A model generated the notes under the pieces. The model was not told where the DNA came from and made no database searches. It worked only from the letters and a program-made list of their open reading frames with translations. Positions 1 through 64,000 of a stretch of 64,000 nucleotides of DNA are shown in pieces (the first letter of the stretch is position 1; every line of letters begins with the position of its first letter). The DNA lies in the NCBI GenBank assembly GCA_020846875.1, contig JADLDB010000055.1, positions 1 to 64,000 on the forward strand, in the 5' to 3' direction. A program made the translations under genes and the position numbers. Source of the DNA: Myxococcales bacterium. Its GTDB lineage: Bacteria > Myxococcota > Myxococcia > Myxococcales > Myxococcaceae.

Positions 1-1
1 C

Positions 2-994
2 CACACCAACTGGGATCCAAACGGCGAGCCCATCGGCTTCGATCGCGGGGGCAAGGCGCTGTTCCTCGAGGACGTGTGGCCCACCAACGAAGAGATCTCC
101 CTGGCGCTGAAGAACGTGAAGTCCGAGGCCTTCAAGAAGCGCTACGCGAACGTGCTCGCGGGCGACCCGCAGTGGCAGGCGCTCAAGGTGAAGGAAGGCG
201 CCACCTTCGAGTGGGACCCGAAGTCCACCTACGTGCGCAAGCCGCCCTTCTTCGACGGCATGCCGAAGGAGCCGGGACCCCTCAGGGACATCTCCGGTGC
301 GCGGGTGCTGGCGCTGCTGGGTGACTCCATCACCACCGATCACATCTCTCCCGCCGGCGACATCGACAAGAAGGGCCCGGCCGCGAAGTACCTGCAGGAG
401 CAGGGCGTCAAGCCGGAGGACTTCAACAGCTTCGGCGCGCGGCGCGGCAACCACGAGGTGATGATGCGGGGCACGTTCGCCAACATCCGCCTGAAGAACC
501 TGCTGGTGCCGGGCGTGGAAGGCGGCGTGACGAAGCACCTGCCGTCGGGCGAGCAGTTGTCCATCTACGACGCGGCGATGCGGTACCAGAAGGACGGCGT
601 GCCGCTGATCATCCTCGGCGGCGCGGAGTACGGCACCGGCAGCTCACGCGACTGGGCGGCCAAGGGCACCATGCTGCTGGGAGTGAAGGCGGTCATCACG
701 AAGTCCTTCGAGCGCATCCACCGCTCCAACCTCATCGGCATGGGCGTGCTGCCGCTCCAGTTCCAGCCGGGCGAGGACTCAGCGGCGCTGGGCCTCAAAG
801 GCGACGAGACGTTCAGCATCGCCGGCATCGCCGAGGGTCTGGCGCCGATGAAGAAGCTCCAGGTCACCGCGAAGGGCGCCGGAGGTGAGCGGACCTTCAC
901 CGTCACCGCGAGGATCGACACCCCCAACGAGCTCGACTACTACCGGCACGGCGGCATCCTCCAGTACGTGCTGCGGCACCTGGCCAGGAGCTGA
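2..994 (+). CDS. acnA: Aconitate hydratase AcnA, C-terminal part (5' truncated)
   Basis: Interconverts citrate and isocitrate in the TCA cycle (cytoplasmic, 4Fe-4S). Only the last ~330 residues are present; the reading frame is open from base 2, so the start and the cluster-binding cysteines lie upstream of the window. The visible part is the linker plus swivel domain. It shows the [11 protein letters not shown] motif, a [19 protein letters not shown] block and [16 protein letters not shown], all characteristic of the AcnA/IRP1 branch rather than AcnB. The stop is followed after one base by the stop of the convergent antiporter gene, leaving no room for a separate terminator. Confidence 0.96.
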
Positions 995-995
995 C

Positions 996-2096
996 TCAGG
1001 CCCCGGCGGGCCTGGGCGGCAAGAGGTACAGCGTCACGGCGAACGTCAGGTAGACGAGCACCACCAGGGCGCCGACGAACCAGGCCGAGCGGCCGCTGAC
1101 GGTGACGAGCGCGGCCGTCATGGTGGCGATGAACATCATCAGCACGGCCCCGCCCCAGAAGTGCAGATCCATGGGCGTGGGCCCGACGACGTAGCTGAGC
1201 AGCACCAGCGCGGGCGCAACGAAGAGGGCAATTTGCGAGGCGCTGCCCAGGGCGATGCCCACGCTCAAGTCCAGCCGATCCTTGCGGGCGCCAGAGAAGG
1301 CCGAGGCCATCTCCGCGGCGCCGCCCACCAGCGGCACCACGATGAAGCCGACGAAGGCCGGCGTCATCTCGAAGGTGTGGGCCGCCTGCTCCACCGAGCC
1401 GACGAAGATCTCGCTGACCAGCGCCACCAGCACGGTGACGGCGGCCAGCGTGCCCAGCGCGACCGGCAGGGGCCAGGGCTGCTCGTGCTCCCCTTCCGGC
1501 TTCTTGCTGGCGAACGCGTCCCGGTGCGTCTTGAGCGAGAAGAGCAGGCTCAAGGCGTAGGCCACCATGAGGAGGACGGCCAGGCTGACGCTCAACTGGC
1601 CCGAGAGGCCCGGCGCGCCCGACGCGTCCACGCGCGAGACGGCCGACGGCATCACCAGCGCCACCGTGGCCAGGAAGAGCAGCCCCGCCTGGGTCCGCGC
1701 GCCCGAGCGGTTGTATTCCTGCTCGTGGTGGGCCAGCCCGCCCAGCAGCAACGACGCGCCCAGCATGAACAGCGTGTTGGTGACGATGGCCCCGGCGATG
1801 GACGCCTTCACCAGCAGGTACTGGCCGGCGCGCAGCGCGGCGAAGGCGATCACCAGCTCGGTCAGGTTGCCCAGCGTGGCGTTGAGCAGCCCGCCCACCA
1901 GGTCGCCCGTCCTGGCCGCCACCGACTCGGTGGCCTGGCTCAACAGCGCGGCGAGCGGGACGATGGCCAGCACCGCGAGGACGAAGAGGAGCGTGTGGGA
2001 CTCGGGCGCGAGCGCCTCGGCCGTAAAGACGGCGGGGACGAAGGCGAGCAGCCAGAGCAGAGGGTGGTGGCGCAGGTGCTGGAGCAGTCGTCCCAT
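996..2096 (-). CDS. Ca2+/H+ antiporter, CaCA/Cax family
   Basis: Inner-membrane cation/proton exchanger, probably Ca2+ efflux. The protein (~366 aa) has about 11 hydrophobic helices arranged as two homologous halves. Each half carries the acidic alpha-repeat of this family: GNLTELVIAF in the first half and GGAAEMASAF in the second, whose Glu residues are the family's ion-binding residues. An acidic/charged cytoplasmic loop separates the halves. The start is uncertain: ATG at 2096 gives the N-terminus usual for the family, but in-frame ATG at 2114 and GTG at 2141 are also open and none has a convincing ribosome-binding site. It lies downstream of, and on the same strand as, the START-like gene. 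Confidence 0.85.
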   Translation of the reverse strand: MGRLLQHLRHHPLLWLLAFVPAVFTAEALAPESHTLLFVLAVLAIVPLAALLSQATESVAARTGDLVGGLLNATLGNLTELVIAFAALRAGQYLLVKASIAGAIVTNTLFMLGASLLLGGLAHHEQEYNRSGARTQAGLLFLATVALVMPSAVSRVDASGAPGLSGQLSVSLAVLLMVAYALSLLFSLKTHRDAFASKKPEGEHEQPWPLPVALGTLAAVTVLVALVSEIFVGSVEQAAHTFEMTPAFVGFIVVPLVGGAAEMASAFSGARKDRLDLSVGIALGSASQIALFVAPALVLLSYVVGPTPMDLHFWGGAVLMMFIATMTAALVTVSGRSAWFVGALVVLVYLTFAVTLYLLPPRPAGA

Positions 2097-2156
2097 GGAT
2101 CCGGTGCCCACCATACTCTCGGGGCCGCGGGGACACCCCACCTGGTGTCGCGGTGC

Positions 2157-2726
2157 TCAGCGCGACGCCTGGACGATGCGGTTCACCTCGCCCAGCGCCG
2201 CGCTGCGCTGCGCCGGCTCGACGATGAAGGGCGAGAGCATTCCCCCCGGCTCGGTGTGGATGACGTGCTCGACCTTCACCCTGCCGCCTTCCTGCGGCGT
2301 GAAGGTGAAGCTGGCGTCGATTAACGGGATCCGCACGTCGCCGTTCTTCGGGGGCGGCGCGTCCTTCACGTTGGAGTGGATCTCGACCCGGCACACGCCG
2401 CCCGGGAGCTCCTTGCGGGTGCGCCGCACCACCGAGTCGCGGGGGCTGACCAGGGGCGGCTCGATGCGATCCCACGTCACCAGCTCGTTGGGCGCCTCCG
2501 ACAACACCTTGCGGGACACCACGTGCGGCTCGCCGGGCTCCACGCGGCCCGAGCCGAAGGCCCTCCCGCACAGCTCGCTCACCTTGCCGATAGTGACGGC
2601 CGTCACCCGGAACTCCTGCCAGGACGAGCCCGCCACCTTCCGCGCCTCGAGCGTGACGCCGTCCTTCTCCGACACGCGGCTGAAGTCACTCAACCCTGCC
2701 AGCACCACCAGCACCCAGGCCGTCAT
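2157..2726 (-). CDS. Exported START/SRPBCC-like protein
   Basis: Hypothetical protein of 189 aa. It opens with a short hydrophobic segment (MTAWVLVVLAGLS) that may be a signal peptide. The rest looks like the START/SRPBCC fold: alternating strands, a central TWDRIEPPL segment and a C-terminal amphipathic helix (EPAQRSAALGEVNRIV). Such domains bind lipids or other hydrophobic ligands in a deep pocket; the ligand here is unknown. The ATG at 2726 is chosen because a strong AGGGAGGG ribosome-binding site lies about 7 bases upstream, although the frame stays open further. It is divergent from the TetR gene at 2887 and upstream of the Cax antiporter on the same strand. Confidence 0.65.
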   Translation of the reverse strand: MTAWVLVVLAGLSDFSRVSEKDGVTLEARKVAGSSWQEFRVTAVTIGKVSELCGRAFGSGRVEPGEPHVVSRKVLSEAPNELVTWDRIEPPLVSPRDSVVRRTRKELPGGVCRVEIHSNVKDAPPPKNGDVRIPLIDASFTFTPQEGGRVKVEHVIHTEPGGMLSPFIVEPAQRSAALGEVNRIVQASR

Positions 2727-2886
2727 CGCGCCGCCCTCCCTGCCGGGGCCTTCTGTCTGTCGATGCCCGTGCTCATGTGTCCGCCGCCTCGCCGGACCAG
2801 GAAGCCCAGGCGCCCCTGTTGCCAGCCCGGGAAGAATAGCGAGTAAACCTTCACATTTTCGACTCACGTTCGGGTTTGATGGGCGC

Positions 2887-3555
2887 ATGGCGACCCAGCG
2901 GCGCGTCACCCCTCGGAAGCGGCCCTCTCAGGGGCGCTCGAAGGCCACGGTGGAGGCGATCGTGCAGGCCACGGCTCGCGTTCTCTTGAAGGACGGCTAC
3001 GAGGCCTGCACCACCAACCGGGTGGCCGAGACGGCGGGGGTGAGCATCGGCTCGGTGTACCAGTACTTCCCCAACAAGGAGTCGCTGGTGGTGGCGGTGA
3101 TGGAAGGGCACCTCGGCCAGATGCAGGAGGCGCTGGCGCGCAGGCTGGGCGAGCTGTCCGACGCGGACCTGCCCACGGTGGTGAAGAGCATGGTGGGCGG
3201 CATGCTCGAGATGCACCGCATCCAGCCCAGGCTGCACCGGGTGCTCCTGGAGCAGGTGCCGCGGATCGGCGCCTTGAAGCGGCTCCACGAGCTCAACGAT
3301 CAATACGAGCCGCTGGTGGCCGCGTGGCTGGAAGCGCACCAGGAGCAGCTCGAGCTGCCCAACCCCGGCGCCGCCGCCTACGTGATGATCGCCGCGGTGG
3401 AGGGCGTCGTGTCGCGGGTGATGCTGGAGAAGCCAGGCTGGGTGGAGCTCGGCGTGCTCGAGCCCCAGCTCACCCGGTTGATCCTCGGCTATCTCGCGCC
3501 GCACCTGGTGCCCATCACCAGGCGAGCGCCGTCACCAGCTCCGGCCGCTCCGTGA
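2887..3555 (+). CDS. TetR/AcrR family transcriptional regulator
   Basis: DNA-binding repressor of 222 aa. The N-terminal HTH (about residues 20-66) has the standard TetR pattern, with TTNRVAETAGVSIGSVYQYF as recognition helix and turn. It follows a basic leader (RRVTPRKRPSQGRSK). The C-terminal helical domain is the ligand/dimer part and ends in a Pro/Ala-rich tail. The first ATG giving a normal TetR N-terminus is at 2887. It is divergent from the START-like gene across a 160-base AT-richer spacer, so that gene is a plausible target. Its last 41 bases overlap the 3' end of the convergent NRDE-family gene. Confidence 0.9.
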   Translation: MATQRRVTPRKRPSQGRSKATVEAIVQATARVLLKDGYEACTTNRVAETAGVSIGSVYQYFPNKESLVVAVMEGHLGQMQEALARRLGELSDADLPTVVKSMVGGMLEMHRIQPRLHRVLLEQVPRIGALKRLHELNDQYEPLVAAWLEAHQEQLELPNPGAAAYVMIAAVEGVVSRVMLEKPGWVELGVLEPQLTRLILGYLAPHLVPITRRAPSPAPAAP

Positions 3556-4255
3556 AGGGCGTGCGATCGGGCCGGCCGTCGGCCCAAAAGACGCGGCTGT
3601 GCGCCAGGGGCTCGCGGCGGAAGAGCACCAGCGCGCTGCGGGTGCCGTAGTTCCAGGCCGGCGCCTCCACGCACACGCCTCCCAGTGGATCGTCCGGCTT
3701 GCCGCGGGCGAGCAGCGAGAAGAGCGCCTCGGGCCGCGGCTCGGCGCCACCGGGGGACACCGCCGGCCAGGCCTCGCGGATCAACGCCTGCCGGGAGTGA
3801 TCGTCCCCGCCCAGGCTGCGCTCGGTGATGACGTGCAGACCCGGCCCGAGCGCGTCCTGCAAGAGCGCCTGCCCGTCGCTCCAGGTGACGAAGGCACCCA
3901 ACGCGTCGGCGTAGAAGAGGTGGAAGGCGTTGTACCGCGAGGGCGCGAGGTCCTTGAGCCGCGCGTGGAGCGCCCGGGCCGACTGCGCGCGCAGGGCGTC
4001 CACCACCAGCGCGCCACGGGACTCGCGGTCTGCAAACCTCTCGGCAGGGAAGCGGTTGGTGACGCCCACGAAGAGCCCGTGCACGTTGAGCCCCAGCCAG
4101 GTGCCGCCGGCCTGCTCGTCGCGCGGCGCCACGAAGGGCTCGCCCGGCCACCGCCTGGGCCCCGTCGCAGGGCGATCGAGCACCTCGTCGCGGTTGGCGG
4201 CGACGATCAACGGCGCATGCGGGTGCTGCCGAACGCTGACGATCAGGGTACACAT
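3515..4255 (-). CDS. NRDE family protein (TANGO2-like)
   Basis: Cytoplasmic protein of 246 aa in the NRDE superfamily, related to eukaryotic TANGO2. The N-terminus shows the family block MCTLIVSV followed by the diagnostic ANRDE motif (about residues 19-23), then GGTWLGLN and GVTNR. The Cys-2 N-terminus resembles N-terminal nucleophile hydrolases, but the biochemical role of bacterial members is not settled. The gene starts 6 bases from the divergent TetR gene and overlaps the preceding TetR gene at its 3' end. No clear ribosome-binding site precedes the ATG. Confidence 0.88.
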   Translation of the reverse strand: MCTLIVSVRQHPHAPLIVAANRDEVLDRPATGPRRWPGEPFVAPRDEQAGGTWLGLNVHGLFVGVTNRFPAERFADRESRGALVVDALRAQSARALHARLKDLAPSRYNAFHLFYADALGAFVTWSDGQALLQDALGPGLHVITERSLGGDDHSRQALIREAWPAVSPGGAEPRPEALFSLLARGKPDDPLGGVCVEAPAWNYGTRSALVLFRREPLAHSRVFWADGRPDRTPFTERPELVTALAW

Positions 4256-4260
4256 GAGGT

Positions 4261-4890
4261 GTGCGAGACAAGCAGCGAGAAGAGACCCGCCGGAAGCTCT
4301 ATAACGCCGCGCTCGAGGTTTTCCGACGAGACGGCGTGGACAAGTGCCGCATCGAGGACATCGCGCAGATCGCCGAGGTGAGCCGCGCGGCCTTCTACTT
4401 CCACTTCCCCACCAAGGACGACGTGCTGCTGGAGCTGTTGCTGCAGGGTGAGGCGCCGGTGTCCGCGGCGATTGAAGCCCTGAGCGAGAGGGCGCCGCTG
4501 GAGGACCTGCTCAACGCCATCACCGACTCGATGGCGGACTTCTGGCAGGGCGAGCCCCGGCTGGTGCTGGACGTCTTCTCGGTGACGCTGCGCCGCACGG
4601 CCGTGGTCACCGATCGCGAAGCGGTGGAGGTGCGCGCGCTGGTGGGCCAGCGCTTCAGGTCCGCCGCCGAGCGCGGGGAGCTCTCGCCGCTGGTGCCGTC
4701 CGAGGCCCTGGCCGACTTCTTCCTCCTGTCCTGCATGGCCACCATGGCCTCGTGGACCACCAGCGCCATCATGCCGCTCAAGGACATGCTGCGGGGCATG
4801 AGCCTGTTGTTCTTGAACGGCGCCCGCGGGGTCACCTCGCCCGCGCCGCCGCCCGCCCCGCCGCCGCCCGCGAAGGGCAAGAAGGGGTAA
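4261..4890 (+). CDS. TetR/AcrR family regulator, probable acyl-CoA metabolism
   Basis: Repressor of 209 aa with an N-terminal TetR HTH (IEDIAQIAEVSRAAFYFHF, about residues 29-47) and a helical ligand domain. It ends in a Pro/Ala/Lys-rich tail. An in-frame stop lies just upstream, so GTG at 4261 is the earliest possible start. It is followed after 5 bases by an SDR of the 2,4-dienoyl-CoA reductase type, so the two are probably cotranscribed. I infer that the regulator senses acyl-CoA-type ligands, as FadR-like TetR proteins do. The start faces the NRDE gene with only 5 bases between the start codons. Confidence 0.9.
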   Translation: MRDKQREETRRKLYNAALEVFRRDGVDKCRIEDIAQIAEVSRAAFYFHFPTKDDVLLELLLQGEAPVSAAIEALSERAPLEDLLNAITDSMADFWQGEPRLVLDVFSVTLRRTAVVTDREAVEVRALVGQRFRSAAERGELSPLVPSEALADFFLLSCMATMASWTTSAIMPLKDMLRGMSLLFLNGARGVTSPAPPPAPPPPAKGKKG

Positions 4891-4895
4891 GCGCC

Positions 4896-5681
4896 ATGTC
4901 CGTCTTCCGCGAAGGGCTGTTCCAGGGAAAGCACGTCTTCATCACCGGCGGCTCGTCCGGCATCAACCTGCAGATCGCCCACGCCTTCGGCGCGCTGGGC
5001 GCGAAGGTGGCGATCAACGGCCGCAAGCCCGACAAGCTGGACGCGGCGGTGAAGGGCCTGCGCGAGCAGGGCCTGCGGGCGGAAGGCTACGCGGCGGACG
5101 TGCGCGACTACCCGGCGCTGGACGCGGCCCTCGCCGCCGCGGTGACGGCGCTCGGCCCCCTGGACGTGCTGGTGTGCGGGGCGGCCGGCAACTTCCCCGC
5201 GCCCGCGGTGGCCATGTCCTCCAACGGCTTCAAGGCGGTGATGGACATCGATCTGCTGGGCAGCTTCAACGCCTGCCGCGCGGCCTTCGAGAAGCTGAAG
5301 AAGCCGGGCGCCGCGGTGATCGCCATCTCCGCGCCCCAGGCCGGCCACCCGTACATGCTGCAGGCCCACGTCTGCGCGGCGAAGGCCGGCGTGGACATGC
5401 TGGTGAAGTCGCTGGCGCTGGAGTGGGGCGGCGCGGGCGTGCGGGTCAACTCCATCTGGCCCGGGCCCATCGACGACACCGAAGGGATGGCGCGCCTGGC
5501 CGGCGATCCCGAGACGAAGCGGAAGGTCGAGCAGGCCATGCCGCTGCAGCGCTTCGGCACCAAAGACGAGGTGGCCCAGTTGGCCGTCTTCCTCGCCTCC
5601 GACGCGGCCCGCTACTGCACCGGCGGCGTCTACCCCGTGGACGGTGGGATGAGCCTGGTGGGCAACGCGCTGATGTTCTGA
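4896..5681 (+). CDS. SDR oxidoreductase, 2,4-dienoyl-CoA reductase type
   Basis: Short-chain dehydrogenase of 261 aa, cytoplasmic and NADP(H)-dependent. The Rossmann motif is TGGSSGI near residue 17, and CGAAGNF corresponds to the NAG motif. The usual YxxxK catalytic motif is replaced: the Lys is present in CAAKAGVDML but the Tyr is not. Loss of the Tyr with retained Lys matches peroxisomal-type 2,4-dienoyl-CoA reductases, which reduce dienoyl-CoA intermediates during oxidation of unsaturated fatty acids. The C-terminus ends with the family-typical VDGGMSLVGN. An AAGGGG ribosome-binding site precedes the ATG. It follows the TetR gene after 5 bases. Confidence 0.88.
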   Translation: MSVFREGLFQGKHVFITGGSSGINLQIAHAFGALGAKVAINGRKPDKLDAAVKGLREQGLRAEGYAADVRDYPALDAALAAAVTALGPLDVLVCGAAGNFPAPAVAMSSNGFKAVMDIDLLGSFNACRAAFEKLKKPGAAVIAISAPQAGHPYMLQAHVCAAKAGVDMLVKSLALEWGGAGVRVNSIWPGPIDDTEGMARLAGDPETKRKVEQAMPLQRFGTKDEVAQLAVFLASDAARYCTGGVYPVDGGMSLVGNALMF

Positions 5682-5823
5682 CCGCTTCGTCCGCCTGGCT
5701 CATTGTCAGACAGCGGGGCGGACAGTCCCCCACACCTCGCACCGCGCGCTGTGAAAAGTGTGCGACGTGCACCGGGCGCGTAGCGCACCGCCTCGCGTCC
5801 CCTCGAAATCACGGGTGGGACGC

Positions 5824-5839
5824 TGGCCCACCCCTTGCT
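5824..5839 (+). promoter_or_regulatory. Possible sigma-54 (-24/-12) promoter element
   Basis: TGGCCCACCCCTTGCT matches the spacing of the sigma-54 consensus (TGGC, 7 bases, TTGC). It would start transcription near 5850, only 4 bases before the protease ATG at 5854. That would place the GAGG ribosome-binding site outside the mRNA, so the match may be chance or the message leaderless. Confidence 0.3.
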
Positions 5840-5853
5840 CGAGGCAGCGCCCC

Positions 5854-8800
5854 ATGCGCGCCATTCCCCAAGTCCGCGGCTGGCTGGCAGTCCTCGTCCT
5901 CGCGGCCGCGTGCGCTGACGCCCCGGGGCCCGGGCCCTCGGGCACCTCGCGCGCCGCCGTGAGCGCCGCCCCCGAGCCCTTGGCGGACCCCACCCCCGCG
6001 CTCGCCGCCCAGGCTGCCTTCCGCGCGTGGCTCGACGACTACCTCGCGGCGTCGCCCAGCCGCCGGCCGGCGCTGGAGGAGAAGGGCGTGAGGCTCGCCT
6101 CGGCGCGGCGTCCCTTGCTGCGCGCGCTGTTGCTGCAGGAGCCGGAGCTCGCGTTGACCATGGCGCTGACGCCGGTGGAGCGCCTCGCGCTGCCCCCCTC
6201 CATCGCCGCCGAGGTGGAGGCTTGGCGCGACGGCCGGGGCACGCTGCACGTCATCGGCGCGCTGGCGGAGGATCCGTCGGTGCCCCTGCCCGTGGAGCGC
6301 TTCGTCAGCTTCGACGGCGAGGACGAGCTGTTGCGCGCGGGCGTCTTCGGAGCGCGGCTGGCCCAGGTGACGCGGCCAGGCGTCCGCCTGCACGGTGTGG
6401 CCCTGGACGGCGTCATCGCCCTCACCGAGTCGCGGCTGCGCCGCCTCTTCCCCACGGAGCCCCGCACCCTGCCCGTCGAGTTCCCGAAGGCCTGCCCGGT
6501 GTCGAAGAAGCGCGCGGAGGCGGCCCTGATCTTCCACGCCGGCGACGAGCTGCTGGGCTTCTGCGTGCCGGCCCACGCCGCGGAGTACGACGCCGCGCTG
6601 GGCGCCGCGGAGGAGCAGGACGCCGCCGGCGACGGCCTGCCTCCGGCGTCGTCGTGGACAGAAGGCCCCAAGACGCTCCTCTTCATCCGCGTGGACTACT
6701 CGGACGATCCAGGCGATCCGATCTCCCAGTCGTCCGCCGAGGCGTTGATCAACACCCAGGTGAACAACTTCTTCGGCGCCAACTCCTTCGGGAAGACGTC
6801 CCTGTCCACCACGGTGACGCCCACGCTGCGCCTGCCGAAGACGAAGGCCGAGTACCAGACGAACCAGAACTACTCGCAGTTGATGTTCGACGCGCGGGCC
6901 GCCGCCACCGCCGCGGGCTACACGCTGGCCAACTTCCAACTGGAGATCGTCGGCTTCAAGTCCACCTTCTCGGGCTGGGCGGGGCGCGGCTACGTGGGCG
7001 GCAAGGGCACCTGGCTCAACGGCAACTTCAGCCTGCGCGTCACCGCGCACGAGCTGGGCCACAACTACGGCGTGTACCACGCGAACTTCTGGAGCGCGGG
7101 CAACACGGTCATCGGCGCCGGCTCCAACCAGGAGTACGGCAACCCCTTCGACGTGATGGGCGGCGGGCAGGAGCACTTCCAGGCCTGGTTCAAGCGGCGC
7201 TTTGACTGGGTGACGAGCCCCGAGGTGGAGGCGGTGGCGGCCAGCGGCACCTTCCGGATCCAGGCGCTGGAGCAGCCTGTCGCCAGCGGGCTGCACGCGC
7301 TCAAGGTGCGGCGCGACGCGCAGAAGGACTACTGGGTGGAGTTCCGCCCGGGCCCCAACAACGTGCGCCTGCGCAACGGCGCGTCGCTCAACTGGGGCTA
7401 CCCGTCGAACACCGGAGCGCACCTGCTGGACGTGACGCCCGGCGACGGCAGCCGCTCCAACTCCGCCCTCACCATCGGTCGCACCTTCAGCGATCCGCTG
7501 GCCGGCATCCACCTCACGCCGGTGGGGCTGGGCGGCACCACGCCGCCGTCGCTGGACGTGGTGGTGAACCTGGGCGCCTTCCCCGGCAACCGTGCGCCCA
7601 CGGTTTCGCTGGCCGCCAGCGCGCTGGCGGTGGCTGCCAACGGCCTGGTCACCTTCACCGCGACGGCGAGCGACCCCGACGGCGATGCGCTGGCCTACCA
7701 CTGGGACTTCGACGACGACACCCTGGGCCCCAACGCGGCCGTCGCTCCCAAGACCTTCGGCGCGGCCCGGACACACCACGTGGCGGTGACGGTGAGCGAC
7801 ATGAGGGGGAAGACGACCACGGCCTCGCTGCTGGTCACCGTCGGTGCGCCCACCACCTTCACCCTCTCGGGCGCGGTGACCCACTCCGGCGTGGGCCTCG
7901 CGGGGGTGCGCATCTCTGACGGCACGCGCGCCACCTTCACCGCGTCCGACGGCCGCTACTTCCTCACCAACGTGCCAGCCGGCAGCGTCACCGTCACCGC
8001 GACGAAGCCGGACTTCACCTTCACCCGCGGCTTTGCGGCCCCGCTGGCGGTGAGCGCCGACGCGCCGGGCCTGGACTTCACCGCCGCGGCCATCACCGGC
8101 TACCGCATCCAGGGGAAGGTGACCGCGGGAGGCGCCGCCGTGGCGGGCGCGGTGGTGAGCGACGGCAGCCGCACGGCCACCACCAACGCCTCGGGCGACT
8201 ACACCCTCAACGACGTGCCCACCGGCCGCTATACGATCACCGCCACGAAGGCCGGCTGGCAGTTCAGGGAGTCCGGCTTTCAGAATCCGCTGGACGTGAT
8301 GGGCGGCAACCTCACCAACCACAACTTCTACGCCTCGGGGACCTACCTGCAGGGCACCCTGCCCGCGTCGATCGCCACCGCGCCCACCGTGACGGACGGC
8401 GTGCGCACCGTGACGGCCACCCAGCCGCAGCCGGGCTTCCCCTGGAACTACTTCCTCTCTTCGGTGCCCAACGGCACCTGGAACCTCGTCGCCAGCGCGC
8501 CCGGCGTGACGTTGACGCCTGCCGGCTTCACCAACCCGGTGACGGTTTCCGGCGGCATGGCCCGCAGCAACCTCGACTTCCAGGTGGCGAGCGGCACCAC
8601 CTACACGGTGTCCGGCACGGTGCGCACCGGAGGCACGCCGCTGCCTGGCGTCACCGTGAGCGACGGCACCCGCACCGCCACCACCGACTCCCTGGGCCGC
8701 TACGTGCTGGTGGGCGTGCCGGCGGGCAGCCACACCCTGACGCCGGCGCTCGCGACGTACTCCTTCGTGCCGACGACGCTGAGCGTCACCGTCTCCACCG

Positions 8801-10659
8801 CCAACCTCCTGAACCAGGACTTCGCCACCACCGTCGTCAACCTGCCGCCCACCGTGGTGACGGCCGCGGTGGCCAACCCGGCCGGCCCCACCACCGCCAC
8901 CAGCACCCAACTGTCGGTGCTGGGCGACGACGACGGCGGCGAGGCGTCGCTCACCTACCGGTGGACGGCCACCGGCTCGTACCCGGTGTCCTTCAGCGCC
9001 AACGGCACCAACGGCGCGAAGGCCGCCACCGCCACCTTCTCCGGCGCCGGCACCTACACCCTGGAGGTCACCCTCACCGACGCGGGCGGCCTGTCGGTGC
9101 GCAGCCAGGTGCAGGTGCAGGTGCAGCAACAGGTGGTGGCGCTGGCGGTGAGCCCCTCGATGGCCAACGTCCTGACGGGCGCCACGCAGAACTTCACCGC
9201 GCAGGGGACGGATCAATTCGGCCGCGCGATGTTCGCCGGCACGCCGGCGTGGACCGTCTCGGGCGGCGGCGCCATTTCCGCGACGGGCGCCTTCACCGCC
9301 GGGACGACGCCCGGAGGCCCGCACACCGTCACGGCTACCGCGGCAGGCCGCTACGCCACGGCGCTGGTGACGGTGACGGGCCTGGGCGCCCCCACCATCG
9401 TGACGCCCGCCTCCGCCACGCCGAGCGCCGTCACCGGCACCACCACCTTGTTGTCCGTGCGCGCCGACGACGACGCGGGCGAGGCCTCCCTCACCTACCA
9501 GTGGACGACGCCGCTCGCGCCCGCGCCGGTGACCTTCTCGGCCAACGCCGTCAACGCCGCGAAGGACAGCACCGCCACCTTCACCCAGCCCGGGCAATAC
9601 CAATTCCTGGTGACGGTCACGGACACGGCGGGGAACCAGGTGACCAGCCTCGCCGAGGTGACGGTGGTGGCTACGCCCACGCGCCTGGAGCTGCAGCCGC
9701 AGGTGGTGAACCTGCAGGTAGGCCAGCAGCAGGCCTTCGCGGCCACCGCGGAGGATCAGTTCGGCGCCCCGCTCGCACCCCAACCCGCCTTCACCTGGAG
9801 CGTGGCCGGGGGCGGCACGGTGGACGCGGCGGGCACCTTCACCGCGGGGACGGCGCCCGGCGGCCCGCACGTGTTGACCGTCACCGGGGCCGGGCTGTCC
9901 TCCACGGCGCAGCTCACCGTGGGCGCGGCCCCCGACACCCAGGCGCCCGCGGTGTCCCTCACCTCGCCCGCCGCCAGCGCGCGCCTCCAGGGGACCTTCA
10001 CGCTCTCCGCCGACGCCACCGACGACGTGGGGGTGGTGAAGGTGGAGTTCTTCGCCGACGGCGCCACGAAGCTGGGGGAAGTGACGCAGGCGCCCTTCAC
10101 GCTTCCCGCGGCCTCGAGCGCGCTCGCCGACGGGCCGCACGTGCTGACCGCCCGGGCCAGTGACGCGGCGGGCAACAGCGCCACCAGCGACGGCGTGGAC
10201 GTGGTGGTGGGCGCTGGCCCAGTGGACACGACGCCTCCTTCCGTCTCGGTGCTTTCCCCCGCGGGCAGCGCGACGACGGCGCTCACGGTGACGCTGTCGG
10301 CCGAGGCCAGCGACGACGTGGGGGTGACGAAGGTGACGCTGGAGCTGGACGGCGCGACGGTGGCCGAGCCGCAGGCGGCGCCGTGGGAGACGACGCTGGA
10401 GGTGGCGGGGGGCCTTCACACGGTGGTAGCGATCGCCTGGGACGCCGCGGGCCACTTCACCCGGAGCGCGCCGGTGTCCTTCACGGCCGACGCCGGCACG
10501 TCGCCTCCCCCCACCACGCAGGAGCCGGAGACGATCCTCGGCGGCTGCGGCTGCGCGGGGGCCGGCGGCGCGTCGTCCAGCCTGGCGCTCCTTCTCCTCG
10601 GCCTGGCGCTGGTGGCGCGGCGCAGCACGCCGCTTTCCCGGAAGGCCCGGGCCAGCTAA
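5854..10659 (+). CDS. Secreted gametolysin-like (M11) metalloprotease with PKD/Ig repeats and MYXO-CTERM tail
   Basis: Surface or secreted zinc protease of 1601 aa. A hydrophobic signal segment (residues 9-19) ends in AAAC, an imperfect lipobox. The protease domain (about 270-500) has the metzincin motif HELGHNYGVYH at residue 399 and a later FDVMG Met-turn, as in gametolysin-type peptidases. Downstream are a PKD domain (about 579-665), four carboxypeptidase-regulatory-like repeats (667-995), two PKD-like/Big-2-like pairs (995-1354) and two Ig-like repeats (1362-1547). The C-terminus (1561-1601) is a MYXO-CTERM signal: GGCGCAG, a hydrophobic helix, then Arg residues. The ATG at 5854 is chosen because it gives a signal peptide; the frame is open further upstream. 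Confidence 0.88.
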   Translation: MRAIPQVRGWLAVLVLAAACADAPGPGPSGTSRAAVSAAPEPLADPTPALAAQAAFRAWLDDYLAASPSRRPALEEKGVRLASARRPLLRALLLQEPELALTMALTPVERLALPPSIAAEVEAWRDGRGTLHVIGALAEDPSVPLPVERFVSFDGEDELLRAGVFGARLAQVTRPGVRLHGVALDGVIALTESRLRRLFPTEPRTLPVEFPKACPVSKKRAEAALIFHAGDELLGFCVPAHAAEYDAALGAAEEQDAAGDGLPPASSWTEGPKTLLFIRVDYSDDPGDPISQSSAEALINTQVNNFFGANSFGKTSLSTTVTPTLRLPKTKAEYQTNQNYSQLMFDARAAATAAGYTLANFQLEIVGFKSTFSGWAGRGYVGGKGTWLNGNFSLRVTAHELGHNYGVYHANFWSAGNTVIGAGSNQEYGNPFDVMGGGQEHFQAWFKRRFDWVTSPEVEAVAASGTFRIQALEQPVASGLHALKVRRDAQKDYWVEFRPGPNNVRLRNGASLNWGYPSNTGAHLLDVTPGDGSRSNSALTIGRTFSDPLAGIHLTPVGLGGTTPPSLDVVVNLGAFPGNRAPTVSLAASALAVAANGLVTFTATASDPDGDALAYHWDFDDDTLGPNAAVAPKTFGAARTHHVAVTVSDMRGKTTTASLLVTVGAPTTFTLSGAVTHSGVGLAGVRISDGTRATFTASDGRYFLTNVPAGSVTVTATKPDFTFTRGFAAPLAVSADAPGLDFTAAAITGYRIQGKVTAGGAAVAGAVVSDGSRTATTNASGDYTLNDVPTGRYTITATKAGWQFRESGFQNPLDVMGGNLTNHNFYASGTYLQGTLPASIATAPTVTDGVRTVTATQPQPGFPWNYFLSSVPNGTWNLVASAPGVTLTPAGFTNPVTVSGGMARSNLDFQVASGTTYTVSGTVRTGGTPLPGVTVSDGTRTATTDSLGRYVLVGVPAGSHTLTPALATYSFVPTTLSVTVSTANLLNQDFATTVVNLPPTVVTAAVANPAGPTTATSTQLSVLGDDDGGEASLTYRWTATGSYPVSFSANGTNGAKAATATFSGAGTYTLEVTLTDAGGLSVRSQVQVQVQQQVVALAVSPSMANVLTGATQNFTAQGTDQFGRAMFAGTPAWTVSGGGAISATGAFTAGTTPGGPHTVTATAAGRYATALVTVTGLGAPTIVTPASATPSAVTGTTTLLSVRADDDAGEASLTYQWTTPLAPAPVTFSANAVNAAKDSTATFTQPGQYQFLVTVTDTAGNQVTSLAEVTVVATPTRLELQPQVVNLQVGQQQAFAATAEDQFGAPLAPQPAFTWSVAGGGTVDAAGTFTAGTAPGGPHVLTVTGAGLSSTAQLTVGAAPDTQAPAVSLTSPAASARLQGTFTLSADATDDVGVVKVEFFADGATKLGEVTQAPFTLPAASSALADGPHVLTARASDAAGNSATSDGVDVVVGAGPVDTTPPSVSVLSPAGSATTALTVTLSAEASDDVGVTKVTLELDGATVAEPQAAPWETTLEVAGGLHTVVAIAWDAAGHFTRSAPVSFTADAGTSPPPTTQEPETILGGCGCAGAGGASSSLALLLLGLALVARRSTPLSRKARAS

Positions 10660-10670
10660 AGGCGCAGGCC

Positions 10671-11384
10671 ATGTCCGAGTGGAAAATCGATCGCGACGGT
10701 GACGTGGCCGTCATCTCACTGGATGACGGGAAGGCCAACGCGCTGCTGGTGCCGGAGTTCGAAGGACTGGAGGGTGCGCTGGCGGCGGTGGAGCGCAGCA
10801 GCGCCTTGGCGGTGGTGCTGACCGGCCGCCCCGGCTACTTCTCGGCGGGGCTCAACCTGAAGGCCCTGCCCACCCTGTCCCTGGAAGAGAAGCAGAAGCT
10901 GGTGGCGGCGATGGGCAGCGCGGTGACGAAGCTCTTCCTCTTCCCCAAGCCGGTGGTGGCGGCGGTGTCGGGCCACGCGCTGGGCGGCGGCGCGATGTTC
11001 GCCCTGGCGGCAGATCTGCGCGTCTTCGCCGACGGGCCGTACAAGTTCGGATTGAACGAGGTGCAGCTGGGCCTCTTCGTGCCGTCCTACGCCGTCGAGC
11101 TGGCGCGCGCCTGCATCTCGCCTTCCCGCCTCACCGAGTTCGTCGGGCACGGCCGGGTGCTGACGCCGCTGGAGGCGCTGTCGATGCACATCGCCGAGTC
11201 GGTACACGCGCCTGAAGCCGTCCTCGCCGCCGCGTTGATCCGCGCCCGTGGCCTCGCCGCGCTGTCCGGCACCGGCTACGCGCTCACCAAGCGCCTGGTC
11301 CGGGGCGCCGGCGTCGAGGCCGCGCAGAAGAGCCTGCCCGGCGAGCTGGCCGAGCTGGCCCGCATGCTCGACTCCCGCACCTGA
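10671..11384 (+). CDS. Enoyl-CoA hydratase/isomerase family protein
   Basis: Crotonase-fold acyl-CoA enzyme of 237 aa. The oxyanion-hole segments are present: FSAGLNLKAL and SGHALGGGAMFALA. Of the two catalytic glutamates of true hydratases, the first (in the GGGxE position) is Met here, while the second (GLNEVQLGL) is kept. A single Glu is the pattern of enoyl-CoA isomerases and other crotonase side branches, so plain hydratase activity is doubtful. It starts 11 bases after the protease stop, with an AAAGG ribosome-binding site overlapping that stop. It may be read through from the protease gene but has no evident functional link to it. Confidence 0.87.
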   Translation: MSEWKIDRDGDVAVISLDDGKANALLVPEFEGLEGALAAVERSSALAVVLTGRPGYFSAGLNLKALPTLSLEEKQKLVAAMGSAVTKLFLFPKPVVAAVSGHALGGGAMFALAADLRVFADGPYKFGLNEVQLGLFVPSYAVELARACISPSRLTEFVGHGRVLTPLEALSMHIAESVHAPEAVLAAALIRARGLAALSGTGYALTKRLVRGAGVEAAQKSLPGELAELARMLDSRT

Positions 11385-11500
11385 CGTCTTCCGGCGCTGC
11401 CAGTGAATCCCGGGGCTTGAGTGCCTGAGCGCTGGGGCTTCACCATTTCGTCACCGAGTTGTTGCTGCCGTCGGCGACTCCTTCTGCTCAAAGTCGGGCC

Positions 11501-12136
11501 ATGGCCCTCCAGTCGGTGATCCGCTTCTTCCTCCCCAAAGATGACCACTGGTACGACATGCTGGAAGAGCTGTCGCGCCTGGGCCACGAGGCCGCCAAGG
11601 CGCTGCTGGTCTTCAAGGATCAACCGGCCAGCGTGGTGCAGACCTCGGTGCAGGCGCTCGAGCACCAGGCGGACGACGTGGTGCGCCGCATGGAAGACGC
11701 CCTGGCGCGGACCTTCGTCACGCCGCTCGATCGCGAGGATCTGCACCGCTTGAGCGGCGCGCTGGACGACATCATCGACCTGATGAACCTGGCGGCGCGG
11801 TGCTTCAGCCTCTACCACCTCGAGCGGCCCACGCCCCCCATGGTGCAGATCATGGAGAAGCTGGACGAGGCCACCGGCCTCATCGCGGCCTCGGTGCCTC
11901 ACCTGCGCAAGCACCACTTCGAGGACCTGCTCACCAGCGGCCGGAAGGTGCGGGCGATCGAGAAGGAAGCCGACACCATCTACCGCAGCGCGATCAGCGC
12001 GCTCTTCGCCGAGAAGAACGGCGACTTCCGCGAGCTGCTCAAGCAGAAGGAAGCGCTCGATCACCTGGAGGCGGCGGTGGACTACTGCGACAACGTGGCC
12101 GATCTGCTCGCCAACCTGGCCGTCAAGCATGGCTAG
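11501..12136 (+). CDS. DUF47 family (PhoU-like) phosphate transport accessory protein
   Basis: All-helical cytoplasmic protein of 211 aa in the DUF47/PhoU-like family, which pairs with PiT transporters and probably controls them. Acidic helices such as QALEHQADDVVRRMEDAL and LDHLEAAVDYCDNVADLL carry the family's metal-cluster type residues. The ATG at 11501 gives the normal N-terminus (MALQSVIRFFLPKDD). The last 8 bases overlap the start of the PiT gene, implying translational coupling and a stoichiometric complex. Confidence 0.9.
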   Translation: MALQSVIRFFLPKDDHWYDMLEELSRLGHEAAKALLVFKDQPASVVQTSVQALEHQADDVVRRMEDALARTFVTPLDREDLHRLSGALDDIIDLMNLAARCFSLYHLERPTPPMVQIMEKLDEATGLIAASVPHLRKHHFEDLLTSGRKVRAIEKEADTIYRSAISALFAEKNGDFRELLKQKEALDHLEAAVDYCDNVADLLANLAVKHG

Positions 12137-13157
12137 CCTGCTGCTCGCGGTGGTCGTGATGGCCATCGTGTTCGACTACATCAACGGCTTCCACGACGCG
12201 GCCAACGCGATCGCCACGGTGGTGTCGACGGGCGTGCTGCCCATTCGGACCGCGGTGCTGATCGCCGCGGTGCTGAACTTCGCCGGGGCCATCACCGGGA
12301 CGGCGGTGGCCAGGACGATCGCCTCGGGCTTCGCGGATCCCGCCATCGTCACCCAGGCGGTGGTGCTGGCGGCGCTGCTGGGCGCATCGGCGTGGAACCT
12401 GATCACCTGGTGGTTCGGTATCCCCTCGTCCTCCTCGCACGCGTTGATCGGCGGGCTGGCCGGCGCGGTGGTGGCGCACGCGGGCCGAGACGCCTTCAAC
12501 TGGGGCGCGCTGGGGACGAAGGTGCTGGTGCCGCTGGTGGTCTCCCCCACCCTGGGCTTCGTCTTCGCCTTCGTCCTGATGATCACCCTGGTGTGGTTGA
12601 TCCGCCCCTTCCGGCCGCTCACGGTGCAGCGAGGTTCCAGGCGCATGCAGCTCTTCTCGGCCAGCCTGATGGCCTTCAGCCACGGCAGCAACGACGCCCA
12701 GAAGTCGATGGGCATCATCACCCTGGCGCTGCTGTCCTTCGGCGCGGCGGGCCACGCGCTGCCCGGGTGGATGCCGGCGTGGGTCCTGCCGCGGGGCGAT
12801 CACGTACCCTACTGGGTGATCCTCGCCTGCGCGGCGGCGATCGCCCTGGGGACGGCGGCCGGCGGGACGCGGATCATCAAGACGATGGGCACGAAGATCA
12901 TCCGCATCACCCCGCTGCAGGGCTTCGCGGCGGAGACGGCCGGGGCGCTCACCATCCTCGGGGCCAGCAGCCTGGGCGTGCCGGTGTCCACCACCCACTG
13001 CATCAACGCCTGCATCATGGGCGTGGGCGCGTCCAAGCGGTTGTCGGCGGTGCGCTGGGGCGTGGCCACCAACATCGTCATGGCCTGGGTGGTGACGCTG
13101 CCCATGGCCGCGGCGATCGCCTGGGCGTCGATGAAGCTGCTCGCGCTCGCCGTCTGA
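12129..13157 (+). CDS. pit: Inorganic phosphate transporter, PiT family
   Basis: Inner-membrane low-affinity phosphate/cation symporter of 342 aa with about 10 transmembrane helices. Both halves of the inverted-repeat signature are present: GFHDAANAIATVVSTGVL near the N-terminus and FSHGSNDAQKSMGII in the middle. The late segment GVPVSTTHCINACIMGVG is also typical. The start codon lies inside the DUF47 gene (8-base overlap). The length is in the range of compact bacterial PiT proteins. Confidence 0.95.
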   Translation: MASLLLAVVVMAIVFDYINGFHDAANAIATVVSTGVLPIRTAVLIAAVLNFAGAITGTAVARTIASGFADPAIVTQAVVLAALLGASAWNLITWWFGIPSSSSHALIGGLAGAVVAHAGRDAFNWGALGTKVLVPLVVSPTLGFVFAFVLMITLVWLIRPFRPLTVQRGSRRMQLFSASLMAFSHGSNDAQKSMGIITLALLSFGAAGHALPGWMPAWVLPRGDHVPYWVILACAAAIALGTAAGGTRIIKTMGTKIIRITPLQGFAAETAGALTILGASSLGVPVSTTHCINACIMGVGASKRLSAVRWGVATNIVMAWVVTLPMAAAIAWASMKLLALAV

Positions 13158-13169
13158 GGCGCGCTGGGC

Positions 13170-13591
13170 CTACTCCGCCCACCAGGCGGACACCTGGCTC
13201 ACCTGCGGCTGGGCCGCGAGCGCGCACACCGCCGCCCACGCCTCGTCCGTCATCGCGCCGTGGTAGCTGACGCAGTGCCCGGGCTCCAGCGGCCAGAGGT
13301 ACGCAGTCTTTGGGGGCAGGCAGCGGCTGCGCCCGGGCGTGCCCACGCGGTACACGCCTGGCACCACCTTCGCCAGCTCCGCCTCGGTGGCGGCGTCGTC
13401 GGTGGCGCACAGCTCCAGCGCGCCGTCATTCAGGCAGCCTTCAGCCTGGGTGAAGGTGATCTTCCCGCTGCAGCTCTTCGCGCCCACCCCACCGCCGTCC
13501 ACGCGGTCGAGCGCCTGGTCGCCGCCGTCAGCGAGGTCCCTCAGGCCGCTGCGTCCGCACCCGACGCACAAGAGCGCCACGGCCAGCCACC

Positions 13592-13595
<4 letters not shown>
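13170..13595 (-). CDS. Hypothetical lipoprotein
   Basis: Protein of 141 aa starting at GTG, whose bases overlap the xdhB stop (GTGA). The N-terminus MRWLAVALLCVGC is a short signal with a lipobox-like VGC, followed by a GDQ/DGG linker. The mature part has several cysteines that could form disulfides (SCSG, EGCLND, ELCAT, RCLPP, HCVSY, VCALA). No family is recognised. Its position as last gene of the xdhAB unit implies cotranscription, but no known Xdh partner looks like this. Confidence 0.65.
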
Positions 13596-15944
<2,349 letters not shown>

Positions 15945-15952
<8 letters not shown>

Positions 15953-17405
15953 GGCTCACCTCCGCGGCGGACTGCACGGTGGCCGCGTGGCCTCTCGCCA
16001 GGCGGGGCTGCTTCACTTCCTTCGTCTCGTCGAAGAAGCCGCGCAGCAGGTTGGCCGCCACCCGCGCGCGGTACTCCTTCGAGCCGCGGTGATCGCTCAG
16101 CGGCGTGAAGTCCTTCACCAGCGCCGCGGCGGCGGCCTCGATGGACGCCTCGCCCCAGGGTTGGCCCAGCAGGGCGGCCTCCGCCGACGACGCGCGCTTC
16201 GGCGTCGCCGCCATGCCACCGAAGGCCAGCCGCGCCAGGGTGACGACGCCCTTTCCGTCCGTCTCCACGTACAGGCCGGCGGACACGGTGCTGATGTCCA
16301 GCTCGCGCCGCTTCGACACCTTGTACGAGGCGGCCCGGGCCGTGGCGGGCACGCGGGGCACCAGCACCGCGGCGAGCAGCTCCCCCGGCGAGAGCGCCGT
16401 CTTCCGGTAGGCGGGGAAGAAGGCCTCCAGCGCCACCGTGCGCTCGCCCGCCCGCCCGCGGATGACGGCCGACGCCCCCAGGCTGATGAGCGTCGGGGCC
16501 AGATCGCCGATGGGGGACGCGGTGCACAGGTTTCCTCCCACCGTGCCGCGGTGCTTGATCTGCCGCGCGCCGAAGTAGCGCACCATGCGGTGCAGCGACG
16601 GCAGCCGCTGCTCGCTGAAGGCCTCCAGCTCGGAGATGGTGACGCCGGCGCCGATGCGGAAAAGCTCAGGCGACTCCTCCACCGCGCGCAGGGGCGCCAG
16701 GCCCTCCAGGGAGATGAGCTTCGGCGGGGCGGCAAAGCGCTTGGTGATCTCCAGGGAAAGGTCCGTGCCTCCCCCCACGAAGCGCGCGTCCGGGTGGCGG
16801 ACCAGCTCGTCGAAGAGCGCGTCGAAGGTGACGGGGGTGACGAAGCGCTGGCCGTGGGCCTGGTAGTGCAGGTCCATCGACTCGGGCGCGCGGGCCGCGA
16901 AGCGATCGCTCGGGCAGGCGCCGGCGATCTTCTGCGCGGCGTCGCGGATCGGCCGGTAGCCGGTGCAGCGGCAGAGGTTGCCGCACAGCTGATCGTCCAG
17001 CTTCCAGGGTTGGTCGAGATCCTCCCGGTAGGTGGCCTCGAACATCGACATCACCACGCCGGGCGTGCAGTAGCCGCACTGACTGCCCAGGGCGCGGGCC
17101 AGGGCCTCCTGCGCGGGGTGCCAGGCGCCGTCGGGCGCGCGCAGCGCCTCCACGGTGACGACGTGCTTGCCCTGCACCATCGGCAACAGCAGCAGGCAGG
17201 AGTTGACCGCGCGCCACTGAGGGCTGCCGGCGGCCCTCGCTTCGGCCACGGCCACGGTGCACGCGCCGCAGTCGCCTTCAGCGCAGCCCTCCTTGGTGCC
17301 CGGCAGGCCCTTCACGTCGCGCAGGTAGCGCAGGAGCGTGGTGGTGGGCGCCAGGTTGCGCTCCGTCACCCACGTCCCGTTCAAGTTGAAGCGCAGGTGG
17401 TCCAT
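15945..17405 (-). CDS. xdhA: Xanthine dehydrogenase small subunit XdhA (2Fe-2S and FAD)
   Basis: Electron-transfer subunit of 486 aa. The N-terminal plant-type 2Fe-2S cluster is bound by the CAEGDCGAC motif near residue 41, and a second cluster by CGYC and CRC near residues 109-147. The FAD domain (about 180-370) contains VGGGTDL and the GTVGGNLCTASPIGD motif. The C-terminal CO-dehydrogenase-flavoprotein-type domain follows. It is the first gene of the xdhA-xdhB-lipoprotein unit. Ordering and length match Rhodobacter-type XdhA. Confidence 0.94.
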
Positions 17406-17467
17406 GTGGCGGGCGTTCTACCAGAGCCCGGCGCGCATGAAACGCCCTGCTGAGGCGGACGCGCCCG

Positions 17468-18805
17468 TCAGGGCACCGGCTCGGAGTCTTCCTTCCTCTC
17501 TGACGGCGACGGCCAATCCATCTCCACCGCCACGCCGAAGCCGTGCTCCGCCAGCCACCGCCACGCGCCCACCACCTGGACGCCGCGGTAGTCGCGGTAG
17601 CCCGTGAAGTCGGCGCCGTCGTGACCCGCCGTCGCGTCGGCGGCCATGCGCGTCAACGGGCGCGCCGCCCCGGGCCCGTCCCCGGCCGGATCGCACACCC
17701 GGATTCGTCGCGGCGTCTGTGCGCCTGGATCGCGCGGCAGCAGCCCCGCGCGCTGGAGCTGATCGGGGAAGCGGCTGTTGGACAGCATCACCCCCTCGGC
17801 ATCGAAGGCGTAGGTCTCTGCCGACGGCGCCGGCCCCGGCTGCGCGAGGATGCGCAGGAAGTCGCGCCGCGCGTCGAAGGTGAACACCAGGTGCGCCGCC
17901 TCCAGGCCCGGGAGCTCCAGCCGCGCCCCGGCGAGGATGACGAGGCCGAGATCCCACCGCGCCTCCGCCGGCTCGAGCGGCAGCGACGCCGCCGAGCCCT
18001 CGCGCTCCAGTTGCTCGGAGAACCGGGCGAGCGCCGCGTCGGCCCGTGCGCCCACCCCCAGTTGGACCAGCGCCTCCCCGCAGGCCACCAGCGACACCCC
18101 CAGCGCACCCTGGGCCCGCTGGTGCTCGGTCAGCTCCAGCTCCAGCAGCCGGCGCAGGCGCGGCGCGAACACCCCGCCGGTTGCGGGCCGGGTGGCGCGG
18201 AACAGCGCGGCGGCGCCGTCTCGCAACGAGGCGCTCGTGCTCACGCGCCGCGCCGCCTCGCGTCTCAACGCCAGCCAGCTCACCAGCGCCTCCACGCGCG
18301 CGTTCAGCAGCGCCGGCAAGACCTCCGCGGGCACCACCGGCGCGCGCGGCGCCGCTGCAGCAGCAGCTTCCAGCGCCACGCCTCCGGCGCGGTACGTCAC
18401 CACCGGGCACTCCAGCCGCTCGAGCAGCCGTCGGACCAGGCCCCGGCCGCCCAGCGCCCGCGCCAACGCCGGGCGCTGGCGCACCTCCATCACCAGGAGA
18501 TCCACCCGCTCGCGCGCGACGAAGGCAGCGATGGTCTCCAGCGGATCGCCCTGCTCCAGCGCGTGCAGGAAGGGCACCGCCGGATCATCGGGCACGAGGC
18601 TCAGCAGCGCCCCCTCGGGGCGCGCCCGCCGCGCCGACACCGACTGGTGCAGCATGCCCTCGCCGGCCTGCGCATCGAGCGGCACCACGTGCAGGATGAC
18701 CAGCGTCGCCGCGCGCTCCGCCGCGAGCCGCGTCGCCAGGTGCAGCCCGCCCTTCACGTCGCCGTGAAAGTCGGTGGCGAACAGCACCCGGGGCTCGCGG
18801 CGCAC
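17468..18805 (-). CDS. Universal stress domain fused to dCache-like sensor domain
   Basis: Protein of 445 aa from a GTG start. Residues 1-145 are a universal stress (UspA-like) domain with LFATDFHGDVKG and VDLLVMEVRQRP. Residues about 165-430 read as a double-Cache sensor: an initial long helix (VEALVSWLALRREAARRVST), a first lobe, then VFTFDARRDFLRIL, AFDAEGVMLSNSRF and DYRGVQVVGAWRWL. Cache domains are normally extracytoplasmic and flanked by membrane helices, but I see no transmembrane helix or signal peptide here. It is probably a soluble ligand sensor. It lies 30 bases downstream of the Cys-rich lipoprotein gene on the same strand. Confidence 0.7.
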   Translation of the reverse strand: MRREPRVLFATDFHGDVKGGLHLATRLAAERAATLVILHVVPLDAQAGEGMLHQSVSARRARPEGALLSLVPDDPAVPFLHALEQGDPLETIAAFVARERVDLLVMEVRQRPALARALGGRGLVRRLLERLECPVVTYRAGGVALEAAAAAAPRAPVVPAEVLPALLNARVEALVSWLALRREAARRVSTSASLRDGAAALFRATRPATGGVFAPRLRRLLELELTEHQRAQGALGVSLVACGEALVQLGVGARADAALARFSEQLEREGSAASLPLEPAEARWDLGLVILAGARLELPGLEAAHLVFTFDARRDFLRILAQPGPAPSAETYAFDAEGVMLSNSRFPDQLQRAGLLPRDPGAQTPRRIRVCDPAGDGPGAARPLTRMAADATAGHDGADFTGYRDYRGVQVVGAWRWLAEHGFGVAVEMDWPSPSERKEDSEPVP

Positions 18806-18835
18806 GGTCTTCAGCTCAACGAAGACGCAGCGCTC

Positions 18836-19942
18836 TCACTGGCAGAGGCCGGTGCTGGCGTTGCAGGTGCGGCCGGGGGCGCAGCCCACGAAGGCGCAGT
18901 CGTAGAAACACACGCCCTGGGCCCCTGTTCCACCGTCCGCCAGCGTCACCGGGACGCAGGTGGTGCCGTAGCGGCAGTTGCCGTGCTGGCTCACCGGCGC
19001 GCAGCTCCCGAGGCACTGGTTGAAGGTGGTGCCCTGCTGCACGAGGCCAATGCACTGCGAATTGGAAGGGCAGGTGCCGGAGTTGCAGCTCGGCGTGCAA
19101 TAGCCACCGGGCATGTCGGCGCCACCGTCGGGCAGGAAGGCTCCTCCCAGACAGGTGGCCGTCTCACCCGAGGGGACCACGCAGCCGGAGTTGTCAGAGC
19201 AGCCAGCGCCCGGCGCGCCGGTGGTGGTGGTGCAGTTCCCCTGTTGGTTGCAGAACTGCGTCGTCGAGCACGCCATGCAGGCCTGGCCCTGACGCCCACA
19301 CTCAGTGCCGAGCGTATTGCCGGGCACGCAGCGCCCCAGCGAGTCGCAGCAGCCCGCGCAGTTGCCCGGCCCGCAGGGAGGTCCACCGCCCCCGCCCGTG
19401 CCGCCGCCGATGCCCCCGCCACCTCCGCCACCACCTCCGCCACCTACGCCTCCGCCGCCGCCGCCCCCGATGCCGCCGCCTGTACCTCCGCCCACGCCGC
19501 CGCCCGTCCCTCCACCGACGCCGCCGCCCGTGCCTCCGCCGACGCCGCCGCCCGTGCCTCCGCCCGGACCTCCGCCGCCGCCTCCGCCGACGCCGCCGCC
19601 GGTACCGCCACCCACGCCTCCGCCCACACCGCCGCCGGTGCCTCCGCCGACGCCGCCGCCGACACCGCCGCCCGTACCTCCGCCGAAGCCACCGCCGGCG
19701 CCACCGCCGTTGCTGACGGACAGGCACACGCCGAGGCTACAGAATTGGCCCAGCACGCACTGCTGGCAGGCCTGCCCCTGCTGCCCGCAGGCGATCTGCG
19801 AGGGCGTCTGGCAGGTGCCGTTGGCGTCGCAGCACCCGAGGGAACAGGTGCTGGCGTTGCAGGGCGGCTTGCCGCCACCACAGGAGAAACCGAACAGGCC
19901 GCCGAGGGCAGCCGCCACGAGGAAGAGCCGAAGAGCGCGCAC
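18836..19942 (-). CDS. Cys-rich lipoprotein with polyglycine linker
   Basis: Secreted protein of 368 aa from GTG at 19942. It has a signal peptide (RALRLFLVAAALGGLFGF) ending in a lipobox-like FSC. Two homologous Cys modules follow the pattern C-x-GCCD-x-G-x-C ... CGxQGQACxxC ... QFC. The first lies at about residues 25-70 and the second after a glycine-rich linker of ~108 residues. The C-terminal third has further Cys pairs (CTPSCNSGTCPSNSQC and similar), resembling modules seen in myxobacterial surface lipoproteins. All Cys are probably disulfide-bonded outside the cytoplasm. No function can be assigned. Confidence 0.75.
   Translation of the reverse strand: MRALRLFLVAAALGGLFGFSCGGGKPPCNASTCSLGCCDANGTCQTPSQIACGQQGQACQQCVLGQFCSLGVCLSVSNGGGAGGGFGGGTGGGVGGGVGGGTGGGVGGGVGGGTGGGVGGGGGGGPGGGTGGGVGGGTGGGVGGGTGGGVGGGTGGGIGGGGGGGVGGGGGGGGGGGIGGGTGGGGGPPCGPGNCAGCCDSLGRCVPGNTLGTECGRQGQACMACSTTQFCNQQGNCTTTTGAPGAGCSDNSGCVVPSGETATCLGGAFLPDGGADMPGGYCTPSCNSGTCPSNSQCIGLVQQGTTFNQCLGSCAPVSQHGNCRYGTTCVPVTLADGGTGAQGVCFYDCAFVGCAPGRTCNASTGLCQ
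19384..19708 (-). repeat. Low-complexity GGGxGGG-coding tandem repeat
   Basis: About 325 bases coding, on the minus strand, for a Gly-rich run interrupted every third or seventh residue by T, V, I, A, F or P (GGGTGGGVGGG units). It links the two Cys modules of the lipoprotein at 18836-19942. The plus strand of the same stretch is an open Pro-rich frame, which is a shadow. Such repeats can change length by slippage. Confidence 0.85.
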
Positions 19943-20074
19943 AGTGGGGTGAAGACACCCGACCCTGGCCCGGTGCGCAAGGCCCACGTCAAGGATCAGC
20001 CCTGCTCGTCGCCTGTTCGACTGTAAAACGCCGCCGTGGACGGCCGGGCCCAATGCTGACAAACCACCCGGGCC

Positions 20075-20545
20075 ATGAGCGACCCCACCGCCGACACCCT
20101 CACTGGACGCCTGCTGGCCGACAAGGGCAAGCGCCCCGTCATCCTCGCTGACTGCGTGAAGCTGATCGACGAAGAGGTGGCCAGCAAGGGCGGCCTGTCC
20201 GGCCTGGCGATCAAGGCGGCGTACAAGGTGGTGTGCGCGGTGAAGCCGGGCATCATCCGCGAGTCGATGGACCAACTGCTGGACGACTTCGTCCACCGCC
20301 TCGAGCCCTTCTACGTCGACCACCGGAAGGACGGCGCGGCGCCGGGCGCCTTCGGGGAGACGCTGAACAAGCGCGGCGCGGAAGTGGCTGACGCGCTGCT
20401 GGGCATCACCGACGACCGCGCGAAGAAGGCCAGGCACGCCACCTTGAAGGGCGCCTACGAGAAACTGCGCCCCCAGGCGAAGAAGCACGTGGAGGAGGCG
20501 GTGCCGCGCGTGGGCCGTACCCTGGCTGCTCACCTGGGGACCTAG
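20075..20545 (+). CDS. Conserved hypothetical protein (DUF6918-like)
   Basis: Small soluble protein of 156 aa without signal peptide or membrane helix. It is mostly helical, with a conserved-looking core CVKLIDEEVASKGGLSGLAI and a Lys-rich C-terminus (AYEKLRPQAKKHVEEA). It resembles an uncharacterised family I recall as DUF6918; this was not verified. It is divergent from the Cys-rich lipoprotein gene across 132 bases and is followed after 7 bases by another uncharacterised gene, so the two are probably an operon. Confidence 0.75.
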   Translation: MSDPTADTLTGRLLADKGKRPVILADCVKLIDEEVASKGGLSGLAIKAAYKVVCAVKPGIIRESMDQLLDDFVHRLEPFYVDHRKDGAAPGAFGETLNKRGAEVADALLGITDDRAKKARHATLKGAYEKLRPQAKKHVEEAVPRVGRTLAAHLGT

Positions 20546-20552
20546 AGCGCCG

Positions 20553-21248
20553 ATGAGCTTCCGCGACCGGACCGACGCCGAGCGCGCCCTGCAGCGCTGG
20601 CCTTCCAGAAACCTGGAGCAGCTCTTCGAGGACCTGGCCGAGCTCGGCCACCGCTGGAAGGACGGGGACGAGGTGCGGGTGCCGCGCGTCACCCTCTTCC
20701 TGCGCAGCGGCCGCGAGGTGACCGGCTTCGTGCTGGACGTGTACGGCGACCGCGCCGGCGGGCGCACCGTGCTGATCCGCTCTCCGGCCGCCGCACACCC
20801 CGCGGGGGTCGACGTCACCCACGTCCCCTGGGCCACCCTCGACGCCGTGACGGTGCACGACGTGGCCGCCTGGGACCGGCCGCCGGCCGACGCGCCTCCG
20901 CCACCCACCCGCGAGGAGCTGCTGGCCCGCGCCGCCTCCGCCACCGAGCTGCTGGCCGAGAAGGTGGGCACGCCCATCGCCTTCGAGCTGGAGCTGGGCG
21001 ACGACGAGGCCGCGCTCGAGCCGCTCGGCTGGTTGCTCCGCCTGGCCCAGCGGGTGCTGCTGGAAGTGGCCGCCGCGCCGGCCAGCGCCGATGCGCTGCG
21101 CGGCCGCGTCAAGGCGGTCAAGCTGGCGCTGGGTATTCAGCCGCTCACGTCCTTCGCCGACGGCTCCTTGATCATCACCACCCCCTCGGCCTGGAACAAG
21201 CGCGCCACCGCGCAGTCCCTGCGCCGCGAGCTGGAAGCGCTGCTGTAG
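20553..21248 (+). CDS. Hypothetical protein, possible Sm-like N-terminal fold
   Basis: Soluble protein of 231 aa, no signal or membrane segment. Residues about 40-100 (VPRVTLFLRSGREVTGFVLD) have the alternating-strand pattern of Sm-like or similar small beta-barrels. The rest is helical with an Ala/Leu-rich C-terminus. I do not recognise the family. It starts 7 bases after the preceding gene, in the same direction, and ends 49 bases before the kinase gene. Confidence 0.6.
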   Translation: MSFRDRTDAERALQRWPSRNLEQLFEDLAELGHRWKDGDEVRVPRVTLFLRSGREVTGFVLDVYGDRAGGRTVLIRSPAAAHPAGVDVTHVPWATLDAVTVHDVAAWDRPPADAPPPPTREELLARAASATELLAEKVGTPIAFELELGDDEAALEPLGWLLRLAQRVLLEVAAAPASADALRGRVKAVKLALGIQPLTSFADGSLIITTPSAWNKRATAQSLRRELEALL

Positions 21249-21297
21249 GGAAAAGCCGATCCCCTCCCGAAGCAAGCTGCTCTAGACTGCCGCCGGG

Positions 21298-23472
21298 GTG
21301 GATACGCCGGGTCAACCCACGTGGATCGGCCAGTACCGTCTGACGTCGCGACTGGCGACGGGCGGAATGGCCGAGGTGTACGTCGGGCGGCACGTCGACG
21401 AGGCAGGCACCCTGGGGCCGATGGTGGCGGTGAAGAAGCTGTTGCCCCACCTGGTGAAGGACACCTCCATCGTGAGGATGTTCCTCAACGAGGCGCGGAT
21501 CACCGCGCAGATCCAGCACCCCAACGTGGTGCGCATCTTCGAGCTGGGCCAGGTGGACGGCGAGCCCTTCATCGCCATGGAGCTCCTGGAAGGGCACACC
21601 TGGGCCGACCTGCGCAACCGCGCCGCCGAGAACGGCCGCCGCATGCCGATGGGCGTCGCCCTCTACATCCTCACCCAGGCGTGCCGGGGGCTGGACGCCG
21701 CGCACAAGGCCAAGGGCGACGACGGCCAGCCGCTCGCGCTGGTGCACCGCGACTTCACGCCCGACAACATCCACGTGGGGGTCCACGGCGAGGTGAAGGT
21801 CATCGACTTCGGCATCGCCAAGACGGCGTCGTGGGGCGCGGGCACCGAGCCGGGCACACTCAAGGGCAAGTTCTTCTACATGTCGCCCGAGATGATCCTC
21901 GCCAAGCCCGTCGATCACCGGGCCGACGTGTTCGCCGCGGGGGTGATGCTGTACGAGCAGCTGTGCGGCCGCCGGCCCTTCACCGGCACCAGCGTGGACG
22001 AAGTGGTGATGAAGATCGCCACCGGCAAGCCCACGCCGCCCACCACGTACGATCCCGCCGTGCCGTCGCCGCTGGAGGCGATCTGCCTGGCGGCGCTCAA
22101 CCGCAACGTGGACTCCCGCTTCCAGTCCCTGGAGGTGCTGGCCGACGCGATCGAAGCGGTGGGCGGTGAGGCCCAGGTGGCCTCGGCGGAGGAGGTGGCC
22201 CAGTACGTCAACTCCCTCTTCCCGGAGAAGGACGACGCGACGCGGATGACGCTGCGCCGCGCGCGCGAGGTCGACCCGTCGCACCCCGGCACGCGCCTGC
22301 CCCAGCCCGGCGAGCCGCTGGGCGCCACCATGCCCACGCCCCAGCGCGTCGATGAGGCGCGCGTGGCCAGCCGCGCCACCGACTACGTGCCGGTCTTCGA
22401 GCCGCCGGGGAGCGGCGCCTCCCAGCCCGTGGACGACTCTCCCGAGCCGCCCACCCAGATGGAGCGGCCGGTGCTCCCGGACCTCAACGCCGATCGCCCC
22501 GCCTCGCTGGCGCCGGAGGAGCTGCCGAAGCGCTCGCGCACCCCCATCTTCGTCGGCGTGGGCGTGCTGGTGGCGCTGGTGCTGATCGCGATGATCGGCT
22601 TCCGCGAGCCGTCCTTCTCGCCCACCGAGCGGCTGGCCCTGGCCGAGAAGGCCACGCCCGAGGAGCGGCTCGAGCTGCTGGAGCCCCTGGTGAAGGCGCC
22701 GGACGTCACCGAGGAGCAGCTCAAGGCGGCGGCTGGCATGGTGCGGGACGCGAAGGACTGGAAGCTGACGCTGGAGCTGGTGGACGCGTGGCTGCTCAAG
22801 AACCCGAAGAGCTTCGACGCCCGGCTGGTGGAAGCCGAGGCGGCCACCGCGGCCCGCTTCGGCAAGCGCGCGGAGACGGCCATCGCCGAGGCCTCGAAGC
22901 TTTCCCCCGATGATCCCCGGCCGGACGCGGCCCTGGCCCGGCTGCGCGAGCTGCAGGGCGACTCGAGCGGCGCCCTGGAGGGCTGGACCCAGGCTGCGCG
23001 CAAGAGCAAGGGCACCACGGAGTACCTCGCGCGCCAGGGCTACTGGTTCTCCCAGGCCGGCCGATTGGACGAAGCCGAGCTGGCGCTCAACAAGGTGATG
23101 CGGGCGAAGCCGGATCCAGCGACGGCCGCCGAATTGGGCTTCGTGAAGTTCCGCAAGTCGAAGCCCGACGAGGCGCTCCGGCTGCTCAAGGGCGCGGTGA
23201 AGGACGACCCAGGGCTGATGGTGGCCCACTACTACCTGGGCGCGGTGCTGGTGCAGAAGGGCGACCTGGCCGCCGCGCGCGAAGCGTACACCGCCGCCGA
23301 CGCGCTGGCGGGAGACGACGCGCGGCCCCTGACGGCCCTGTGCGAGCTTGAAGCCATGGCCGGCCCCGAGGGTCAGCTGGAGGCGGCGAAGAAGAAGCTC
23401 AAAGAGCGCTTCCCGAAAGACGCCGAGGCGATCATCACCCGCTGCTCCGTCCCCCCCACGCCCCCCCTTTAA
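21298..23472 (+). CDS. Ser/Thr protein kinase with C-terminal TPR region
   Basis: Membrane-anchored Hanks-type kinase of 724 aa from a GTG start. The kinase domain (about 10-290) has the glycine loop LATGGMAEVYVG, catalytic Lys in VAVKKL, HRDFTPDN and DFGIAK. Thr replaces the usual Lys of the HRDxKxxN loop, as in many myxobacterial kinases. A Pro-rich juxtamembrane linker leads to one transmembrane helix (FVGVGVLVALVLIAMIGF, about 420-440). The extracytoplasmic remainder is TPR-like repeats, probably for protein contacts. A TAGACT -10-like element lies 9 bases before the start and no ribosome-binding site is evident. Confidence 0.92.
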   Translation: MDTPGQPTWIGQYRLTSRLATGGMAEVYVGRHVDEAGTLGPMVAVKKLLPHLVKDTSIVRMFLNEARITAQIQHPNVVRIFELGQVDGEPFIAMELLEGHTWADLRNRAAENGRRMPMGVALYILTQACRGLDAAHKAKGDDGQPLALVHRDFTPDNIHVGVHGEVKVIDFGIAKTASWGAGTEPGTLKGKFFYMSPEMILAKPVDHRADVFAAGVMLYEQLCGRRPFTGTSVDEVVMKIATGKPTPPTTYDPAVPSPLEAICLAALNRNVDSRFQSLEVLADAIEAVGGEAQVASAEEVAQYVNSLFPEKDDATRMTLRRAREVDPSHPGTRLPQPGEPLGATMPTPQRVDEARVASRATDYVPVFEPPGSGASQPVDDSPEPPTQMERPVLPDLNADRPASLAPEELPKRSRTPIFVGVGVLVALVLIAMIGFREPSFSPTERLALAEKATPEERLELLEPLVKAPDVTEEQLKAAAGMVRDAKDWKLTLELVDAWLLKNPKSFDARLVEAEAATAARFGKRAETAIAEASKLSPDDPRPDAALARLRELQGDSSGALEGWTQAARKSKGTTEYLARQGYWFSQAGRLDEAELALNKVMRAKPDPATAAELGFVKFRKSKPDEALRLLKGAVKDDPGLMVAHYYLGAVLVQKGDLAAAREAYTAADALAGDDARPLTALCELEAMAGPEGQLEAAKKKLKERFPKDAEAIITRCSVPPTPPL

Positions 23473-23473
23473 A

Positions 23474-24178
23474 GTGAGCCGCCGCCTCGTCTTGAACGCG
23501 GACGACTTCGGGTACGACCCGGCCGTCACCGCGGGCATCGTGGAGGCGATGACGATGGGCGTGGTGAGCTCGACGACGATGATCGTCAACTCGCCGTGGT
23601 CTGCTGACGCGGCCGGGCGCGCGGCGGGGCTGTCCGTCGGCCTCCACCTCAACCTGGTGCGCTTCGAGGCGGTGAGCGAGCCGGGCCGGGTGCTGGAGGA
23701 GCAGGCACTGTCGTCGCTCTCCGCGGACTTCGTGGCGAAGGAGACCCAGGCGCAGCTATCGAAGCTCGAGTCGCTGCTGGGGCGGCGGCCCACGCACCTG
23801 GACGTGCACAAGCACGCGCACCGGGAGCCGGCGGTGCTGGAGGGCCTCGCGCGCACGGCGAGGGCGTGGGGCCTGTCGGTGCGCAGCATCTCCGACGGGA
23901 TGCGCGCGGCGCTGCGGGCCCGGGGCGTCGGGACCAACGACGCCTTCCTCGGGGACGCGGGGCTGGAGGCGTACTGGACGCTGGAGCGCTTCGAGGCGCA
24001 GCTGGACTGCCTGCCCGCCCATGGCCTGGTGGAGCTGATGTGTCACCCGGGGCACCGGCCTTCCCACGTCACCAGCGGCTACGGCGCGCAGCGGGAAGTC
24101 GAGCTGGCCACCTTCGTCGATCCCCGGGCCCGGGCGGCGCTCGTGAAGCGCGGCCTCGTCCTTCAAGGCTGGGCGTGA
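23474..24178 (+). CDS. ChbG/HpnK (YdjC) family carbohydrate deacetylase
   Basis: Cytoplasmic metal-dependent deacetylase-fold protein of 234 aa. Metal-binding and catalytic motifs of the YdjC family are visible: LNADDFG near the N-terminus, HKHAHR in the middle and CHPGHR near residue 190. Known members deacetylate chito-oligosaccharides (ChbG) or act in hopanoid synthesis (HpnK); the substrate cannot be told here. GTG at 23474 begins one base after the kinase stop. The gene ends in a GTGA overlap with the CPBP protease gene, so kinase, deacetylase and protease are probably cotranscribed. Confidence 0.88.
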   Translation: MSRRLVLNADDFGYDPAVTAGIVEAMTMGVVSSTTMIVNSPWSADAAGRAAGLSVGLHLNLVRFEAVSEPGRVLEEQALSSLSADFVAKETQAQLSKLESLLGRRPTHLDVHKHAHREPAVLEGLARTARAWGLSVRSISDGMRAALRARGVGTNDAFLGDAGLEAYWTLERFEAQLDCLPAHGLVELMCHPGHRPSHVTSGYGAQREVELATFVDPRARAALVKRGLVLQGWA

Positions 24179-25035
24179 AGCACGTCTTCGTCTCCGAGGA
24201 CGGCCGTGTCCGCAGCGGCTGGGTGGTGGCCGCCTTCGCCGCCGTCGCCACGGTGGTGATGGGGGGCGCCCAGGTGGCGCTGGCGGTGACGGGCCTGGGG
24301 CAGGCGGTGCGCACGCTCGACGATCCTTCGCTCGCCTTCGTCACCTGGTCGACGGCCTTCGCGGCGCTGGCGGCGACGCTGGTGGGCCGCCTTCTGCTGA
24401 GAGAAGAGGTAGGGCTGTCGCGCACGAAGGCGGGGCGCCACTTCGCGCTGGGCCTCGGCCTCTCGCTGGGGCTGGTGGCGCTGGCCTGCGGCGTACCGGC
24501 GGTGGCGGGCGTCACCACCCTCGCGTGGAGCGGCGTCCCGGCCTCCAGGCTGGTGGTGGTGCTGGCCCAGCACGCCCTCTGCGTGGCGCCGACAGCCTTC
24601 GCGGAGGAGCTGCTGGTGCGCGGCGTGCCGCTCAAGGCGCTGTCCCGGGGGCTGCACCCGGTGGCGGCGGTGGCGATGACGGGCCTCGCCTTCGGCGCGC
24701 TGCACCTCAGCAACCCGAGCGCGTCGTGGGTGGCGGCGGTGAACGTGGCGCTGGTGGGCGCGTGGTTCGGCGCGGTGGCGGTGCGCACCCACAGCCTGTG
24801 GAAGCCGTTCGGCCTGCACGTGGGGTGGAACTTCGCGGAAGGCGTCCTCTTCGGGCAGCCGGTGAGTGGGCTCTTGCCCGGCACGTCGGTGCTGACCGCC
24901 CGCTGGCCGAAGCAGCCCGGCTTCTTCAGCGGCGGTGACTTCGGGCCTGAGGCGGCGGGGTGGACGGCGGTGCTGCTCGCGGCGGCGGTGATCGCCACGG
25001 CGCTCTGGCCCCGGCCTCAAGCGCACGCGCCTTGA
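24175..25035 (+). CDS. CPBP family intramembrane metalloprotease
   Basis: Integral membrane protein of 286 aa with about 8 hydrophobic helices, of the CAAX-protease/bacteriocin-processing (ABI) family. The family motifs are present: EELLVRG (EExxxR), FGALHLSNP (FxxxH) and a final WNFAEGVLFG. These place Glu and His ligands for metal inside the membrane. Substrates of bacterial members are mostly unknown. It overlaps the ChbG-like gene by 4 bases (GTGA). Confidence 0.9.
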   Translation: MKHVFVSEDGRVRSGWVVAAFAAVATVVMGGAQVALAVTGLGQAVRTLDDPSLAFVTWSTAFAALAATLVGRLLLREEVGLSRTKAGRHFALGLGLSLGLVALACGVPAVAGVTTLAWSGVPASRLVVVLAQHALCVAPTAFAEELLVRGVPLKALSRGLHPVAAVAMTGLAFGALHLSNPSASWVAAVNVALVGAWFGAVAVRTHSLWKPFGLHVGWNFAEGVLFGQPVSGLLPGTSVLTARWPKQPGFFSGGDFGPEAAGWTAVLLAAAVIATALWPRPQAHAP

Positions 25036-25059
25036 CTCCGCGGCGCTCACGGCTAAACG
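25032..25059 (+). promoter_or_regulatory. Candidate sigma-70-type promoter of the GldA-like operon
   Basis: TTGACT (25032-25037) and TAAACG (25054-25059) are separated by 16 bases. Transcription would start near 25066, about 4 bases before the ATG at 25070, which has no ribosome-binding site. The -35 overlaps the stop of the CPBP gene. Confidence 0.35.
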
Positions 25060-25069
25060 AGCGCTCGCG

Positions 25070-26001
<932 letters not shown>

Positions 26002-26005
<4 letters not shown>

Positions 26006-26727
26006 TGCGCAACGTGATGCTGATCGCCCGCCGCGAGCTGGCCGCGTACCTGCGCACCATGAGCGGCTACGTGATCATCGCGGTGATGCTCTTCATCGAC
26101 GGGCTGTTGTTCAACGCCTTCGCCGTCCCCGGCACCGCCAAGAAGTCCAGCGAGGTGCTGGCCGACTTCTTCACCATGACCAGCGGCATCACCATGGTGG
26201 GCGCCGTCTTCCTCTCCATGCGCCTCATCGCAGAGGAGCGGCAGACCGGCACCATCTCGCTGCTCTACAGCTCGCCCCTGCACGACGTCGAGATCGTCCT
26301 GGGCAAGTTCCTCGCGGCCTTGGGCTTCCTCTTCGTCTTCTTCGCCTCCACCCTCTACATGCCGGCGCTGGTGGCGGCCTACGGCAAGGTGTCCCTGGGC
26401 CACGTCTTCTCCGGGTACTTCGGCCTCACCCTGGTGGGCGCGGCCAGCCTGGCCATCGGCGCCTTCGGCAGCTCGCTCACCCGCAGCCAGGTGGTGGCGG
26501 CGGTGCTGTCGGGGGTGATGTGCCTGGCGCTCACCACCTGCTGGCTGCTCACCAAGGTGACCGACCGCCCGCTCACCGAGATCGTCACCCAGTTGGCCTG
26601 GTGGGGCCACTTCGACGCGTTCCGCACCGGGCTGGTGCACGTCAAGCACGTGACGTACTTCGCGCTGGTCACCTTCCTGGCGCTCTTCGCCGCCACGCGC
26701 GTGCTGGAAGCGCGGAGGTGGAGGTAG
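26002..26727 (+). CDS. ABC transporter permease, GldF-like
   Basis: Inner-membrane permease of 241 aa with 6 predicted helices, ABC-2 type. It begins with the typical RRELAAYLRTMSGYV, then the helix-loop EERQTGTISLLYSSPL diagnostic for this class. GTG at 26002 overlaps the ATPase stop; an ATG at 26005 is the alternative. The next gene follows after 3 bases. Confidence 0.9.
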
Positions 26728-26730
26728 GCC

Positions 26731-28569
26731 ATGACGCTCTCCATTCTCCTCGGTGTGGGCCTGGTGCTGGCGTGGGTCGGCGAGCGGATCGTCGAGAACC
26801 CCACCGCCCGCGGCGCGTTGACCGGCCTGGGCGTGCTGCTGGTGGCCGTGTCCTTCGTGCTGCGCCTGGTGAAGAGCCGCCAGGGGGAAGCCGACGCGCG
26901 CCGCATCCACCGCTGGCTGGCCAGCTTCTCCGGCCTGTCCCTGGGGGCGCTGGTGCTGTACGCGGCGCAGTCCGATCTCTACACCCGCGCCTTCGGGGCC
27001 TCGCTGGAGTCGTCGAGCCCGACGCTGGCCGGGCTGCTGGCCGCGCTGTGGCCGGCGCTCCTCGTCACCGCGCTCGCGCCCACGCTGCTGATGGAGCTGT
27101 CCTTCGCCTCCATGGTGCTCGCCCCCAGGCTGGAGGCGGGCCGCGTGCAGGAGGCGATGTTCTCGGGCCTGGCGCTCTCCTTCGTCCTCACCTTCGCCTT
27201 CTCGGCGCAGTACGTGGCCAGCGAGCGCGACAGCAAAGCCGACCTGTCCTACTTCCGCGTGGCGCGGGCAGGCGAGGCGACGAAGAAGCTGGTCGCCTCC
27301 ATGGACGAGCCGCTGGAGGCGTACCTCTTCTTCCCGCCGGGCAGCGACAGCGCCGAGGCCGTGAAGGGCTACTTCGAGGAGCTCCAGGTCGCCTCACCGC
27401 TGCTCAAGGTGACGACGCTGGACTACGCGCTCGAGCCCGCGAAGTCGAAGGAGCTGGGCGTCACCGGCAACGGCACGGTGGTGCTGAAGAAGGGCGCGCG
27501 GAAGGAGAGCGTCTTCATCGCCGTGGAGATCGAGAAGGCGCGCACGCAACTGCGCGGACTGGACGCAGAGATCCAGAAGCGGATCCTGCAGGTCGCCAAG
27601 TCCCGCCGCACCGTGTACCTCACCGCCGGCCACGGAGAGCGCACGCAGGATCCGCTGGGCGGCGCCGATCAACGCGCCACCATCGAGATCCTCTACAAGA
27701 CGCTGCAGGATCAGAACTTCGACGTGCGCACCCTGTCCGCCGCCGAAGGGCTGGGCCAGGAGGTGCCAAAGGACGCCGCCGCCGTCTTCGTGCTGGGGCC
27801 CACCCAGCCCTTCACCCAGCCGGAGGCCGACGCCCTGGCCGCCTACGAGCAGCGCGGCGGGCGCCTCTTCCTCGCGCTCGATCCCGAGGCCGGCCTCACC
27901 TTCGAGGAGCTGCTCAAGCCCCTGGGCCTGTCGATGAAGGCCCAGCGGATCGCCCAGGAGCGCGGCACCGCCAACATCCGCCCGCCGCCGTCGCTGGCCG
28001 ATCGCGTCAACATCGTCACCCGCACCTTCTCTTCTCACCCCGCTGTCACCTACCTGGGGCGCGCCAACGCCGCGGTGCTCTTCGTGGGCGCCGCGCCGCT
28101 GGAGGAGCTGGGCCAGCACCCGGCCGACCTGGTGATCGACTTCGCGGTGCGCTCCATCCCCGACGCGTGGAACGACGCCAACAACAACTTCGAGTTCGAT
28201 CAAGCCTCCGGCGAGACGAAGAAGGCTCACGGCCTGGTGGCCGCCGTCACCCGCCGCGCGAAGTCCAACAAGGCGGAGGAGGAGCTGAGGGCGCTGGTGC
28301 TGTCCGACTCCGACAACATCGCCGACGAGCTGTTGCCGCTGTTGCCCGGCAACCAGTACCTGGTGGTGGACGGCTTCAAGTGGCTGCTGGGCGACGAGCA
28401 GTTGGTGGGCGCCACCAACACCGAGCAGGACGTGCCCTTGACGCGCACCCGGCAGATGGACTCGGCGTGGTTCTACGGCACCACCTTCCTCGCGCCCGTC
28501 CTGGTGCTCGGCCTGGGCCTCGTCGCGCGACGCCGCATGAAGAAGCCGTCGAAGGAGGCGAAGTCGTGA
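26731..28569 (+). CDS. Gldg family (GldG-like) membrane protein
   Basis: Protein of 612 aa. Five hydrophobic helices lie in the first ~190 residues and one near the C-terminus (about 585-605, FLAPVLVLGLGLVARRR). A large extracytoplasmic domain (about 190-580) lies between them. This domain has the GldG/IFT52-like sugar-binding-type fold pattern: TVYLTAGHGERTQDP, GGRLFLALDPEAGLTFEELL and NIADELLPLLPGNQYLVVDG. It is an accessory of the ABC unit, possibly contacting envelope polymers. It overlaps the DUF4340 gene by 4 bases (GTGA). Confidence 0.85.
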   Translation: MTLSILLGVGLVLAWVGERIVENPTARGALTGLGVLLVAVSFVLRLVKSRQGEADARRIHRWLASFSGLSLGALVLYAAQSDLYTRAFGASLESSSPTLAGLLAALWPALLVTALAPTLLMELSFASMVLAPRLEAGRVQEAMFSGLALSFVLTFAFSAQYVASERDSKADLSYFRVARAGEATKKLVASMDEPLEAYLFFPPGSDSAEAVKGYFEELQVASPLLKVTTLDYALEPAKSKELGVTGNGTVVLKKGARKESVFIAVEIEKARTQLRGLDAEIQKRILQVAKSRRTVYLTAGHGERTQDPLGGADQRATIEILYKTLQDQNFDVRTLSAAEGLGQEVPKDAAAVFVLGPTQPFTQPEADALAAYEQRGGRLFLALDPEAGLTFEELLKPLGLSMKAQRIAQERGTANIRPPPSLADRVNIVTRTFSSHPAVTYLGRANAAVLFVGAAPLEELGQHPADLVIDFAVRSIPDAWNDANNNFEFDQASGETKKAHGLVAAVTRRAKSNKAEEELRALVLSDSDNIADELLPLLPGNQYLVVDGFKWLLGDEQLVGATNTEQDVPLTRTRQMDSAWFYGTTFLAPVLVLGLGLVARRRMKKPSKEAKS

Positions 28570-29615
28570 AGGCCCGGAGCGTGAGCATCTACGGAGCGCT
28601 GGCGGTGGTGGGGCTCTCGGCCGCGTACCTCACCTGGCAGCGACCGAAGGAGACGGTGAAGGCGGATCAGGTCACCGTGCTGGAGGCGACGAAGCAGTCG
28701 CTGGAGCAGGTCCACTTCGACGACGGCACTCGCTTCGTCGACGTGGCCCGCCGCGCCGGAGACGGCCGGCTGTGGGTGACCCTGGGCTACCTCGAGGGCA
28801 AGCGGCCGGTGGTGGACGCAGGCCTCTCGGTGGAGGTCCTGGACGGCGGCGCCCCCGACGGCGGCGCGCTGCCCGTCACGGTGAAGACGCCCGAGCCTCC
28901 GCCCAACCGCACCACCCGGGCCAACGAGCGCGGCGACACCCTGTGGGGCCGCTTCACCCCCTTCGTCGGCACCCGCGCGCTGGGCGTCCTGCCCGACGCC
29001 AAGCTGGACGAGCTGGGCCTGGTCAACTCCGGCCGGACGCTCGAGCTGACCATCGCGGGGGCCACCCGCCGCCTCGTGGCCTCGAAGCCGGTGTCCGGCA
29101 TCATCGGCAGCTATGTGATGGACGAGAAGACGAAGGAGGTCTTCCTGCTGCCCTCGACCGTCTTCAGCGAGCTCGACCCTTCCTCCACCCTGCTCGTCGA
29201 TCGCCGGCTCCACACCTTCAAGCAGAGCGAGTTCGACGCCTTCACCGTGAAGCTGGGCGCGACGTCGGGCGACTTCGTGCAGACCGGCGCCGACGTCCCC
29301 GTCACCGCGAAGGTGGCGAAGAAGGCCAGCCCCGACAAGCCCGACGAGATGGCGAAGAACTGGCACGACAAGATCTGGAACCGGCTGATCGTCACCGAGG
29401 TGCTGGGCGAGGGCGAGGTGCCGAAGGTGGGCGAGCCGAAGCCCGCCCTGCGCATCGACTACTCGCTGCGCGGCGCCGCGAAGGGCTGGCTGGAGGTGGG
29501 CACGGATCCCGCCGGGGGCACCTGGGCCCGCAGCGAGAACACCGCCACTTGGGTGTTGATCCACCAGGGCGCAGAGGAGCTGGTGCTGGAGGCGAAGAAG
29601 ATCATCGCCCCGTGA
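28566..29615 (+). CDS. DUF4340 domain-containing protein
   Basis: Envelope protein of 349 aa starting at GTG. It has one N-terminal membrane anchor ([17 protein letters not shown]), then a large extracytoplasmic domain of strand-rich character. [14 protein letters not shown] followed by a Leu-rich strand is typical of DUF4340, a family repeatedly found beside Gldg-type ABC systems. It is the last gene of the four-gene unit. Its last 14 bases overlap the 3' end of the convergent histidine kinase gene. Confidence 0.85.
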
Positions 29616-31422
29616 GGCCGCCGCCCGCCTTCGCCAGCAATATTTCTCTCGACGGCGTGGCCCTGGGGATCCGGATCACGAAGGTGGCGCCCTTCCCCGG
29701 CTCGCTGTCCAGGCGGATGTTCCCGCGGTGCCCTTCGATGATGCTGCGGCTGACGGACAGCCCCAGGCCCGTGCCCTGGCCGCGCCGCTTGGTGGTGAAG
29801 AAGGGCTTGAAGAGCTGCCCTCGCACGTCCTCGGGGATGCCCGGCCCCGAGTCCGCCACGCGGATCTCCACCGAGCCGTTCTCTAAAGCGGTGGTCGTCA
29901 CCTTGAGCTGCTTGGTGGGCGAGTTCTCCATCGCCTGACCGGCGTTGAGCATCAGGTTGAGCAACACCTGGCGCAGTTGGTTGGAGTTGCCCTTGATGGG
30001 CGGCAGCTCCTCGGCCAGCGCCGACTCCACCTTCACGCCCTGCATCTGCAGTTGGTGGCGGCACAGCTGCAGCGAACCGTTCACCACCTCGTTGACGCCG
30101 AGCAGCTCCAGCTCCATCTCCGGCGGGCGGCTGAACTCGAGCAGGCTCTGGAGGATCTTGTTGGCGCGGAAGGCGTCCTGCTCGATCAGCTTGAAGTACT
30201 CGTGCAGCTCGGCCAGGTCCTTCGACTCCAGGCCCAGCTGGGAGAAGCCGACGATCCCCACCATCGGGTTCTTCACCTCGTGCGCCACGCTGGCGGCCAG
30301 TTCGCCCACCGCAGACAGCTTCTCGGACTGCACCAGTTGGCTGTGCGTGCGCTGGATCTCATCGGCGCGCCGCACCAACTCCTGGCTCATGTTGTTGAAG
30401 GCCTGGCCTACGGCGCGGATCTCCGCCGGGCCGTCCACCGCCACCGCCACGCCGTACTCACCGGCGGACACCACCGCCATCTGCTTCTGCAGCTTGAGCA
30501 GCGGGCGGGTGAGCCTGCGGCCCATCGCCACCGCCAGCGCCAGGGCGATGCCCACCACCCCCACCGCGAAGAGCAGCGAGCGCCGCGTCAGCTCCCGCGT
30601 CGCCTTGAAGACCTCGTCGCGGGGCACCTCCACCACCACCGCGCCGCCACCCGCCTCCACCCGCGCCCACGCCGCCAGCCGCTCCTGGCCGTCGCTGGCG
30701 TACTCCTCCGCGCCGCGCGACCCCTTCCCGCCCAGCGCGTTCTTCACCACCGGCAGCGCCGAGAGGTCCTCGTGGTTGATCACCCGCGCGGCGTCGGGGT
30801 GCGCCAGCACCCGCCCCAGGGCGTCCACCAGAAACACCCGGTACACCTGGCTGGTCGACACCGTGGACAGCAGCCACTCGGGGCGCAGGTCGGCGATCAC
30901 CACCGCCTTGCCGTCGGCGGTCGCGGTGGACAGGCGGACCAGGGCGAGATCGGGCGCGAGGCTGGCGTTCTGCAGCACCACTCCCGCCTGGGCCACCGCG
31001 TCCAACGGAGGAGGCGCCCGCTTGCGCGCCTCCGTCAAGTCATCGGCCGTCAGGTTGAGCGCCGCCAGCCGCGCTTGATCGACGAAGAGGAAGGTGCGCT
31101 CGTAGCCACCCTCACCCCGGCGGAACACCTCCAGCGACAACACCGCCTCGTCGGCGGTGAAGAGCGAGCGCGCCCGCTTCTCCGCCTCGCCGGGCGTCGC
31201 CTCGTATTCCTGGCCGAAGTAGCGCAGCTTGTCGGCGATGCCCTGCACCGTGCGGCTGATCTGCTCGGCCACGGTGCCGGCCACCAGGGCGTTGACGTCG
31301 TAGACGCTCGCCTCCTTGTCGGAGGTGACGATCCGCGTGGCCAGGGCCAGGTACACGCCCATCGCCGCCAACAGGACGAGGCCGACCAGCGCCACCACCT
31401 GTGCCCGAATGCTCCAGCGCAC
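29602..31422 (-). CDS. Sensor histidine kinase with extracytoplasmic Cache-type domain
   Basis: Membrane kinase of 606 aa starting at GTG. One helix lies near residues 8-28 and a second near 290-310, with a ~260-residue Cache-like sensor between. HAMP, a short coiled coil and HisKA follow. The phospho-acceptor is His381 in SVAHEVKNP. The ATP-binding domain shows [16 protein letters not shown] and GTGLGLSVS, so the core is complete and NtrB-like. It is the last gene of the receiver-receiver-FecR-FnIII/barrel-kinase operon, starting 2 bases after the FnIII gene. Its partners are probably the two receivers of that operon. Confidence 0.92.
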
Positions 31423-31424
31423 CG

Positions 31425-33524
31425 CTAGCGCCCTCCCAGCAGGTCGACAGCGTAGCCCACGCGAATTCCGACGCCCCCTGCATTCAGCCGGAAGGTGGCC
31501 GTCTCGAAGCGCGCCCAGGCGTAGCCCAGCTCCACCTCCACCCGGCCCGGCCCCAGCCGGCGCCCCACGCCCGCCACCAGCTCCAGCCCCGGCGCCGCCG
31601 CGGTGCTGCGCGCCCCGTCCACCACGAAGGTGCCCAACTGCAGGCCCGGCCCCAGCGCGCCCCGCAGCACGTACGCGCCCACCGGCTGGTGCCAGCCCAC
31701 CATCAGCGCGAGCGGAAACAGCCACCCGCTGCCCGCCACCGTCAGCGGGCCCACCGGCACCTGCGAGGAGGTGGCGTAGAAGCCGCCGCGCAGCTCCAGG
31801 GCAAGCCGCCGCTTCAGCACCGGCAGCTTCCAGGCGACGGACACCACGCCCGTCGGGGAGGCCACCGCCCCGCCGCTGAAGAGCCCTCCGGCGAAGGCCC
31901 CGACGACGAGCGGCGCCGGCTGAGGAGGCCGCAGGGGCCACTCGGCGCGAAAGGCATGCTCCTCCAGCGACAGCGTGTCGTCTCCTTCCGCGGGGGGCGT
32001 CCACTGCGCCACCCACTGGCCGCTGCGCGCCTCCACCGGCCCTAGCTGGCCGGACGAGACGCGCAGCTTCGGCTCGGCGCGCTCGATGAGGTGGCCTGCG
32101 GAGTCGCGCAGCGTGACACGCACCTCGAGCCCCACCAGGGACAGGTCGGCGCGGGCCACCTCCGGCAGCCCCACGTGGAAGTGCCGCGGCGCGCTCCACG
32201 GCGACACGCCGTCCCCGCCCAGCGCCCGCAGCTTCACCTGGTGGGCACCCTCCGCCAGGGCCTCCGGCCTGAAGGGCGGGCTTCCCACTTCCGTCACCTT
32301 CGCCTCGTCGACCTGCACCTCGTAGCGGAGCGCGCCCGGGACGGCGCCCCAGGACAGCTCGACGTCCACCGCGCCCTCGAAGACCTGCCCTTCACGCGGC
32401 GCCTCGAGGACGGGCGCGGGGAGGACGACGGGCAGTCCCCGCTCGAAGGGCCGGGGCGCGCTGGCCGCCGAGGTGTGTCCCTGGGCGTCCTTCGCCGTCA
32501 CCTGCCAGGTGTAGCGGCCGGGCGAGAGTTCCGGCGTGCGCCAGGTCGTCACCCCGACGACGGCGGACGAGCGCGGCGTGCCCGTCCCTTCCCCAGAGGA
32601 CAGCTCGACCCGGTACGCCGTCGCGGAGGGCACCGGGGACCAGGACAAGTCCGCCACGCGCCCGGACCACGACTCCCCTCTCGCCTGCGGCGTGGCGAGG
32701 CGAACGCGGAACGTCTGCTCCGCGCTGAACTCACCGGTGCGGCCAGCGCCGTCCACCGCCGCCACCTTCCACCGGTACTCGCCGGCGGTGCCCGTCTTGA
32801 AGGCCAGCGTGGGCTGCGTGGAGGGAATGGAGACGCGCTCCTTCCCGTCGTGCGTCGCCTCCACCACCCAGCGCGCCGCGCAGGCCACCTGCCCCCAGCC
32901 CAGCGTCACCTGCTGCGTCCCCAGCACCACGTCGCCCACCGGCCTTGGCTTCGGCGCCGCCAGGCGGACCTGCACGCTGCGCGCGGGGCCCGGCCCGGCC
33001 GCCCGCCCCTTCACGTCCACCGCCTTCGCGCGCCACCACCAGGTGCCGGGGGACAGGTCGCTCACCGTGAAGGCCGGCGTGGCCCCGCTGAGCACCCGCG
33101 GCCGCGCGAAGTCCTGCGTCGCCGAGAGCTCCAGCACGTACTCCTTCACCAGCGCGTTGGCGCCGAGCTCGAAGGTCACCGCCCCGCCGCACGTCACCAC
33201 CGCGCCTTCGTCCGGCTGGAGCAGCGCGGGCACCGCCGAGTCCACGGCGATCGCCTGGGCCGGGCTCCACTCGCTGGGGCGGCCTTCCGCGTCGAAGCTG
33301 CGCACCCGGTACCAGTGCGTAGCAGCCGGCAGCTCCTCCCACCGGTAGCCGGGCGTCTTCGTCTGCGTCTGCAGCACCACCTCGACAAAGGACGGATCCT
33401 TCGCGATCTGCAGCTCGTAGGCCTTCGCGCCGGGCACCTCCTTCCAGCGCAGGACGATCCGCGCGGACTGGGCCCACGCCGCCACGGACAGCGCCACCAC
33501 CAGCCACGGGGCCGCCGCCCTCAG
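31425..33524 (-). CDS. Exported FnIII-repeat protein with C-terminal beta-barrel; probable CTG start
   Basis: Protein of ~699 aa. At least five fibronectin-III-like repeats (about residues 20-420) carry W-x-x-V-P-G-A and YRWRVRA-type strands. A linker domain follows, and the last ~170 residues look like an outer-membrane beta-barrel of alternating strands ending in GIRVGYAVDLLGGR. The first standard in-frame start, GTG at 33500, leaves only a truncated signal. CTG at 33524 gives a full signal peptide (MRAAAPWLVVALSVAAWAQ), overlaps the FecR stop as CTGA, and lies 4 bases after GAGGTGA, so I prefer it. No frameshift is needed. Confidence 0.75.
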   Translation of the reverse strand: MRAAAPWLVVALSVAAWAQSARIVLRWKEVPGAKAYELQIAKDPSFVEVVLQTQTKTPGYRWEELPAATHWYRVRSFDAEGRPSEWSPAQAIAVDSAVPALLQPDEGAVVTCGGAVTFELGANALVKEYVLELSATQDFARPRVLSGATPAFTVSDLSPGTWWWRAKAVDVKGRAAGPGPARSVQVRLAAPKPRPVGDVVLGTQQVTLGWGQVACAARWVVEATHDGKERVSIPSTQPTLAFKTGTAGEYRWKVAAVDGAGRTGEFSAEQTFRVRLATPQARGESWSGRVADLSWSPVPSATAYRVELSSGEGTGTPRSSAVVGVTTWRTPELSPGRYTWQVTAKDAQGHTSAASAPRPFERGLPVVLPAPVLEAPREGQVFEGAVDVELSWGAVPGALRYEVQVDEAKVTEVGSPPFRPEALAEGAHQVKLRALGGDGVSPWSAPRHFHVGLPEVARADLSLVGLEVRVTLRDSAGHLIERAEPKLRVSSGQLGPVEARSGQWVAQWTPPAEGDDTLSLEEHAFRAEWPLRPPQPAPLVVGAFAGGLFSGGAVASPTGVVSVAWKLPVLKRRLALELRGGFYATSSQVPVGPLTVAGSGWLFPLALMVGWHQPVGAYVLRGALGPGLQLGTFVVDGARSTAAAPGLELVAGVGRRLGPGRVEVELGYAWARFETATFRLNAGGVGIRVGYAVDLLGGR

Positions 33525-34741
33525 GGAGTCACCTCGATCTGCGGGGTGAGCAGCTCGGGCGCCGCGGGGATGCCCTTGTGGATGAGGCGGAACTTCGAGG
33601 GCTCCGAGGGCCTCCCGGGCTCACCGTCGTCGCGCTCGGCGCGCACGCGCCAGTACCAGGAGCCCTCTTCCAAAGACACCGTGAGCCGGGCGGAGCTGCC
33701 CTTCACCACCTCGGCCTGGGTGATGGGCTCGAACCCCCGCGAGGGCGACAGCTCCACCAGGAAGCGCGTCACCCCCGGCAGCGGGGTCCACGAGAAGGCC
33801 AGCTGCGTCCCCTTCGGAGCCAGCACCACCTCACCTGCCCGGGGGAACATGGTGGAAGGGGCGACGTCTTCCACGAGGCTGAAGCGCCGGGCCTCGGAAA
33901 CCGCGTTGCCGCGCTCGTCGACGACGCGCCACCAACTGATGCCGGGCCGGGGGCCTCGCAGCACGAAGCGCCCTTCGGCGGCGGGCTCGTCCACCTCCAC
34001 GAAGGCGAAGAGGCGATCGCGCGCCACCTGCAGCCGCGCGCCTTCGGGCACGCTGCCCTGCCACGCCAGGGTGAGCTCCTCCGGGCTGCCCTGGAAGAAG
34101 TGCCTGAAGCGCGCCTCTGGGGAGGTGAGCGACACCGGCCACGCCGCCAGGGCGCGCGAGCCTTCCTGGCCCGCCGACGCGCGCTGCCCCGACGCCACCT
34201 TCACCTCGGCGCCCTGCTGGGAGGTCACCTTCGCCTGCCCCTGCCTCACCGCCACCTCGAGCTCGGAGCCGGTCAGCTCGACGCGGGCTTCGCTGGAGGG
34301 ATCGAGCCGCGCCTCGCCCACCGGGGTGGACAAGAGGAGCCCCGCGTCGCCCGCGCGCCCGGACAGCGATCCCTGGCGCAGCGTCACCGCCCGCCGGCCG
34401 CCGCGGGGAGGCTCCACCACCACCAGCGAGCGCTCGTCCAGCGCCAGCTCCGTCCCGTCGACGAAGCGCAGGGTGGCCTCCGCCCCGGGCGGCACGAAGA
34501 CGGCGTCACCGTCGTGCACGTCCATGCCGTCAGACAGGCCACGCCACAGCAGCGTGGCGCCCGGGCGCAGCTTGCTGCCGCCGGCGGCGGACGCGACGTG
34601 GGCCACGGTGGGGCTCTGCGTGGAAGGCTCGTCCCCGGTGGAGGTGAGCGCCAGCCCCAGAGTCACCGCGGCCACCAGCAACCCGCCCACGGCCAGCGCC
34701 ACGTCCTTCGTCAGCGCGGCCTCGGCGACGGCGCTGGCCAT
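33521..34741 (-). CDS. FecR-domain membrane protein with FnIII-like repeats
   Basis: Protein of 406 aa. One transmembrane helix (about 12-32, VALAVGGLLVAAVTLGLAL) is followed by an extracytoplasmic FecR domain (about 45-200, with ATLRFVDGTELALDERSLVVVE). Two FnIII-like repeats follow (LAWQGSVPEGARLQVARD and FSWTPLPGVTRFLVELS). FecR domains usually pair with ECF sigma factors as periplasmic sensors; here there is no sigma-factor region and no sigma gene nearby. It sits between two receivers and an FnIII/barrel protein in the operon. Confidence 0.85.
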   Translation of the reverse strand: MASAVAEAALTKDVALAVGGLLVAAVTLGLALTSTGDEPSTQSPTVAHVASAAGGSKLRPGATLLWRGLSDGMDVHDGDAVFVPPGAEATLRFVDGTELALDERSLVVVEPPRGGRRAVTLRQGSLSGRAGDAGLLLSTPVGEARLDPSSEARVELTGSELEVAVRQGQAKVTSQQGAEVKVASGQRASAGQEGSRALAAWPVSLTSPEARFRHFFQGSPEELTLAWQGSVPEGARLQVARDRLFAFVEVDEPAAEGRFVLRGPRPGISWWRVVDERGNAVSEARRFSLVEDVAPSTMFPRAGEVVLAPKGTQLAFSWTPLPGVTRFLVELSPSRGFEPITQAEVVKGSSARLTVSLEEGSWYWRVRAERDDGEPGRPSEPSKFRLIHKGIPAAPELLTPQIEVTP

Positions 34742-34743
34742 GG

Positions 34744-35187
34744 CTACTCCCGCCGGTTCCGGCGAAGGGGGGAAATCTCTGCCACCACCGCCGCCACCCG
34801 CTCGCGCAATTCGGCCAGCCGGGCGGGGGAACGGGGCGCCAGCGCGGCCTGCACCGCTTCTTCCACCGCCGCGAGATCCTTGAAGGGCTTGGCCAGCACC
34901 GCGTCGGGGCGCTCGTCTCCCAGCACGAAGGGCTCGGGGTGGGCTGTCACCAACACCACCGGGAGGCCGGGGTGGAGCCGCCGCGCCTCGGCCATCACCT
35001 CGAGGCCGCCCAGCCGGGGGAGCAGCTTGTCCACCACCAGGCAGCCCACCGGGCCGGCCTTCAGCGCCTCGAGCCCTGCCTCGCCGGTGGTGGCGGTCAG
35101 CACGTCGTAGCCGGCGCGCACCAGTACCTTGCCCAGCAGGCTGCAGACCTCGGCGTCGTCGTCGACGATCAACACGCGGGTGCTCAC
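34744..35187 (-). CDS. Single-domain response regulator (second receiver)
   Basis: Cytoplasmic receiver of 147 aa with the acidic pocket VDDDAEV, phospho-acceptor Asp53 (CLVVDKLLP) and Lys100 (VLAKPF). A ~40-residue helical C-terminal tail replaces an output domain. Such stand-alone receivers act in phosphorelays or on partner proteins. It overlaps the upstream receiver gene by 4 bases (GTGA) and ends 2 bases before the FecR-type gene. Confidence 0.92.
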   Translation of the reverse strand: MSTRVLIVDDDAEVCSLLGKVLVRAGYDVLTATTGEAGLEALKAGPVGCLVVDKLLPRLGGLEVMAEARRLHPGLPVVLVTAHPEPFVLGDERPDAVLAKPFKDLAAVEEAVQAALAPRSPARLAELRERVAAVVAEISPLRRNRRE

Positions 35188-35585
35188 GGGCTCACCCCCG
35201 GCTTGCCAGCCAGCGCCGCCTCACACACCGAGAGGATGTCGTGCACCCCGAAGGGCTTGGTGACGTAGGCGTGGACGCCCAGCTCCTGCGCGTGGCTCTT
35301 CGTCTCGGCGGTGGGGAAGCCGGTCATCAGCACCACCTGCAGCCCGGGGTTCGACTCGCGCGCGCGGCGCAGCAGCTCCAGCCCGTCGACGTCCGGCAGG
35401 TTCTTGTCGGTGAGGAGCAGATCGATGCCACCGGTGGCCAGCGCCGCGAGCCCGTCGGCGGCGTTGTCGGTGAGCTGGACCTGGTGCCCGGCGCGGGTCA
35501 GCACGCGCTCCAGCAGCAGGCGCGCCGAGCGATCGTCGTCGATGACGAGGATCCGCCCCTTCCGGCTGGTAGAGACCTCGGCCAT
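35184..35585 (-). CDS. Single-domain response regulator (first receiver)
   Basis: Receiver of 133 aa with acidic pocket IDDDRS, phospho-acceptor Asp60 (LLLTDKNLP) and Lys110 (YVTKPF). No output domain. ATG at 35585 is chosen because it gives a normal N-terminus and the longer frame adds a non-conserved leader. It is the first gene of the five-gene minus-strand operon, so the operon promoter should lie in 35586-35664, facing the DNA glycosylase gene. Confidence 0.92.
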   Translation of the reverse strand: MAEVSTSRKGRILVIDDDRSARLLLERVLTRAGHQVQLTDNAADGLAALATGGIDLLLTDKNLPDVDGLELLRRARESNPGLQVVLMTGFPTAETKSHAQELGVHAYVTKPFGVHDILSVCEAALAGKPGVSP

Positions 35586-35664
35586 GGTCGCGGCCGGAGC
35601 ATAGACGAGGGCTCCCTTTGGCGCTCGGGTCGTCAGACCACCGCTGCTACAGTCCAAAGGCGCC

Positions 35665-36297
35665 GTGAGCCTCGCCGCCTTCCGCCGTCAACTGCGTCAC
35701 GCCGAGCAGGCGCTGGGGAAGGCCGACCCGGTGCTCTCGCGCATCATCGCGAGGGCCGCGCCCTGCGACCTCGAGAAGAAGCCTTTCCAGCCCTACGAGG
35801 CGCTGCTCACCTCCATCGCCCACCAGCAGCTCAACGGCCGCGCCGCGCAGACCATCGTGGCGCGGGTGAAGACGCGGCTGGGCGAGGGGCGCTGGCCCAG
35901 GCCCGAGAAGCTGGTGCGGCTCAGGGTGGCCTCGCTGCGCGCGTGCGGGCTGTCGGAGGCGAAGGCGAAGGCGTTTCAGGACGTGGCCCGCAAGACGCTG
36001 GACGGCACCGTGCCCCAGGCGCGCGCGCTGCGCGGCCTGGACGACGAGGCGATCATCGAGCGCCTCACGAAAGTGCGGGGCATTGGCCGCTGGTCGGTGG
36101 AGATGATGCTGATGTTCCACCTCGGCCGCCTCGACGTGCTGCCGGTAGACGACTTCGGGGTGCGCAAGGGCTTCACCCTGGGCTGGGGCTACGAGGAGCT
36201 GGTGAAGCCGAAGGTGCTGCTCGCGTACGGCGAGCGCTGGCGGCCATACCGCACCGTGGCGAGCTGGTTCCTCTGGCGGGTGGTGGACGGGAAGTAG
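35665..36297 (+). CDS. DNA-3-methyladenine glycosylase, AlkA-like (HhH-GPD)
   Basis: Base-excision repair glycosylase of 210 aa that removes alkylated purines. The helix-hairpin-helix is in LTKVRGIGRWSVEMML, and the GPD-loop catalytic Asp follows in LPVDDFGVRKG. It lacks the N-terminal AlkA domain of the E. coli enzyme and matches the short bacterial form. The start is GTG, preceded by AAAGG and a TACAGT -10-like element at 35648. It is divergent from the receiver operon. Confidence 0.9.
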   Translation: MSLAAFRRQLRHAEQALGKADPVLSRIIARAAPCDLEKKPFQPYEALLTSIAHQQLNGRAAQTIVARVKTRLGEGRWPRPEKLVRLRVASLRACGLSEAKAKAFQDVARKTLDGTVPQARALRGLDDEAIIERLTKVRGIGRWSVEMMLMFHLGRLDVLPVDDFGVRKGFTLGWGYEELVKPKVLLAYGERWRPYRTVASWFLWRVVDGK

Positions 36298-36384
36298 CCA
36301 CACCCGGGGATTGCGCTTGGCGATCGGCGCGGCTCGGGTACGGTGCGCCGCCGTTCCACCCGTCGCGCCCTGGAGCCTCACCAC

Positions 36385-36903
36385 ATGTCGATCGTCCGCA
36401 CCGTCGCGCTGAGCACCGCCCTCGCCCTCCCCGCCTTTGCCCAGGCCCCTGCGCCGGCCAAGGCCCCGGCCCCCGCCGCGCCGGCCAAGGCCCCCGAGGC
36501 GAAGCCGGCCGCCGCCGCCAAGCCCACCCTGCGCGAGCGGATCAAGACCGAGAAGAAGGCCGTCGTCCTGGCCAACCTGGGCCTCACCGAGGACGAGGCG
36601 AAGAAGTTCGACCCCGTCTACGAGGCGTACCAGAAGGACCTCACCGGCCTGGCGGACCGGACGCTGAAGGTCATCGAGGAGTTCGGGAAGAGCTTCGACG
36701 CGATGGACGACAAGACGGCGAAGAAGCTGCTGGATGAAGCCGTCGCCATCGAGGCGGATCGTGCCAAGCTGATGAAGACGTACCTGGCGAAGTTCCGCAA
36801 GGCGGTGCCGGAGAAGAAGGTCGCGCGCTACTACCAGATCGAGAACAAGCTGCGCGCCATCGTCACGGCCGAGCTGGCCGACGCGATCCCCCTGGCGGAG
36901 TGA
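36385..36903 (+). CDS. Hypothetical periplasmic helical protein
   Basis: Protein of 172 aa with a signal peptide (IVRTVALSTALALPAFAQ), then an Ala/Pro/Lys-rich linker repeating APAKAP. The C-terminal two-thirds is a charged helical domain (LTEDEAKKFDPVYEAYQKDL and so on). The pattern recalls Spy/CpxP-like periplasmic helical proteins but lacks a clear LTxxQ motif, so the family is not assigned. It ends 8 bases before the convergent PAP2-type gene. Confidence 0.7.
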   Translation: MSIVRTVALSTALALPAFAQAPAPAKAPAPAAPAKAPEAKPAAAAKPTLRERIKTEKKAVVLANLGLTEDEAKKFDPVYEAYQKDLTGLADRTLKVIEEFGKSFDAMDDKTAKKLLDEAVAIEADRAKLMKTYLAKFRKAVPEKKVARYYQIENKLRAIVTAELADAIPLAE

Positions 36904-36910
36904 GCCGTCT

Positions 36911-37627
36911 TCAAGCGCGCGCGGGGGGAGCCGCAGCACCCAGCTTCCCCTCGCGCAGCGCGAACACCGCCAGCGTCACCGCGTACGCACCGATCACGTC
37001 GATGGTGTAGTGCAGGTGCGCGAGGAAGACGCTGGCCACCACCAGCAGGTGCGCCACCAGCATCGGCGCGCGCAGCCTCGGGTAGCGCCACACGTAGAGG
37101 AGCAGCAGCAGCGTGGTGGCGGTGTGCCCGGAGAAGAACAGATCCTTGGTGAGGTAGACGCGCGCGCCGCCGTCGGGGGCGAAGAAGCCCAGGGGCGTGC
37201 CCAACTCGAGGAAGGCGCGCCAGCGGGCCGCGCCGTCCATCCCCGCGTGGGTGTCCACGCCGCTCACCGGTCCCAAGCCCGTCGCGACGATGCACAGCCC
37301 GCGGATGAGCGCCAGGCCGCCCGCCGTCCACATGTAGCGGATGAAGCGCTCCGCGTCGGCGGCCAGAAGCGCCAGCGCGATGGGCACGTACGCGGCGATC
37401 CACAGCAGGTAGTTGTTCCGGTCGATCCACGGCACGTACGGCACCTGCGCCAGCACCGCGTCGGGCAGGGTGGGCGCCGGCCGGGCCTCGGCCCACAGCG
37501 CCAGCCACACCATCACCCCGTAGCAGGCGAGGCGGAAGAGGAGGGACGCGCCGATCCTCGTCCACAGGAGCGCCGTCCACTTCGACGGGGCGGCGGGCAC
37601 GACCTCGGCGGGCGCGGCGGAGTCCAT
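36911..37627 (-). CDS. PAP2-superfamily membrane protein, sphingomyelin-synthase-like
   Basis: Integral membrane protein of 238 aa with about six helices. The phosphatase/transferase motifs are those of the sphingomyelin-synthase branch of the PAP2 superfamily: LFFSGHTATTLLL (His-bearing) and LHYTIDVIGAYAVT (His and Asp). In eukaryotes this branch moves phosphocholine or phosphoethanolamine head groups to ceramide; bacterial substrates are unknown. It lies 34 bases downstream of ahpD on the same strand, but the two have no obvious common role. Confidence 0.78.
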   Translation of the reverse strand: MDSAAPAEVVPAAPSKWTALLWTRIGASLLFRLACYGVMVWLALWAEARPAPTLPDAVLAQVPYVPWIDRNNYLLWIAAYVPIALALLAADAERFIRYMWTAGGLALIRGLCIVATGLGPVSGVDTHAGMDGAARWRAFLELGTPLGFFAPDGGARVYLTKDLFFSGHTATTLLLLLYVWRYPRLRAPMLVAHLLVVASVFLAHLHYTIDVIGAYAVTLAVFALREGKLGAAAPPARA

Positions 37628-37661
37628 TGCTGCTCGCGCGCCTTAGCAGATGAGCCGGCCT

Positions 37662-38189
37662 TCAGGGCACCGTGGCCAGCGCCACCGCCGCCGCGTTGAT
37701 GGTGGCGGCGATGCGCACCGCGTCGTGCACCTGGCCCACCGCCAGCCCACCTTCGAGCACCACGCGCTCGTGCGACTGCACGCACGACTGGCAGTTGCCG
37801 ATCGCCGACACCGCCATGCAGAACAGCTCGAAGTCCTGCTTGCTGCCCGCGGTCTGGTTGGTGCGCAGCATGCGCAGGCGCGCCGGGAGCTGGGAGTACT
37901 CCTCCTTCCCGATGATGTGCCGGAAGCGGTAGTAGACGTTGTTCATCCCCATCAGGATGGCGGCGGCCTTCGCGTCGTCCAGGGTGCCGTCCTCCACGCC
38001 CGCGGCCTTCGCGTCCTCGAGGATCGCAAGGCTGAGCTGCTTGTCCTTCGTCGCGTACGCACACGCCAGCGCCGTGCCCCAGGCCTGCCCCTTCGACAGC
38101 TCGGTCTGCGACAGCACGTTCTGCAGGTTGATCTTGATGTCGCGCGCGGCGTCGGGGAGCTGCTCGCGCAGGGCGTTGAGGCGATCCAT
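37662..38189 (-). CDS. ahpD: Alkyl hydroperoxidase AhpD (carboxymuconolactone-decarboxylase family)
   Basis: Reductase partner for AhpC, 175 aa, cytoplasmic and helical. The redox motif CQSCVQSH (Cys-x-x-Cys with nearby His) near residue 130 is that of AhpD. The length matches the well-known mycobacterial protein (~177 aa). ATG at 38189 is chosen: AAAGGA lies 8 bases upstream and the open extension is not conserved-looking. It follows ahpC by 102 bases on the same strand, giving perR-ahpC-ahpD. Confidence 0.93.
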   Translation of the reverse strand: MDRLNALREQLPDAARDIKINLQNVLSQTELSKGQAWGTALACAYATKDKQLSLAILEDAKAAGVEDGTLDDAKAAAILMGMNNVYYRFRHIIGKEEYSQLPARLRMLRTNQTAGSKQDFELFCMAVSAIGNCQSCVQSHERVVLEGGLAVGQVHDAVRIAATINAAAVALATVP

Positions 38190-38291
38190 GTCGAAGGTCC
38201 TTTCCAGGAAGGAAGGCGAAGGGCGTAGCGGACGGGTTGGACAGCCGTCGGCCACGCCCCTCGCTCGTCAGTCCGTCACAGGCAGCGCGGG

Positions 38292-38843
38292 TCAGCTGGC
38301 CTTCTTCAGCTTCTGGGTGAGCGTCTCCTCACCCTTGTGCCAGTTGCACGGGCACAGCTCGTCCGTCTGCAGCCCGTCCAGCACGCGCAGCACCTCGTCC
38401 ACGTTGCGGCCCACCGACAGATCGTTGGCCGAGGCGTGGCGCACGACCCCGGTGGGATCGATCACGAACGTCGCGCGCAGGGCGACGCCCGCCGTGGGCT
38501 GCAACAACCCGAAGGCCTCAGCCATGGCGTGGTTCACGTGCAGCAGCGGGTGGTTGATCTTCCGCAGATCGGCGTGATCCTTGCGCCACGCGAGGTGGCT
38601 GTACTCGTTGTCCGTCGAGCCGCCCAGCACGACCGCGCCGCGATCGGCGAACTCCTTGGCCTTCTTGTCGAACTCGACGATCTCCGTCGGGCACACGAAG
38701 GTGAAGTCCTTGGGGTAGGTGTAGAAGACGATCCACTTCCCGGCGAAGTCCTTGTTGGTGACCGTCTTGAACTCCTGGCCCTTCTCGATGCTGACGCAAG
38801 CCTTGGTGGAAAAGTCGGGGGCCTTCGTTCCAGGGGAGAGCAT
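38292..38843 (-). CDS. ahpC: Peroxiredoxin AhpC
   Basis: Typical 2-Cys peroxiredoxin of 183 aa that reduces peroxides. The peroxidatic Cys is in FTFVCPTEI and the resolving Cys in DELCPCNWHKGE. A GAGGAA ribosome-binding site lies 6 bases before the ATG. It is between perR and ahpD, so electrons probably come from AhpD rather than AhpF. Regulation by the adjacent Fur/PerR protein is likely. Confidence 0.95.
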   Translation of the reverse strand: MLSPGTKAPDFSTKACVSIEKGQEFKTVTNKDFAGKWIVFYTYPKDFTFVCPTEIVEFDKKAKEFADRGAVVLGGSTDNEYSHLAWRKDHADLRKINHPLLHVNHAMAEAFGLLQPTAGVALRATFVIDPTGVVRHASANDLSVGRNVDEVLRVLDGLQTDELCPCNWHKGEETLTQKLKKAS

Positions 38844-38885
38844 GTGTGTTCCTCGCTTGCTTGGGTTGGTTGTTGGAGCTGCTGC

Positions 38886-39317
38886 TCAGCGCTTCGCCTT
38901 CTCTGCCTTGCCGCGGGACCCGCCGAGCTTCCGGCCCCGCATCACCACCATGTATTCGCGCACCTCGTAGTCCTTGAGCCGGCCCACGTCCCCCACCCTC
39001 ACCGCCTCCCAGGGCACGTCTTCGATCCGACCGGACTCGTCGTCGATGAAGTGGTGGTGGGCCTCGAGGCGGGGGTCGAACACCACCTTGCCCTCGGCCA
39101 GCACCAGCTGCCGCAGGATGCCCTTGTCCACGAAGAGGTTGAGCGTATTGTAGATCGTGGCCCGCGATACCATGGGGAAGCGGGCCTGCACGCGCTCGAG
39201 CACCTGGTCCGCCGACGGGTGGTCCTCGGTGGTGAGCACGTAGCCCGCCACCGCCAGCCGCTGGGCCGAAGGCTGAATGCCCGCGCCCCTCAAGGTCGTG
39301 ACCAGGTCTGGATTCAT
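38886..39317 (-). CDS. perR: Fur-family regulator, PerR-like
   Basis: Metal-dependent repressor of 143 aa. The winged HTH is in the first ~80 residues (RATIYNTLNLFVDKGILRQ) and the regulatory metal site includes EAHHHFIDDESGRI. There is no Cys at all, so the structural Zn site of classical Fur/PerR (paired CxxC) is missing, as in some PerR/Irr relatives. It heads perR-ahpC-ahpD and faces dps, so I infer peroxide-responsive control of these genes and of itself. Palindromes lie directly upstream (39325-39355). Confidence 0.9.
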   Translation of the reverse strand: MNPDLVTTLRGAGIQPSAQRLAVAGYVLTTEDHPSADQVLERVQARFPMVSRATIYNTLNLFVDKGILRQLVLAEGKVVFDPRLEAHHHFIDDESGRIEDVPWEAVRVGDVGRLKDYEVREYMVVMRGRKLGGSRGKAEKAKR

Positions 39318-39324
39318 TTCGGAC

Positions 39325-39355
39325 TTAGACCTAATCCAGAATTTGACGGCGTCAA
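39325..39355. promoter_or_regulatory. Putative PerR operator/promoter between perR and dps
   Basis: Two inverted repeats lie just upstream of the perR ATG: TTAG-AC-CTAA (39325-39334) and TTGACG-G-CGTCAA (39343-39355). The second contains a TTGACG -35-like hexamer read on the minus strand. Fur/PerR operators are AT-rich inverted repeats, so both are candidates for autoregulation and dps control. Confidence 0.5.
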
Positions 39356-39429
39356 CCCAAAACGAGGTTGAAACCGCCGCCGCCCTGCGTCATCTCAAGG
39401 AGTGACCCCCAACAGGAGGACGTGCGCAC

Positions 39430-39924
39430 ATGGCGAAGAAGGCGACGGCAGGGAGCATGGCGGTGGACATCGGGATCGCCGAGGGTGACCGGAAGGCGAT
39501 CGCGGAAGGCCTCAACGCGCTGCTGGCGGACACCTACGTGCTGTACCTGAAGACCCACGCGTTCCACTGGAACGTGGTGGGCCCGATGTTCCAGACGCTG
39601 CACCTGATGTTCGAGGCGCACTACAACGAGCTGTGGACGGCCACCGACGTGATCGCCGAGCGGATCCGCTCGCTGGGCCTGCCCGTGCGCGCCACCTGGA
39701 GCGAGTTCGCCCAGCTCTCCAGCATCCCCGAGGCGAGCGGCGTGCCCGAGGCCACCGCGATGGTGCGCGAGTTGGTGAAGGGCCACGAGGCCGCCGCCCG
39801 CACCGCCCGCAAGGTGTTCAGCCGCGCAGAGAAGGGCGCTGACGAGTCCACGGTGGACCTCCTCACCCAGCGGCTACAGGTCCACGAGAAGACCGCGTGG
39901 ATGCTCCGCAGCCTCCTGGCCTGA
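39430..39924 (+). CDS. dps: Dps-family DNA-binding ferritin-like protein
   Basis: Cytoplasmic 12-mer iron-storage and DNA-protection protein, 164 aa. The ferroxidase-interface residues are in KTHAFHWNVVGPMFQTLHLM and FEAHYNELWTATDVIAER. The N-terminus is short with a few Lys (MAKKATAG). A consensus AGGAGG lies 10 bases before the ATG. It is divergent from perR, which probably represses it. Confidence 0.93.
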   Translation: MAKKATAGSMAVDIGIAEGDRKAIAEGLNALLADTYVLYLKTHAFHWNVVGPMFQTLHLMFEAHYNELWTATDVIAERIRSLGLPVRATWSEFAQLSSIPEASGVPEATAMVRELVKGHEAAARTARKVFSRAEKGADESTVDLLTQRLQVHEKTAWMLRSLLA

Positions 39925-39947
39925 GGCCGTGGTAGTCCCCCAAGCCC

Positions 39948-41096
39948 GTGCTGCGCCTCGAGAACCCCGTCCAGCCCTACGCGTGGGGAAGCCTCACCGC
40001 GATCCCCGCGCTGCTCGGCCGCCCCCCCACCGGCGTCCCCCAGGCCGAGCTGTGGCTGGGCGCCCACCCCTCGGCGCCGTCGCAGGTGGTGGGCGACGCG
40101 GGCCTCGACGCGGTGATCGCCCGCGCCCCGCAGGCGCTGTTGGGCGAGCGGCTCGTAGCGCGCTTCGGCCCCACCCTGCCCTTCCTGCTCAAGGTGCTGG
40201 CCGCAAGTCAGCCCCTGTCGCTGCAAGCGCACCCCAGCCTCGCCCAGGCGAAGGAAGGCTTTGAGCGCGAGGAAGGCGCCGGCGTTGCGCGCACCGCCGC
40301 CCACCGCAACTACCGGGACACCAACCACAAGCCGGAGCTGATCTGCGCGCTGGGAAGATTCCACGCGCTCTGCGGCTTCCGCCGCCTCGCCGACTCGGTG
40401 AAGCTGTTCCGCGCGCTGGGCAAGCCGCTGGCCGAGCGCCTGGAGCAGGACGGCCTGCGCGCCACCTTCCAGCAGGTAGTGACGCTGCCCCCAGCGGATC
40501 AGCGCGCCCTGGCCTTCGCCACCGCCGAGGCGTGCGCCCGACGGCCTGCCCCCGGCTTCGAGGCCGAGTGCGCCTGGGCGGTGCGCCTCTCCAGGCAGTA
40601 CCCGGGGGACGTGGGCGTGGTGGGCGCGCTGCTGCTCAACCTCGTCACCCTGGAGGACGGCGACGCGCTGTACCTCCCCGCGGGCAACCTGCACGCGTAC
40701 CTGGAAGGCGTGGGCGTGGAGGTGATGGCCAACAGCGACAACGTGCTGCGCGGCGGGTTGACCCCCAAGCACGTCGACGTGAAGGAGCTGCTCAAGGTGC
40801 TGGACTTTGGCGACGGCCCGGCCCGGGTGCTGCGCCCTTCGGGCAGCCCGGAGGCCGTGTACGAGACGCCCGCGCCCGAGTTCCGCCTCTCACGCCTGGA
40901 CGTGGCGGGGCCGGTGGAGCTCGCCCGTCGAGGCCCGGAGCTGCTGCTGGTGATGCGCGGAGCGCTGGAGGTCAGCTGCGGCGAGGAGGTGCTGGACCTG
41001 GACCAGGGCGAGAGCCTCTTCGTGGGCGCCGACGAGGGGCCGCTGAAGCTCTTCGGCGAGGGGCTGCTCTTCCGCGCCACGGCGGGGGCGGCATGA
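39948..41096 (+). CDS. manA: Mannose-6-phosphate isomerase, class I
   Basis: Zinc enzyme of 382 aa interconverting fructose-6-P and mannose-6-P, feeding GDP-mannose and polysaccharide synthesis. Metal ligands are in SLQAHP and NHKPE and in PAGNLHAYLEG. The class I signature continues as MANSDNVLRGGLTPKHVD. GTG start 23 bases after dps. It overlaps the phosphoesterase gene by 4 bases (ATGA). Confidence 0.95.
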   Translation: MLRLENPVQPYAWGSLTAIPALLGRPPTGVPQAELWLGAHPSAPSQVVGDAGLDAVIARAPQALLGERLVARFGPTLPFLLKVLAASQPLSLQAHPSLAQAKEGFEREEGAGVARTAAHRNYRDTNHKPELICALGRFHALCGFRRLADSVKLFRALGKPLAERLEQDGLRATFQQVVTLPPADQRALAFATAEACARRPAPGFEAECAWAVRLSRQYPGDVGVVGALLLNLVTLEDGDALYLPAGNLHAYLEGVGVEVMANSDNVLRGGLTPKHVDVKELLKVLDFGDGPARVLRPSGSPEAVYETPAPEFRLSRLDVAGPVELARRGPELLLVMRGALEVSCGEEVLDLDQGESLFVGADEGPLKLFGEGLLFRATAGAA

Positions 41097-41977
41097 GGCT
41101 GGCCCACTTCTCGGACATCCACGTCACCCACTTCCCGCTGACCGGCTCCTTCACCATGAAGCGGCTGGCGGCGGTGGCCAGCTACAGCCTCGCCGGGCGC
41201 GGGCGACACTTCGTGGGCAGCGACGAGCGGATCGCCAGGCTGCTCGAGGACGTGGACTCGCTGGGCGTCGACCACGCGCTGTGCACCGGCGATCTCACCG
41301 GCGTGTCCACCGTGGGCGAGTTCAAGCGCGTCGCCCAGTTGTTCGGCCCGCGGCTGGATCAGCCCCAGAGGTTCACCGTCATCCCCGGCAACCACGATCG
41401 CTACGTGCGCGAGGCCGCCGGCCGCTTCGAGCAGCACTTCGCGAAGCTGTGCGAGGGCGCCCGCTTCCCCTTCGCCAAGGCGCTGCCCGGGGGCGTGACG
41501 CTGGTGGGCCTCGACGTCGCGCGGCCTTCGTCCGTCATCGACTCGTCTGGCCTCGCCGGGAAGGAGCAGCTGGGCCGGGTACAGGAGATCCTCACCGACG
41601 CGTCGCTCAAGGAGCGCTTCGTCGTCGTCGCGCTCCACTATGGGCTGCTGCGGGCGGAAGGGCAGCGCGATCGCAGGAGCCATGGCCTGCGCGATGATCT
41701 CGAGCTCATGGCGCTCGTCGATCGCGAGGACGTCACCGTCGACCTCGTCGTCCACGGCCACATGCACCGGCCGTACGTGGTGCCGACGAAGCGCCGGCAG
41801 ACCATCAACGCCGGCAGCGCGACGGATCTCCACGTGAAGGGCTGCGGCTACCACGTGTACGACCTCGATCCTCGCGCGTTCAAGGTGCGCATCGAGCGCC
41901 GGGAGTGGGACGCCGCGCGAGGACGGTACGCAGCCCGGGCGGATTCGCCGCTCAACCGCGAGTTCCCCACCCGGTAA
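41093..41977 (+). CDS. Calcineurin-like metallophosphoesterase
   Basis: Phosphoesterase of 294 aa with the five dimetal motifs: FSDIHVTH, CTGDLTG, PGNHDR, VVALHYG and VHGHMHRP. The substrate is not deducible; relatives include 3',5'-cyclic nucleotide phosphodiesterases (CpdA/Icc-type). Start ATG overlaps the manA stop, so the two are cotranscribed. Confidence 0.92.
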   Translation: MRLAHFSDIHVTHFPLTGSFTMKRLAAVASYSLAGRGRHFVGSDERIARLLEDVDSLGVDHALCTGDLTGVSTVGEFKRVAQLFGPRLDQPQRFTVIPGNHDRYVREAAGRFEQHFAKLCEGARFPFAKALPGGVTLVGLDVARPSSVIDSSGLAGKEQLGRVQEILTDASLKERFVVVALHYGLLRAEGQRDRRSHGLRDDLELMALVDREDVTVDLVVHGHMHRPYVVPTKRRQTINAGSATDLHVKGCGYHVYDLDPRAFKVRIERREWDAARGRYAARADSPLNREFPTR

Positions 41978-42028
41978 CCCCTTCTCCCCGGCCCTCTCCC
42001 CGCTGGCGCTGTTCAAGCGCGGCTGACG

Positions 42029-42400
42029 TCAGCGCTTCCGCTTCGCCTGCTTGTCGTACGTCACGGTCACGTCGGTGGCGATGCCGCCGCGGATGAACCA
42101 GTGCCCGTGCACGGTCAGCTTCCTCGGCGCGCAGGCCTTCACCAGGTCGTCGCAGATGGTGTTGGTGACGCGCTCGTGGAAGGCGCCTTCGTTGCGGTAG
42201 CTCCACAGGTACAGCTTCAGGCTCTTGAGTTCCACGCACTTCTTGTCCGGCACGTAGCGGATCTTGAAGTGCGCGAAGTCGGGCTGGCCGGTGAGCGGAC
42301 ACAGGCAGGTGAACTCGGGGCAGTCGAACTCGATCTCATAGTCGCGATCCGGCGCCGGGTTGTCGAAGCTTTCCAGGTGCTTGGTGGGCTGAGAAGGCAT
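42029..42400 (-). CDS. queF: NADPH-dependent 7-cyano-7-deazaguanine reductase QueF
   Basis: Reduces preQ0 to preQ1 in queuosine synthesis. 123 aa, matching the short YkvM-type enzyme. The substrate-binding Cys is in [16 protein letters not shown], and the NADPH motif is [20 protein letters not shown]. It is convergent with the phosphoesterase gene across 51 bases. Confidence 0.96.
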
Positions 42401-42459
42401 GGCGGGCGCTCGTAGTACCGGGCTGGCGCGCGCAGCGCAATTGCGGCAAACGCTGCTGC

Positions 42460-43422
42460 GTGCAGACGGCCGGTGACATCGCCCGCGCGGTGGAGGTGCT
42501 CCGGGGAGGAGGCCTGGTCGCGCTGCCCACCGAGACGGTGTACGGCCTTGGCGCCGACGCGCAGAACGAGCTGGCGGCGCGGCGCATCTTCGCGGTGAAG
42601 GGCCGGCCGTCCACCCACCCTCTCATCGTCCACGTGGCCAGCCTGGAGGACGCGCGGGCGTGGGTGGCCGAGGTGCCTCCCGAAGGAGAGCTGCTGGCGC
42701 GCGCCTTCTGGCCCGGGCCGCTCACCCTGGTGCTGCGGCGCAGCGCGCTGGCGTCGGACACCGTCACCGGGGGACAGGACACGGTGGCGATCCGCGTGCC
42801 CGCGCACGAGGTGGCCTTGAAGCTGCTGCGCGCCTTCGACGGAGGCATCGCCGCGCCGTCCGCCAACCGCTTTGGGAAGGTGAGCCCCACTACCGCGCAG
42901 CACGTGCGGGAGGAACTGGGCGAGGACGTGGACTTCATCCTCGACGCGGGGCCGAGCCAGGTGGGCGTGGAGTCCACCATCGTCGACGTGACGGGAGCGG
43001 CACCGCGGCTGCTGCGTCCCGGAGGCCTGGCGCGCGAGGCGCTCGAGGAGGCGCTGGGGCGGCCGCTGGCGCTGGCCACGCAGGTCGCCGACGTGCGCGC
43101 CCCGGGGATGCTGGAGTCGCACTACGCCCCGCGGGCTGGCCTGTGGCTGGTGGACGCACCGCGCCTCGCCGCGGAGGCGTCGCGGAGACTCGACGAGGGC
43201 GTGCGGGTAGTGGTGCTGGCCCCGGCCAGCGCCGTCGCGCCGGCAGCCGTCATCCGGCTCGACGTCCCCGAGGACGCGACGGGCTTCGCCCAGGTGCTGT
43301 ACGCGCGGCTGCGCGAGGCGGATCGCCTGGGCGAGGTGATCCTCGCGGTGCCGCCGCCGGAGTCCGGGCTGGGGCTCGCGGTCAGAGACAGGCTCGCGCG
43401 TGCGGCCGCGCCGAGGCGGTGA
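42460..43422 (+). CDS. L-threonylcarbamoyladenylate synthase, Sua5 type
   Basis: Makes the TC-AMP intermediate for the t6A tRNA modification. 320 aa, GTG start. The YrdC domain has [27 protein letters not shown] and [12 protein letters not shown], with the KxR and SxN motifs. The ~100-residue C-terminal Sua5 domain follows after a DVTG linker. Divergent from queF across 59 bases. Confidence 0.95.
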
Positions 43423-43632
43423 GGTGCGGCAGGCGCTGCTTGCGCCAGGAGGCGTTGGGGGCTCGAGCGCCGTCGTGCCCCTCTCGGAGCGCCGCAGCCT
43501 CGCGAAGCGCGTCGTGTACGTCGATGCCGAGGGTCGCTCCGTCGAGGTGCTCGAGACCGCCCCGTCGAGCTGGAGTCGGCGGTGCTCGCCGGGACGTCCG
43601 CGCCCTTGGGGGGCTGCCGAGCCGGCAGGGGC

Positions 43633-44016
43633 TCAGTGCAGCGCGTGGGGCTGCGCGAGGACGAACTCGGAGATCTTCGCCTCGAAGCGCGCACCGTCGC
43701 TGCGCTCCATCTGGTACTCGCCGCGCATCGTACCGAAGGGCGTGCGCAACATGGCCCAGCTCGTGTACTCGAAGGCCTCGCCCGGCTCGAGGCGCGGCTG
43801 CTTGCCCACCACGCCCTCGCCGCGGACCTCCTCCACCCGGCCGGTGGCGTCGGTGATGATCCAGTGGCGCGCGCGCAGCGTGGCGGTGCGCGCGCCGGTG
43901 TTCCGCACCTTCACCGTGTACTGGAAGGCCCACTGCCCCTTCTCCGGCGCGCTGCGCTCGGGCCAGAAGGTCGCCTCAACCTTCACCTGGATTCCGTCGG
44001 TGGTGGTCTCGGACAT
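43633..44016 (-). CDS. apaG: ApaG family protein
   Basis: Fibronectin-III-like fold protein of 127 aa, formerly annotated as Co2+/Mg2+ efflux protein. The family's GxGxxG motif is GEGVVG, and LEPGEAFEYTSW plus TPFGTMRGEYQM are characteristic. In-cell role remains unclear. It follows the TerC-family gene by 4 bases on the same strand, so the two are probably cotranscribed. Confidence 0.95.
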   Translation of the reverse strand: MSETTTDGIQVKVEATFWPERSAPEKGQWAFQYTVKVRNTGARTATLRARHWIITDATGRVEEVRGEGVVGKQPRLEPGEAFEYTSWAMLRTPFGTMRGEYQMERSDGARFEAKISEFVLAQPHALH

Positions 44017-44020
44017 GACT

Positions 44021-45007
44021 TCAGGGCTCCGGGCGCCCCACCGGCACCTCGAGGGCCACCGGCTGATCCTTCGGCTTGATGATCACCGACGCAAGGATGG
44101 ACACCGTCAGGCTGAGCGCGATGAAGCCCAAGGACACCCCGATGACGATCTTCTCGTGGTGGTGCGCCCACTCCGAGAAGGCCGTCTCCAGACACAGCTT
44201 CACGCCCACGAAGGCGAGGATGATCCCCAGCCCCACCTTGAGGTAGCGGAACTTGTCCATCAGCGACGACACCAGGAAGAACAGCGAGCGCAGCCCCAGG
44301 ATCGCGCAGGCGTTGGAGCTGAAGACGATGAAGGGATCCTGGCTGATCCCCAGCACGGCGGGGATCGAGTCCAGGGCGAACAGCAGGTCGCTCGTCTCTA
44401 CCACCAGCAGCACCAGGAAGAGCGGGGTCACCAGGCGGCGGCCTTCCTCCTTCACGACGAAGGCCAGCCCGTGCTCCTTCGTGGACACCGGCAGCACGCG
44501 ACGGGCCAGCTTCAGCACCTTGTTCGACTCGGGATCGACCTCGTCGTCTTGCGCGCCGGAGAAGAGCAGCTTCCACGCGGTGAAGAGGAGGAAGGCCCCG
44601 AAGAAGTAGAGGAGCCAGGTGAACTTTGCGACCAGCGCCGTGCCCAGGCCGATCATCGCGCCCCGCATCAGGAAGGCGCCGATGATGCCCCAGTAGAGCA
44701 GCCGGTGCTGCGCCGCCTTGGGCACCTTGAAGTACGAGAAGATGACGAGGAAGACGAAGAGGTTGTCGACCGACAGCGCGTACTCCACGACGTACGCGGT
44801 GAGGAACGGGAAGGCCGCCGTCGCCCCCCCGAGGTGGAAGAGCAGCCCGGCGAAGCCCAGGGACAGCGTCACCCACACCGCCGTCCACGCTGCGGCCTTC
44901 CTCGGGGTGATCTCCGAGCCGCGAGAGACCGAGAGATCGATGGCGATCACCACCACGACGCCGACGAGGAAGCCTGCCCAGAGGAGCGGAGTACCCACGA
45001 GAGTCAC
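44021..45007 (-). CDS. TerC/Alx family membrane protein
   Basis: Inner-membrane protein of 328 aa with about 8 helices, likely a metal ion (Mn2+-type) exporter as shown for Alx relatives. Acidic motifs of the family are VEYALSVDNLFVF and LLFALDSIPAV. A His-rich turn (EWAHHHEK) lies near the end. GTG start at 45007; a second GTG 9 bases in is possible. Only 71 bases separate it from glgX. Confidence 0.93.
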   Translation of the reverse strand: MTLVGTPLLWAGFLVGVVVVIAIDLSVSRGSEITPRKAAAWTAVWVTLSLGFAGLLFHLGGATAAFPFLTAYVVEYALSVDNLFVFLVIFSYFKVPKAAQHRLLYWGIIGAFLMRGAMIGLGTALVAKFTWLLYFFGAFLLFTAWKLLFSGAQDDEVDPESNKVLKLARRVLPVSTKEHGLAFVVKEEGRRLVTPLFLVLLVVETSDLLFALDSIPAVLGISQDPFIVFSSNACAILGLRSLFFLVSSLMDKFRYLKVGLGIILAFVGVKLCLETAFSEWAHHHEKIVIGVSLGFIALSLTVSILASVIIKPKDQPVALEVPVGRPEP

Positions 45008-45078
45008 CCCATGTATGGGCGGGACGCCGGAGGGTCAATCGACGGTTTCGCCGCGGCAGCCAAGGCTGGCAGGCGCCG

Positions 45079-47211
<2,133 letters not shown>

Positions 47212-47357
47212 GGGGAGCGCGGATACTACCCGCGCGCCTCGGAGCGCGGACGGTCGAGTTTCACGGCATGTGTGACGAGGTGGGCGTCTCCGGGGCGTGA
47301 CAGTCCAGCCCTGGCGGGGCTGGGGGGGTGGAAGGGCCGGGTGCTACGCGGTGGGGC

Positions 47358-48887
47358 ATGCGCCGCTCCGCACTCTGCATGCTGCTCTGGTTCCCGCTGG
47401 TGGCTTCTGCCGCGGACACCTGGACCACGCCGTTTCCCGGGGTGCGCAAGCTGTTCCGCACCACCTCCTCCCCCGCGCAGGAGATCCACGCGCTGGAGGT
47501 GAACCTGGACACGCCGGGCATCCGGCTGCGCAGCACTGCTTCGAGCGAGCGGCAACGCCGACCCTCGTCCTTCGCGGCGCTGGTGGGCGCGCAGTTGGCG
47601 GTGAACGCGGACTTCTTCAGCTACACGGACTACTCGACGTCCGGGCTCGCGGCGGGCAACGGCACGGCCTGGCCGGGGAGCGTGGACGGGACGGGCTCCG
47701 GCACGCTGGCCTTCGGGACGGGGCGCGTGGAGCTGGGGGCGAAGTCGGCCGTGGTGCCCTTCAACGGCACGTGGATGCAGGGCGTCGTCTCTGGGCATCC
47801 CGATCTGCTGCGCTCCGGGGCGGTCACCTCGAGCCAGCACACAGGCAGCCTGTGCACCGCGCGGCACCCGCGCACGGCGGTGGGGCTCTCGCAGGACTCG
47901 AAGAAGCTGTACCTGGTGGTCGTGGACGGCCGGCGGACCGGCGCAGCGGGGATGACGTGTGGGGAGTTGGCGGCGGTGCTGCAAGGGCTGGGCGCGTACC
48001 ACGCGATGAACCTGGACGGTGGCGGCTCCTCGGCGATGTACGTGCAGGGCCAGGGGGTGGTGAACCGGCCATCGGACGGCAGCGAGCGGGTGGTGGCGAA
48101 CCACCTGGCGATCTTCGCGCCCACGGCGGGCTCGCAGGGCACGCTGACCGGCGTCATCTACGAGTCGCCGGACACGACGAAGCGCCTGGCGGGCGCGACG
48201 GTGCAGGTGACGGGTGGGCCGCGCATCACCACCACGTCCACGGGGGTGTACAGCTTCTCGCTGCCGCCGGGCTCCTGGACGGTGACGGCGTCGAAGCCGG
48301 GCTACACGACGGGCACCGCGACGCGCACGGTGGCGTCGGGGCAGACCATCTGGGGATCCATCGGGCTGTCGCTGCTTCCGCCCACGGACACGGACGGCGA
48401 CGGCGTCACCGACACGGCCGACAACTGCCCCGACGACGCGAACGCCAGCCAGGCGGATCTGGACGCGGACGGCGACGGGGACGTCTGCGACGGAGACGAC
48501 GACGCGGACGGCGTGCCGGACGAGGACGACAACTGCCCGCGGGTAGCGAACATGAGCCAACTGGACGTCGACGGCGATCGAGTCGGAGATGCGTGTGATC
48601 CGAGCATCGACCCGGTGGACGCGGGCACAATCGACGCGGGGGTGCCCGAGGTGGACGCGGGCCTGGAGCCGGACGCAGGGCTGGGGCCGGACGCGGGGTT
48701 CGAGGAGCCAGGGCCAGACGCAGGCCAGGCAGAGGAGGCGGACGCGGGGGCACCGCCCAGGGACGATCCACCGGCGGAGGACGAGCCGTCGGCGCCGGGA
48801 GGCTGCTCAGCAGCGCCTGGGCTCCTGCCGCTGCTTGCGCTTGCTGCGCTCGTGTTCCGCCGCCGTCGACGCACGGGCGGGGCCTGA
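47358..48887 (+). CDS. Secreted phosphodiester glycosidase (NAGPA-like) with TSP3 repeats and MYXO-CTERM tail
   Basis: Exported protein of 509 aa. A signal peptide (RRSALCMLLWFPLVASA) leads to the NAGPA-type domain (about 30-265), whose signature AMNLDGGGSSAMYV is clear; this family hydrolyses sugar-1-phosphodiesters. One carboxypeptidase-regulatory-like beta domain follows (268-345). Thrombospondin-type-3 calcium repeats come next (DTDGDGVTDTADNCP, about 352-415), then an Asp/Ala-rich linker (VDAGLEPDAG). The C-terminus is MYXO-CTERM-like: GGCSAAPG, a hydrophobic helix, then RRRRR. ATG at 47358 is preceded by GGTGGGG. Confidence 0.88.
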   Translation: MRRSALCMLLWFPLVASAADTWTTPFPGVRKLFRTTSSPAQEIHALEVNLDTPGIRLRSTASSERQRRPSSFAALVGAQLAVNADFFSYTDYSTSGLAAGNGTAWPGSVDGTGSGTLAFGTGRVELGAKSAVVPFNGTWMQGVVSGHPDLLRSGAVTSSQHTGSLCTARHPRTAVGLSQDSKKLYLVVVDGRRTGAAGMTCGELAAVLQGLGAYHAMNLDGGGSSAMYVQGQGVVNRPSDGSERVVANHLAIFAPTAGSQGTLTGVIYESPDTTKRLAGATVQVTGGPRITTTSTGVYSFSLPPGSWTVTASKPGYTTGTATRTVASGQTIWGSIGLSLLPPTDTDGDGVTDTADNCPDDANASQADLDADGDGDVCDGDDDADGVPDEDDNCPRVANMSQLDVDGDRVGDACDPSIDPVDAGTIDAGVPEVDAGLEPDAGLGPDAGFEEPGPDAGQAEEADAGAPPRDDPPAEDEPSAPGGCSAAPGLLPLLALAALVFRRRRRTGGA

Positions 48888-49166
48888 GCAGGTCGCTCCT
48901 GTGCGGTGAACGACCTCGGGCGTACCGAGCGGGCTGGCACTGGATTGGGGAGTCCGGATCGCCGTGCGGCGGGGCCGTGGTCCCCCCGGGGCCAGGCCCG
49001 AAGGCCGGGTCCCCTCGTCAAGAGGTGAAGGGGTGAAGGGGCTGCCGCGCGCTGGGCGACACGCCTCTCCCTGCGCACCATCGTTCGCTCAAGGCCGCTG
49101 CTTCAACCCGATCAAGTGCCGCGCGAGAGCTCGACGCGCTGGTTTGCCTCGCGTGCGGCGGGCGAG
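48888..49166. other. Convergent intergenic region with GC-rich inverted repeats
   Basis: 279 bases between two converging genes. It contains adjacent short hairpins, for example GGCCCG-AAGGC-CGGGTC at 48995-49011 and GGGGCC-GTG-GTCCCC at 48971-48985. Without T tracts they are weak as intrinsic terminators. GTGAAGGG-type direct repeats lie at 49022-49040. No gene is seen. Confidence 0.4.
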
Positions 49167-50339
49167 TCACCTTGTTGCATTGTCTTCGTACTCACCCAGG
49201 GCGGCGCCGTCCGAGTCCTTCGGCGGGCAGCCCTTGTCCTGGGCGATGCCGGCCTTGTCTGGGCAGGCGTCCTGGGCGTCGGGCATGGCGTCGGCGTCGT
49301 TGTCCGGATCGGGCGCCCCGTCCTCATCGGCGAAGCCGTCCTTGTCCTCGGCCACCAGCGGCTCCGCGTCCACGCCGTTGCGCACGCCGTCTCCGTCCTT
49401 GTCCAGGTCCGGGCACTCCTCGAGGCGGTAGTCACGCCCCTCGACGCATGGCGGCTGAGTGAGCGGCGTGTTGGCGAAGGCGGCGCCGAAGTACGCGCGC
49501 ACCCACGGCGTGGTGGGGCTGCCGCAGAAGCCGGGGCCCGCCGAGCCGAAGAGCTCCACGTTGCCCACCGTCCACCGCACGCCCACCTGGCCCTCCACGC
49601 CGGGCGCACCTCCGCCGATCGGCACGAAGGTGCGCAGGGAAAGCTCTCCGCGCGGGCCGGAGGTGTTGGCGGTGGACAGCGCGCCCGCCAGCCACAGCTG
49701 CGAGCCGACGCGGTCATCCATCTGTCCGGTGACGCTGATGAAGTCCACCGTCGGGCGGTACAGGAAGCCCAGCTCGGCCCCCCACTGGAAGCTGGAGAAG
49801 ACCTTGCCCACCTGCACCCGGGTGGCGACCTCCAGCCCGCCATTGCCCTGGGCCACCGCGGTGCCGAGCGGAAGCCCCAGGCCCAGGCCCACCGCCAGTG
49901 CGACCGGGCGCGTGTCGTCGAGGATGGCCACCTTCCCATTCACCCACGGGTTCCCCATTCCCGCGGTGCCCAGGCCCAGCGCGCTGCTCCCGTCCTGGTA
50001 GATGATGACCGGCACGTTGGCGGAAAGCTCCAGCCAGTCGCTCAGGCCCAGCGCGGCCACCACCTGCACGCCCAGCCGGTTGGCGACGAGCGCCTGCGAC
50101 GTCTGCGCGTTGGCCGAGCGGAGCGCGCCGCCGGAGAAGAAGAGCGAGGCCCCCACGCGGAAGTCCAGGGCGCGCAGCGTCTGTCCGTTGCCCACCCACA
50201 GGGATCCCCGCGCGGCGGGATCGAGCCACACCTGCTCGATGTCGGCGGTAGGCGCGGGCTGCTGGGCGAGCGCGGTGGCGGCGGTGAGGGACGAGCAGAG
50301 CGAGACGAGGCAGAGCGAGCGACGCGGCGACGCCAACAT
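49167..50339 (-). CDS. Outer-membrane beta-barrel protein with TSP3 repeats, no OmpA domain
   Basis: Protein of 390 aa with a signal peptide (ASPRRSLCLVSLCSSLTAATALAQ). A beta-barrel-type region (about 30-300) is followed by short thrombospondin-type-3 calcium repeats (DLDKDGDGVRNGVDAEP and similar). Myxobacterial relatives commonly continue into a C-terminal OmpA peptidoglycan-binding domain; here the protein stops soon after the repeats. I find no OmpA-like remnant in the 279 bases downstream. Confidence 0.75.
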   Translation of the reverse strand: MLASPRRSLCLVSLCSSLTAATALAQQPAPTADIEQVWLDPAARGSLWVGNGQTLRALDFRVGASLFFSGGALRSANAQTSQALVANRLGVQVVAALGLSDWLELSANVPVIIYQDGSSALGLGTAGMGNPWVNGKVAILDDTRPVALAVGLGLGLPLGTAVAQGNGGLEVATRVQVGKVFSSFQWGAELGFLYRPTVDFISVTGQMDDRVGSQLWLAGALSTANTSGPRGELSLRTFVPIGGGAPGVEGQVGVRWTVGNVELFGSAGPGFCGSPTTPWVRAYFGAAFANTPLTQPPCVEGRDYRLEECPDLDKDGDGVRNGVDAEPLVAEDKDGFADEDGAPDPDNDADAMPDAQDACPDKAGIAQDKGCPPKDSDGAALGEYEDNATR

Positions 50340-50392
50340 GCGCGGAGGCGTACCAGACGAGCCTCACAGTGACCACGCCTTCGTCGAGCCCC

Positions 50393-52849
50393 TCAGCGGT
50401 CCAGCTGCTTCTGCAGCGACGCGATGAAGTGCTCCAGGGCCGCGCCGCGCGCCGCCGCGTCGGCCTCCGGCGCGTCCCACGCCAGCGCGAAGTCGAACAC
50501 CGCGCGCGGCCCCGGCTGCTCCAGCTTCCCGCTGGTGACGGCGCGCGCGAAGCCGGCGGACCGCAGCCAGGGCACCTCCTCCAGCTTGCCCCGCGCGGCC
50601 CGGGCGGCGATCAGCGCGTCCCCCGGCCGGCCCAGCATCGCCGCGGCCAGCGCCCGGAAGACGAGCGCGCCGCCGGTGCCCTCCGTGTCGGGGAGCCGGG
50701 CGAGGCGAATCGCCTCCTCGTCCTCCCCGGCAAGGAAGGCGACCGCCGGCCTCAGCGCCCCCAGCTCGCCCAGCGCGCCGTGCTGCTCGAGCAGCCGGAG
50801 GCGCTCCCACGCGTCACGGTAGCGCCCGAGGTGCACGTCGGCCCGCACCACCAGCGGGGAGGCGCTGATCGACTCCGGGCGCCGCTCCAGCAACTGCAGG
50901 CCGATGGACCGCGCCTCCTCGAAGGCCTCCCTCGCCCTCGCCGGCTCGCCTTCGTCCTCGGCGATGATTCCCGCTTCCACCAGCAGCGCCACCAGCGCCT
51001 GGCGCGCGGCGTCCGAGTCAGGCTCCCGCTCCAGCGCAGCGCGCACCAGGGCGAGCGCCTCGGTCACCAGTTGGTGGCGCTCGACGTGAGGCTCCACGCC
51101 CGCCCGGAAGGCGAGCAACGCCAACGTCCGCGCCTGGGACAGCGACGCCTCGACGTCGCCGGGCGCGCCGGCCATGGCCTTCGCTCCCCGCTCGACCGCG
51201 CGCCGCAGCAGCGGCTCCCGCTCCCCGACGTCGACCAGCTGGGCCAGCTCGCGGTACGCCACCGCCGCGGACAGGTACGCGTCGGCCCGCGCGGGCTCCT
51301 TCTCGAGCGCGCGCTCGGCGTCGGCCAGCCCCTGCTCCACCAAAGCCCGCCGGCGGGAGTCGCCGTACAGCGCCATCAGCCGAGCCTCCGCCAGCCGCGT
51401 GCGGGACGCCAGCACCAGGTGCTCGGCGGAGGGCTCAGCGGCCACCAGGCTCTGGACCAGGCGCCTCGCCAACGCCAGGGCATGATCCGCGTCGTCCCTG
51501 CGCCCCAGCTCCAGCGCCACGTCGGCCAGCCGAAGCATCGCCGCCAGCACCCGCCGGCGCTCCTCGGCTGGCGCGCGATCGAGCTCGGTGGTGCGCTCGT
51601 AGTGGGCCACCGCGGCGCTGGTCACCTCGTTGACCAGCCTCTCCACGCCCGGTACCGCCACCAGGCGCGTGGCCACGTCGTCCAGGAAGCGCTGGGCGAA
51701 GCGCCGCGCTTGATCACGCTCCTCGCGCACCTGGCCCTGCGCCACCACCCCGGCCGCCACCAGGAAGACGAAGAGCCCCGCGGTGGCCAGCGTGAAGGTC
51801 CGGTTGCGGGCGACGAAGCGGCGCAGGAGCTCGACCGCCGAGTAGCGGTACGACGCCACCCGACGCCCTTCGACGAAGGCCGACAGCTCGCGGACCAGGG
51901 CGTCTACCGAGTCGAGCCCGCCTTCCTGCGGCGGCAGCCGCGTGCGCCGGACGATGGCCAGCAGCTCGCGCGGGGCGTCTGAGGGAGGTCCCCCCGAGCC
52001 GCCGGCCACCAGCGCGCCCAGCACGTCGCCCAGGCACTTGAGATCCACGCGCCGCTCTTCGCTGCGCAGCTCGCCCCGGCGCGCGCGGCCCCACTCCAGC
52101 ACGTAGACCTCGCCGAAGCGGCCCAGCATCACGTGGTCCGAGGTGAGATCGCGGTGCACCACCCCTTCCTGGTGGGCCGCCGCGATGCAGCGGCAGGCGA
52201 CCAGGAAGGCCGGGACCAGGGCCAGGCGCTCGAAGGTGGTGCGCGACTCGCGGATCACCTGGGTGAGGCTGCGCCCCGAGATACGCTGCATCGTGTAGTA
52301 GGCAGAGCCGGTGGCGCGCCGGCCCAGCTCGTACACCGGCACCACCGCGGGGTGGTCGAGGTGCCCGGTCAGCCGCGCTTCGTCGAACAGCGCCTGCTCG
52401 TCGCGGCCGGCCAGCTTCACCGCCACCTCGCGCCCCAGCACCCCGTCGCTCCACAGCACCAACTGGCCCGTCTGAGTGTCGCCCAACACCGCCGGCTTGC
52501 CGTCGCCGTCCACCACCGGGGCGTAGCGGCCGGGCTGCTCGTCGGCGGCGACGCTCTCGCCCATCCGGGTGAGGGGATCCGGCGTGGGGCGGGGGCGCAG
52601 CGCACTCCTGGGCAGCAGCGCCAAGGGCTTGCGGGGATCGCCGTCCGCGTCGGAGGCTGCCCGCGCAGCCAGCCGCTCGACCAGCCGGCGCGCTCCTGCG
52701 CTCAACAGGCCCCGCCCCTCCAGCACGTCCGCCAGCGAGCGCTCTGACTGGCCGATCAATTCCCGGCTGGCGGACAGCACGTCGTCCGCGGTGCAGAAGC
52801 CGAGCTGCGCCGCCAGCACCCCGAAGAGCAGCTCGGTCGGGTGAGTCAC
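50393..52849 (-). CDS. Ser/Thr pseudokinase with membrane helix and TPR-like region
   Basis: Kinase-like protein of 818 aa, paralogous in layout to the kinase encoded just upstream. The N-terminal ~100 residues match those of that kinase. The ATP Lys (EVAVK, 145) and the HRD Asp (234) are kept. However the Gly-rich loop is lost, the catalytic-loop Asn is His239 (HRDLTSDH), the DFG Asp is Glu252 (LEWG), and the activation segment with GTxxYxSPE is absent. One transmembrane helix (about 363-383) and a TPR-like extracytoplasmic part follow. It overlaps the kinase gene by 4 bases and is probably a regulatory partner. Confidence 0.88.
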   Translation of the reverse strand: MTHPTELLFGVLAAQLGFCTADDVLSASRELIGQSERSLADVLEGRGLLSAGARRLVERLAARAASDADGDPRKPLALLPRSALRPRPTPDPLTRMGESVAADEQPGRYAPVVDGDGKPAVLGDTQTGQLVLWSDGVLGREVAVKLAGRDEQALFDEARLTGHLDHPAVVPVYELGRRATGSAYYTMQRISGRSLTQVIRESRTTFERLALVPAFLVACRCIAAAHQEGVVHRDLTSDHVMLGRFGEVYVLEWGRARRGELRSEERRVDLKCLGDVLGALVAGGSGGPPSDAPRELLAIVRRTRLPPQEGGLDSVDALVRELSAFVEGRRVASYRYSAVELLRRFVARNRTFTLATAGLFVFLVAAGVVAQGQVREERDQARRFAQRFLDDVATRLVAVPGVERLVNEVTSAAVAHYERTTELDRAPAEERRRVLAAMLRLADVALELGRRDDADHALALARRLVQSLVAAEPSAEHLVLASRTRLAEARLMALYGDSRRRALVEQGLADAERALEKEPARADAYLSAAVAYRELAQLVDVGEREPLLRRAVERGAKAMAGAPGDVEASLSQARTLALLAFRAGVEPHVERHQLVTEALALVRAALEREPDSDAARQALVALLVEAGIIAEDEGEPARAREAFEEARSIGLQLLERRPESISASPLVVRADVHLGRYRDAWERLRLLEQHGALGELGALRPAVAFLAGEDEEAIRLARLPDTEGTGGALVFRALAAAMLGRPGDALIAARAARGKLEEVPWLRSAGFARAVTSGKLEQPGPRAVFDFALAWDAPEADAAARGAALEHFIASLQKQLDR

Positions 52850-55593
52850 GGCGCGCCTCCTACGGCCCTGGTCAGCCGTTGGGTGTACTCGCGCCAGGCG
52901 GCCTCGACCTCGACCGGCCGTGGCGCGTGCTCAGGCAGCCGGGCCAGCAGCGCCTCCACGGCTCGCGCTCCTTCTCCCCCCGAAGCCGACGCCAGGCGCG
53001 CGCCAAGCAACGACGGGAACAAGGACAGCAGGCGTTCCCCGTGCAGCTCGGTCGCCTCACGCGCCGCGGCGGCCGCCTCCTCGGTCCTGCCCGCCAGGGC
53101 GTGAGAGAGGCTCTCCAGCGCCAGGGCAGCACCGCGGGTAGAGCCGGTCACCTGGGCTCCGCGAGCCAGGACCACGTCGTCGTGGCCGGCCTCCAACGCC
53201 GCCTCGAGGTAGACCTGGACGAACTCTGCGCCCAGACCCAGGGCGTCGAGGCGTTGGGCGTAGTCCCAGGCGCGGTGCGGGTCTCCTTCCTGTAGGGCGA
53301 GCCACACCAGGTCGTAGAGCACCGAAGAGTCGGTGGGGGCGAGGACGAGCAGCTCGTCCCCCAGCCGGCGCGCCTCGGCCAGGAGCGCCAGGCGACGCTC
53401 GGGCTGACTCGCGGCGAGGTAGGGCGCCAACGTCCGCAGACCGGTCAACTGCGAGCGCTTGAGGCGGGTGGAGTCGCGCGTGCGCCGGGCGTCCCGCAGC
53501 AGCGTCACCACCCGCTCCAGGGCGGCGATGGCCTTCGGCCGCTCGTCCCGCGCGTCGAGCAGCCAGCCCAGCAGGAGCGTGTCGTCGGCGAGCTCGCTCT
53601 GGGCCACCACGTCGCCGGGGGCCAGGGCGACGCGCGCCTCCCCCAGGGCCACGGCCCGCTGACCGGCGGTGAAGGCCTCGTCGAGGCGCTGGGCATTGCC
53701 GAGCAGCACGGCCAGGCGGGACTCGAGCAGCTGGGGCGCCGCGAGGCGCTCCGCGGTCGGGGGCACGGCCGCCGCCACGTGGCTGGCCAGCGCCCGCAGC
53801 TCGAGCAGCCCGTCGAGGGCTTGTTGCTCGCGCCCCTCGTCCAGCGCCAAATCCAGGGCGCGGATGCGGTGCAGCACGCGGCGCGCCTCCACGTCGGCGT
53901 CGGCGGGGAGCTGGGCCTCGAGGGGGGTGAGCGCGCGGTCGGCCTCGCGGAGCGCCGCGGCCGCGTCCCGGCCCCGGCCCGTCGCCCAGCGGGTGCTGGC
54001 CACGTCCAACCACACGTCCACCAGCAGCAGGCGATCGTCCCGCGGCCCCGACTCGAGATCGAGGTTGGCCGCGTAGACCTCCAGCGCCGAGCGGGACAGT
54101 TGGTCCAGCACCGCGGCAGACTGGGTGGAGCGCTTGAGCTCTTCCCGCACGTCCTTGAGGAAGAAGGTGGCCATGGCCCGCGCCTCGTCGCGCTCGCGGC
54201 GCACCCTCACCGCGGTGACGGCGGCCAGCGCCACCAGGCCGGCCAGCGCGGCCACCGCCACGCCGGACAGGGCGCGGTGCCGCTTCAGGAGGCGGCGGAG
54301 CACCACCTGGGGTGTGTACTCGTAGGCGCTCACCCGCTGGCCGGACAGCCAGGCCTCGAGATCCTTCGCCATCGCCTCGGCGTCCTCGTAGCGATCTTCC
54401 TTCTTCCGCTCGAGCGCCCGGTCGCAGATCGCCGCCAGCTCGGGGGGCGCGTCGGGGCATACGCTGGCCACCTTCGGCGCGCTCTGGCTACGCACGTCCG
54501 CCAGCACGTCCCAGGGGCTCGCGCCGACGAAGGGCGCGCGGCCGCACAGCACCTCGAAGAGCAGCGCGCCCAGGCCCCACACGTCGCTCTTCGCGTCGAT
54601 CTGCTCGCGCTCGCCCCAGGCCTGCTCGGGGGACATGTAGGAAGGCGTGCCCACTGGGCCGGCGTCGGAGCCGCTGGTGAGATCGGGCGCGAGGGAGATG
54701 GGGCGCTCGGACGGCTCGCGGTGGCCCAGCACGCGAGCCAGCCCCCAGTCCATGACGAAGGTCTCGCCGCGCATTCCGAGCATCACGTTCTGCGGCTTCA
54801 AGTCCCGGTGAATGACGCCCCGGTGGTGCGCCGCGGCGACGGCCCGGCAGACGGTGAGGAGATCGGGCACGAAGGCCAGGCGGCCTTCCAGCGAGCCGGC
54901 GTCGGCCAGGGCCTGGGCCAGGGTGCGCCCCTTCACCTGCTGCATGGTGAAGTACAGCGTGCCGTCCTTGCGGCGGCCCAGCTCGTACACCGGCACCACG
55001 GCCGGGTGCTCGAGCTGGCCGGTGACGCGGGCCTCGCGCAGGAAGCGCGCCTCCAGCCCGTGGATGTGCAGGGTGTCGTACTTGTGGCTGGTGGTGATGT
55101 CGCGCAGCAGCTCCTTCATCGCCACCTCGCGCTGCAGCACGTGGTCCTTCACCACCAGCACCCGCCCCACGCCGCCCCGCCCCAGCTCCACCGGCCGCCC
55201 GTCGGGCCCGGTGTCCTCGGTGTAGCGGCCCCGCGCCTCGGGGGTGACGTTCTCTGGAGACTCCAGGCTGTCGAAGGACGCGTCCGGCCCGCTCGCCCCG
55301 CGCCGCAGCGTGGCCGACAGGCTGGACAGGCTGTCCTGCACGCGCGGGGGAAGGCTCTTCAACGTCGCCTGGGCGTCGCCCGAGTTGAGGGCCAGCGCTT
55401 CGTCCACCAGTCCCTCGAGCAACCGCTGTGAGGCCGCGTCCAGCGCGCCGCTGGCCACCAGCTCGTCGCTCAGGCGCGTGGCGGAGCCGCGCTTCGACAC
55501 CCACGCGGTGCCCACGTGGAGAATGGCGTCGGCGGTGGCCAGCCCGAGCTGCTGGGCGAAGAGCGCGCAGAGGAGATCGCGATCGCCCGTCAC
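52846..55593 (-). CDS. Ser/Thr protein kinase with TPR-like extracytoplasmic region
   Basis: Active-looking Hanks kinase of 915 aa. After an N-terminal ~120-residue helical domain, the kinase core has LGRGGVGRV, Lys160 (VAMK), Asp264 (HRDLKPQN), Asp282 in a DWG variant of DFG, and GTPSYMSPEQ. One transmembrane helix (about 445-468) separates it from a long Ala/Leu/Arg-rich helical-repeat (TPR-like) region. It is in an operon with an upstream lipoprotein gene and a downstream pseudokinase, joined by 4-base overlaps. Confidence 0.93.
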   Translation of the reverse strand: MTGDRDLLCALFAQQLGLATADAILHVGTAWVSKRGSATRLSDELVASGALDAASQRLLEGLVDEALALNSGDAQATLKSLPPRVQDSLSSLSATLRRGASGPDASFDSLESPENVTPEARGRYTEDTGPDGRPVELGRGGVGRVLVVKDHVLQREVAMKELLRDITTSHKYDTLHIHGLEARFLREARVTGQLEHPAVVPVYELGRRKDGTLYFTMQQVKGRTLAQALADAGSLEGRLAFVPDLLTVCRAVAAAHHRGVIHRDLKPQNVMLGMRGETFVMDWGLARVLGHREPSERPISLAPDLTSGSDAGPVGTPSYMSPEQAWGEREQIDAKSDVWGLGALLFEVLCGRAPFVGASPWDVLADVRSQSAPKVASVCPDAPPELAAICDRALERKKEDRYEDAEAMAKDLEAWLSGQRVSAYEYTPQVVLRRLLKRHRALSGVAVAALAGLVALAAVTAVRVRRERDEARAMATFFLKDVREELKRSTQSAAVLDQLSRSALEVYAANLDLESGPRDDRLLLVDVWLDVASTRWATGRGRDAAAALREADRALTPLEAQLPADADVEARRVLHRIRALDLALDEGREQQALDGLLELRALASHVAAAVPPTAERLAAPQLLESRLAVLLGNAQRLDEAFTAGQRAVALGEARVALAPGDVVAQSELADDTLLLGWLLDARDERPKAIAALERVVTLLRDARRTRDSTRLKRSQLTGLRTLAPYLAASQPERRLALLAEARRLGDELLVLAPTDSSVLYDLVWLALQEGDPHRAWDYAQRLDALGLGAEFVQVYLEAALEAGHDDVVLARGAQVTGSTRGAALALESLSHALAGRTEEAAAAAREATELHGERLLSLFPSLLGARLASASGGEGARAVEALLARLPEHAPRPVEVEAAWREYTQRLTRAVGGAP

Positions 55594-56054
55594 GGAGTCC
55601 CGCCGTCGTGGGCGTCGTCACCGTGGGAGAGCGACAGCTCCAGGCGCTCTGCCTTCCTCCGGCAGTCCTCCAGGGCCTCCAGCGCGCGGCTCCCGACGCC
55701 TCCGTCCGCTCCGGCGAGCTCGGCCAGGCGCGCGCAGGCCGCGAGCTGCGCTTCGAGCGCGGGCGGGCGCGAGCCGTCCTTGGGGGCCAGCGCCAGCGGG
55801 GTGCGCACCGTGGGCGAACGCGCGAGGCGAATGGCGTGGGCCAGCCGCTCGGCGTCCTGCGCCTTCGCGGAGCTTCTCGGCACGAGGTCCAGCTCCGAGA
55901 GCACCAGGTCGAAGCCCGGCGCGCCGGGCAGCGCGTGCTGCGAGAGCAGCGCCTCGTACTGCCGCCGGGCCTTCTCGTAGCGCTCCGCTCCCTCGTCGCG
56001 GCAGCCCGCGCCGACGAACAGGAAAACCAGGCTCAAGAGGCTCGACCGGGACAC
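55590..56054 (-). CDS. Hypothetical lipoprotein, first gene of the kinase operon
   Basis: Lipoprotein of 154 aa: signal SRSSLLSLVFLFVGAGC with the Cys of a VGAGC lipobox near residue 18. The mature part is helical with a YEKARRQYEALLSQ segment and four further Cys (including AACARLAELAG and EDCRRK). No family recognised. It overlaps the kinase gene by 4 bases, so it may be the extracytoplasmic partner of the kinase's TPR region. Confidence 0.75.
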   Translation of the reverse strand: MSRSSLLSLVFLFVGAGCRDEGAERYEKARRQYEALLSQHALPGAPGFDLVLSELDLVPRSSAKAQDAERLAHAIRLARSPTVRTPLALAPKDGSRPPALEAQLAACARLAELAGADGGVGSRALEALEDCRRKAERLELSLSHGDDAHDGGTP

Positions 56055-56117
56055 CGCAGGCAGAGCCCCTAGTGAAGCCGGGCACCCGGTTCAAGGCGCG
56101 TCCCGCCGCGCTGGGGC

Positions 56118-56147
56118 TTGACCTGCCACACCTACCTTTCCTATTGT
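56118..56147 (+). promoter_or_regulatory. Promoter and repeat region of the HTH-receiver gene
   Basis: TTGACC (56118-56123) and TATTGT (56142-56147) with an 18-base spacer form a sigma-70-like promoter. TTTCCTAT occurs at 56137-56144 and again at 56164-56171, overlapping the start codon, so the regulator may bind its own promoter. No ribosome-binding site is seen. Confidence 0.45.
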
Positions 56148-56169
56148 ACCTGTCATAGCTGTCTTTCCT

Positions 56170-56763
56170 ATGGAACCCCGGGTCCTGACTTCTCACGAGG
56201 TTGCGTCGCTGATGCAGGTCAGCCCGTCGGCGGTGCTGCGGTGGATCGACCAGGGGATGCTGCGGGCCTTCCGCACGCCGGGCGGCCACCGGCGGGTGGG
56301 GACGGCGGAGCTCTTGGAGTTCCTGCGGGCGCAGAGGATGCCGGTGCCCCGGGCGCTGGAGGCCCCGCGGTTGCGCCTGTTGGTGATCGACGACGAGCCA
56401 GGCTTCCTGCGCTCCCTGGGTGAGTCCCTGCGGCGGGCCGATCCCCGCCTCGACGTGGAGCTGGCGGAGAGCGCGGTGGACGGGCTCATCAAGATCGGCC
56501 TCAAGCGGCCGGACGTGGTGCTGCTCGACGCCTACATGCCGGGGCTGGAGGGGCCCGAGACCTGCCGGCGGATCAAGTCCGAGCCCCAGACGGCGCACAT
56601 CGCGGTGCTGGCGATGAGCGGGCGGCGCTCGGACGAGTTGATCGCGCGCTTCGAGAAGGCGGGGGCGGCCGCCTTCCTTCCCAAGCCGCTCAAGACGACG
56701 GCGATCATCGAGCAGCTTCAGCTGCTGGGACTCCTCGCGCGGGAGAACGCGCCAGGGCCCTGA
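56170..56763 (+). CDS. HTH (MerR/excisionase-like) and receiver fusion regulator
   Basis: DNA-binding regulator of 197 aa. The N-terminal HTH (about 5-50, LTSHEVASLMQVSPSAVLRW then GGHRRV) is of the BldC/excisionase type, and the C-terminal receiver (68-185) has IDDEP, phospho-acceptor Asp120 (VVLLDAYMP) and Lys in FLPKPLK. Most response regulators have the reverse order. It lies between the lipoprotein/kinase operon and the PilZ operon and points toward the latter, which starts 59 bases downstream. Confidence 0.9.
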   Translation: MEPRVLTSHEVASLMQVSPSAVLRWIDQGMLRAFRTPGGHRRVGTAELLEFLRAQRMPVPRALEAPRLRLLVIDDEPGFLRSLGESLRRADPRLDVELAESAVDGLIKIGLKRPDVVLLDAYMPGLEGPETCRRIKSEPQTAHIAVLAMSGRRSDELIARFEKAGAAAFLPKPLKTTAIIEQLQLLGLLARENAPGP

Positions 56764-56822
56764 AGCGCTTTCCGGGGGGTTGTGAGCTGGTGGCGAACGG
56801 AACGCCGCCCCGGAGGTGCAGC

Positions 56823-59177
56823 ATGTCGTCTCGTCCAGTCCTGATCATCCACTCGGATCCGCGGCGGAGAACCGAGCTCAAGGCGCTCCTCGCCGAGCGT
56901 GAGGTGCTGGAGGCGGAGAGCCGGGCCCAGGCGGTGCCGCTGCTGGCGTCGGGGGCGCTGTCGCTGGTGTTGTCCCAGGCCCTGGAGTTCCGCCGCCTGC
57001 TGCGCGATCTCGAGCGCCACACCCCGGGCACGCCCCGCGCGGTGCTGTGCCCGGATGACCCCGAGGCGCTGCGGCAACTGGCCGAGCTGGCCAGCGAGGG
57101 CTACGAGTTCGCCACCATCCCCGAGCACGCTCCGGAGACGGTCAAGCAGCTGATGAACCCCCGCAGCTCGGTAAGGCTCGTTCCGGTCCGGCCGCTCAAG
57201 GCGAGCTTCCTGGTGGGCGAGGTGGACTACCTGGCGGACGTGGTGGAGCTGAGCAACGACGGGCTGGGCCTGGCGCTGCCCGCGGGGACACCGGTCGAAG
57301 GGCTGACCCCTGGCCGGAGCCTGGCGCGTGCGACGGTCGTCTGCGAGGCCAGGGTGGTCGTGGAGCACAGGACGTGGGCGGTGCGCACCCTTCGCCGCGA
57401 GCCAGGTGGCGCGGGACGGCTCCACCTCGGGGTGACCATCGAGCCGCTCCCGGCGGAGCAGTCCGGGCGCCCGGCGGTGCGGCTGCACGACGAGGTGAAG
57501 ATCCGCGGGCTGGTGCGGCGGGCGATCAACCGGCGAGCGCGCTTCGTCTTGCACCGGTCCGACGGCTCAGGGTGGCGTGAGTACACCGAGGCCGCGCTCG
57601 ACGCCTCGGGCCGGCTGGTGCTGGGGCGACCGCGCCCCGGGCACGCTTTCGGCGCGGGGGAGATCGCCTTGTTGTCCTTCGAGCTGTTGGGGAGCCAGGT
57701 GGAGGCGGCGACGGCGGTGCTGGAGGCCGATGACACCCGCGCGGTGGTCTCCCTGCCCCGCTCGGCGCGCCGGAGGGAGCGGCGCGAGGCCCTGCGGATC
57801 CGCCTGGGAGAGCGGCCCGGCGCCACCATCACCCTGCACCAGCCTCTGAGCGGGAAGATCCTCACCCGCCCGCTGCTCGACCTGCACCCGATGGGCACCT
57901 CCATCGAGCTGGACGCCTCGAAGGACGCGCTGCCTTGCGGCCTGGTGCTGCCCGACGTGGAGCTGGAGCTGTTCGGGCGGCGCTGCCGCTGCGCCGCGGT
58001 GGTGCGGACCAACGTCGCGCTGAGCGACGACGGGCGCTGGCGGCGGGTGGGGCTGCGCCTGTTGGCCCCAAGCGACGCCGACCGGCAGCTCCTCGTCGAC
58101 GCGTGGTTGCTGGAGTTGGTGCCCGACGTGGCCTGCGGCTCGCGCTTCGGGTTTGAAGCGCTGTGGGAGCTGTTCCGCCACGAAGGCGTGCGCTTCCCCG
58201 ACTACCCGCTCGACGCAGCACAGACCGTGGAGACGCTGGGCGCCGCCCACCAGAAGATGGGCGACGGCCGGCACGGGCTGGGGAAGTCCTTCGTGTTTCA
58301 GGAAGACGGCCTGATCCTCGGACACGCGTCCGGGCTGCGAACCCACTCGAAGACCTGGCTGTCTCAGCACCTCGCCGTCCGCAGCGGCTACCACCGGCAG
58401 ACCCACATCTCCCAGGCGCTGGTGAACTTGTCCTTCGACTACGGCGAGGCGCTGGGCGACGTGGAGTACCTCCGGGGGTTGTGGAGGACTTCCAATCGTT
58501 GGACCTCTCGCGTGTACGGCGCCGCCACCTCACGGCTCATCCGCCCTGGCCTGTCGTACCTGGCTTCCTTCACGCCCATGCGGGCCACCGTCTCGCAGCC
58601 TCGCGGAGCGCCCACCGTCGTCGCCCACCCCTCTTCGGCCAGCGAGCGGCAGAGCCTGCTGCGGCACCTGCAGCGAAGCTGGGATCCGGTGCGCCTGCGC
58701 GCCGACGATCTGGTGGACGGCGAGCTCGAGCTGAGCACGTTGTCCCGTCGCTTCACCGAGGTCGGCCTCGAGCGCTCTCGGCACGTGGGCGTCGTTTCGG
58801 GGCCGCACGGGGTGCGCGGCTGGGTGTTGATCGAGCGAATGACGCCCGGCCTCTTCTGGGCGGAGTGGTACGACGCCTTCCGCCTGGTGCTGGCGGAGCC
58901 GTTCGCTGATGACTCCGAGCAAGTGCGCCTGGCGCTGGTCCACTACGCCCTGGCGGAGGCCCGCTCCCGGGGGCGGACCGTCACGCACTGCCTCGCCGAC
59001 GACGCCGACGTGGCGTCGCTGGAGCAGAGCGGCTTTGCCAACCTGGGCAAGGTGGTCGAGTTCTGCGCCCACCGCTCGATGAACCGGGAGATGACGGCGC
59101 AGTTGATGGCCATCTTCGAGCGGCTGGCTCGGCGCGGGCGAAGCGACGACCTCCGCGCCGAAGGGGACGACGCGTGA
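56823..59177 (+). CDS. Pseudo-receiver, PilZ-like and acyltransferase-like multidomain protein
   Basis: Cytoplasmic protein of 784 aa, preceded by GGAGGTG. Residues 1-115 have a receiver-like fold, but the phospho-Asp and the Lys positions are not recognisable, so it is a pseudo-receiver. Residues about 120-210 and 315-435 are PilZ-like; the second has RRERR, but the DxSxxG motif reads DLHPMG, with His for Ser. The last ~330 residues resemble a GNAT-type N-acyltransferase (GLILGHASGLRTHSKTW). c-di-GMP binding and acyl transfer are inferred only. It heads a four-gene operon by a GTGA overlap with the methyltransferase. Confidence 0.75.
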   Translation: MSSRPVLIIHSDPRRRTELKALLAEREVLEAESRAQAVPLLASGALSLVLSQALEFRRLLRDLERHTPGTPRAVLCPDDPEALRQLAELASEGYEFATIPEHAPETVKQLMNPRSSVRLVPVRPLKASFLVGEVDYLADVVELSNDGLGLALPAGTPVEGLTPGRSLARATVVCEARVVVEHRTWAVRTLRREPGGAGRLHLGVTIEPLPAEQSGRPAVRLHDEVKIRGLVRRAINRRARFVLHRSDGSGWREYTEAALDASGRLVLGRPRPGHAFGAGEIALLSFELLGSQVEAATAVLEADDTRAVVSLPRSARRRERREALRIRLGERPGATITLHQPLSGKILTRPLLDLHPMGTSIELDASKDALPCGLVLPDVELELFGRRCRCAAVVRTNVALSDDGRWRRVGLRLLAPSDADRQLLVDAWLLELVPDVACGSRFGFEALWELFRHEGVRFPDYPLDAAQTVETLGAAHQKMGDGRHGLGKSFVFQEDGLILGHASGLRTHSKTWLSQHLAVRSGYHRQTHISQALVNLSFDYGEALGDVEYLRGLWRTSNRWTSRVYGAATSRLIRPGLSYLASFTPMRATVSQPRGAPTVVAHPSSASERQSLLRHLQRSWDPVRLRADDLVDGELELSTLSRRFTEVGLERSRHVGVVSGPHGVRGWVLIERMTPGLFWAEWYDAFRLVLAEPFADDSEQVRLALVHYALAEARSRGRTVTHCLADDADVASLEQSGFANLGKVVEFCAHRSMNREMTAQLMAIFERLARRGRSDDLRAEGDDA

Positions 59178-59962
59178 CCTACCTGATGGAGGGACAGGCC
59201 GAAGGGCACCGGCTGCTCGCGCAGGAAGCAGCCAACCCCAGCGCCGCACGGCTGCGCCTCACCGGGTTGAAGGAAGGCCACCACGCCGCCGACATCGGCT
59301 GTGGCGCCGGGGCGGTCACCCTGGCGATGGCAGACCTCGTCGGCCCGGGCGGCGCGGTGGTCGCCGTCGATCAGAGCGACGAGCGGCTCGTGCTGGCCCA
59401 GGACCAGCTCCGGGGCGCGGCGCACGTCACCTTCGCGCGGGCTTCGCTGCCGAACACCGGGCTGCCCGGCGAGACCTTCGACTACGTCTGGTGCCAGTTC
59501 GTCCTCGAGTACCTGCGGACTCCCGCCGTCGCGCTGGCGGAGCTCCAGCGCCTCGCGAAGCCCGGTGGCCGGGTCGTGGTGTCCGAGATCGACGGCTTCG
59601 GCCTGGCCTGTTGGCCCGAGTCGCCTGTGGTGGAGGCTGGCAAGCCGATCTTCCTCCGTGCGCTCGCCTCCACGGGCTTCGACCTGTTCATCGGGCGCAA
59701 GCTCTACGGCCTGTTCCGTGAAGTGGGGCTGAGCGACGTGCGCGTCCACCTCTCGCCCTTCCACGTCACTGCTGGGTCGGCCGACGAGCAGTTGTTGGCG
59801 GACTGGCGAACGCGCTTCGACACCCTGGCGCCGGTGATGGTGCCGGCCTTCGGTCAGGAAGCGGCCTACCGGGACTTCGCGCGGGCCTACCTCGAAGTGC
59901 TGGCTGACCCTCAGGCCTTCAAGTACTCCGTCATCCTGACCGTGGAGGGGACGCGCCGATGA
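59174..59962 (+). CDS. Class I SAM-dependent methyltransferase
   Basis: Cytoplasmic methyltransferase of 262 aa starting at GTG. Motif I is AADIGCGAGAVTLAMA, then VVAVDQSDERL for the SAM ribose, FDYVWCQFVLEYL as motif IV, and a late GRKLYGLF segment. No substrate-specific motif is recognised. It sits between the PilZ/acyltransferase-like and the hybrid kinase genes with 4-base overlaps on both sides, so a functional tie to that operon is likely. Confidence 0.9.
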   Translation: MTYLMEGQAEGHRLLAQEAANPSAARLRLTGLKEGHHAADIGCGAGAVTLAMADLVGPGGAVVAVDQSDERLVLAQDQLRGAAHVTFARASLPNTGLPGETFDYVWCQFVLEYLRTPAVALAELQRLAKPGGRVVVSEIDGFGLACWPESPVVEAGKPIFLRALASTGFDLFIGRKLYGLFREVGLSDVRVHLSPFHVTAGSADEQLLADWRTRFDTLAPVMVPAFGQEAAYRDFARAYLEVLADPQAFKYSVILTVEGTRR

Positions 59963-62778
59963 CGGGAGGGGAGGCGGGGGCGGCGGCGGAGTTCCGTTGG
60001 GACACGCCGGAGCTGGGCGTGCGAGCGGTGAAGGTGCTGCTCCTCTACTTCTCGAAGACGTATGGCCGGAAGCGGCTCGAGCAGGTCTGGCGCGACGCGA
60101 AGCTGCCGCTCCCGCTCTCCCACGTCGAGGACCTGTCCAACTACATCTCTCTGGCGTTCCTCGAGCTGCTGATGAAGACGCTCCTCGACGCCTCAGGCGA
60201 TCCCCAGTTCCTGGACAAGGCCGGGCGGGCGATCGCTTCCCCCGAGGCGCTGGGCTTCGCGTACTTCATGCTCCGCGGCGTCGGCACCCCAGAGCTGGTC
60301 TACCAGAAGACGGTGGAGCTCGGGCCCACCTACAACCGCGTTGGCACCTTCCACATCGAGTCCCAGGGGAGCACCCACCTCACCCTGCGCTACTCCAGCC
60401 GGGTCCGTGAGAAGGACCACAACCTGTGCACCATACGCAAGGCCAGCTACGCGGCCTTCCCCGGGATCTGGGGCCTGCCGGACGCGACGGTCAAAGAGAC
60501 CCAGTGCCTGGTCGACGGCGCCGACTCGTGCCGCTACGAGCTCACGTGGCGCGCCCGCCCGCCGGTGGAGTGGCGGCGCTGGGTGTTCGGCCTGGCGGGG
60601 CTCGCCGCGGGCGTCGCCACCGCCACCTGGGGCCAGGCGCCTCCTCCCGTGCTGGGGGCCGCGCTGGGGGCGCTGGGCTTCTTCCTGGGCGGCTGGCTGG
60701 ACCTGCGCCGCGTCACCCGCGAGAAGGACGAGCGGCTGGGCGAGCAGACCGCCGGCCTCACCCGCTCGGTGGAGGAGCTGCAGCGACGCGCGGAAGAAAT
60801 CCACCGCGCCAACGCGGAGCTGGACCAACGGGTCGCCGATCGCACCCGCGAGCTGGAAGATGCGCTCGAGCGCCTGAGGCGCCTCGACACCATGAAGAGC
60901 GAGTTCTTCGCCAACGTGTCGCACGAGCTGCGCACGCCGCTCACGTTGATCCTCGCGCCGCTGGACGATCGCCTGCCCCACGCCGCCGCCCCTGCGGAGC
61001 GGGACCTGCTGCTGAGCATTCGCCGCAACGCGGACCGCCTGCTGCGGCTGGTGGACGATCTGCTCGACCTCTCGCGGATCGACGCCGGTCAACTGCGGCT
61101 GGACATCGTGGCGGTCGACTTCGCCGCGCTCACCCGCCAGGTGCTGGCCACCTTCCAGCGCGCCGCCGACTCGCGGCGCATCTCGCTGCTGGCCTCGGTG
61201 CCGGCCGCGACCCGCGACGTGTGGGGCGATCGCCACCGGCTGGAGTCGATCCTGGGGAACCTGCTGAGCAACGCGCTCAAGTACACGCCGGGCGGGGGCC
61301 GCGTCACCGTGTCCCTGGCGGAGACGGACGCGCAGGTGCTGCTGAAGATCACCGACACCGGCCCGGGCATCAGCCAGGAGGATCTTCCGCACCTCTTCCA
61401 GCGCTTCTACCAGGGCACCAGCGAAGGGGTCCGGCGCCGCGGAGGCATGGGCATCGGCCTGGCGCTGGCGCAGAACCTGGCCGAGCTGCACGGAGGCCGG
61501 ATCGCGGTCGAGAGCGAGCTGCGGAAAGGCTCGGCCTTCACCGTCACCCTTCCGAAGGGCCGCGCGCACTTCCGGCCCGAGGTCCTCGAGCGCCGGCGCC
61601 TGCAGATCGACGTGAAGGAAGGCCGGCGCGCCGCGGACGCCTTCGGCAACAGCACCACCCCGGTGCCCGAGCCTCACGGCGACGCCCCGGTGCTCTCGGA
61701 GGGCCGGCCGATCTCCTTCGAGGGGGGGAGGCGGCCGCGGGTGTTGGTCGTCGAGGACAACGACGAGATGCGGGACCTGCTCAGCGGGCTGCTCGCGCCC
61801 ACCTGCGAGGTGCTCCAGGCGGTGGACGGCGCCGAAGGCCTGGCGTCGGCGAAGCAGAGCCTTCCTGACCTGGTCCTGTCCGACGTGATGATGCCGGCTA
61901 TGCCCGGGACGGAGCTGGTGTACGCGCTCAAGCAGGATCCGGCGCTGCGCTCCACGCCGGTGCTGCTCCTCACCGCCCGCAGCGGCCCCGAGTCCGCGCT
62001 GGAGGGCTTCGGGTCCGGCGCCGACGACTTCATCGAGAAGCCCTTCCACCCGCGGGTGCTGCTGGCGCGGGTGGCGGCCCACCTGCAGTTGCGGGCGCTC
62101 TCTCTGCAGCTCGCCTCCCAGGCGCGGCTGGCGGCGATCGGCACCCTGGCCGCTGGCGTGGGCCACGAGGTGCGCAACCCGGTGAACGCGGTGCTCAACG
62201 GCGTGCGCGTGCTGCTCGCCCGCGAAGGAGTGAAGGACGCGGACCAGAAGCTGCTCAAGGTGGTGGAGGAAGGCGCCGGCCGCATCGAGCGGATCAGCGC
62301 GGCGCTGCTGCACCACGCCAGCCCCGGCGATCGCGGCGGGTGGCGGCCGGTCGACCTCCGCGCGGGCCTGGAGGCCACCCTGGCGCTGATGCAGCACGAG
62401 CTGGCGCAGGTGAAGGTGGTGCGCGAGGGCGCTGCGCAGCCGCGGGTGGTAGCGCCGGCGGCCGAGCTGAACCAGGTCTTCTTGAACCTCATCGACAACG
62501 CGCGCAAGGCCGGGGCCAGGACGGTGTGGCTCAAGGTGGACAGCCAGGGCGGCCGGGCGAAGGTGTGCGTGGAAGACGACGGGCCGGGCGTACCGGCGGA
62601 GATCGTCGCGCGCCTCTTCGTGCCCTTCGCGACCAGCCGGGCCCCGGGGGAAGGCACCGGGCTGGGCCTGTTCATCGCGGCGGAGTCGGTGAAGCGCTTT
62701 GGGGGTACGCTCACCTACGCGCCCCGGCCGGGCGGGGGCGCCGCCTTCACCGTCGATCTTCCTCTGGAGAAGCCTTGA
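59959..62778 (+). CDS. V4R-like sensor, histidine kinase, receiver and second histidine kinase in one protein
   Basis: Membrane protein of 939 aa. Residues about 1-205 look like a V4R/heme-NO-type ligand domain; it ends in the typical CLVDGADSCRYELTW. Two hydrophobic helices (about 212-255) and a coiled coil follow. The first kinase core has His322 (FANVSHELRTP) and NLLSNALKY; then a receiver with Asp642 (VLSDVMMP); then a second HisKA with His736 (GVGHEVRNP) and NLIDNARKAG, GTGLGLFIA. It overlaps the methyltransferase (ATGA) and the REC-HK gene (TTGA). Confidence 0.9.
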   Translation: MTGGEAGAAAEFRWDTPELGVRAVKVLLLYFSKTYGRKRLEQVWRDAKLPLPLSHVEDLSNYISLAFLELLMKTLLDASGDPQFLDKAGRAIASPEALGFAYFMLRGVGTPELVYQKTVELGPTYNRVGTFHIESQGSTHLTLRYSSRVREKDHNLCTIRKASYAAFPGIWGLPDATVKETQCLVDGADSCRYELTWRARPPVEWRRWVFGLAGLAAGVATATWGQAPPPVLGAALGALGFFLGGWLDLRRVTREKDERLGEQTAGLTRSVEELQRRAEEIHRANAELDQRVADRTRELEDALERLRRLDTMKSEFFANVSHELRTPLTLILAPLDDRLPHAAAPAERDLLLSIRRNADRLLRLVDDLLDLSRIDAGQLRLDIVAVDFAALTRQVLATFQRAADSRRISLLASVPAATRDVWGDRHRLESILGNLLSNALKYTPGGGRVTVSLAETDAQVLLKITDTGPGISQEDLPHLFQRFYQGTSEGVRRRGGMGIGLALAQNLAELHGGRIAVESELRKGSAFTVTLPKGRAHFRPEVLERRRLQIDVKEGRRAADAFGNSTTPVPEPHGDAPVLSEGRPISFEGGRRPRVLVVEDNDEMRDLLSGLLAPTCEVLQAVDGAEGLASAKQSLPDLVLSDVMMPAMPGTELVYALKQDPALRSTPVLLLTARSGPESALEGFGSGADDFIEKPFHPRVLLARVAAHLQLRALSLQLASQARLAAIGTLAAGVGHEVRNPVNAVLNGVRVLLAREGVKDADQKLLKVVEEGAGRIERISAALLHHASPGDRGGWRPVDLRAGLEATLALMQHELAQVKVVREGAAQPRVVAPAAELNQVFLNLIDNARKAGARTVWLKVDSQGGRAKVCVEDDGPGVPAEIVARLFVPFATSRAPGEGTGLGLFIAAESVKRFGGTLTYAPRPGGGAAFTVDLPLEKP

Positions 62779-63887
62779 ATCCGTACGTGCTGTACGTCGA
62801 CGACGACTCTGCCAACCTGGTGGTCTTCCAGTCCGGGCTGAGCGGCGCGCTGCCGATCCTCACGGCCACCAGCGGCGAAGAGGCGCTCGCGCTGCTCAAG
62901 CAGCACGAGGTGGCGGTGCTGCTGGCGGATCAGCGGATGCCGGGGATGACGGGCGTGCAGTTGATGGAGAAGGTGCGCGCCGAGCACCCCGACGTGGTGC
63001 GGTTGCTCATCACCGCCTACTCGGACCTCGAGGCCTCCATCGACGCGATCAACAAGGGTAAGGTCGACGCCTACTTCAAGAAGCCGTGGGAGCCGGCAGA
63101 GCTGACGCTGGCGCTGACCCAGGCGCGCGATCGCTACATCGCGACGAAGTGGACCAGGGAGCTCGAGCGGCGGCTGGTGGCCACCGAGCGCACCTACGCC
63201 CTGGGGGTGGTGGCGGCGGGGATCGCCCACGAGCTGCGCAACCCGCTCACCTCGGTGTCGCTGTGCCTGCAGTTGGCCCGGCAGTTGTTGAAAGAGAAGC
63301 CCTTCGAGGACGAGCAGCGCCAGGCCGCCGACCGCAACCTGGTGGACGCGACGAGGGCAGTGGAGGCGATCATCGAGATCACCGCCGCGATGGAGCTGTC
63401 CACGCGGCAGCGGGAGGTCGCCTCCATCGATCTCAAGGAGACGGTGGAGCTGGCGATCCGCTCGGTGCTGGGCGAGGTGAAGGCCCGCGGGCGCCTCGTG
63501 AAGGAGCTGAGCGAAGTGCCCCGCATCCGCGCGTCGCGCACCCAGGTGGGCCAGGTGGTGCTGAACCTGCTCATCAACGCCGCGCAGGCGCTGGACGAGG
63601 CGCGGCGCTCCACCAACGTGGTGAAGGTGAGCCTCAAGCAGGAAGGCCCGTCCATCGTGCTGAAGGTGTCGGACACCGGCGCGGGCATTCCCGAGGAGGT
63701 GCTGGGGCGCATCTTCGATCCCTTCTTCACCACCAAGCAGGACGGGGGCACCGGGCTGGGGCTGGCCATCTCCCGGCAGATCGTCAACGAGCTGGGCGGC
63801 GCGATCGACGTGGACACGGTGCCCGGGCAGGGCACGACGTTCCGGGTGCGTCTGCCAGTGCCGGAGGTAGTGGAGAGGAAGCAGTAG
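62775..63887 (+). CDS. Receiver-histidine kinase hybrid (cytoplasmic)
   Basis: Soluble protein of 370 aa from a TTG start overlapping the previous stop (TTGA). The receiver (2-115) has VDDDS, Asp52 (LLADQRMPG) and Lys in YFKKPW. The kinase core has His152 (GIAHELRNP), NLLINAAQA, DTGAGIP and GGTGLGLAISR. It may receive phosphate from the upstream hybrid kinase and pass it on. The last gene of the PilZ-methyltransferase-kinase operon. Confidence 0.92.
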   Translation: MNPYVLYVDDDSANLVVFQSGLSGALPILTATSGEEALALLKQHEVAVLLADQRMPGMTGVQLMEKVRAEHPDVVRLLITAYSDLEASIDAINKGKVDAYFKKPWEPAELTLALTQARDRYIATKWTRELERRLVATERTYALGVVAAGIAHELRNPLTSVSLCLQLARQLLKEKPFEDEQRQAADRNLVDATRAVEAIIEITAAMELSTRQREVASIDLKETVELAIRSVLGEVKARGRLVKELSEVPRIRASRTQVGQVVLNLLINAAQALDEARRSTNVVKVSLKQEGPSIVLKVSDTGAGIPEEVLGRIFDPFFTTKQDGGTGLGLAISRQIVNELGGAIDVDTVPGQGTTFRVRLPVPEVVERKQ

Positions 63888-63999
63888 GCGCCCGGCGACG
63901 GCGCAGCATGAGCGCGAGGGCTGCCGCGAGCGCCACGGAGAAGCGCAGCCCCGACGCGGCGCAGCCGCAGCCGGTGGGCGGAGGAGGAGGCTCGCCGCC
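63784..63999 (-). CDS. C-terminus of a MYXO-CTERM protein (5' part outside window)
   Basis: From the right edge the minus strand reads GGEPPPPPTGCGCAASG, a hydrophobic helix (SVALAAALALML), then RRRR: a MYXO-CTERM tail. The frame runs on ~38 residues to a stop at 63784-63786, overlapping the REC-HK 3' end by ~104 bases. In the overlapping part GC3 drops, so the true end is uncertain. Confidence 0.6.
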   Translation of the reverse strand, partial: GGEPPPPPTGCGCAASGLRFSVALAAALALMLRRRRAPTASSPLPPALADAPGTSCPARAPCPRRSRRPAR

Positions 64000-64000
64000 G

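Follow-up and report, generated by a model that had tools for sequence, protein, structure and literature searches.

The window analyzed here is a stretch of 64,000 nucleotides from a Myxococcaceae bacterium (contig JADLDB010000055.1, forward strand), and the locus under study within it is the pixB operon in its longer five-gene form, A-B-C-D-E. Four of these genes had been recognized in the original prediction, which described open reading frames at 56823-63887 joined by four-base overlaps; both the coordinates and the overlaps (GTGA, ATGA and TTGA, joining B/C/D/E) match. The domain content then assigned to the four genes, namely a pseudo-receiver/PilZ/acyltransferase-like protein, a methyltransferase, a hybrid kinase with a V4R-like N-terminus and a REC-HK protein, was also borne out, the acyltransferase-like part as a GNAT-like C-terminus and the hybrid kinase as HK-REC-HK. 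The fifth gene, A, was absent from that description and is a member of the operon unit, ending 59 bases upstream of pixB. Its product matches the Pfam families HTH_17 (2.3e-9) and Response_reg (5.1e-20), its relatives adjoin pixB at three further loci (L041, L094 and L118) with 62-66% identity, and it is likely the transcriptional output. The genes and their features, all on the + strand, are as follows.

56170..56763, +: gene A, HTH_17/MerR-type DNA-binding domain with a canonical receiver (D120)
56823..59177, +: gene B, pixB ortholog by sequence; pseudo-receiver, two PilZ domains, tandem GNAT-like domain
56823..57158, +: pseudo-receiver domain of B, lacking the phospho-Asp
57162..57176, +: first PilZ motif of B, R114xxxR118, aligned with R121xxxR of M. 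xanthus PixB
57783..57797, +: second PilZ motif of B, R321xxxR325, aligned with R331xxxR of PixB
58116..59174, +: tandem GNAT-fold (AT) domain of B, canonical CoA motif absent from both halves
59174..59962, +: gene C, UbiE-like class I SAM methyltransferase with an intact SAM motif
59959..62778, +: gene D, V4R sensor, hydrophobic hairpin, HK1 (H322), REC (D642), HK2 (H736); LvrA-like layout
60001..60558, +: V4R/H-NOX-fold sensor domain of D, zinc-site residues C157, E180, C183 and C191
60571..60699, +: hydrophobic segment of D (hydropathy window of 1.66 centered on residue 231), which may be a membrane hairpin
62775..63887, +: gene E, REC (D52)-HK (H152), LvrB-like Rec-controlled kinase

Elsewhere in the window, at 50393-55593 on the minus strand, lie two neighboring paralogous Ser/Thr kinase-like genes with a four-base overlap. 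In the 818-aa product of one of the two, Pfam matches only an N-terminal part of the kinase domain (residues 140-261), and this protein may be a pseudokinase.

Gene B and PixB of M. xanthus

By sequence comparison, gene B is an ortholog of M. xanthus PixB (MXAN_2604), which in the available text of PMC8316039 combines a pair of PilZ domains with a GNAT-type AT domain and was mutated at R121 and R331. The homolog from M. xanthus AM003 (L092; 804 aa, read from its ATG) carries R121xxxR125 and R331xxxR335, and these motifs coincide with the published positions (PMC8316039). The window protein is about 43-45% identical to its Myxococcus homologs. Taken alone it has no Pfam match above cut-off, its PilZ match included; 13 of the 16 homologs do match PilZ (best 1.8e-15). 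The phospho-Asp column of the pseudo-receiver is occupied by S, H, T or A in most homologs. The two proteins share the paired PilZ domains with RxxxR, the AT domain and, in AM003, the downstream methyltransferase and kinase genes, whereas the N-terminal pseudo-receiver, the identities of the downstream genes and genes A and E do not appear in the available text of PMC8316039. That text does state that pixB may form an operon with two downstream genes, and in AM003 the two genes 3' of pixB encode the methyltransferase and the V4R kinase. The literature searched contained no published work under the locus tags MXAN_2603, 2605, 2606 or 2607.

PixB of M. xanthus is described, in the same available text, as an intracellular regulator that binds c-di-GMP and governs Frz-dependent reversals and development (PMC8316039), and pixB is induced more than two-fold in development (PMC8844925). 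With the motifs present and the M. xanthus protein shown to bind (PMC8316039), c-di-GMP binding is predicted for the protein encoded in the window, and the c-di-GMP control originally proposed for this locus acquires a named protein as its basis.

Most Myxococcaceae also encode, away from the operon, a second PilZ-AT protein of about 700 aa (e.g. G022:C1:40735-42123), a PixB paralog that matches the profile over positions of about 313-780 with E about 1e-45; a profile search of the window genome found none at E 1e-20. In genome G091 (L118:12653-14983, minus strand) the HTH-REC gene is immediately preceded by a second PixB-like gene, arranged in tandem.

The original prediction had seen in the C-terminal part of B an acyltransferase that could synthesize a signal, and the structural check of this idea gave a divided answer. 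The fold stood: an AlphaFold2 model of the AT domain from 16 homologs (pLDDT 87.8) retrieved tandem GNAT proteins in Foldseek (E 2.9e-12, TM about 0.5) and also N-myristoyltransferases. The canonical CoA site did not, as the motif check across the 16 homologs found no Q/RxxGxG/A pyrophosphate-binding motif in either half, the first half having RQTHIS, RHESIS, RNEHVS and similar at that place and the second having no glycine loop. Since B is PixB, a c-di-GMP regulator of reversals and development published as intracellular, a signal-making acyltransferase is not the default reading. On the model, catalytic acyltransferase activity, non-canonical acyl-CoA binding included, is possible; no active-site mutation of the AT domain is described in the available text of PMC8316039.

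Conservation of the operon

A survey of 147 genomes of the class used profiles for B, C and the V4R domain. Gene C (E below 1e-50) is present in 69 of the 147, one copy each, and in all 69 it directly precedes D in the same orientation, at most 150 bases away. It directly follows B in 66 of these; the other three are contig breaks, with B and C on separate contigs. Throughout the 147 genomes C never occurs without kinase D, and D occurs without C only in G042, where B adjoins D, and in G008, where D is alone. At locus L057, pixB and the kinase are kept without the methyltransferase. The methyltransferase and the V4R hybrid kinase are found in every searched genome of the Myxococcus-like genus (g23). 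In other parts of the phylum, no methyltransferase gene adjoins the V4R kinases.

The translational coupling is conserved as well. Among compared B-C-D loci the four-base overlap is kept at B/C in 21 of 24 and at C/D in 24 of 24, and at D/E it is kept in all four loci having E; these counts leave out L111, a more distant MAG locus that has no overlaps. The order, and mostly the overlaps too, recur in homologs at just 30-50% identity, which argues that the coupling is more than chance. Gene-order conservation was the check set by the original prediction, and the loss of order in relatives that would have counted against it was not observed.

The five-gene form A-B-C-D-E is present in the window, L041, L094 and L118, and the HTH-REC gene is conserved with the operon in relatives that also retain gene E. 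Among the loci examined, neither E nor A adjoins the operon in Myxococcus, in Corallococcus or in most of Archangium, so the wiring of the relay must differ there. In L111, C-D-E is kept and a B-like gene lies 4.7 kb upstream. The flanks of Myxococcus-type loci hold nadA and a transporter (gene names assigned by eye), and those of the window and L041 hold other genes; given these differing genomic settings, the block behaves as a unit. A sigma54 regulator was considered as a shared downstream family in Myxococcus and rejected, the sequence resembling, by eye, a POT-type peptide transporter.

Several loci show further arrangements. In L111 two adjacent B12-binding radical SAM proteins (2393-5660) separate the PixB-like gene from the methyltransferase, and this pair hints at small-molecule or lipid chemistry. 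In other families of the order (L056:198-3254 and L057:4926-7817, both minus strand) an HD-GYP-like domain replaces the second kinase of D in alignments read by eye; judged from sequence, it is likely a c-di-GMP phosphodiesterase output, again pointing to c-di-GMP. L116 (8361-9875) encodes a 504-aa protein with the same V4R-type domain and no match to the kinase parts of the operon; its genome contains the complete operon as well.

The sensor domain of kinase D

A profile search with the V4R domain against PDB sequences returned nothing up to E = 10, and fold comparison was therefore needed. An AlphaFold2 model from 15 homologs (pLDDT 91.6) matched H-NOX proteins in Foldseek (TM up to 0.73, E 1.4e-7), the phenol sensor PoxR (E 3.8e-4) and also a palmitoyl-bound TRAPP subunit. 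Of the 15 homologs, 11 match Arabinose_bd in Pfam, 10 match V4R and one matches HNOB (0.0045), the best V4R score, 23.6 bits, staying below the gathering score of 31. The V4R family has three Cys and one Glu (PMC10715001); among the 15 D homologs, 14 retain the cysteines C157, C183 and C191, the exception being L056, which is without all three, and E180 is kept in 15 of 15. Successive cysteines are 26 and 8 residues apart, the same spacing as in the DmpR zinc ligands Cys151, Cys177 and Cys185 (PMC7264223), whereas the Glu offset differs from that of DmpR Glu172. The V4R-like N-terminus seen earlier thus gains an H-NOX/V4R/TRAPP fold by model together with the Cys-Glu-Cys-Cys residues, and the modeled sensor is a V4R-type domain with a putative zinc site.

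The domain resembles the MopR/PoxR/DmpR sensors and the kinase PcrS (PMC7264223, PMC10715001) in fold, in the three-Cys/one-Glu residues and in Cys spacing, but differs from them in having neither the phenol-anchoring His nor the Trp and in being joined to a hydrophobic segment and a double kinase. Phenol sensing was rejected for the missing His/Trp pair, since no His column is conserved and the region contains no Trp. The hydrophobic segment, residues 205-247 between sensor and kinase, had no place in the original prediction; it is G/A/L-rich in homologs and is probably a membrane segment, judging from its composition and hydropathy. D shares its overall fold with H-NOX but has no proximal His and no full YxSxR: column conservation across the 15 homologs showed no conserved histidine, and the motif is reduced to YxS with the Arg missing. 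A standard heme domain was rejected on these grounds, and the heme ligand that had been entertained for the V4R-type domain is unlikely. The alignment to the H-NOX profile was weak, with a probability of 13% and one row badly aligned, and the assignment relies instead on the fold search and column conservation.

The methyltransferase and the kinases

The product of gene C matches class I SAM methyltransferases in Pfam (5e-19). It resembles small-molecule methyltransferases of the UbiE, phosphoethanolamine and arsenite types, was placed in the broad UbiE/Methyltransf_11 group without any call of specificity, and has no match to CheR. The methyltransferase that the original prediction placed beside the sensor has an intact SAM site and, across the 147 genomes, a strict association with the kinase. 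Given these two properties and its likeness to small-molecule enzymes, our leading inference from the sequences is that C makes, modifies or removes a small molecule read by D.

Pfam HisKA, HATPase and REC matches define D as HK-REC-HK (H-box histidines H322 and H736, receiver Asp D642) and E as REC-HK (D52 and H152). The best NCBIfam match of D is LvrA (1.1e-99; score 334.6 of a 1200 cut-off), and E matches LvrB (8.2e-27; 94.3 of 500), both scores lying far below the family cut-offs. As in LvrA/LvrB of Leptospira (PMC5863495, PMC13269768), an HK-REC-HK protein stands beside a REC-HK protein with His and Asp intact; in that system LvrA passes phosphate to LvrB (PMC5863495) and Rec phosphorylation activates the LvrB kinase (PMC13269768). 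Unlike LvrA, D has V4R and a hydrophobic segment in the place of PAS, and the window operon adds the methyltransferase and PixB and has the HTH-REC protein A in place of LvrC.

Discussion

Starting from the observed orthology of B, the V4R fold and zinc-site residues of D, the relay architecture and the conserved order and coupling, we think it probable that the pixB operon combines a V4R-sensing D/E relay with PixB as a c-di-GMP effector arm and with C acting on the ligand of D. The V4R family binds small oily molecules, and V4R/TRAPP folds hold hydrophobic ligands. In the proposed circuit, D would bind a small, probably hydrophobic ligand through its zinc-site V4R domain; the ligand would set HK1, and phosphate would pass via the REC and HK2 of D to the REC-HK protein E, a direction that we infer. 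From E the phosphate would go to a receiver, for which the HTH-REC protein A is the obvious candidate end point. PixB would be the c-di-GMP-responsive arm setting reversal frequency and development, as in M. xanthus, and C would most likely make, modify or remove the molecule sensed by D. Against this reading, PixB phenotypes are explicable without any diffusible signal, and there are the B-D pair of G042, the lone D of G008 and the distant V4R kinases with no methyltransferase.

The original prediction of a signal-synthesis-plus-perception unit survives in part: the perceiving half is likely, production of the signal by C possible and its production by an acyltransferase doubtful. That one signal is both made and sensed by genes of the operon is plausible. 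A precedent is Ralstonia phcBSRQ (PMC8578825, PMC11960443), in which, according to the available texts, methyltransferase, sensor kinase and Rec-HK share one operon and PhcB makes 3-OH MAME/PAME, which PhcS senses, in a methyl-ester quorum-sensing system (PMC8578825). By that model C would methylate a fatty acid or similar, and the ester would diffuse and be bound by the V4R domain of D. The phcB-phcS-phcR order (PMC8578825), the hydrophobic ligands accommodated by V4R/TRAPP folds and the constant company of C and D all speak for it, but C has no call beyond its broad group, the Rec-HK protein E is missing from most relatives and PixB is intracellular in published work; moreover, phcBSRQ has no PixB and a V4R domain is not reported for PhcS in the available texts. 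The phcBSR order supports synthesis and perception by analogy only, and quorum sensing of this kind seems to us a possible but doubtful account. A fully specified version, a c-di-GMP-gated circuit in which C would make a hydrophobic methylated signal, a membrane zinc V4R kinase would read it and PixB would couple it to reversals and fruiting, is unlikely as a whole.

It is rather improbable that B, C and D are co-transcribed for common regulation only, with C an independent metabolic step. Relatives that are without C or retain D alone, and distant V4R kinases that have no methyltransferase neighbor, would fit this, but C occurs solely with D across two genomic settings (the nadA side in Myxococcus-type loci, another here) and the translational overlaps are conserved. 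We give still less weight to methylation of an operon protein, D or B, by C, which would tune the kinase as RsbM does in methylating the hybrid kinase RsbK of Bacillus cereus (as reported in the available text of PMC4574943); the tight coupling of C and D and the RsbM-RsbK precedent favor it, but C resembles small-molecule enzymes and does not match CheR. A heme-based NO/O2 sensor (H-NOX) as the input of D, with C unrelated to the ligand, is highly improbable, for although H-NOX proteins are the top fold matches and one homolog matches HNOB, the conserved histidine and the Arg of YxSxR are gone and the zinc-site Cys/Glu set is present instead.

The conserved module is thus a characterized protein, PixB, in a new combination of partners, in which an LvrA/LvrB-type relay gains an input domain from a ligand-binding class of known structure. 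PixB is required for fruiting bodies in M. xanthus, and the conserved operon names two candidate partners for it, the methyltransferase and the V4R hybrid kinase. Both are present in all the g23 genomes searched, so that the input, substrate and partners of PixB can be probed in a standard laboratory strain.
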